This document shows, one piece after another, positions 1-30,421 of a DNA stretch of 30,421 bases. Each line of letters opens with the position of its first letter. Positions within the stretch are counted from its first letter, which is position 1. Made by a program: the position numbers and the translations under genes. Below the pieces are notes generated by a model. That model was given only the letters and a program-made list of their open reading frames with translations. It did no database searches and was not told where the DNA came from. The stretch is from a virus, in IMG/VR virus record IMGVR_UViG_3300025450_000083, positions 1 through 30,421 of that record; one strand, given 5' to 3'.

Positions 1-530
1 CCCAGAAGGGCATTGGCCCCGTCATCAGCGCGGGCTTCCTCGCCCACCTCGACATCACCAAAGCGGAGACCGCTGGGGCCTTCTGGTCCTTCGCCGGGCT
101 GGACAACAGCAAGACGTGGGAAAAGGGCCAGAAGAGGCCCTGGAACGCCTCCCTGAAGGTCTTGTGCTGGAAGGCTGGCGAGTCCTTCGTGAAGGTCTCG
201 GGCTATGATGATGCTTACTATGGCAAGGTCTACAAGCAGCGTAAGGCTCTGGAGATCGAGCGCAACGAGCGTGGCGAGTTTGCGGCCCAGGCCGCGGGGA
301 TCCTCGAGCGCAAGAAGATCGGCAAGGACACCGACGCCTACAAGGCTTACAGCGTCGGCAAGCTGCCGCCCGCGCACATCCACGCACGGGCCACCCGCTA
401 CGCCTCCAAGATGTTCCTCGCCCACCTGCACGAAGTCATGTACGTGCAGCACCACGGTCGGCAGCCGCCGTTGCCCTACGCGATCAGCATCCTGAACCAC
501 GCGCACAAGATCAGCCCTCCGGGGATGTGA
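1..530 (+). CDS. Nop/IS110-like C-terminal domain protein, probable Tas protein (5' truncated)
   Basis: The reading frame is open from the window edge (first full codon at nt 3) to TGA at 528-530, giving 175 visible residues. Visible residues 3-16 (GIGPVISAGFLAHL) look like a helix-hairpin-helix segment. A conserved-looking stretch around residues 31-62 follows (AGLDNS, KGQKRPWNASLK, then CWKAGESF), then a charged helical region and a final helical segment at about 122-170. This pattern resembles the C-terminal domain of IS110-type transposases and the Nop domain of box C/D snoRNP proteins. That relationship is the published hallmark of Tas proteins. The 36-nt-period array starts 3 nt after the stop, so I infer this is the RNA-binding part of a Tas protein. 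Whether it carries RuvC (TasR), HNH (TasH) or no nuclease lies upstream of the window. The alternative is a plain IS110-like transposase remnant, but no IS ends are visible and the array argues against it. Confidence 0.7.
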   Translation, partial: QKGIGPVISAGFLAHLDITKAETAGAFWSFAGLDNSKTWEKGQKRPWNASLKVLCWKAGESFVKVSGYDDAYYGKVYKQRKALEIERNERGEFAAQAAGILERKKIGKDTDAYKAYSVGKLPPAHIHARATRYASKMFLAHLHEVMYVQHHGRQPPLPYAISILNHAHKISPPGM

Positions 531-533
531 TCC

Positions 534-1552
534 GATTTAGCCAAGCATTTGGACAGCACCAAATCAGCGGAGCGAGCCATTGAGCCAGACAGCACCATTT
601 AACGTGAGCGAGCCATGCCACACGACAGCACCATTTTGCCTGAGCGAGCCATGCCATACGACAGCACCATCTTGCCGGAGCGAGCCACGAAGATGAACAG
701 CATCAGGTGCCGAGAGCGAGCCATAAACGGAGGCAGCACCATTTAACGAGAGCGAGCCAATCCCTATGACAGCACCATTTCAGCGGAGCGAGCCAGAATG
801 ACAGACAGCATCAGCGGCCACGCGCGAGCCACAAGCAGTGACAGCACCAGGTTTGGAGAGCGAGCCAAATACCCCGACAGCACCATGCCCCATGAGCGAG
901 CCACAATGCACGATAGGACCATATAACGTGAGCGAGCCACTATGAGTAACAGCACCAGGCGTGGTGAGCGAACCACCCCCTCGGACCAGAACCAAAAGGC
1001 GAGAGTGAGCCAGAGCGAAAGACAGCACCACTGGACCCGAGCGAGCCAGTGTGAGGGACAGCACCAACATCACGGAGCGAGCCATATCGCACGACAGCAC
1101 CATTGGCCCCGAGCGAGCCAGAACACGCGACAGCACCATAGAGAGCGAGCGAGCCATGCGGTTAGACAGCACCAATTACGAGGAGCGAGCCACCTGGGCA
1201 GACAGCACCAAAGTGTTGGAGCGAGCCACGTCGTGCGACAGCACCATTGGGCCCGAGCGAGCCACTAGACGCGACAGCACCATAGAAGGCGAGCGAGCCA
1301 TGCAGCCAGACAGCACCAATGACCACGAGCGAGCCATATAGCCAGACAGCACCAAGTCCGCAGAGCGAGCCATTATGACTGACAGCACCATAGAAAGCGA
1401 GCGAGCCACGGCTCGAGACAGCACCAAATAATCAGAGCGAGCCAGGTTGGAAGACAGCACCAACGCTGAAGAGCGAGCCACTCAGCAAGACAGAACCACT
1501 ATCGGCGAGCGAGCCATCTTGTGCGACAGGACCATAGAGCGTGAGCGCCTCA
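534..1552 (+). repeat. TIGR-like array: 36-nt units of two alternating 10-nt repeats and two 8-nt spacers
   Basis: Repeat R1 (GACAGCACCA) starts at 552, 588, 624, 660 and so on to 1525 (28 copies, about 20 exact). Repeat R2 (GAGCGAGCCA) starts 18 nt after each R1, at 570, 606, 642 and so on to 1543, plus a degenerate leading copy at 534-543 (about 24 of 29 exact). The period is exactly 36 nt, with one single-base insertion at 984. Every R1-R2 and R2-R1 gap is 8 nt and variable in sequence. R1 and R2 match each other at 6 of 10 positions. Degenerate copies are R1 at 696, 732, 804, 912, 948, 985, 1489 and 1525, and R2 at 534, 822, 966, 1003 and 1543. This is not CRISPR: the repeats are far too short and there are two alternating types. 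It matches the TIGR arrays processed to 36-nt, dual-spacer tigRNAs that accompany Nop-domain Tas proteins. Strand is inferred from the upstream gene. Confidence 0.85.
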
Positions 1553-1582
1553 CCGGCGGTGATACATTGAAAGCCACGAAGA

Positions 1583-1774
1583 ATGAAAGCGGCATACGAG
1601 CAGGGCATATACGCCGACGCCATAGCCAACGTGCCAATCCTGCAGTCGGCAACGAAGTGGGGCGTGTCACGATCGACGGCCTATCACATCTACGCGCAGG
1701 CGGCCCGCGATCAGGCGAAAAGAGGATGGCGCCAGTGGCGAAGGGCAAACGGATTGAACGACGACGACATCTGA
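1583..1774 (+). CDS. Small HTH-like protein downstream of the array
   Basis: This is a 63-residue ORF with ATG at 1583 and an AAGAA-type weak ribosome-binding site just upstream. Residues about 20-40 (LQSATKWGVSRSTAYHIYAQ) read like a helix-turn-helix, and the C-terminus is Trp/Arg-rich. It lies 30 nt after the last recognisable repeat and before the replication gene. It could be a regulator of the array or of the early region. A longer ORF in another frame starts inside the array and is translated from repeats, so I prefer this one. No family is recognised with certainty. Confidence 0.5.
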   Translation: MKAAYEQGIYADAIANVPILQSATKWGVSRSTAYHIYAQAARDQAKRGWRQWRRANGLNDDDI

Positions 1775-1908
1775 ATTAGCGTGCGCCCTTGCGGACGGCG
1801 GGAGCGCCCCAACACGCCCCCGACCGCCCTTACCAAGGACAATGGAGCTGTCCTCAATGAAACGAACTATACAGCCTCGCGCACCCAGATCAAAGGGAGC
1901 GCGTCACA

Positions 1909-4215
1909 ATGGCGTCAGTTGAGCCATTCCACCAACCTAACAAGGAACTGATGGCGTCCCACCTGGACGTTCTGTTCTCGCGTGCGATGAGTGGAAAGGT
2001 TGAAATCACCTCTATCCACGCAACTGATAGGAAAACATCACCTAAAACACAGCTGTTTGATGTCGATGACGAAGCCGCGATTGAGTGGGCTGCAGCCGTC
2101 AATCAGGAGCCGGGCTGGAACGTCTATGTCGGCGCCGCCGTGCGCAAGGATGAAACCCAGCCTAACAAGGCCGCCACTGACAATGACTTCCTGATATCAT
2201 ACGTCCTGTTTGCCGACGCCGACACGCCAGAGCAGCTCGAGCAGGCCCGATCAACCTACATCAAGCTGGGCCTCACCCCGCCTCTGGTCGTCATCACCGG
2301 CAGGACGCCGCACAAAAGAGCGCAGTTCTGGTGGCCGCTCGAGGAGCCGATCGTAGATGTGGAGGTCATGCGCTCAAGCTTGCGTGGCATCGCCAATGCA
2401 TTGGGTACGGATCCGAAGGTCTGCACAGCCAAGCAGATCATGCGGCTGGCAGGTTCCATAAGCTGGCCCAAAGACAAGGAAGGCAGGATCATCGAGCAGA
2501 CGCAGGTGATCATGCCGAAGAATGCCTCAAGGTGCTTCTACCTCGAGCAGATCAACAACGCATTCCCACCGGCAGCCGTCACAACAACGCCGACCGGCAT
2601 CACAACGCCAACACCTGACAGGCCAATCGATCTCTACGGGTTCGAAGTCGACGGCAGGGAAGACCGCATGACGCGCCTTGTCTGGGCCCGCGTCTGCGAC
2701 ATGCACAGAATAGCCCCGATGCCACCCGGCAAGGAGGAAATCGAGGCAGAAATCGAATCCCTGTTCGACATCTACCTGTCGAAGGTCAACACCCGGCTGC
2801 CGCTGAAAGGCATGTCGAAGGCCGAAGCCCTCGAGGCAGAAGGCCGCGGCATCACAGAGATGCGGCACAAGTTCCATGCAGCCCTGAAGCTGTGGGACAC
2901 GAAGGTCAGGGAGCACGCAGCAGTCGAAAAGCCCAAGGAGGCCCAGAAAGCCCCACAGAAGGCCACAGAGACGCGGTTTGATCCTGAGACGGGTGAGGTC
3001 ATAGAGGACGACGAAGAGGCCTCACAGGGCGTTCTGGAAGGCCCTGGAGCGGGTTTGAGCGGGTGGACGGGCGTAGTGCCGCCTCCGAGGCCGTGGGCCT
3101 ACGCTGACTTCCTGATGCGTCAGGCCGTCACAGCCGTCGCAGCACCGCCCGGCGTGGGCAAAACAACGTTCAGCTTCCAGCTCGGTCTGGCGTTCGCGCA
3201 GGATATGCAATTGGGCGACTGGACGCCTGTTGTGGGCGGCGGCGGCAAGGTCTGGCTGTACAACAATGAAGAGCCGAAGGACGAACTGGACCGGCGCTTC
3301 CTCGCGTCTTGCATCGAAGCTGGCTCGGATCCCGAGCTGGTCGCCAGAAGGTTCTCGTACACCAGCGGGCTTACGGAGCCATTCACCATAGGCGGCATGG
3401 ATGAAAGCGGATCTTTCTTCAGGAGTCCCGATGTCGATCGCGTCAAGCGCGTCATCAGGCACAACGATATCAAGTTGTTCATCGCCGACCCCCTGGTTGA
3501 ATTTCATACGGCGCCGGAGAACAACAACGATCTGATGAAAGCGGTAGGCGGTATCTTCCGCGAAATAGCCGTCGACTGCGACTGCAGCGTCTTGCTGTTC
3601 CACCATACGCCAAAGTCAGCCGGGTCGGACAACAGCGCCGGTGAGATGAACAGTCTCAGAGGCGGCGGCGCCCTCGTCGGTCAGGCGCGGTTTGTCTACA
3701 CGATATTCGCCATGTCGAAACAGGACGCCAGAGACTACGGCGTGAAGCCCGACGAGCGACCGGCGTTCGTCCGGTGGGACTGGGCCAAGTCAAACATGGC
3801 GCCGATGGCCGGTGAGGCCATGTGGTGGCGCAAGGTCGGCGTCGGGCTGGGGAACGAAGATGACACCAGGCCGCAGGACCATGTCGGCGTGCTGCGCAGG
3901 GTCAACCTGACGCTCGTTGATGAGGGGTACGACGGTAAAACGATGGAGGAGCGCGTCAGGTCCGAAATCGAGTTCAACAAGGAGGTCGTGGCGACCCTGG
4001 TGCGGTACAGCCACGTGTCGCCGGAGACAGCGTGTCCGAAGTCAGACCTGGTCGCCAAGGTCGATCGTGAGGCGCTCAAACTGCCGCGGAAGGCCGTCGA
4101 GGATAAGGCCGCCAAGGTGTTCGATGGCATGAAGCTGGAGGGGTATGAAGTGCGGGTTGTGGAGCAAATCCGGGGGTCTTTGACCGTCAGAAAATACTAC
4201 GTGGTCGGAGGATAG
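1909..4215 (+). CDS. Primase-helicase fusion (RepB-like AEP primase + RepA-like ATPase)
   Basis: This 768-residue protein is the likely replication initiator or replisome core. The N-terminal half resembles RepB-type archaeo-eukaryotic primases: an acidic pair D103/D105 in LFADADT, then VVITGRTPHKRAQFWWPL (about 127-144) and KQIMRLAGSISWP downstream. The C-terminal half is a RecA-fold, RepA-type hexameric helicase. It shows Walker A PPGVGKTT (413-420), Walker B-like LFIADPL (D527), the FHHTPKS motif (H565, H566) and the SLRGGGALVGQARF region typical of the AAA_25/RepA family. A charged linker (about 340-385) joins the two. The start at 1909 follows an AAAGGGAG stretch. A single gene providing both priming and unwinding is common in phages and mobile elements. 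No DNA polymerase gene is seen in the window. Confidence 0.85.
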   Translation: MASVEPFHQPNKELMASHLDVLFSRAMSGKVEITSIHATDRKTSPKTQLFDVDDEAAIEWAAAVNQEPGWNVYVGAAVRKDETQPNKAATDNDFLISYVLFADADTPEQLEQARSTYIKLGLTPPLVVITGRTPHKRAQFWWPLEEPIVDVEVMRSSLRGIANALGTDPKVCTAKQIMRLAGSISWPKDKEGRIIEQTQVIMPKNASRCFYLEQINNAFPPAAVTTTPTGITTPTPDRPIDLYGFEVDGREDRMTRLVWARVCDMHRIAPMPPGKEEIEAEIESLFDIYLSKVNTRLPLKGMSKAEALEAEGRGITEMRHKFHAALKLWDTKVREHAAVEKPKEAQKAPQKATETRFDPETGEVIEDDEEASQGVLEGPGAGLSGWTGVVPPPRPWAYADFLMRQAVTAVAAPPGVGKTTFSFQLGLAFAQDMQLGDWTPVVGGGGKVWLYNNEEPKDELDRRFLASCIEAGSDPELVARRFSYTSGLTEPFTIGGMDESGSFFRSPDVDRVKRVIRHNDIKLFIADPLVEFHTAPENNNDLMKAVGGIFREIAVDCDCSVLLFHHTPKSAGSDNSAGEMNSLRGGGALVGQARFVYTIFAMSKQDARDYGVKPDERPAFVRWDWAKSNMAPMAGEAMWWRKVGVGLGNEDDTRPQDHVGVLRRVNLTLVDEGYDGKTMEERVRSEIEFNKEVVATLVRYSHVSPETACPKSDLVAKVDREALKLPRKAVEDKAAKVFDGMKLEGYEVRVVEQIRGSLTVRKYYVVGG

Positions 4216-4224
4216 GAATTTGGT

Positions 4225-4319
4225 GACTTCCCGAGTTCCCGCGACTTCCCGGTTTCTCGGAAAGTACTGTAATGTAAGGGGAAATTGGTGTTTTGGGTTT
4301 GACTTCCCGTGACTTCCCG
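4225..4319 (+). repeat. GACTTCCCG direct repeats (candidate iterons)
   Basis: Exact copies of GACTTCCCG lie at 4225-4233, 4243-4251, 4301-4309 and 4311-4319. A partial AGTTCCCG sits at 4234-4241 and an inverted GGGAAGTC at 4402-4409. Copies occur in two pairs with spacings of 18 and 10 nt, immediately after the primase-helicase gene. The A+T-richer stretch that follows (4321-4380) fits an origin layout. Origin function is inferred. Confidence 0.6.
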
Positions 4320-4385
4320 GAAAGTCGCCGAAAAAGATCAATGATTTCAATACTATCCGAGATACCAAGAATTTCATCCCTTTAG

Positions 4386-4418
4386 GGTGATGGGTGACCT
4401 TGGGAAGTCACCATCACC
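4386..4418. other. Long imperfect hairpin after the GACTTCCCG repeats
   Basis: The left arm GGTGATGGGTGAC (4386-4398) pairs with the right arm GTCACCATCACC (4407-4418), giving 12 base pairs with one bulged G and an 8-nt loop. No T-tract follows, so it is not a typical terminator. It may belong to a replication origin or regulate the next gene. Confidence 0.6.
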
Positions 4419-4453
4419 ACGGGATAAGTGGGCCGCAAATTGGAGGGTTTTGG

Positions 4454-4828
4454 GTGAAGTGGTTTTGCAAGTTTGAGACGGCGCCCGATGTGGGGCTGGC
4501 CATCAGCATCGGCGAGCAGCTGTATCGGTTGGCCGCCGTGGAGCCGTATGTGACCAAGCATGGCCGGGCGTCGAGCGTGCTAGTGTGGGATACGGTGTGC
4601 CCAGACTGCAAGGAGCCGTTCCAGGCCAAGAGCGGGCTGAAGTGTAAGTACATAAATCGGCGGTGCGAAAAGGATAAGTCACCTCTAAAGAGGGTCGTGC
4701 CGCACGTGAAGAAAAAGGATATTAGAATCCTAGCTTTGAACAAAAAACGTAATAAGACCAGAATGCTGATCGCGAGAAAGTTGCTGGAAAATGCAGAGAA
4801 GATACGAAAAGCCAACGAAGAAAAGTGA
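4454..4828 (+). CDS. Small Cys-rich (zinc-finger-like) phage protein
   Basis: This 124-residue protein uses GTG at 4454, chosen because TGGAGGG (4441-4447) lies at a suitable distance. A GTG at 4394 would place the N-terminus across the preceding hairpin. Cysteines C49, C52 (CPDC), C64 and C71 could bind zinc. The C-terminal third is strongly basic and helical (KKKRNKTRMLIARKLLENAE style), suggesting nucleic-acid binding. The last 38 nt overlap the next gene, so the two are probably translationally coupled. Family not recognised; its place after the primase-helicase suggests a DNA-metabolism accessory role. Confidence 0.65.
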   Translation: MKWFCKFETAPDVGLAISIGEQLYRLAAVEPYVTKHGRASSVLVWDTVCPDCKEPFQAKSGLKCKYINRRCEKDKSPLKRVVPHVKKKDIRILALNKKRNKTRMLIARKLLENAEKIRKANEEK

Positions 4829-5396
4829 AGGGCAGTCGCCCGTAAAGTGGGCGAGTACTGCAGGTAGGTACATTGAGGGTAGAAGTTGGGTGGACGAAGT
4901 CGATGTCGTTGCTTTGCAGGTCGAGGAGCGGTGGGGCGTAGGACGCGCAAGGCTGCTGGTAGAGCCAGAGCTGCGGGAGAAGTTCGACCGGCAGGACTTC
5001 AAGTTCCAGAGGGCGTTGTACGACGCCTCGGATCCCGAGGAGCTCAAGGTCGAGTGCCAACGCATGATCAAGGCGTGGCATGCCGTCGACAAGGCTGCAG
5101 GAGCGTCAGGGAAGCCCCAACTCGATCCTGCGGTACTCGAGGTCGCCCTGGGCGACGGGAGGGCACTGGCGATCGTCAGAACGGCGTTTGAGGCCCATCG
5201 GGTGGCGAAGGGTCGCGCCATGGCTGTTGTGACGGTGGAGGAGGTCGCCAGACTGTTTGAGGCGAGCGAGCCGCTGGTGACGTTGCTGGCGGCCTTTCCT
5301 GGTGCTCGGGTGACTGGGGTGCGCAAGACGGTCGACAGCCCTGTGCGTGCGTTGGAGGGGTGCGGGAAGGGCTTGGACGACGAGATACCTTTTTGA
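4791..5396 (+). CDS. Hypothetical replication-region protein with SSB-like C-terminal tip
   Basis: The protein has 201 residues and no family I recognise. It is mainly charged and helical, and it overlaps the upstream Cys-rich gene by 38 nt. The last residues, LDDEIPF, closely match the acidic tip of bacterial single-stranded DNA-binding proteins (E. coli SSB ends DDDIPF), which docks replication and repair partners. I see no convincing OB-fold, so it may be a divergent SSB, or a phage protein that borrows the tip to recruit or compete for host SSB partners. The ATG at 4791 has only a weak upstream purine stretch. Confidence 0.65.
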   Translation: MQRRYEKPTKKSEGQSPVKWASTAGRYIEGRSWVDEVDVVALQVEERWGVGRARLLVEPELREKFDRQDFKFQRALYDASDPEELKVECQRMIKAWHAVDKAAGASGKPQLDPAVLEVALGDGRALAIVRTAFEAHRVAKGRAMAVVTVEEVARLFEASEPLVTLLAAFPGARVTGVRKTVDSPVRALEGCGKGLDDEIPF

Positions 5397-5406
5397 AAAA
5401 TAGTTG

Positions 5407-5435
5407 TTGACCAAGGTGTGGAAACCACCTATCGA
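5407..5435 (+). promoter_or_regulatory. Candidate sigma70-type promoter for the small-gene cluster
   Basis: TTGACC (5407-5412) and TATCGA (5430-5435) are separated by 17 nt. The spacer and its flank hold an imperfect inverted repeat, AGGTG (5414-5418) with CACCT (5426-5430), a possible operator. A short hairpin, GCCGGG/CCCGGC (5450-5470), lies in the presumed leader. Confidence 0.4.
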
Positions 5436-5491
5436 TAATCCATCAACCCGCCGGGCCATTCTACCCCGGCCTCTCATCGGAGACCACGACC

Positions 5492-5680
5492 ATGATGACC
5501 AAGCAAGAAATCAAGGCCGCCATCAAGGCCGCCCCCGCGATCTTCGTGGGCGTCCGGGCCACGGAGTTCTACGCCAAGATCAGCAAGGCCGAGGCCGCCG
5601 CGTTCTGCGAATACCTCGGCTGGGACGTCGAGTGCGACGTGCGCAATGAGGGCACCTATTTGGAAAGCGCCGACAACTAA
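5492..5680 (+). CDS. Small hypothetical protein, first of three with a shared leader
   Basis: This is a 62-residue acidic/alanine-rich protein of unknown function. The start at 5492 is supported by the leader GGAGACCACGACCATG, which recurs in front of the genes at 5709 and, with one change, 5999. In all three, GGAG sits 9 nt before ATG. The sequence is mostly helical at the N-terminus (KQEIKAAIKAAPAIFVG) and ends in an acidic stretch. No domain is recognised. Confidence 0.65.
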   Translation: MMTKQEIKAAIKAAPAIFVGVRATEFYAKISKAEAAAFCEYLGWDVECDVRNEGTYLESADN

Positions 5681-5708
5681 CCCTCACCCCCACACGGAGA
5701 CCACGACC

Positions 5709-5912
5709 ATGACCACTCAAGGACCGCCCGCGCCGGGCTCTGCCACGGCCCGCATCGCCGCCGCCTTCGCGCCGTGGGCCAACCGGCACAACGTCCGCTC
5801 GTTCCGCGGCCTCGACGAGGCGGGACGCCTGTCCCTCGCCCAGACGCTGGCGCGGGAGGCCGGGATCGCCGGTCACTGGCGCTGGGCCTACAACACCCTC
5901 GCCGAGGCCTGA
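5709..5912 (+). CDS. Small hypothetical protein, second of the shared-leader set
   Basis: This 67-residue protein starts at ATG 5709, downstream of the same GGAGACCACGACC leader. The frame is open further upstream to 5646, but that start would overlap the preceding gene and lacks a ribosome-binding site. The body is Ala/Arg-rich (ATARIAAAFAPWANRHNV, then LAQTLAREAGIAGHW) and probably helical. Function unknown. Confidence 0.6.
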   Translation: MTTQGPPAPGSATARIAAAFAPWANRHNVRSFRGLDEAGRLSLAQTLAREAGIAGHWRWAYNTLAEA

Positions 5913-5928
5913 GCGGCTCACCCCAGCA

Positions 5929-5976
5929 GCCGGGGCTTCGGCCCCGGCGTCCGCCAGAGGCAATCCCGCCTCTGGC
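5929..5976 (+). other. Two tandem GC-rich hairpins between small genes
   Basis: The first hairpin is an 8-bp stem with a TTCG tetraloop (5929-5948). The second is a 9-bp stem, GCCAGAGGC/GCCTCTGGC, with a 6-nt loop (5953-5976). Neither has a T-tract. They may stabilise or attenuate the transcript upstream of the 5999 gene. Confidence 0.6.
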
Positions 5977-5998
5977 CCCACCACGGGAGACCACGACA

Positions 5999-6154
5999 AT
6001 GACCAAGGACGAACTCAGCCAGCTGCTGCTGGCCGCCGTCGCCGCAGAGACGCGCGCAGAGCGTCTGCGCGACGATCAAGCCGCAGAGGCCGCAGAGGCC
6101 GCCCGGCAGGCCTACTTCAAGGCCCTGAGCCAAACCTTCTCAGGCCGCCAATGA
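5999..6154 (+). CDS. Small Ala/Glu-rich helical protein, third of the shared-leader set
   Basis: This 51-residue protein begins at ATG 5999 after GGGAGACCACGACA, a one-base variant of the shared leader. The sequence is almost entirely an amphipathic, coiled-coil-like helix (AAETRAERLRDDQAAEAAEA). Its TGA overlaps the ATG of the next mini-gene in an ATGA arrangement. Function unknown. Confidence 0.6.
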   Translation: MTKDELSQLLLAAVAAETRAERLRDDQAAEAAEAARQAYFKALSQTFSGRQ

Positions 6155-6222
6155 TCGGCCTGCTCGTCGTCGCCTTCTTCGTCTTCGGCGCCATCGCATA
6201 CGGCCTGCAGGCCAAGGACTGA
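6151..6222 (+). CDS. 23-residue single-pass membrane micropeptide
   Basis: The ORF MIGLLVVAFFVFGAIAYGLQAKD starts within ATGA overlapping the previous stop (6151-6154). It is one hydrophobic segment of about 17 residues with a short polar tail. Translational coupling and the clean membrane-helix pattern argue that it is real although very short. A role in the host membrane is possible but unproven. Confidence 0.45.
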   Translation: MIGLLVVAFFVFGAIAYGLQAKD

Positions 6223-6237
6223 ACCCCCAGGAGACAC

Positions 6238-6468
6238 ATGACACCAACCGACTTCCGAGACCTGCTCAAGCGCAACGGACTGCGGCAGGCCGACGCAGCC
6301 TATCTCGCCGGTGTGCGCGATCGCCAAGCACGGGCCTGGGCCCTCGGCGAGAACGCCATCAGCCAGAGCGTGGCCCTCCTGCTCCTCGCCTACGACGAGG
6401 GGCTGCTGCCGCCCGACTGGTTCGCCCGCCGGATCGCCGGGCTGCGGGCTGAGGAGAAACCTGAGTGA
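6238..6468 (+). CDS. HTH (XRE-like) DNA-binding protein
   Basis: The protein has 76 residues, with ATG at 6238 after AGGAGA (6229-6234). Residues about 4-40 (DFRDLLKRNGLRQADAAYLA, then VRDRQARAWALGE) fit the helix-turn-helix of small Cro/XRE-like regulators. Residues about 47-66 form a hydrophobic helix. It closes the small-gene cluster just before the packaging region, so control of the early-to-late transition is plausible. Confidence 0.6.
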   Translation: MTPTDFRDLLKRNGLRQADAAYLAGVRDRQARAWALGENAISQSVALLLLAYDEGLLPPDWFARRIAGLRAEEKPE

Positions 6469-6496
6469 AATCAATGGGTTAGCGCGGGAGGCAGGG

Positions 6497-6687
6497 GTGA
6501 TCGACCCCCCTCACCCCCCCTATATGGATAGAAAGATACTATGTAGGGGTTACCGCGTGCGCCCTCCGCACATATCAAAAATTTGCACAAAAAAACCCAC
6601 AGCCCCGCCCTATACAGACAAACAGACCCCCCCCTCCCCCAAATAGGGGTACCCCCATTCCGCAATAAAACGACCGGGGGGGTACCC
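6497..6687. promoter_or_regulatory. C-tract and GGTACC palindrome region before terS
   Basis: This non-coding gap is unlike its surroundings. It has C-runs near 6504-6520 and 6627-6640, an A-run (6591-6596) and two related palindromes, GGGGTACCCC (6646-6655) and GGGTACCC (6680-6687, preceded by further G). It sits directly upstream of the small terminase gene, a common place for packaging recognition sites and late control signals. No clear promoter is seen. Confidence 0.4.
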
Positions 6688-6701
6688 AGAGCAGAACAGA
6701 C

Positions 6702-7223
6702 ATGGCGAAAAAACCCGGACCCGCACCCCACCGCAAAACTGCACTAGCAAAACGACAAGTAGTTATGTTCAAGATGTGCGGCTATACTGTGGATCAGATA
6801 GCATACTTCTTGGGCATATCTACGCCTACACTGTATAAGCACTACCGCGAGGAACTCGACAGGGGACAGATGGAAGTCAACGCGAAGGTGATGGACACGA
6901 TTACGCACATTGCGACGGACAAGGATCACAAGCAGGCGTTGAATGCGGCGATCTTCTGGGCCAAGACGCAGATGGGGTTCAGCGAGTCTACGCGCCTTGA
7001 GCACACGGGGGCTGGCGGCAGCCCGATACAGTTGCAGGTGGCGCCGGTGGAGAAGTTGAACTCGAGCGACATGACGCCTGACCAGCGGCAGGCATTGCGT
7101 GAGATTATTCAGCGGGCGATTGAGCACCAGACAACGACGCCCACGGCGGAAGCGCACTATGTTGATGTGACTGGCGACGACGAAGACGACGACGAAGACG
7201 ATCAGGAAGTGATTGAGGAGTAG
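6702..7223 (+). CDS. Terminase small subunit
   Basis: This 173-residue protein would recognise phage DNA for packaging. The N-terminal helix-turn-helix (CGYTVDQIAYFLGISTPTLY, about 26-45) is followed by a helical oligomerisation region containing the ALNAAIFWAKTQMGF segment characteristic of many TerS proteins. The C-terminus is very acidic (GDDEDDDEDD), as often seen where TerS contacts TerL. It lies immediately upstream of terL, with 5 nt between stop and start. Confidence 0.85.
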   Translation: MAKKPGPAPHRKTALAKRQVVMFKMCGYTVDQIAYFLGISTPTLYKHYREELDRGQMEVNAKVMDTITHIATDKDHKQALNAAIFWAKTQMGFSESTRLEHTGAGGSPIQLQVAPVEKLNSSDMTPDQRQALREIIQRAIEHQTTTPTAEAHYVDVTGDDEDDDEDDQEVIEE

Positions 7224-7228
7224 CTGGG

Positions 7229-9913
7229 TTGAAGCCTCTGAAGATTGAGCTGCCCAATGGCTTTCAGATCAATCCCGAAGTTCAGCTTCGTGATCTTGAT
7301 CGTGCTGACTTCGAGGACAGCCTCTATCTGTTTTTGAGGAACGCCTGGAGGTTTATTGACAGCGCGCCATGGACGGATGGCTGGCCGATCGAGGCGGTGG
7401 CCGAGCATCTGCAGGCTGTGGTTGATGGCGACATCAAGAGGCTGATCATCAACATTCCGCCTCGGTGTGGGAAGCTGTTGGCCGACGACACCCCTGTGCT
7501 GACCACCAACGGATGGAAAAACCACGGCGAGCTCCAAGTTGGCGATCATGTGTTTACGCCATCGGGGGTTCCGACGCGGGTGGAGGCTATTTCCGAGCCA
7601 GCGCCCGCCAATGTCCGCATGGAGTTTTTTGATGGCAGTGTGATTTACTGCCATGAAGACCATGAGTGGGTGTTTTACAATCGTTCGACAAAAACGTGGG
7701 AGAACGTTGAGGCGCGGGTGTTTTTGGAGCCTCGTCGGGGGCGATGGGGGCAGACTAAGGGCAAGGTTAAGCAGGTCTTGTCAGACGATCGGGCGCTTTA
7801 TCAACTTCCATTGAAGTGCGCCCTGCAATTCCCCGAGGCAATTTTGAAGATGCCGCCGTATGTTTTGGGCGCTTGGCTTGGGGACGGGAGCACAGGAAAG
7901 CCCTGCATATCACATGCGGCGTCAGATCAGTCTTACATCGACAAGATCGTGGGCCTTGGATACCCCATCAGCACGTCGCACGTTCACGCGAAGACCGGTG
8001 TTTTGACCACTTACTTCTCGGGATCCGGCGGCCGTTCAAATCCGCCCCGCATGACGCAGGAATTGCGCGAACTGGGCGTGTTTACCGACAAACACATCCC
8101 GCAAGCATACCTGAGGGCCTCTGTCGGGCAACGGCTTGAACTTCTGGCGGGTTTGATTGATACGGACGGAAACGTGGATGAGGGTTCTCGGTGCCACTTC
8201 ACGACATCCAGCCGAGCTTTGGCTGACGGGGTTGTTGAGCTTGTCCGATCGCTGGGGTGGCGGGCGTCCGAAATTGAGATTGAGCCGGTTCTCTCTTCGT
8301 CTGGCATCCAAGGCAAGCGCCCCTATTGGGTCATTAGTTTTCAGCCATCCATGCATATCCCTACCGCGCTGGAGAGAAAGCGCATCAAGAGGCTTGCGCC
8401 TAAACGCCGAATTGGGCTGAAGAGCGTTTCGTTCGACCCATGCGGCAAGATCGGCAGATGCATTCAGGTCGCCATGGGCGATGGGCTGTATCTTGCCGGT
8501 CGCCATTTAACGCCCACCCACAATTCCTCGATTACGTCGGTGGCGTTCCCGGCCTGGACGTGGGCGCAGATGGTGAATGGGTCGACGTGCGGCCCCGGCG
8601 TTCAGTTTTTGCATGCTTCGTATGCGCAGCAGCTGACTTTGCGTGACAGCGTGAAGTGTCGGCGGTTGATTGAGTCGCCTTGGTACCAGGGGATGTGGGG
8701 CGACCGCTTTACGTTGAACACGGACCAGAACACCAAGAGCCGGTTTGGCAATGACAAGGGCGGCGAGCGTCTGATCACGTCTGTCGGCGCCGCGGTGACG
8801 GGTGAAGGTGGCGACATCATTGTGATCGACGACCCCAACGCCGCCAACGAGGCGTTTTCTGAGGCGAACATTGAGGCGACCAAGGAGTGGTGGGACGGCA
8901 CGATGTCGACCCGTTTGAACAATCCGAAGACGGGCGCTTTTGTGGTAATCCAGCAGCGTCTGGCTGAAGATGATTTGACCGGCCATATTTTGGAGAAGGA
9001 GGCCGACAACTGGACGCATCTTTGTTTGCCGATGAGGTATGAGCCTGAGCGTGCTTTTGTGAGCAAGATCGGGTGGCAGGATCCGCGGTCTGAGCCGGGC
9101 GAGCTTTTGTGGGAGGATCGGTTTGGGGATGCTGAGGTGGCGAGCCTCGAGCGGGCCCTTGGCATTTACAAGTCTGCCGGTCAGCTGCAGCAGCGGCCTG
9201 AGCCTGCTGGCGGCGGTGTGATCAAACTGGAGTGGTGGGAAACGTGGAACCAGCCGACATTTCCCCCCATGGATTTCATTTTGGCCAGCTTGGACACGGC
9301 GTACACGTTGAAGCAGGAGAATGACGCCACGGCGTTGACGGTGTGGGGCGTGTTTTCGACTGATACGTTGGCTGCTGCTGCCCGTTATCTGGATCAGGAC
9401 GGGCGGCCATCGTACATCGACAGGGCTTACAACGAGGCTGCGCCCAAGCTGATGCTGATGCATGCCTGGCAAGATCGTTTGGCGCTGCATGATCTTGTTG
9501 AGAAGGTGGCCGCGACCTGTAAGAAAATGAAGGTCGACAAGCTGATTATTGAAAACAAGGCGGCTGGTATTTCAGTTTCGCAAGAATTGCGGCGGCTTTA
9601 CAGCCATGAAAAGTTCTCTGTGCAGCTTTATGACCCCAAGAGCATCGATAAGCTGTCCAGATTGCACTCTATTTCTCATTTGTTTCAGGAAGGTATGATT
9701 TATGCGCCTGACAAGTCGTGGGCGCAGATGGTGATCAACCAGGTTGGTCAGTTTCCCAAGGGGAAGCATGATGACTTGGTCGATACGGTGAGCATGGCGA
9801 TCAGGCACTTGCGTGATATGGGCCTGATGGTGCGTAACAACGAGCGAATTGAAGAGATTGAGTCTGTGAGAATTTACCCGGGTGGTAAGGATGTGCCACT
9901 ATATCCCGCCTGA
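7229..9913 (+). CDS. Terminase large subunit interrupted by an intein
   Basis: The translated product has 894 residues; removing the intein (residues 83-432) leaves a 544-residue packaging motor. The start is TTG at 7229, supported by GAGGAG at 7215-7220. The N-terminal ATPase has its P-loop split by the intein: PPRCGK (to K82) joins SSITSVAFPAWTW (from S433). Walker B is IIVIDDPN (D534/D535). The C-terminal RNase H-like nuclease shows LDTAYT (D689), LIIENK and KHDDLVD (D848/D849). Insertion exactly in the P-loop means an unspliced protein should not hydrolyse ATP. The gene follows terS and precedes the portal genes. Confidence 0.93.
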   Translation: MKPLKIELPNGFQINPEVQLRDLDRADFEDSLYLFLRNAWRFIDSAPWTDGWPIEAVAEHLQAVVDGDIKRLIINIPPRCGKLLADDTPVLTTNGWKNHGELQVGDHVFTPSGVPTRVEAISEPAPANVRMEFFDGSVIYCHEDHEWVFYNRSTKTWENVEARVFLEPRRGRWGQTKGKVKQVLSDDRALYQLPLKCALQFPEAILKMPPYVLGAWLGDGSTGKPCISHAASDQSYIDKIVGLGYPISTSHVHAKTGVLTTYFSGSGGRSNPPRMTQELRELGVFTDKHIPQAYLRASVGQRLELLAGLIDTDGNVDEGSRCHFTTSSRALADGVVELVRSLGWRASEIEIEPVLSSSGIQGKRPYWVISFQPSMHIPTALERKRIKRLAPKRRIGLKSVSFDPCGKIGRCIQVAMGDGLYLAGRHLTPTHNSSITSVAFPAWTWAQMVNGSTCGPGVQFLHASYAQQLTLRDSVKCRRLIESPWYQGMWGDRFTLNTDQNTKSRFGNDKGGERLITSVGAAVTGEGGDIIVIDDPNAANEAFSEANIEATKEWWDGTMSTRLNNPKTGAFVVIQQRLAEDDLTGHILEKEADNWTHLCLPMRYEPERAFVSKIGWQDPRSEPGELLWEDRFGDAEVASLERALGIYKSAGQLQQRPEPAGGGVIKLEWWETWNQPTFPPMDFILASLDTAYTLKQENDATALTVWGVFSTDTLAAAARYLDQDGRPSYIDRAYNEAAPKLMLMHAWQDRLALHDLVEKVAATCKKMKVDKLIIENKAAGISVSQELRRLYSHEKFSVQLYDPKSIDKLSRLHSISHLFQEGMIYAPDKSWAQMVINQVGQFPKGKHDDLVDTVSMAIRHLRDMGLMVRNNERIEEIESVRIYPGGKDVPLYPA
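7475..8524 (+). mobile_element. Class 3 intein with LAGLIDADG homing endonuclease in TerL
   Basis: The 350-residue intein spans L83-N432. Block A reads LLADDTPVLTTNGW with Leu, not Cys or Ser, at position 1. Block B has the conserved His (H145) followed by W147. Block F has C411 in RCIQVAM. Block G is TPTHN, with T430, H431 and N432, followed by Ser at +1. Lack of an N-terminal nucleophile combined with the Trp-Cys-Thr triplet defines class 3 inteins, which splice through the internal Cys. Between the splicing blocks are two LAGLIDADG-type motifs, LGAWLGDG (213-220) and LAGLIDTDG (306-314), so the intein probably homes into intein-less terL alleles. Confidence 0.9.
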
Positions 9914-9925
9914 TGGAGGACTGAG

Positions 9926-10090
9926 ATGGCCACTGCGAAGAAGAAAGCGCCGAAAGTTGTGCAAGAGGCGCAGGTTGATGAGATTGTTGCGGCGCCGGTT
10001 GAGGATGTGCGCCATGAGGGCGACAGCCACGCCGCCAGGGCTTTGAACGCCATGCGCGAAGCTGAAAAAGCCCGTGATGCCGACCAATAA
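9926..10090 (+). CDS. Small charged hypothetical protein
   Basis: This 54-residue ORF has ATG at 9926 and a strong GGAGG about 8 nt upstream. It has a Lys-rich N-terminus (ATAKKKAPKVV) followed by an acidic/alanine-rich helix. It is placed between terL and the next small gene, with which it overlaps. Function unknown. Confidence 0.6.
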   Translation: MATAKKKAPKVVQEAQVDEIVAAPVEDVRHEGDSHAARALNAMREAEKARDADQ

Positions 10091-10355
10091 CCCGGTAAGC
10101 GGCAAAAATTTGCTCAAAAACGAGCGAATTTTGGCATCTGCCACTGTTGAGCAGGTGCGTCAGGGTATTCCGGCTCTTTGGGAGGTGACTGTTTGGGGTC
10201 AGCCTCCCTTTGAGTATCGCCGCGTCTATACCTTGAAGGCCAATACGGATAATATGGCCGCCCGAGAAGGCATCGATCTCTTTGTCGAGGAGATGGAGGC
10301 CCTTCGGGACTCCGATGAAGAGGACGAAGACGATGCCCCTGACGCCGGGACTTAG
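10074..10355 (+). CDS. Small hypothetical protein upstream of portal
   Basis: The ORF encodes 93 residues from GTG 10074, or 92 from the adjacent ATG 10077. It overlaps both the preceding gene and the portal gene, implying coupled translation. The middle looks like a small alpha/beta domain (IPALWEVTVWGQPPFEYRRV), and the tail is acidic (DSDEEDEDDAPD). Family not recognised. Confidence 0.6.
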   Translation: MMPTNNPVSGKNLLKNERILASATVEQVRQGIPALWEVTVWGQPPFEYRRVYTLKANTDNMAAREGIDLFVEEMEALRDSDEEDEDDAPDAGT

Positions 10356-12630
10356 CCCAAGCATCCGCCAGCCCGGCCTTGTTCCGCCTGACGCCGACGA
10401 TAGTGAAGACATCATCGTTGAAACGGCGGAAGGTGGTGGTGATGTCCCTGAGTTTGACGACAAGGGCAACATTCTGAAGATTGAGCACGAAGATGGCTCG
10501 ATCACTATTTCCCTGGACGGCAGCCCGATCAAGCGTGCTGAGAGGGAAGACGAAACCGACTGGTTCCGTAATCTGGTCGACGACATTGGGTCTGATGAGT
10601 TGGGCCGGATCTCGTCTGAGTTGCTGCGTGGTATTGAGGAAGACATCAGCAGCCGCAAGGACTGGATCGAGGAACGTGCGCTGGGCGTTAAGCTGCTTGG
10701 CCTGAAGGTTGAGATTCCCGGCCTGCAGGGTGCTTCTGACGGCGCTCCTGTCGAGGGCATGAGCAAGGTGCGGCACCCGCTGCTTTTGGAGGCCGTTTTG
10801 CGCTTCCAGGCCAATGCCCGCTCTGAGTTGCTGCCGACTGACGGACCGGTGAAGATCCGCAATGACGACAACAATTCGGAATTGCGTGAAGACCAGCTCG
10901 CCAATGCCCTGGAGATGGACCTCAACCATTACCTGACGACGACGGCTTCTGAGTATTACCCCGACACCGACCGCATGCTGCTGATGCTTGGCTTTGGCGG
11001 CACATCGTTCAAGAAGATTTATTTTTGTCCCCTGCGTAACCGCCCTGTTTCAGAGTCGGTTGATGCTGATGATCTGGTGGTGAACAACGCCGCCACTGAT
11101 CTGCGCAATGCCAAGCGCATTACGCACCGTGTTTTGATGCGTCCGTCTGTTGTTAAGCGCCTGCAGATTCTGGGCGTGTACCGCGACGTGTCCTTGAGCA
11201 CTGCCAGCGCGCCGAAATTGGACTCTCTGCAGCGCGAAGAGCGTGCGCAGCAGGGTATTTCTGCTGAGAGCACGAACCCTGACGATCGTGATCGTGAGAT
11301 TTACGAGTGCTATTGCGAGCTCGACATCAAGGGCTTTGAGCATGAGCACAAGGGCAAGATTTCCGGCCTTGAGATTCCTTATCGTGTGACGATCGACGTT
11401 TCATCGCGTGAAATTCTGTCGATTGTGCGTAATTACGATGAGAGCACCAAGGATTTGCCTGAAGCGCGTATGCGCTTTGTTAAGTACACGTTTGTTCCGG
11501 GTCTGGGTTTCTACGACATCGGACTTCTGCATATTCTTGGTAACACGACTAATGCCATCACTGCGGCGTGGCGCGAATTGCTCGACGCCGGTATGTACTC
11601 CAATTTCCCCGGCTTCCTCATGGCCGACACGGGCGGGCGGCAGAACACCAATATCTTCCGTGTTCCCCCCGGCGGTGGTGCGCTCGTTAAGACTGGCGGA
11701 CTGCCCATTTCACAAGCCATCATGCCTCTACCGTATCAGCCTCCTTCTCAGGCTCTGATGGCCCTTGTTAGCGATATGGCCCAGACCGGCATGCGCATTG
11801 GCGGCACGTCTGAGCAGCAGGTTGGTGAAGGCAAGGCTGAGGCGCCTGTCGGCACGACTCTGGCCATGATTGAGCAGGCCACCAAGGTCATGAACGCCGT
11901 TCACAAGCGTCTGCATGCGGCCCAGGCTGAAGAGTTCCAGTTGCTGGTCGAGTGCTTCAGGGAGCACCCTGAGAGCTTCTGGCAGCGCCGCGGGCGGTCT
12001 AATGCCGCGTGGGACGAAGAGACGTTCCTGCAGGCCCTGGATAATTGTGATCTTGTGCCGCAGGCTGATCCCAATACGGCTTCGCATGGTCAGCGCATGA
12101 TGAAGGTGCTGGCTCTGAAGCAGCTGCAGGCCCAGAACCCGACCATGTACGATCCGATCGCGATCGACATGGCGGCCATGCAGGCTATTGGATATTCGAA
12201 CCCGCAGCAGTTCCTGGCGCCGCCCGGGGCCCAGCAGCAACCGCCGCCTGAACTGCAGAAGCTGATTGCTGAGACCAAGGTTAAGCAACAGGAGGCTGAC
12301 GCCAAGACCATTGAGGCCAACGCCAAAATGGCCGAGGCGCAGGCCAAGATTCAGCAGGGCGCTTTTGCGCCGCGGCAATCTGAGGGCCACCAGCAGGGCC
12401 ATGAGCCTGTTTCGCCGATCGACATCATTGAAGCTCGGGCCAAGATGATGGATGCCACGACCAAGCGGCAGTTGGCGAACAACAAGCAGCACGACATCAA
12501 TCTTGAGGATCGCAACCGCGATCTTGACCGCCAATCGCGTGAACGTGTGCAGCTGATGGAGCTCGCACGCGATGTCCTTCTGCACCCTGAAAACGTCGAC
12601 ATGGCGGAAAAAGATGCGTCCAAATCCTAA
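10333..12630 (+). CDS. Portal protein
   Basis: The protein has 765 residues from ATG 10333. The frame is open to 10282, but the later ATG gives less overlap with the preceding gene. The portal ring is the DNA channel and head-tail connector. The sequence fits large podovirus portals: an acidic N-terminus, an ASDGAPVEGMSKVRHPLLLE core region, LLMLGFGGTSFKKIYF in the wing region, and DAGMYSNFPGFLMADTGGR near the stem. The extended C-terminal helical tail is Gln/Ala-rich (ELQKLIAETKVKQQEADAKT). Position after terL supports the call. Confidence 0.8.
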   Translation: MPLTPGLSPSIRQPGLVPPDADDSEDIIVETAEGGGDVPEFDDKGNILKIEHEDGSITISLDGSPIKRAEREDETDWFRNLVDDIGSDELGRISSELLRGIEEDISSRKDWIEERALGVKLLGLKVEIPGLQGASDGAPVEGMSKVRHPLLLEAVLRFQANARSELLPTDGPVKIRNDDNNSELREDQLANALEMDLNHYLTTTASEYYPDTDRMLLMLGFGGTSFKKIYFCPLRNRPVSESVDADDLVVNNAATDLRNAKRITHRVLMRPSVVKRLQILGVYRDVSLSTASAPKLDSLQREERAQQGISAESTNPDDRDREIYECYCELDIKGFEHEHKGKISGLEIPYRVTIDVSSREILSIVRNYDESTKDLPEARMRFVKYTFVPGLGFYDIGLLHILGNTTNAITAAWRELLDAGMYSNFPGFLMADTGGRQNTNIFRVPPGGGALVKTGGLPISQAIMPLPYQPPSQALMALVSDMAQTGMRIGGTSEQQVGEGKAEAPVGTTLAMIEQATKVMNAVHKRLHAAQAEEFQLLVECFREHPESFWQRRGRSNAAWDEETFLQALDNCDLVPQADPNTASHGQRMMKVLALKQLQAQNPTMYDPIAIDMAAMQAIGYSNPQQFLAPPGAQQQPPPELQKLIAETKVKQQEADAKTIEANAKMAEAQAKIQQGAFAPRQSEGHQQGHEPVSPIDIIEARAKMMDATTKRQLANNKQHDINLEDRNRDLDRQSRERVQLMELARDVLLHPENVDMAEKDASKS

Positions 12631-14110
12631 AGCTGTTGATGCTGCCTTAGAGGTTGCACGCCGCGTCGGTGATCGCATTATCCCCGGCATCGGCAATGTC
12701 TCGATGCCCCGTGCGGGTGAAGGCGTGCCTTTGCTGCATGCTCAGGGCGGGGCTGTTGATCCCGCAAAGGCCGCACGCCGCGCCCTGATGGTCGCAAGCA
12801 GCCTTCGCCGGGCCGATGGGGGCGAGACTGATGCGCCCAGCATGGCGCAGCAATCGTCATCGCGTTTCCGAAACCTGATCAACAATGCTGCGCCCCGCTC
12901 GTCGGGCCCTCAGTACGCTGGCGGCGCCAAGCCTGATTACGCCGGTCCCACCAGCATTCCGCAGTTGCGGGACGCTTTCAGCAGCGCCATTGCCCACCAC
13001 CTGTCTTTGTCGCCTGAAGAGCGGCAACAGAACCGCCGGGCTGCAGATCACGCGCTCGCGCCGCACATTGGCTGGCGCAAGGACGGCACGCTCGTCCCCT
13101 TGCTGGGCAAGAACGCCAAAATGATGAAGGCGTCCGAGGGGTACCGCGGCGAAGAGCCCGTCATGATCGGCAACCAGGGCGTCGAAACGACCGGTCTTGC
13201 GCTTGCTCCCGCCTATCGGGAAGGCAAATTTACGACCTGCCCCAACTCGGCATCCTGCGTCGACGAGTGCCTGGGGAAGACCTCGGGCAATTACTTCAAG
13301 GTCGGTGGCGGCAAGGACTTGAGCGCATTTAAGGGCCCGCGCCTGAACAGTCTGAAAAAGACGATCGCCATGATGCGTCAGCCAGAGGCTTTTGCCGTGC
13401 GGCTGCACGACGAAATTCAGGCGGCCAAGCTGCAGGCCAAGGCCAATGGCAACCACTTGGGCGTGCGCCTTAACGTCTTGTCAGACATCAATCCTGCCGT
13501 CCACAAGGCGCTGATGGAAGCGCATCCTGATGTGTCGTTCTATGATTACACCAAGAACAACACCGACCCGGTCGCCCCCAACCACCACTACACCTATTCT
13601 TCGACCGGCGTGTCTCAGCCAACTGGGATCAACGGGCTGAAGGAAGGCGTCCACAATCCGCATTCGAACTGGAAGCAAATGCGGCGCCGGTTGGATAGCG
13701 GCTCAAATGTGGCCATGGCTTTTTCGCACAAGGAATTGCTGCCGGAAGAAGTCTACGACCACGAAACCAAAAAGACCTACAAGGTCGTCAATGGCGACGT
13801 TCACGATTTTCGCCCCCTGGATATTCAGCCGGAAGGCGCAGATGGCGTCATTATTGGTCTGAAGAACAAGAAGGTCACCAGCTCGAACACTAATGCCGCC
13901 AAGGGCTCAAATGGGTTCTTTGTCCACTACGATCCGCAACTCATGCGCACTGAGAAGGGGACCATACTTCGGGAAGAGAAATACGGTTTGAACCCCGAAA
14001 CCGGTAACCCTTACCGCGGACTGCCTATTGCCACGAACAAGCGGGTTGAGATCGCGCATCAAAGCCCGTCGCCGATTGTGAAAACGAACGATAACGCAGG
14101 AGATGTTTGA
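12614..14110 (+). CDS. GP88-like domain protein
   Basis: This 498-residue protein starts at ATG 12614, overlapping the portal end by 17 nt. The N-terminal 150 residues are low-complexity and look virion-like. From about residue 180 the sequence matches the phage GP88 family pattern: TGLALAPA, a Cys cluster C209-x5-C215-x3-C219, an RLNSLKKT helix, LGVRLNVLSDINP, then PDVSFYDYTKN. The family's biochemical role is not known to me. The conserved cysteines suggest a metal or Fe-S site. Finding it between the portal and capsid-assembly genes is unusual and may mean it is virion-associated. Confidence 0.7.
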   Translation: MRPNPKAVDAALEVARRVGDRIIPGIGNVSMPRAGEGVPLLHAQGGAVDPAKAARRALMVASSLRRADGGETDAPSMAQQSSSRFRNLINNAAPRSSGPQYAGGAKPDYAGPTSIPQLRDAFSSAIAHHLSLSPEERQQNRRAADHALAPHIGWRKDGTLVPLLGKNAKMMKASEGYRGEEPVMIGNQGVETTGLALAPAYREGKFTTCPNSASCVDECLGKTSGNYFKVGGGKDLSAFKGPRLNSLKKTIAMMRQPEAFAVRLHDEIQAAKLQAKANGNHLGVRLNVLSDINPAVHKALMEAHPDVSFYDYTKNNTDPVAPNHHYTYSSTGVSQPTGINGLKEGVHNPHSNWKQMRRRLDSGSNVAMAFSHKELLPEEVYDHETKKTYKVVNGDVHDFRPLDIQPEGADGVIIGLKNKKVTSSNTNAAKGSNGFFVHYDPQLMRTEKGTILREEKYGLNPETGNPYRGLPIATNKRVEIAHQSPSPIVKTNDNAGDV

Positions 14111-14307
14111 TGATGAAGAAGCTGTCTCAGGAAGATTTTTACCATCAGTTCCACAACCTTGAGCACCACCACGACTCCATGGATGCTGACAGGTCAATCA
14201 TGGACACAATGCCGCCGCGTGAATTTTACCGTGCAACGGGCGGTCGCGTTGATTTCAAGGCATCAGCCAGGAATAAAGCTCACGCCAAGCTGACGGGGTA
14301 TCGCTAA
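14110..14307 (+). CDS. Small His-rich hypothetical protein
   Basis: This 65-residue protein uses ATG 14110, overlapping the previous TGA, with AGGAG (14098-14102) 7 nt upstream. It is His-rich in the middle (LEHHHDSMD). Its ending (FKASARNKAHAKLTGYR) is basic. Function unknown; translationally coupled to the GP88-like gene. Confidence 0.6.
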   Translation: MMKKLSQEDFYHQFHNLEHHHDSMDADRSIMDTMPPREFYRATGGRVDFKASARNKAHAKLTGYR

Positions 14308-14321
14308 AAAGCGCCTCGCAC

Positions 14322-14351
14322 TTGACACTAGATATGGTATTTATCCTTAAG
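14322..14351 (+). promoter_or_regulatory. Candidate promoter, TTGACA box
   Basis: A perfect TTGACA (14322-14327) precedes a weakly matching -10 (CTTAAG, about 14346-14351). The first eight bases, TTGACACT, are identical to those of the stronger promoter at 18085. It lies in a gap before the Lys/His/Gly-repeat gene. Confidence 0.35.
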
Positions 14352-14379
14352 CCGGGACGCCGGTTATAGGAGAAAGCCA

Positions 14380-15864
14380 ATGTCAGAGGCATCCAAGGCC
14401 GCCCGTGCGGCTATGAAGAGCAAGATTTCGAGGCTTGTTCGTACCGATCCCAACCAGGTTGTGGATGCCTCGGGTTATCGTCCGCCGGATGCTCTGGATG
14501 CTGATGTAAAAACCGGCGCCCGCCCGATCTCGCCGCGGCTGTTCAAGCGCGGTGGCAAGGTTCTGAAGATGCATGGCGAGGACACCAAGCATCACGCCGG
14601 TCGTAAGGCCCGCAAGAGTGGCGGTCGCGCCCTCACTACTCCTGACAACCTGATCAATCGCAACGTCCGCGAGGCCAACGAAGAGCGCGCCGGTACGAAG
14701 CACACCGGCGCCTTCAAGAAGGGCGGCAAGGTCCACCGCGCTCCGGGTGGCCTGATCTCCGACTCCATGGTCCCCACCAGCCGCCTGTCCTTCACCCCGG
14801 CTGAAAGCCGCGCCGGTCACCTTGTTGGCCTGAAGCACGGCGGCAAGGCCCGCAAGCACCGCGATACTGGCGGCGGCACGACTGTCGCGCCCGGCACGGT
14901 GATGAACCAAGCCGATAAGGACTTTGCGGCCCGTGTGGCTGCCCAGAACGCCGCTGCGAAGGCTGCTGCCGCCGCTGCCGCCAAACGCGCCCCTGGCGCC
15001 CCTCCGGTGGTCAATACGGGCCCCATGCCGGGTCGCAAGCACGGCGGCAAGGCTGAGAAGTTTGAAGGATCCGCACGCGACGAGCGCGAGGACAAGATTC
15101 TCGCCAAGAAGCACCACATGTCGTTCAACGAGTGGGAGCACTCTGATCTCGACAAGAAGCACGATCGCCAGCGGTCCATGAAGGGCCTGAAGCACGGCGG
15201 CGAGGTTCACCACGCCTCCTGCAAGTGCGAGCGTTGCTCCGTTGGCCGCACTGCCCGCAAGCACGGTGGCCGTGCCGATCACAAGTGGATTCACGAAGCC
15301 ATCAAGCACCCCGGCGCCCTGCACAAGTCGCTGCATGTCGCCGCGGGCGAGAAGATTCCGCTCAAGAAGCTGCACAAGGCCGAGCACAGCACCAACGCCC
15401 TGGTCGCCAAGCGCGCCCACTTGGCCGAGACGCTGGGCAAGCTGCACAAGAAGGGCGGCGGGTCGGTCTCTGACGGTGAGTACGAAGGCACCCGTCCCAC
15501 CGGCGGTCGTCTGGCTCGCGCCCATGGCGGCAAGACCGGCAAGGGCAAGACCAACATCAACATCATCATCGGCGAACACCGCGCCAACACCACGCCGGGG
15601 CCGATGATCCCGCCCCAAGGTGGTCTGCCGCCCATGCCGCCTGTGATGCCTCCGCGTCCGCCCATGGCTGGCCCGATGCCGGGTCCGATGCCTGCGGCTG
15701 CCCCGCCTCCGATGGCGGCTCCTGCCGGGCCTCCGGGCGGCATGATGGCCCGCAAGCATGGGGGTCGCGCCTTCAAGGCCACCAAGATGATGGCCGAGCA
15801 CGATACCGGCGCCGGTGGTGGTCTGGGCCGCCTGATGAAGATCAAGGCTTACGGGGACCAATAA
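14380..15864 (+). CDS. Large Lys/His/Gly-repeat protein (KHGG repeats)
   Basis: This 494-residue, very basic protein has a GGAG ribosome-binding site 10 nt before ATG. It is built around repeated (K/R)xGG(K/R) motifs: KRGGK, KSGGR, KKGGK, and LKHGGK, RKHGGK, LKHGGE, RKHGGR and AHGGK at irregular intervals. Other features are an Ala-rich helix (about 185-200), a CKCERC cluster, and a Met/Pro-rich segment near the C-terminus before a final RKHGGR. It shares a near-identical segment ([15 protein letters not shown]) with the 147-residue protein at 20301, so the two are related. The family is unrecognised; positive charge suggests DNA or capsid-interior binding. Confidence 0.7.
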
Positions 15865-15878
15865 TTTGAAAAGGATAA

Positions 15879-15910
15879 GGCGGCAGGGATTTTCCTGCCG
15901 CCGTTAATTT
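15879..15910 (+). terminator. Hairpin, probable terminator
   Basis: A perfect 9-bp stem, GGCGGCAGG/CCTGCCGCC (15879-15887 with 15894-15902), has a GATTTT loop and is followed by GTTAATTT. The T-tract is interrupted, so termination may be partial. Confidence 0.55.
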
Positions 15911-16108
15911 ATGCTGACGTACAACAATCAATTTGAAATCGAACTCACAAAGATTGTCGAAGAAGAAATTGCCAAACTGCAGGAAAGTTTGGCCCAAGGA
16001 ACCGCTTCAGACTTTGCGGACTACAAGCTGAAGGCCGGTAAAATTCTGGGTCTACGTATGGCTTTGGAATACTGTGGCGAAGTCCAATCTATCATCGCAA
16101 GGAGATAA
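15911..16108 (+). CDS. Small helical hypothetical protein
   Basis: This 65-residue acidic protein is predicted almost fully helical (VEEEIAKLQESLAQ, then YKLKAGKILGLRMALEY). ATG 15911 begins right after the terminator-like hairpin. It ends just before the GroES-like gene, whose ribosome-binding site lies at its last codons. Its length and composition resemble small phage head or packaging accessory proteins, but no family is assigned. Confidence 0.6.
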   Translation: MLTYNNQFEIELTKIVEEEIAKLQESLAQGTASDFADYKLKAGKILGLRMALEYCGEVQSIIARR

Positions 16109-16115
16109 TGATCGT

Positions 16116-16514
16116 ATGTCGTTCATGACTATGCAGCACGAAAACGACCCGAAAGAGAACATCAAGAAAGACATTGGTGATCTGTCGACCGTTGAACTGT
16201 TCAACAATCAGGTTCTGGTCGCTGTCTATGTACGGCCTGAAAAGACCAAAAGCGGCATCTACCTGACTGACAAGCTGCGCGAAGAAGACAAATTCCAAGG
16301 CAAGGTCGGGCTGGTTCTGAAGCTCGGCGCCAGCGCCTTCGACGACCCCAACAGCCAGTGGTTTGCTGGCATGGACAGGCTGATTGCCGTCGACGACTGG
16401 GTCGTTTTCCGCCCGTCTGACGGCTGGAGCGTCACCGTCAATGGCGTCCTGTGCCGTATTCTTGATGACGTAAACATTCGCGGTCGCATCCAGCAACCCG
16501 ACCAGGTGTGGTAG
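16116..16514 (+). CDS. GroES-like co-chaperonin
   Basis: The protein has 132 residues from ATG 16116, chosen for AAGGAGA at 16099-16105. LFNNQVLVAVYVRPEKTKSG, then IYLTD, corresponds to the Cpn10 first strand and mobile-loop region (the P..E.T..GI.L pattern). KVGLVLKLG and a C-terminal beta strand follow. Phage GroES analogues such as T4 gp31 work with host GroEL to fold the capsid protein. Placement directly before the scaffold-like gene and two genes before the capsid-module terminator fits that role. The protein is longer than bacterial GroES by an N-terminal extension of about 25 residues. Confidence 0.75.
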   Translation: MSFMTMQHENDPKENIKKDIGDLSTVELFNNQVLVAVYVRPEKTKSGIYLTDKLREEDKFQGKVGLVLKLGASAFDDPNSQWFAGMDRLIAVDDWVVFRPSDGWSVTVNGVLCRILDDVNIRGRIQQPDQVW

Positions 16515-16521
16515 GACAAAC

Positions 16522-17421
16522 ATGGCCAAGAAAGAAGACACTATCGAAGTCGAAGTCGAAGACGCCGTTGATGCCTCCGAAAAGGACGAAATCAACGTTG
16601 TCGTCGCCGAGGAAGCCGAAGAAGGCCCGCCTCGAGGCATAGACCCCGAAGAGGGCCTGGATGCGCTCAAGGCGCAATTGGAGTCCGAAAGGCAGGCGCG
16701 TTATGACGCCGAACGCCGGGCCCAACAGGCCGCCCAGCAGGCTTATCAGGCGCAAAACGAGAAGCAGGACAGTGATCTGCATCTCGTCTCCAACGCGATC
16801 GACACCGTCAGGCAGAAGGCTGAAATTCTCAAGGCTGCCTACCGTGACGCCATGTCCATGTCCGATTTTGATCGGGCTGCTGATCTCCAGCAGGAAATGA
16901 GCGACAACTCTGCTCGCCTGCTGCAGCTGGAACACGGCAGGCAGGCCCTTGAGCAGCAGCCGAAGCGTCAGCCTCCCCCGCCGCCGCGGCCTACTGATCC
17001 TGTTGAGGCCATTGCTTCGCAGCTTTCGCCGCGTTCTGCGTCCTGGGTGCGTGCTCACCCGCAATTTGCGCGTGATGAGCGGCTCTTCAATAAGATGGTC
17101 GCGGCTCACAATCTGGCCACGGCTGACGGCATTGAGCCTGACACCGACGACTACTTTGAAAGCATCGAAAACCTGCTCGGCGTGCGTCAATCGCAGGTCT
17201 CAAGGGCTGAAGAACCGACTTCTGTGGCCGCAAAAGTCACGCAAAGGCGGTATTCTCCCCCTGAAGCGCCTGTTTCGCGCAGCGGAAACGGCACGGGGTC
17301 AAGGTCAAATGTCGTCCAATTGACCAAAGAGCAGAAAGAAGCCGCCGAAATGAACGGCATGACCTATCAGGAGTATGCACGTAACGTGTTAACTCTGAGG
17401 AAAGAAGGGAAGATAAACTAA
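16522..17421 (+). CDS. Putative scaffolding protein
   Basis: This 299-residue protein has the usual scaffold design. The N-terminus is very acidic (EVEVEDAVDASEKDE). A long charged coiled-coil spans about 45-150 and includes an AERRAQQAAQQAYQAQ stretch, followed by a proline-rich hinge (QPPPPPRP). The C-terminus carries a basic helix (YARNVLTLRKEGKIN). It stands between a GroES-like gene and the capsid genes. The stop codon overlaps the next ATG (TAATG), so they are coupled. Sequence identity with known scaffolds cannot be judged here. Confidence 0.65.
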   Translation: MAKKEDTIEVEVEDAVDASEKDEINVVVAEEAEEGPPRGIDPEEGLDALKAQLESERQARYDAERRAQQAAQQAYQAQNEKQDSDLHLVSNAIDTVRQKAEILKAAYRDAMSMSDFDRAADLQQEMSDNSARLLQLEHGRQALEQQPKRQPPPPPRPTDPVEAIASQLSPRSASWVRAHPQFARDERLFNKMVAAHNLATADGIEPDTDDYFESIENLLGVRQSQVSRAEEPTSVAAKVTQRRYSPPEAPVSRSGNGTGSRSNVVQLTKEQKEAAEMNGMTYQEYARNVLTLRKEGKIN

Positions 17422-18029
17422 TGGCACGCAGGAAGATGACTGTTAACCCGCTTCAGGCTGCAGCCAAGGCTGTTGAGGCCGAAATTGAGGCCGCCAAGGC
17501 GGCTCCGGCGCCGCAAGCCGAAGAAATTCGGCGTGAAATGCGCCCAGCCATGCGCGAGGAGGATCCGCGGGTCCGAGCTGCGCGCCGGGCTGCTGAAGTC
17601 CGCGCCAATGTGGGCGACATGGATGAGGGCCAGGACAAGTACTACATTGATCGTCGCACCATCCCCGATGGTTGGGACTACGAGTGGAAAACCAAGGCTG
17701 TTTTCGGCGAAGAAAGGCCTGCCTATCAGGTCCAACTGGAGCGCATGGGCTGGACTCCCGTCCCGGCAGAGCGTCACCCGTCCTACATGCCTGATGGCGG
17801 CAAGTATTCCACCATTGAGCGCGACGGCATGATCCTGATGGAGCGTCCGCTTGAACTGACCCAGGAAGCCCGCCAGATCGAGCTTAAAAAGGCTCGCCAG
17901 CAGGTCCGCCACAAGGAAGCGCAGCTCAACTCTGCTCCGGGCGCCGATCATTTTGGACGGGACAACAAGGGTAATTCCCTCGTTAAGGTCAACAAGTCCT
18001 ACGAGGCGATCCCTATTCCGAACGACTAA
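17421..18029 (+). CDS. Conserved head-module protein of unknown function
   Basis: This 202-residue protein has ATG at 17421 overlapping the scaffold stop. The N-terminus is an Ala/Glu-rich helix. The central part (IPDGWDYEWKTKAVFGE, then GWTPVPAERHPS) has the look of a small conserved phage structural-module family, and the C-terminus is basic and helical. It is the last gene before a strong terminator. Function unknown. Confidence 0.65.
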   Translation: MARRKMTVNPLQAAAKAVEAEIEAAKAAPAPQAEEIRREMRPAMREEDPRVRAARRAAEVRANVGDMDEGQDKYYIDRRTIPDGWDYEWKTKAVFGEERPAYQVQLERMGWTPVPAERHPSYMPDGGKYSTIERDGMILMERPLELTQEARQIELKKARQQVRHKEAQLNSAPGADHFGRDNKGNSLVKVNKSYEAIPIPND

Positions 18030-18054
18030 TACCGCCTATACAGTACTAAATACG

Positions 18055-18083
18055 AAGGGCGATTGTAAAAGGTCGCCCTTTTT
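18055..18083 (+). terminator. Rho-independent terminator
   Basis: The 8-bp stem AAGGGCGA (18055-18062) with TCGCCCTT (18073-18080) has a 10-nt loop, and the T-run extends to 18083. It closes the packaging/assembly block just before the capsid promoter. Confidence 0.85.
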
Positions 18084-18084
18084 G

Positions 18085-18112
18085 TTGACACTCTTTGTTT
18101 TTGGAGTATAGG
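18085..18112 (+). promoter_or_regulatory. Sigma70-like promoter of the capsid operon
   Basis: A perfect TTGACA (18085-18090) and TATAGG (18107-18112) are separated by 16 nt of T-rich sequence. The promoter starts one base after the terminator's T-run, which lets the abundant capsid proteins be expressed separately from upstream genes. Confidence 0.7.
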
Positions 18113-18210
18113 CTATTTTACCCCTCCCCCGGCGTGGAGGGTTCACATCTATTTTCGGTCTAAATCGCCCCGGCGTGCGATGATGGCCTCCTTAAAAGGG
18201 AGAATCCGTC

Positions 18211-18825
18211 ATGGCGAACACGTCTGCGCCTTTCGGTTTCCGTCAATGGTCAGGCACTGGCTCTGCTCCGACGTATGAGCAAGTCGCCCTCGTCAACGGC
18301 GGTATCAACTACAACACCGCGGCTATTTACTACGGCGACCCCGTCGTCCGTGTTAGCTCGTCGGACAGCACCATCACTCAAGCCTCGACTGCCGGTACGA
18401 CTACGCTCGCCGGTGTGTTTGTTGGCTGCAAGTACCTCTCGACCTCGCAGAAGCGGACCGTTTGGTCCAACTACTGGCCGGGCTCGGATGTCAGCAGCTC
18501 CAACCAAAGCACGATTGAAGCCTACATCATCAACGATCCGAACGCTCAGTTCCTCGTCCAATCCGATTCGACCGGCGCGACCCAGGCTCAAATGGGTTCC
18601 AACGTGAATCTCAACATTGGCTCGGGCAACGCGAACAACGGTCTGTCTGGCGCCTACATCACGCCCGGCTCGACCGCTGCTACGACGAGCAACCTGCCCT
18701 TCCGCATGGTCAGCCTGAACACGAGCCCTCCGGGTGCTCCGGGCACTGCTTCGGGCGCGTACAACTACGTTGTTGTGGCCTTCAATAACGTCGAAACCAA
18801 GCAACTGACCTCGGTCGTTGCGTAA
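18211..18825 (+). CDS. Putative head decoration protein
   Basis: This 204-residue, Ser/Thr/Gly-rich beta protein lies directly before the capsid gene, with AGGGAG upstream of ATG 18211. The opening (APFGFRQWSGTGSAPTYEQV) is like that of proteins found beside major capsid genes in many phages and thought to decorate the shell. No signal peptide or membrane segment is present. A minor capsid role is the alternative. Confidence 0.6.
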   Translation: MANTSAPFGFRQWSGTGSAPTYEQVALVNGGINYNTAAIYYGDPVVRVSSSDSTITQASTAGTTTLAGVFVGCKYLSTSQKRTVWSNYWPGSDVSSSNQSTIEAYIINDPNAQFLVQSDSTGATQAQMGSNVNLNIGSGNANNGLSGAYITPGSTAATTSNLPFRMVSLNTSPPGAPGTASGAYNYVVVAFNNVETKQLTSVVA

Positions 18826-18839
18826 GGGAGTGAAGGACA

Positions 18840-19754
18840 ATGGCTGTTAACCTCTCAGCAATCAAAGACCTTCTGCTCCCCGGCCTGCGGGGCGTTGAAG
18901 GCAAGTACGAGATGATTCCGTCTCAGTACGACAAGATTTTCACCAAGCACGACTCCAAGCTCGCCCTCGAGCGTACCGCTGAAATGCGTTACCTCGGCCT
19001 GGCGCAGCTGAAGACCGAAGGTGGTCAAACCTCCTTCGACAACTCGGCTGGTGAACGCTACGTCTACAACCAGGAGCACAACGAAATTGCTCTGGGTTAC
19101 GCGATCACCCGCAAGGCGATCGACGACAACCTCTACAAGACCCAGTTCCACCCGTCGAACCTCGGCCTGATCGAGTCCTTCCAACAAACGAAGGAAATCT
19201 ACGGCGCCAACCTGCTGAACACCGCCACCACCTACAACGCCTCTGTGGGCGGCGACGGTGTGGCGCTGTGCTCGGGTTCGCACCCGATCGACGGCGGCAC
19301 TGTGGCCAACACGCCCGCCACCCAGGTGGACCTGAACGAAGCCACCCTGCTGAACGCGATGATTGCGATCCGCACGAATTTCAAGGACCAAGCCGGTCTG
19401 AAGGTGTTCGCCCGCGGTCGTAAGCTGATCGTTCCGCCGCAACTGGAACCGGTTGCTATCCGTCTGACTAAAACTGAGCTTCGTCCGGGTACTGCAGACA
19501 ATGATGTCAACGCAATCCTGACGACCGCAGGTGGTCTGCCGGAAGGTTACATGGTCAACGACTTCTTGACCTCGGCCTATGCTTGGTTCATGCTCACGAA
19601 TATTGACGGTCTCTCCTACATGGAGCGCGTTAAATTCGAAACCGACATGCAGGTTGACTTCGTAACTGACAACCTGCTTGTCAAAGGTTACGAGCGTTAC
19701 AGCTTCGGCTACTACAACTGGCGTTCGATCTGGGGCTCGTTCCCGACTTCGTAA
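18840..19754 (+). CDS. Major capsid protein (Mu gpT-like)
   Basis: This 304-residue protein follows the decoration-like gene after 14 nt, with GGGAGTGAAGGA upstream. The sequence fits Mu gpT-type HK97-fold capsids: an N-terminal helix (LLLPGLRGVEGKYE), an E-loop-like region with AGERYVYNQEHNEIALGYAI, then LCSGSHPIDGGTVAN, LKVFARGRKLIVPPQLEPVA and a conserved end FGYYNWRSIWGS. Strong promoter, position and length agree. Confidence 0.85.
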   Translation: MAVNLSAIKDLLLPGLRGVEGKYEMIPSQYDKIFTKHDSKLALERTAEMRYLGLAQLKTEGGQTSFDNSAGERYVYNQEHNEIALGYAITRKAIDDNLYKTQFHPSNLGLIESFQQTKEIYGANLLNTATTYNASVGGDGVALCSGSHPIDGGTVANTPATQVDLNEATLLNAMIAIRTNFKDQAGLKVFARGRKLIVPPQLEPVAIRLTKTELRPGTADNDVNAILTTAGGLPEGYMVNDFLTSAYAWFMLTNIDGLSYMERVKFETDMQVDFVTDNLLVKGYERYSFGYYNWRSIWGSFPTS

Positions 19755-19760
19755 TCGGCT

Positions 19761-19782
19761 GGGCCTCCCTCGCGGGAGGCCC
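19761..19782 (+). terminator. Stable hairpin after the capsid gene
   Basis: A perfect 9-bp stem, GGGCCTCCC/GGGAGGCCC, with a TCGC loop is followed by only TATT. This is more likely an attenuator or mRNA-stabilising hairpin than a full terminator. Confidence 0.6.
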
Positions 19783-19802
19783 TATTCCCAAAGGAGAGAC
19801 AA

Positions 19803-20288
19803 ATGTCTTCTACTGTCTTTACGGGGCCGGTTCTGGCGGGCAACGTTCTGCAAAGCGACGGCACCGGCGCCCTTGCGGGTTTCGGTGGCAGCAGCGGCAC
19901 GCAAAACGTCGGGTTTGTTCAAATGGCGCAATCTGCGCCCATTACGCAATCCGCCACTGCGGCTGCCACCCCCATCGTGATCCCGGCCCAAAGCCAGATC
20001 ACGGACATCTATGTGGCTGTCACCACGGGCTGGGGTTCCAGCGGCACTCTCAGCATCGGTACTTCTACCGCTGCTAACGAGCTCGCCTCCGGTATCGCTG
20101 CTACGAGTCTGGTGCAGGGTCAGTACACTGTCCCGGTTACCAGCCTGATCGCTGCCTGGAACAACTCCAGCGCAACGCAGGACGTCCAGATTTACGTCAA
20201 GTCCAGCACCGGCACTGCGGGTGTGGCCGTCCTGACCGTCTGCTATCTGCAGGGGATCAACGGCTACGTCAACGGCCAATACACTTAA
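19803..20288 (+). CDS. Putative beta-rich virion protein
   Basis: This 161-residue protein has AAAGGAGAG upstream of ATG 19803. It is small-residue rich, with alternating hydrophobic strands (PIVIPAQSQITDIYVAV, then VAVLTVCYLQGING), typical of decoration or head-fibre proteins. It follows the capsid gene. No specific family is recognised. Confidence 0.6.
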   Translation: MSSTVFTGPVLAGNVLQSDGTGALAGFGGSSGTQNVGFVQMAQSAPITQSATAAATPIVIPAQSQITDIYVAVTTGWGSSGTLSIGTSTAANELASGIAATSLVQGQYTVPVTSLIAAWNNSSATQDVQIYVKSSTGTAGVAVLTVCYLQGINGYVNGQYT

Positions 20289-20300
20289 TAGGAGGCACCC

Positions 20301-20744
20301 ATGAAGGGTCACCGCAAGCACCGCAATACCGGCGGGGTCAATGAGGCCGAAATGGACCTCCGCGACAAGCCGGAAGCTCGTACCAACGCCGCTCACATCG
20401 ACCACGAAGCCGAAGAGCGCAAGCACGGCGGCCATGTTAAGCGCCACAAGCGCAAGCATGGCGGCATGATCCACAAGGAAGGCTTCGGCCCGGAAAGCGA
20501 ATCCACCATCGGTCGCGCCAAGCGCAAGCGCGGTGGCCACGTTCTCCACCACCACATGGGTCACGTGAAGCATGTCGGCGACGTGCATGGCGAACACGCC
20601 AAGCATCACGCCGGTCGCAAGCCCCGCAAGAGCGGTGGCCGGGCTTATTCTGACTCCAACCCCTTCACTTCCGCGGCTCACGGCAAGGCCCCCAAAGGCC
20701 GCACCCTGGACATGGAAATGGACGGCGGTCCCGGCGAAGAATAA
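20301..20744 (+). CDS. Small KHGG-repeat basic protein
   Basis: This 147-residue Lys/His/Arg/Gly-rich protein has AGGAGG just before ATG. Repeats are RKHGGH, RKHGGM, RKRGGH and RKSGGR. The stretch EHAKHHAGRKPRKSGGRA is nearly identical to a segment of the 494-residue protein at 14380, showing shared ancestry or function. The C-terminus is acidic (MEMDGGPGEE). Histidine density could allow metal binding, and charge suggests nucleic-acid contact. Function unknown. Confidence 0.65.
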   Translation: MKGHRKHRNTGGVNEAEMDLRDKPEARTNAAHIDHEAEERKHGGHVKRHKRKHGGMIHKEGFGPESESTIGRAKRKRGGHVLHHHMGHVKHVGDVHGEHAKHHAGRKPRKSGGRAYSDSNPFTSAAHGKAPKGRTLDMEMDGGPGEE

Positions 20745-20768
20745 ATCCAGACCTCTTTGTCTGAGGCG

Positions 20769-20794
20769 AACGGGGGCCTTTGCGCCCCCGTTTT
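20769..20794 (+). terminator. Rho-independent terminator
   Basis: The 9-bp stem AACGGGGGC/GCCCCCGTT has a CTTTGC loop and a TTTT run. It ends the capsid sub-operon after the small KHGG protein. Confidence 0.75.
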
Positions 20795-20809
20795 ACCATG
20801 GGGGATTAC

Positions 20810-21079
20810 ATGTCTGGAGCTTGGACGCGCAAAGAAGGCAAGTCACCTTCGGGCGGCCTCAACGAAAAGGGGCGCCAGTCTTTGCGTGCTGAAGGGCACA
20901 ATATCAAACGCCCTGTCACTGCCCACGAAGCCGCGCATAGCGAGGAAGCCGCCCAAAGACGGGATAACTTCCGAACCAGAATGTGTGGTATGAAAGAAAA
21001 GCTCACGTCGGCGAAGACGGCCCACGATCCAAATAGTAGGATCAATATGGCGCTGAAACGCTGGGACGTTAAATGTTAG
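20810..21079 (+). CDS. DUF6321-like protein
   Basis: The protein has 89 residues from ATG 20810, with GGGGG about 5 nt upstream. Upstream in-frame ATGs would fall in the terminator. The start SGAWTRKEGKSPSGGLNEKG and the end KLTSAKTAHDPNSRINMALK, then RWDVKC, match the conserved pattern I associate with DUF6321, a small phage family of unknown role. It is polar and basic with no membrane segment. Confidence 0.65.
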   Translation: MSGAWTRKEGKSPSGGLNEKGRQSLRAEGHNIKRPVTAHEAAHSEEAAQRRDNFRTRMCGMKEKLTSAKTAHDPNSRINMALKRWDVKC

Positions 21080-21092
21080 AAAGGGCCTACGG

Positions 21093-21848
21093 ATGGCGAC
21101 CATTACTTCTACGGGCGCTGTAAATCAGTCGATCACCCGCGTCGGCAGATACGAGCCTTTCAACCTCCAACTGGCCCGCGGGCAGATCAGCCTGCACTCT
21201 CAGGTCAACGTTTTCGGCTATCAAGCTGCTGTCGGCACCACGGCGGTGCCGATTTGGGAAAACGCCACTGCGTATGTCTACCCTTCCACCGCGGTCGTCA
21301 TGACCCTGGTGAGTTCGTCGGCTTCTGACAACGCGATCAGCGTCCTGATCAGCGGCCTGGATGCCAGCTACAATCCGATCTCGGAAACTGTTGCGCTGAA
21401 CGGCACGACTAACGTCAACACGGTGAACAGCTATTTCCGCATCAATAGCCTGAGCCTGGCGACGGGTACGAACATCGGCACGATCACGGCCAAGAACGGC
21501 GGCACGACCTATGCCGCCATCAATCCCGGCATCGGCAAGTCGCAGAACTCTTGGTACACGGTGCCCGCCGGAAACACGTTCTATCTGAACCGGGTCCAAA
21601 TCTCTTCGAACCTGAGCTACGCCGGTAGCGTCTATAACTACTACCAGGTGTACGCAAAGACCTCGTCGGGTCTGGTTCTCGTTGTTCTGCAGCAGCCGTT
21701 TGTGAGCACCTTTAGCGTTCAAAGGCAGACGCCGTTCCCTTACGCTGCTGGCACCGATCTTCAATTCCAGGTCAGCACCAGCACGGGCACTTCGGCTGTT
21801 GGCATTGTCGTGGAAGGCTTCCTGATCCAAAACGACGGCACTCTCTAA
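21093..21848 (+). CDS. Putative virion structural protein (beta-rich)
   Basis: This 251-residue protein is Ser/Thr/Asn-rich with many predicted strands, for example TAVVMTLVSSSASDNAISV, then YYQVYAKTSSGLVLVV and SAVGIVVEGFLIQN. It lies between the DUF6321-like gene and the head-completion gene. Its composition suggests a head fibre, decoration or tail-associated jelly-roll-like protein. Family not recognised. Confidence 0.6.
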   Translation: MATITSTGAVNQSITRVGRYEPFNLQLARGQISLHSQVNVFGYQAAVGTTAVPIWENATAYVYPSTAVVMTLVSSSASDNAISVLISGLDASYNPISETVALNGTTNVNTVNSYFRINSLSLATGTNIGTITAKNGGTTYAAINPGIGKSQNSWYTVPAGNTFYLNRVQISSNLSYAGSVYNYYQVYAKTSSGLVLVVLQQPFVSTFSVQRQTPFPYAAGTDLQFQVSTSTGTSAVGIVVEGFLIQNDGTL

Positions 21849-21858
21849 GGGGTGATCA

Positions 21859-22548
21859 ATGTCCACAAGCGGGACGTATAATTTCAACCCGTCGCTGGGC
21901 GAGGTCACCCTCTACGCTTACAACCTGTGCGGAATTCGAAACACCGCCATCGTTCAGGAGCACATGGAGGCCGCCCGCATGGCGGCCAATATGCTTCTGG
22001 GGCGGTGGTCTTCGGAGGGTGTGAACCTGTGGGCGGTGGATTTGCAGACGATCCCGCTGGTGCAGGGGCAGGCGACCTACAGCATTCCGACCAACACGAT
22101 CACCATGCTGGACACCTATGTCGTCCAGAACAGCGGCGGCGCGTCGATCAACCGCCTGATCCTGCCGATCAGCCGCACGGAATATGCGTCTTACCCGAAC
22201 CCGCAGCAGCAGGGCTTCCCGACCACCTACTGGCAGGATCGCCTGATCAACGGCACCGTCACCCTGTGGCCGGTGCCTGATGGCAATGAAAGCTCGCTGA
22301 ACTACTACCGCGTCCGTCAGATTCAGGACTCCAATTTCACCAGCGGACAGCAGGTCGAAATCCCGTACTACTTCCTCGAGGCGTTCGCCTACGGTCTGGC
22401 CTTCCGCCTGTCCCTTGTGTGGGCCCCAGAGAAGGCGCAGCTGATCAAGCCGCTGGCTGATGAGGCCTATGCCATTGCCGCCGCTCAGAACATCGAAACG
22501 GCGCAGCAGTACATTTCCCCGACCATCTCTGGCTACTTTAGGCCATGA
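21859..22548 (+). CDS. Head-completion / tail accessory protein (P22 gp4-like)
   Basis: This 229-residue protein fits the gp4-type connector family. It has a helical N-terminus with EHMEAARMAANMLLGRWSSE and WAVDLQTIPLVQGQATYSIP, then a beta region with TEYASYPNPQQQGFPTTYW, LINGTVTLWPVPDG and LNYYRVRQIQD. It ends with a helical YFLEAFAYGLAFRLS, then IKPLADEAYAIA. In P22, gp4 closes the portal and receives the tail, supporting a short-tailed virion. Its stop overlaps the ATG of the homing endonuclease. Confidence 0.75.
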   Translation: MSTSGTYNFNPSLGEVTLYAYNLCGIRNTAIVQEHMEAARMAANMLLGRWSSEGVNLWAVDLQTIPLVQGQATYSIPTNTITMLDTYVVQNSGGASINRLILPISRTEYASYPNPQQQGFPTTYWQDRLINGTVTLWPVPDGNESSLNYYRVRQIQDSNFTSGQQVEIPYYFLEAFAYGLAFRLSLVWAPEKAQLIKPLADEAYAIAAAQNIETAQQYISPTISGYFRP

Positions 22549-23231
22549 GCATCGATACGTTTTACGTCTATGAACACTGGCGCCCTGATAAGGGCGAATG
22601 TTTTTACGTGGGAAAAGGTAAAAAAAATCGCGCTCTTTATTTAAAACAACGCAACAAACATCATGCCGCAATTCAAGCAAAATTGGCTCGGCAAGGATTA
22701 TGCGTTGAAATAAAAATTATTTCTCATGGTTTGACGGAAGAAGAAGCGTTCAATCTTGAGACGAAGCAAATACTTTTTTGGCGGGCTGACGGAGCCGACT
22801 TGGCAAACCGCACTTTAGGGGGTGGGGGAATTTCTGGGCTGGTCCATACAAAAGAAACGCGCAAAAAAATGAGTGTTTCTCAAAAAAAGCGAAGCCCGCG
22901 CCCTCCTCATTCCATGGAGGTAAGGGCAAAAATTAGTCGGGCTCAAATGGGGCAAAAAAGAAGGCTTGGCATTCCTCAAAGCGATAAAACAAAAAAAATT
23001 CTTGCTGATCTGGGTCGCAAGAATTTTGAAATCTTTAAAAAATATATGTCCATGGGGCCTGCTGCATCATCAAAAAGAGTTGTTTGCGTAAATGATAATT
23101 TATCATTTGAGAGCGCAAGCGCCGCAGCAAGGCATTATGGTGTGGCTAAAAGCTCCGTGATAGAATTGTGTTTAGGTAAAAAACACAGAAAAACAGTTGG
23201 CGGAAAAGTCTTTAAATACGAGGAGGCGTAA
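22545..23231 (+). CDS. Free-standing GIY-YIG homing endonuclease
   Basis: The protein has 228 residues. The catalytic N-terminus shows the paired motifs YVYEHW (7-12) and FYVGKGK (20-26) with conserved downstream Glu residues (EEEAFNLETKQ). Next comes a NUMOD3-like DNA-binding segment (SGLVHTKETRKKMSVSQKKR), and near the C-terminus a NUMOD1/HTH-like segment (SASAAARHYGVAKSSVIELC). It is markedly A-rich with AAA/TTT codons, unlike its neighbours, which indicates recent transfer. It inserts cleanly between two structural genes, with an ATGA overlap. Confidence 0.88.
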   Translation: MSIDTFYVYEHWRPDKGECFYVGKGKKNRALYLKQRNKHHAAIQAKLARQGLCVEIKIISHGLTEEEAFNLETKQILFWRADGADLANRTLGGGGISGLVHTKETRKKMSVSQKKRSPRPPHSMEVRAKISRAQMGQKRRLGIPQSDKTKKILADLGRKNFEIFKKYMSMGPAASSKRVVCVNDNLSFESASAAARHYGVAKSSVIELCLGKKHRKTVGGKVFKYEEA

Positions 23232-23233
23232 AT

Positions 23234-23992
23234 ATGGCGTATGCCTCAAGATCAGGTAGGGCAAGAACAAGTCCTAGTAACCCGCAAGCGTTTGCCGTTT
23301 GTGACAGGTGTTCGCTCTGGTATAATTTTTGCGACCTGCAATGGCAGTACGACTGGCGAGGCGCTGCGCTGCAGAACCTGCGCATTCTGGTTTGCGACAC
23401 CTGCCTGGACACTCCGCAGGAACAGCTGCGTGCGATCGTGGTCCCTGCCGACCCTACGCCGATCATCAACGCCCGCACTGAAAACTATGCGGCTGATGAG
23501 ACTGACTACCGGGCCGTTTCGGTGCCTACGGTATATGACCCCACCACGGGGATCCCGATCCCGAGCTCTACCGATCGCATCACTCAAGACGGTGGTCTGC
23601 GAAACACGCAGCCTATCGGCGCCCCTGTTGGGCTGACGGAGTCTGCGATCATGCCGCTCAACCAGGGTGTGGCATATGATGTGCAACTGCCGATCGTGTC
23701 GGTTACCGCTGTCACCAATACGAGCGTGGATCCAACCGGCACCAAACAGATTTCGGTGACTTGCTCGGCGCCCCACGGCCTCAGCACGGGGTCGCAAATA
23801 TCCGTCAGCGGCCTCAAGAACAACGGTGCAAACGGCTTCTACAGCGTGACTGTGACCACGGCCACTGCGTTTACCTACCTTCCCAATCGGGCTATACCTA
23901 ATGGGAGCCTGCTGACTTCCGGGACTGTCATAGTCACTGCCCTTGTCGGCGTGCCGTATAACTATTCGCAGATTCCGCAGACTGGGATTTAG
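23234..23992 (+). CDS. Tail-module protein with a CxxC pair
   Basis: This 252-residue protein carries CDRC (about 23-26) and CDTC (about 54-57), which could form a zinc ribbon at its N-terminus. A low-complexity middle with Pro/Thr/Asn follows. The end is a beta domain (VTCSAPHGLSTGSQISVSGL, then NGFYSVTVT) seen in many virion proteins. It sits between the homing endonuclease and the long fibre, so a tail or neck role is likely. No name is assigned. Confidence 0.6.
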   Translation: MAYASRSGRARTSPSNPQAFAVCDRCSLWYNFCDLQWQYDWRGAALQNLRILVCDTCLDTPQEQLRAIVVPADPTPIINARTENYAADETDYRAVSVPTVYDPTTGIPIPSSTDRITQDGGLRNTQPIGAPVGLTESAIMPLNQGVAYDVQLPIVSVTAVTNTSVDPTGTKQISVTCSAPHGLSTGSQISVSGLKNNGANGFYSVTVTTATAFTYLPNRAIPNGSLLTSGTVIVTALVGVPYNYSQIPQTGI

Positions 23993-23995
23993 GGC

Positions 23996-26900
23996 ATGGC
24001 TAACGTAACGATCCCTAATCTCCCCAAAGCAATCTCCCTCACTGGGACTGAGCAGCTCGAGGCTGTTCAGAGCGGAACGTCTGTTTCGGTTACGGCTGCC
24101 CAGATTGCCGGTCTTGCGCCGGGCGCTACCGGCGCCACTGGGCCGCGGGGCGCGACTGGCGCCGTAGGATCGACGGGATCGACAGGTCCAACGGGTCCGC
24201 AAGGCAATTTCGGCGCCACTGGTGCGCAGGGTCCGACAGGCCTAACCGGCGCGACCGGGGCGACGGGTGCAACTGGTGTTGTTGGCGCCAGCGGTGTTGC
24301 TGGCCCGACTGGACCTACGGGCCCTACGGGCGTTGTGGGGCCGACTGGGGCCACGGGGATGGGGGCTACGGGCCCCACGGGGCCTTCTGGGCCATCTGGG
24401 CCTGTAGGACCGTCTGGTGCAACGGGGCCTGTTGGGGCGACGGGTCTGACTGGGGCCACGGGGTCGCTGGGGGCGACGGGGCCTGTGGGAGCGAGCGGCG
24501 CCACGGGAGTGGCCGGCCCTACAGGCCCCACGGGCGCCAGCGGTGTTGCTGGTCCGACCGGAGCCACGGGTCTGCAGGGCGCTTTGTATGCGACGACCAG
24601 CACGACATCCCTGACCCTGACTATCAGCTCGCCGTCTCTGACGGTGGGAACTGGTCTGTCCTACACGGTCGGGCAGCCGGTGCTGATCGCCAACGATTCC
24701 ACTCACTACATGTCTGGCACTGTCGTTTCGTACAATTCCGGTACGGGGGCGATGGTCGCCAACATCACGTCTGTCACCGGAACCGGCACGTTTACGTCCT
24801 GGAACGTGAACCTGAACGGCGCTGCTGGCCCTGCCGGTGCGACGGGTGCGACGGGTGTTGGCGCCACAGGCGCCACGGGTGTTGCCGGTCCTTCTGGTCC
24901 CTCTGGGGCTTCCGGCCCGACCGGACCCACGGGCTTAACCGGCCCAACTGGCCCAACTGGTCCTGTCGGTGCGACGGGCCTGACCGGAGCCACCGGCGTG
25001 GGATCCACGGGCGCCACGGGCGCGACCGGCCTGACTGGCCCCACAGGATTGACGGGCCCCACCGGCCCCACCGGCGCGACGGGTCCGACTGTTTATCCGG
25101 CTGCCGGTATCGCCAACTCCACGGGTACAGCTTGGGGAACCAGCTACAGCACCACCGGCACGGGCACGGTTGTCGCTCTGGCTACGTCGCCCACGCTGGT
25201 GACGCCCACGATTGGCTCTGCGGGTCTGACGCTGAATGGTTCGACTTCGGGCACTACGATCCTGAAGGCTAACGCCACCGCAGGCTCTTACACGTTTACC
25301 CTGCCGTCTTCTGGTGGGACTAACGGCTACATCCTGTCCACCGATGGCTCGGGCGGAACGTCGTGGATAGCAAATTCTGGCGGCGGCGGAACCGTCACCA
25401 GTGTTGGCGTGTCGGGCGGCACAACGGGCCTGACGACTTCTGGCGGACCCATTACGGGATCGGGCACGATCACTTTCGCGGGCACGCTCAATGCCGCCAA
25501 TGGCGGCACGGGCGTTACGGCATCTACGGGTGCAAACAGCGTCGTTTTGCGTGACGCCAATGCCAATACCACGGTCAACTACCTCTATGAAGGCTACTCC
25601 AATGTGGCGGCGGCGGGGACCACCACCACGCTCACCGCCTCCTCGGCGTTTAGCTATGTCGTTACTGGATCCGGCGGTCAAACGTTCAAACTGCCTGATG
25701 CCACCACGCTTTCCGTGGGCGCGACGTACAGCTTCAACAACAACCAAAGCAGCGGCACGATTGTTGTCCAGAACAATAGTTCGACCACTGTCGCCACGAT
25801 CCAATCTGGCGGGTACGTTAACCTCACCCTGCTGACTAATTCGGTGGCGGCAGGGACGTGGGACACGCACTATTCCGCGCCCTCAAACGTCAGTTGGTCC
25901 ACCAATACCTTATCATATCCGGGCAGCATTACCTCCGCGACTTGGAATGGCTCTGTTGTCACCGGAACCTATGGCGGTACGGGCGTTAACAATGGCTCCA
26001 ACACTATTACGTTGGGCGGCAATTTTACCACGTCGGGCGCATTTACGACCACGCTGACGGTTACGGGCAATACCAACGTCACGCTGCCGACTTCCGGCAC
26101 TTTGGTAAATACGGCCGTCACCACGCTTTCCAGTTTGGTTTCTATCGGCACTATCGCCACTGGCGTTTGGAACGGTACGGCTATTGGCATCGGCTACGGC
26201 GGCACTGGCCTCACCGCTACGCCTACCAACGGACAACTCGCTATCGGTAATGGTACGGGCTATACGCTTGCCACGCTGACCAACGGTACCGGCATTAGCG
26301 TTACCAATGCCTCTGGCTCCATCACTATCGCCAATACGGGCGTCACGTCTTACCCCGGCGCCGGTATCCCCAATTCCACCGGTTCTGCGTGGGGTACGAG
26401 CTATACCACGACGGGTTCCGGCACCGTTTTGGCCTTGGCTACATCTCCTAGTTTCACCACGCCGACGCTTGGCGTGGCTACGGCTACGACCATCAACAAG
26501 GTCACGCTCACGGCCCCGGCTACTGGCTCGACGCTGACTATCGCTGACGGCAAGACGCTGACGGCGAGCAACAGCCTCACGCTGGCTGGTACTGACAGCA
26601 CGACGATGACGTTCCCCTCGTCCAGCGCCACTGTGGCTGGTCTGGGCATCTCGCAGACGTTTACCGGCACTCAGACCTTCAACGGAACCTCGTCGGTTTT
26701 GGCCGAGGTTCTGCTTAATGCGGCTGAGACGACCACGGTGTCTGCCACGGCGGCTACGGGCACTATCGCGTTCTACCCTTCAACCCAGAGCGTCCTCTAT
26801 TATACGTCGAACGCCTCGGCTAACTGGACGGTGAACCTGACGTTCTCGTCTGGCACGACGCTGAACACGGCCATGTCCACCGGGCAGAGCGTGACCGTCG

Positions 26901-27103
26901 CGTTCCTAGTGACACAGGGCAGCACCGCGTATTACAACAGCACGGTGCAGGTTGACGGCTCGACCAGTGGCGTGACAACTAAGTGGCAGGGCGGCGCTCC
27001 CACTTCCGGTAATGCCAGCGGCGTGGACATCTACACCTACACGATTATCAAGACGGCGAGCGCGACCTTCACCGTGTTCGCCTCTCAGACGCAGTTCAAG
27101 TAG
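23996..27103 (+). CDS. Tail fibre with two collagen-like segments
   Basis: This 1035-residue fibre has a short N-terminal attachment region (about 1-40) and collagen-like Gly-X-Thr/Pro repeats in two blocks (about 42-200 and 278-362), separated by a beta insert. A long beta-rich region follows, with GGTG motifs and a duplicated unit ([20 protein letters not shown] near 370 and [20 protein letters not shown] near 787). The C-terminal domain is Thr/Ser-rich. Collagen-like repeats form trimeric rods in phage fibres. The two adjacent downstream genes probably help with adhesion or assembly. Confidence 0.85.
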
Positions 27104-27114
27104 GGATCGGCCTT

Positions 27115-27933
27115 ATGCCTACGATCATCACCCGTGGTGCGGCTTCTGCGAGAGCGTATGGGTTTGGTAAAGTTGCCGCCGTTGTGCGTGGATCGCAGTC
27201 TTATACTACAGCAGGAACGTATTCTTGGGTTGCTCCCGCTGGCGTGACTAGTGTTTCAGTTGTGGCTGTTGGTGGTTCTGGGTCTGGAACCACTATAACA
27301 CAAGGTGGGGGTGGTGGCGGGCTTGGTTACAAGAATAATTACGCCGTCACTCCTGGAAATTCCTATACCGTTGTTGTGTCTGGATGCGTAATTAATTACG
27401 GTGTTTCTAACAGTTATTTTGTAAGTACGGCTACCGTTAAAGGCGGACAAGGGGCTTCCGGAACATCTGCGGGCGGCACATTTACTGGAGATGGCGGTGG
27501 AAACGGAGGCTCTGGAGCCACATACGGTGGCGGCGGCGCTGGCGGATACTCTGGCAACGGCGGGAACGGTGGAACTGTTTCTGGAACCGCCGGGGCGGGC
27601 GGCGGCGGCGGTGGTGGTGGGTCTGGTTCATTAAACGGCGGCGGAGGTGGTGGGGTTGGAATTTTAGGCTCTGGGGGAAACGGTTCGGGTGGTGCAAGCG
27701 GCTTTTGCGGTAAACCCGGGGGCGGCGGAAGTGGAGGGTGTAGCGGCACAAATGGGTATTATGGTTGCTTTGGATGCGCAGGTTCTGGATTTGTTGGCGG
27801 TAATGGCGGAAATTATGGCGGCGGCTATGGCGGCGGAAATTTTTGTCGAGGTGTCGGCGCAACCGGCGCTGTCCGCATTGTTTGGCCCGGCTCAACACGT
27901 CAATTCCCGTCAACTTGCGTAGGAACCCCGTAA
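27115..27933 (+). CDS. Glycine-rich adhesin / fibre-tip protein
   Basis: This 272-residue protein fits the Gly-rich tail-fibre family: SYTTAGTYSWVAPAGVTSVS near the N-terminus, then NNYAVTPGNSYTVVVSG, a polyglycine-dense core (about 120-245), and an end GAVRIVWPGSTRQFPST. The core could build a polyglycine sandwich like the T-even adhesin gp38. It follows the fibre gene with an 11-nt gap. It likely determines host-receptor specificity. Several Cys in the core could form disulfides or bind metal. Confidence 0.75.
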   Translation: MPTIITRGAASARAYGFGKVAAVVRGSQSYTTAGTYSWVAPAGVTSVSVVAVGGSGSGTTITQGGGGGGLGYKNNYAVTPGNSYTVVVSGCVINYGVSNSYFVSTATVKGGQGASGTSAGGTFTGDGGGNGGSGATYGGGGAGGYSGNGGNGGTVSGTAGAGGGGGGGGSGSLNGGGGGGVGILGSGGNGSGGASGFCGKPGGGGSGGCSGTNGYYGCFGCAGSGFVGGNGGNYGGGYGGGNFCRGVGATGAVRIVWPGSTRQFPSTCVGTP

Positions 27934-28311
27934 ATGGACCTCTATATCCAAATCCGCGACGGCCAGCCCTATGAGCATCCGATCATGGGCGACAACTTCC
28001 GTCAGGCGTTCCCCAACATCGACGTAAACAATCTGCCGCCTGAGTTTGCCAAATTCGAGCGCATCCCTGCGCCCAAGCTCGAGCCGTTTGAGGTTAACGA
28101 AGGCGCCACTTATCAATGGGACAACGGCATCGTGAAGGATGTCTGGTCTACGCGCCCTATGACGGACGACGAAAAGGCTGCTAAGATTGCCGAGTATCAG
28201 GCCAGAACCCCCGAGGGCTGGACACTGAACACCGAGACCCTGACCTATACGCCGCCCAAGCCCGCCACCCCGCCCCCTACCGCTGTGAGTACCCCAGATG
28301 TCGGAGCTTAG
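27934..28311 (+). CDS. Fibre-associated / assembly-like small protein
   Basis: This 125-residue protein starts directly after the adhesin stop. The N-terminus (MDLYIQIRDGQPYEHPIMGD) and central NLPPEFAKFERIPAPKLEPF are of the kind found in small genes after fibre or adhesin genes, often called fibre assembly or chaperone proteins. The C-terminus is Pro/Thr-rich. The role is inferred mainly from position. Confidence 0.55.
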   Translation: MDLYIQIRDGQPYEHPIMGDNFRQAFPNIDVNNLPPEFAKFERIPAPKLEPFEVNEGATYQWDNGIVKDVWSTRPMTDDEKAAKIAEYQARTPEGWTLNTETLTYTPPKPATPPPTAVSTPDVGA

Positions 28312-28474
28312 TGAGGTGGATCAGCGCCTTTCCATCCATGAAGCAATCTGTGCCGAACGTTACATCGGCATCAATGCGCAGCTGAAACGCATTGAGATGA
28401 TCCTGTTTTCGACGGCTGGCGCGGTGATCATGGGCCTGGCTGCGATCGCCTGGACCGTGATCTCAAATAAATGA
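28298..28474 (+). CDS. Small membrane protein, holin/XhlA-like
   Basis: This 58-residue ORF overlaps the previous gene by 14 nt and the endolysin ATG (28471) in an ATGA overlap. The N-terminal half is a charged helix (ELSEVDQRLSIHEAICAE). Residues about 36-54 are a single membrane segment (ILFSTAGAVIMGLAAIAW). This matches XhlA/holin-type proteins and sits where a holin is expected. Confidence 0.6.
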   Translation: MSELSEVDQRLSIHEAICAERYIGINAQLKRIEMILFSTAGAVIMGLAAIAWTVISNK

Positions 28475-28896
28475 TCTCCAGCCGCCTCATTTCGGATTTG
28501 CACCCCACGGTCCAGGCCATGTGTGAAAAGCATTTGGCGGCATGCAAGGCAGCCGGGATCGACATCATCATCACTTGCACCTACCGCGACAAGGCAGCGC
28601 AGGACGCTCTATACGCACAAGGCCGCACAACCCCTGGCGCCAAGGTGACGAATGCCGCGGGCGGGCAGTCCATGCATAACTACAGGGCCGCCTACGACAT
28701 CGTGCCGCTCCAGAACGGCAAACCCGTATGGACCACGACGGGTGAAGATGGCGCCCTGTGGGAGAAGGTCGGCGAGCTGGGCGAGGCTCAGGGCCTCGAG
28801 TGGGCCGGTCGGTGGAAGACGTTTAGGGAATTCCCGCATTTCCAGTACACTGCGGGGCATCCGCTGTCTTATTTCCAGGGCGGCGGCACTCTTTAG
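28471..28896 (+). CDS. Endolysin, M15-type peptidase
   Basis: This 141-residue enzyme would cleave peptidoglycan peptides, like the T5 L-alanoyl-D-glutamate endopeptidase family. Zinc ligands are visible as SMHNYRAAYD (H69 and D76) and FPHFQ (H123). A conserved-looking TCTYRDKAAQDALYAQGRT (about 34-52) lies before them, and a catalytic acidic residue is expected near LEW. There is no signal peptide, so it needs a holin. It is flanked by membrane-protein genes that make a complete lysis cassette. Confidence 0.85.
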   Translation: MISSRLISDLHPTVQAMCEKHLAACKAAGIDIIITCTYRDKAAQDALYAQGRTTPGAKVTNAAGGQSMHNYRAAYDIVPLQNGKPVWTTTGEDGALWEKVGELGEAQGLEWAGRWKTFREFPHFQYTAGHPLSYFQGGGTL

Positions 28897-28907
28897 GGAA
28901 AGCGAAC

Positions 28908-29060
28908 ATGTTCAAGGGTTACAAGACCTACATCGTGGCCAGCGTCAGCGTGATCGGCGCCGTCGCTGCTTATCTGGTTGGTGACGCCACGATTGCCCAA
29001 ACTGTCCAATTGGTCGTCACCGCGGTTCTCGGCGCCACGATCCGTAACGCTATTTCGTGA
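28908..29060 (+). CDS. Small two-span membrane protein, holin-like
   Basis: The ORF encodes 50 residues, with AGGGAAAG upstream of ATG. Two hydrophobic segments are visible (YIVASVSVIGAVAAYLV and VQLVVTAVLGATI). This layout fits a class II-like holin. Its stop overlaps the GTG start of the spanin gene. With the upstream XhlA-like gene, it may act as holin or antiholin. Confidence 0.6.
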   Translation: MFKGYKTYIVASVSVIGAVAAYLVGDATIAQTVQLVVTAVLGATIRNAIS

Positions 29061-29272
29061 TAACAGTCCTTCTGAAGATCGCAGAGTGGTTTGTCGGGCT
29101 GCTTATGAACAGGCAGCCCGCGCCACCTACTGTCTCTCAGGTGCAGGAGAAGATCGATGCCGATCAGGTCAAAGCGGGCGCTGCCGGTGATGTCGCTGCT
29201 CGCGCTGTCGATAGTGATGACAAGCTGCGCAAGTACGAACAAAGCGATCCCAACAACCGTGACAACGGTTGA
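29057..29272 (+). CDS. Putative i-spanin (Rz-like)
   Basis: This 71-residue protein starts at GTG 29057. It has an N-terminal membrane segment (ITVLLKIAEWFVGLLM) followed by a short polar region rich in Gln/Glu/Lys. It is short for an i-spanin. Identification rests on the overlapping lipoprotein gene, as in Rz/Rz1 pairs. Confidence 0.5.
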   Translation: MITVLLKIAEWFVGLLMNRQPAPPTVSQVQEKIDADQVKAGAAGDVAARAVDSDDKLRKYEQSDPNNRDNG

Positions 29273-29384
29273 GTGCCTGAACTGGAAGACGCTCTCCTAT
29301 TCGGGTAAGTCCGACTCGACAGAGACGATCAGAGAAATTATCGAATCCAATGCCCGGCGGGCTGCAGTCTGCGGGCCAAACTAA
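29157..29384 (+). CDS. o-spanin lipoprotein (Rz1-like), embedded and overlapping
   Basis: This 75-residue protein starts at ATG 29157 inside the i-spanin gene in another frame. It has a signal sequence, a hydrophobic core and a lipobox-like IVMTSC with Cys24 as the probable lipidation site, giving a mature protein of about 52 residues. The mature part contains one more Cys-Leu-Asn-Trp motif and a charged helix. Overlapping reading frames are typical of Rz/Rz1. A Gram-negative host is implied. Confidence 0.7.
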
Positions 29385-29416
29385 CGCGCCAATCCAACCT
29401 AAAGAACGCGAGAATC

Positions 29417-30421
29417 ATGCGCTTCCATGTCTTGGGCATTCCCCACACCGCGACGAACAAAAACTATCTGCCCTGCGCCTACACCCAGAAAGTCCTGAAG
29501 CTATGCAGGATGCTGACGGACCTCGGCCATTACGTAATCCACTACGGCAACGAGGCTTCGGAGGTCATCTGCTCCGAGCATGTCAACGTCACCACCGAGG
29601 CGGACCTGATCGAGGCCTATGGCTTTGAGGAGTGGAAGTCGCAGGTCTTCAAATTCTCCAACGACGACAGCTGCTACAAAACCTTCTTCGCCAATGCGAT
29701 CGGAGAAATCCATCGAAGGAAGAAGAAGTATGACTTCCTTCTATGTATGTGGGGTCACGGCCACCGCGCCGTAGCAGACGCGCATCAGGACATGATCGTT
29801 GTCGAACCCGGCATTGGCTACGGATCCGGCCACTTTGCGCAGTACAAGGTGTTTGAATCCTACGCCATCATGCACGCCTTCCAAGGCATGGACCTGGTGC
29901 AGAACGCCTGTCGCATGAACAATTACGACGTGGTGATCCCAAACTATTTCGACCTGAATGACTTCTATTATCAGCCGAACAAGTCCGACTACCTGCTCTA
30001 TCTGGGCCGGGTGAACACCGGCAAGGGCGTCCACATCGTCATGCAGATGGCCGAAAGGCTGCCTAACCAGAAATTCATTGTGGCAGGTCAAGGAACCTTG
30101 GCTGACGTTGGCTATCCTGACGGCCTACCCAACGTCAATTTCGTCGGCTTTGCGGACGTAAGAAAACGCCGCAAGCTGCTGTCAGAAGCCAAGGCAGTCC
30201 TTATGCCAAGCCAATATGTGGAGCCCTTCGGCGGCGTTCAGATCGAGGCCCTGTTGTCAGGAACGCCAACGATCACATCTGACTGGGGCGCATTCACCGA
30301 AAACAATCTGCACGGCATCACCGGCTATCGCTGCCGCACCATGGATCACTGGATGTGGGCTGTGCAAAATACTCATCTCCTGTTTCCTGCAGCATGCCGG
30401 TCGTGGGGAGAAAATTTCTCG
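29417..30421 (+). CDS. GT4-type glycosyltransferase (3' truncated)
   Basis: ATG at 29417 opens a frame still open at the window end (335 residues). The C-terminal half has GT-B, Glyco_transf_1 features: [20 protein letters not shown], then [18 protein letters not shown], and the nucleotide-sugar E-x7-E motif in [15 protein letters not shown] (E269, E277). The N-terminal half fits the acceptor domain. The gene follows the lysis cassette. It may alter host surface sugars to block superinfection, glycosylate virion proteins, or modify DNA. The sequence does not decide between these. Confidence 0.85.

What the first reader, a model, noticed from the sequence alone, without database searches (positions are those of the whole stretch)
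534..1552. TIGR-type tandem guide array in a phage, exact 36-nt period
Two alternating 10-nt repeats, GACAGCACCA and GAGCGAGCCA, are each separated by variable 8-nt spacers, 28 units long, in a fixed 18+18 register. A Nop/IS110-like protein ends 3 nt upstream. Processed TIGR guide RNAs (tigRNAs) are 36 nt and carry two short spacers, and Tas proteins have Nop domains related to IS110 and box C/D proteins (Faure et al. 2025, as I remember it). The period here equals that RNA length. Few known locus types combine these features, so this is probably a TIGR-Tas locus.
Basis: partly seen in the sequence, partly recalled or inferred. Interest (0 to 1): 0.96.

Follow-up and report, generated by a model that had tools for sequence, protein, structure and literature searches.

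The report
Phage TIGR-TasA guide array, 28 units
A phage fragment carries a 28-guide TIGR array next to the end of its Tas gene, a recently described kind of RNA-guided DNA-binding system; the locus is a new example of a known kind, and a bacterium with a related system gives an unreplicated hint that such guides may aim at rival mobile elements.

Summary
Window 534-1552 is an array of 28 units, GAGCGAGCCA-8 nt-GACAGCACCA-8 nt: 27 units of exactly 36 nt, one of 37. The ORF ending at 530 corresponds to residues 106-280 of a Tas protein. Profile and fold searches rank solved TasR and TasH structures first, above IS110. The closest relative (96% identical) is complete at 280 aa and lacks a nuclease, so the type is TasA. 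Of 214 related Tas loci parsed, 204 carry this kind of array (reversed-sequence control: 9 of 200). The locus is a new member of a known kind (Faure et al. 2025).

Natural targets are unknown in that paper. I found none in the carrying phages. In the isolate Acidobacteriaceae KBS 96, one of six guides of a prophage-borne TasA array exactly matches, gap 0, the excisionase gene of a second integrated 10-kb element. About 0.06 exact hits were expected in that genome. This suggests nuclease-free, RNA-guided silencing of competing elements, but it is one case, and three partly sampled MAGs gave no second one. A codon-phase pattern among near-duplicate guides failed to replicate and is withdrawn.

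The parts
3..530 (+). C-terminal 175 aa (residues 106-280 by alignment to L002) of a TasA-type Nop-domain protein; the N-terminus is cut off by the contig start
534..1552 (+). TIGR dual-repeat array, 28 units (27 of 36 nt, one of 37 nt)
534..543 (+). first, degenerate edge repeat GATTTAGCCA
570..579 (+). edge repeat consensus GAGCGAGCCA (first perfect copy)
552..561 (+). loop repeat consensus GACAGCACCA (first perfect copy)
966..1002 (+). irregular unit 13: 37 nt, 9-nt spacer A, degenerate loop ACCAGAACCA
1543..1552 (+). terminal 3'-degenerate edge repeat (GAGCGCCTCA); no rho-independent terminator was detected after it
1909..4215 (+). next large gene downstream: AAA/primase-helicase-like replication protein (context only)

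Best explanation
This is a phage-borne TIGR-TasA locus. Identity (shown by sequence and fold): a Nop-domain Tas protein followed immediately by a dual-repeat TIGR array. Mechanism (inferred from the characterised family): the array is transcribed and cut within edge repeats into 28 guide RNAs of about 36 nt. A TasA dimer holds each one, and spacer A and spacer B pair with opposite strands of a nearly contiguous target (top strand = A + reverse complement of B, gap 0-2). As no nuclease domain is present in the closest full-length relative, the complex should bind and bend DNA without cutting it. Most likely use (inferred, weakly supported): blocking transcription or replication of competing mobile elements in the same cell.
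For: Array anatomy and zero chance expectation. Tas homology by sequence and by fold, top 11 matches all TasH/TasR. The complete relative L002 is 280 aa with 96% identity and no N-terminal nuclease. 204 of 214 parsed loci (78 of 84, 126 of 130) carry a dual-repeat array; with the same score cut-off 192 of 200 loci pass forward and 9 of 200 pass when the sequence is reversed. Edge and loop end in the same base in 116 of 119 non-redundant arrays. Targeting rule from Faure et al. 2025, PMC12045711. Candidate natural target in KBS 96: guide 2 (TAAAAGCA/TTCGATTC) matches exactly, gap 0, at 6329962-6329977, starting 25 nt after the ATG of an excisionase-like gene in a second integrated element; expected exact hits for all six guides at gaps 0-2 were 0.062.
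Against: No expression or RNA data. The window's own Tas N-terminus is not on the contig, so a nuclease fusion is excluded only by analogy to L002. None of the 230 distinct guide pairs of the first 20 arrays parsed (the window's among them) has an exact target in 720 kb of carrier phage DNA, and one-mismatch matches are at control level. One 18-nt guide of a freshwater relative had no match in IMG/VR. Five of six KBS 96 guides have no exact match, and sampled integrated elements of three MAGs gave none.
Confidence: 0.8

Rival explanations
1. The gene is TasH or TasR-like in this particular phage (a nuclease domain in the missing N-terminus), so the system cleaves targets rather than only binding them.
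For: The first single-sequence PDB hit is TasH, and the 8-nt spacers resemble those of the Salicola TasH system (SpTIGR, 16 nt of spacer in total).
Against: The 96%-identical relative L002 has a 280-aa ORF with in-frame start and stop and no nuclease domain. The other relatives whose frames were printed are about 265-350 aa and show no added domain in the alignment.
Confidence: 0.06
2. The gene is an IS110-family transposase and the repeats are an unrelated tandem array.
For: A sub-threshold Pfam hit to Transposase_20.
Against: The profile ranks TasR and TasH far above IS621. The fold search gives the same order. 204 of 214 related loci parsed carry the same dual-repeat architecture. The full-length relative is too short for, and lacks, an N-terminal DEDD domain.
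Confidence: 0.01
3. The array is decayed or has no current targets: near-duplicate units arise by duplication and drift, and the guides have no selected DNA partner.
For: No targets were found in carrier phages. Within-array near-duplicates exceed chance (1-3 differences: 8 observed against 1.7 mispaired in the first set of arrays; 9 against about 1.45 in the new set). Several window loop repeats are degenerate (units 5, 11, 13).
Against: Repeats stay recognisable while spacers differ in 119 non-redundant arrays (median 15 units), and edge/loop end bases agree. One exact natural match was found in KBS 96.
Confidence: 0.12

Closest known systems
TIGR-TasA, e.g. Flavonifractor plautii FpTIGR (Faure et al. 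2025, PMC12045711)
   Same: Solo Nop-domain Tas protein with a dual-repeat array of alternating 8-12-nt repeats and two short spacers per unit; phage context is described in that paper.
   Different: Spacers are 8 nt here (9 nt in FpTIGR); 28 units, against the 5-15 that the paper calls most common.
TIGR-TasH of Salicola phage CGphi29 (SpTIGR)
   Same: 8-nt spacers; homologous Nop domain (27.9% identity in tblastn; solved TasH structures 21kl, 9vzx and others).
   Different: That protein has an N-terminal HNH nuclease; the close relatives of this one do not.
TasR (PDB 9mty)
   Same: Nop domain fold and predicted guide architecture.
   Different: RuvC nuclease in TasR; repeats begin UG and end CCA there, begin GA and end CCA here.
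IS110/IS621 bridge-RNA recombinases
   Same: Distantly related RNA-binding domain (E=3.5e-4).
   Different: No DEDD domain in the full-length relative; an array of guides instead of one bridge RNA.

Membership tests
TIGR-Tas | Nop-domain Tas protein homologous to characterised Tas | tested here: met
   TasR E=1.8e-23, TasH E=7.3e-15; fold matches ranks 1-11
TIGR-Tas | Array of two alternating 8-12-nt repeats separated by short variable spacers, adjacent to tas | tested here: met
   same in relatives
TIGR-Tas | Edge and loop repeats share (covary in) box D and box C motifs | tested here: met
   GA...CCA in both repeats of the window; across 119 arrays the last bases agree in 116
TIGR-Tas | Array begins and ends with truncated edge repeats | tested here: met
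   degenerate first edge at 534 and 3'-altered last edge at 1543
TIGR-Tas | Rho-independent terminator after the array | tested here: inconclusive
   none found by consensus scan; weak hairpin, z = -0.18
TIGR-Tas | Processing into 36-nt tigRNAs that depends on Tas | not testable with these tools
   needs small-RNA sequencing
TIGR-Tas | DNA targeting with spacers A and B on opposite strands | not testable with these tools
   needs a binding assay; one exact natural match of this geometry in a relative
TasA subtype | No HNH or RuvC domain | tested here: inconclusive
   true of the 96% identical complete relative L002; the window gene is truncated at its 5' end
IS110 transposase | DEDD catalytic domain | tested here: not met
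   absent in the full-length relative; the window's own N-terminus is off the contig

The most novel reading that the evidence does not exclude
Nuclease-free TIGR-TasA systems of phages and prophages act as RNA-guided repressors that silence key regulatory genes (for example excisionase) of competing prophages and satellites in the same cell, with multi-guide arrays as a library of rivals. The KBS 96 match would then be the first identified natural TIGR target.
Probability: 0.3. Interest if true: 0.88.

Novelty: new member of a known kind. Interest (0 to 1): 0.5.

Why it matters
The natural targets and biological role of TIGR systems, and of nuclease-lacking TasA above all, are stated as open in the founding paper. 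This locus belongs to a large phage TasA clade (hundreds of IMG/VR loci match) whose arrays can be parsed into more than a thousand guides. An isolate (KBS 96) that holds both a prophage-borne TasA array and an exact guide match in another integrated element turns the open question into a direct laboratory test. If confirmed, it would be RNA-guided interference between mobile elements without DNA cutting.

Tried and rejected
1) Codon-phase idea: window units 3 and 4 differ only at synonymous positions if A+rc(B) is read as CHTGK, and L064 units 8/11 look alike. In the first set of arrays, where the idea arose, positions 3,6,9,12,15 were enriched (21 of 36 differences, nominal p=0.0007); over all pairs including cross-array ones there was no phase signal; in 65 independent new arrays there was none either (13 of 44, 13.75 expected). 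Rejected as a small-sample effect. 2) Targets in the carrier phages: no exact hit for 230 distinct guide pairs in 720 kb; one-mismatch hits at the level of mispaired controls. 3) IMG/VR scan with window guide 3: 27 hits over gaps 0-2, mostly in unrelated genes, consistent with chance; an 18-nt guide of a freshwater relative gave none. 4) Replication of the KBS 96 result around integrases found in three MAGs (partly sampled): nothing beyond control. 5) IS110 transposase reading: rejected on profile and fold ranking; no Rfam family matches the window. 6) Plasmid collection: one weak transposase hit only. 7) Rufus stem-loop guides against their own phage: none.

Full report
OBSERVATION. The window is an IMG/VR record of 30,421 bp that starts inside a gene. 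From 534 to 1552 two 10-nt repeats alternate, GAGCGAGCCA (edge) and GACAGCACCA (loop), separated by 8-nt spacers: 28 units, 27 of exactly 36 nt and one (unit 13, 966-1002) of 37 nt. The joint motif has 27 matches, all in the array, and an expectation of 0.00 in shuffles. The upstream ORF stops at 530. The first and last edges are degenerate, as the founding paper describes for ends of TIGR arrays.

IDENTITY. The 175-aa ORF matches the solved TasH (E=1e-7) and TasR (2.6e-7) by single-sequence search. A 15-member family profile gives TasR 1.8e-23, TasH 7.3e-15 and IS621 3.5e-4. The AlphaFold model of the complete relative L002 (pLDDT 81) has TasH/TasR structures as its first 11 PDB matches, then IS621. 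L002 is 96% identical and complete: 280 aa, no nuclease, so TasA in the paper's terms. The window aligns to residues 106-280.

RELATIVES. Profile scans of IMG/VR find 439, 291 and 430 encoded relatives (overlapping sets), of which the best 80 each were fetched. I ran 214 loci through the array parser: 84 (the window, L060-L134 and eight earlier loci) and 130 (L175-L299 and five GTDB contigs); some are different cuts of one contig. A dual-repeat array was found in 78 of 84 and 126 of 130, 204 of 214 in all, 192 with at least 5 units (an earlier notebook entry that says 75 is a miscount). The parser tries many repeat pairs and tolerates mismatches, so I checked it: with one score cut-off, 192 of 200 loci pass forward and 9 of 200 when the sequence is reversed. 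Merged without redundancy there are 119 arrays of at least 5 units, median 15, longest 60; 13% have 28 or more. Edge and loop end in the same base in 116 of 119. Between window and L002 the tas gene and the array align at nucleotide level and nothing further downstream does, which suggests that the module moves between different phages. Near-identical Tas proteins carry different or reshuffled units (L014-L021), and L004/L005 differ by a two-unit deletion.

HOW IT MOST LIKELY WORKS. By the rule tested in the paper, spacer A and spacer B pair with opposite strands. From the reported 8-nt 3' overhangs I derive the target as A + rc(B) on one strand with gap 0-2. Without a nuclease the RNP would bind and bend DNA. 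Shown here: anatomy, homology, agreement of the repeat ends. Inferred: processing, binding, role.

TARGET SEARCH. In this order I tried: (1) the 230 distinct guide pairs of the first 20 arrays parsed (19 loci) against 720 kb of carrier phage DNA, gaps 0-2: no exact hit, one-mismatch hits as in mispaired controls; (2) phase of differences between near-duplicate units: apparent in the arrays that suggested it, absent over all pairs and in 65 new arrays; (3) IMG/VR scans with two guides: none, and 27 chance-like hits; (4) an isolate with its host genome, Acidobacteriaceae KBS 96 (L136), whose TasA locus with a 6-unit array is the same as an IMG/VR provirus. All six guides were searched exactly in its 6.7 Mb: five have no hit, one (unit 2) has a single hit, at gap 0.

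THE KBS 96 HIT. TAAAAGCAGAATCGAA lies at 6,329,962-6,329,977, starting 25 nt inside an excisionase-like ORF (phrog_66, phrog_575; HTH_17) near an XRE regulator, a tyrosine integrase, a weakly O-like replication protein, an HK97-type capsid gene and a prohead protease. A 26-bp direct repeat that resembles a tRNA 3' end, at 6,321,852 and 6,332,103, suggests a 10.25-kb integrated element, about the size of a capsid-forming satellite (the satellite label is my inference). The tas locus is elsewhere, at 136 kb. Expected exact hits for the six guides at gaps 0-2 are 0.062 by a second-order Markov estimate from sampled DNA. In 150 genomes of the family the exact 16-mer occurs only here, with 12 one-mismatch sites. 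Eight integrase-like places exist in the genome, so integrated elements are probably a small part of it; the meaning of the location was judged after the fact. The other guides show no near-match above control around those integrases.

WEIGHT. One isolate, one guide of six, no replication in three partly sampled MAGs. I call it a candidate natural target, not a demonstrated one.

VERDICT. As a kind it is known since 2025; the subtype is most likely TasA; this locus is a new member, and I could not check whether it is in that paper's supplementary table.

Noticed in passing
L312 3440-3860 and 3803-4510 (Mycobacterium phage Rufus gp73, annotated 'transposase'): 76 mycobacteriophage records match a TasA query; Rufus gp73 matches solved TasR at E=1.1e-14, and the intergenic region before it looks, by eye, like stem-loop TIGR units. 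M. smegmatis phages would be a tractable laboratory model.
   Followed up: partly
L313 3480-3790 and 4560-4790 (Gordonia phage Morrissey, beside gp42): Stem-loop-like units with CCA boxes flank a Tas-like gene.
   Followed up: no
L314 4600-4970 (Microcystis phage Mvi-JY20): Dual-repeat TIGR array (ATGCGAGCCA / ACGAAACCCA) after a Tas-like gene annotated as hypothetical.
   Followed up: no
L019 3400-5480: Very long, degenerate TIGR array (about 48 units parsed) upstream of its tas gene in a 113-kb contig.
   Followed up: no
L300 1281-1541 / G021 6321852-6332130 (KBS 96): A 10.25-kb integrated element with integrase, XRE, excisionase, capsid and protease genes, bounded by tRNA-like direct repeats, holds the exact guide match; an integrase remnant and a third copy of the repeat lie at about 6319122-6319390.
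   Followed up: partly
window 7229-9913: Large terminase gene interrupted by a stretch with LAGLIDADG homing-endonuclease matches, probably an intein.
   Followed up: no
window 22545-23231: ORF with a NUMOD3 motif and a GIY-YIG-like start, probably a homing endonuclease (the GIY-YIG reading is by eye).
   Followed up: no
window 23996-27103: 1035-aa collagen-repeat protein, probably a fibre.
   Followed up: no
window 29417-30421: Group 1 glycosyltransferase running off the contig end.
   Followed up: no
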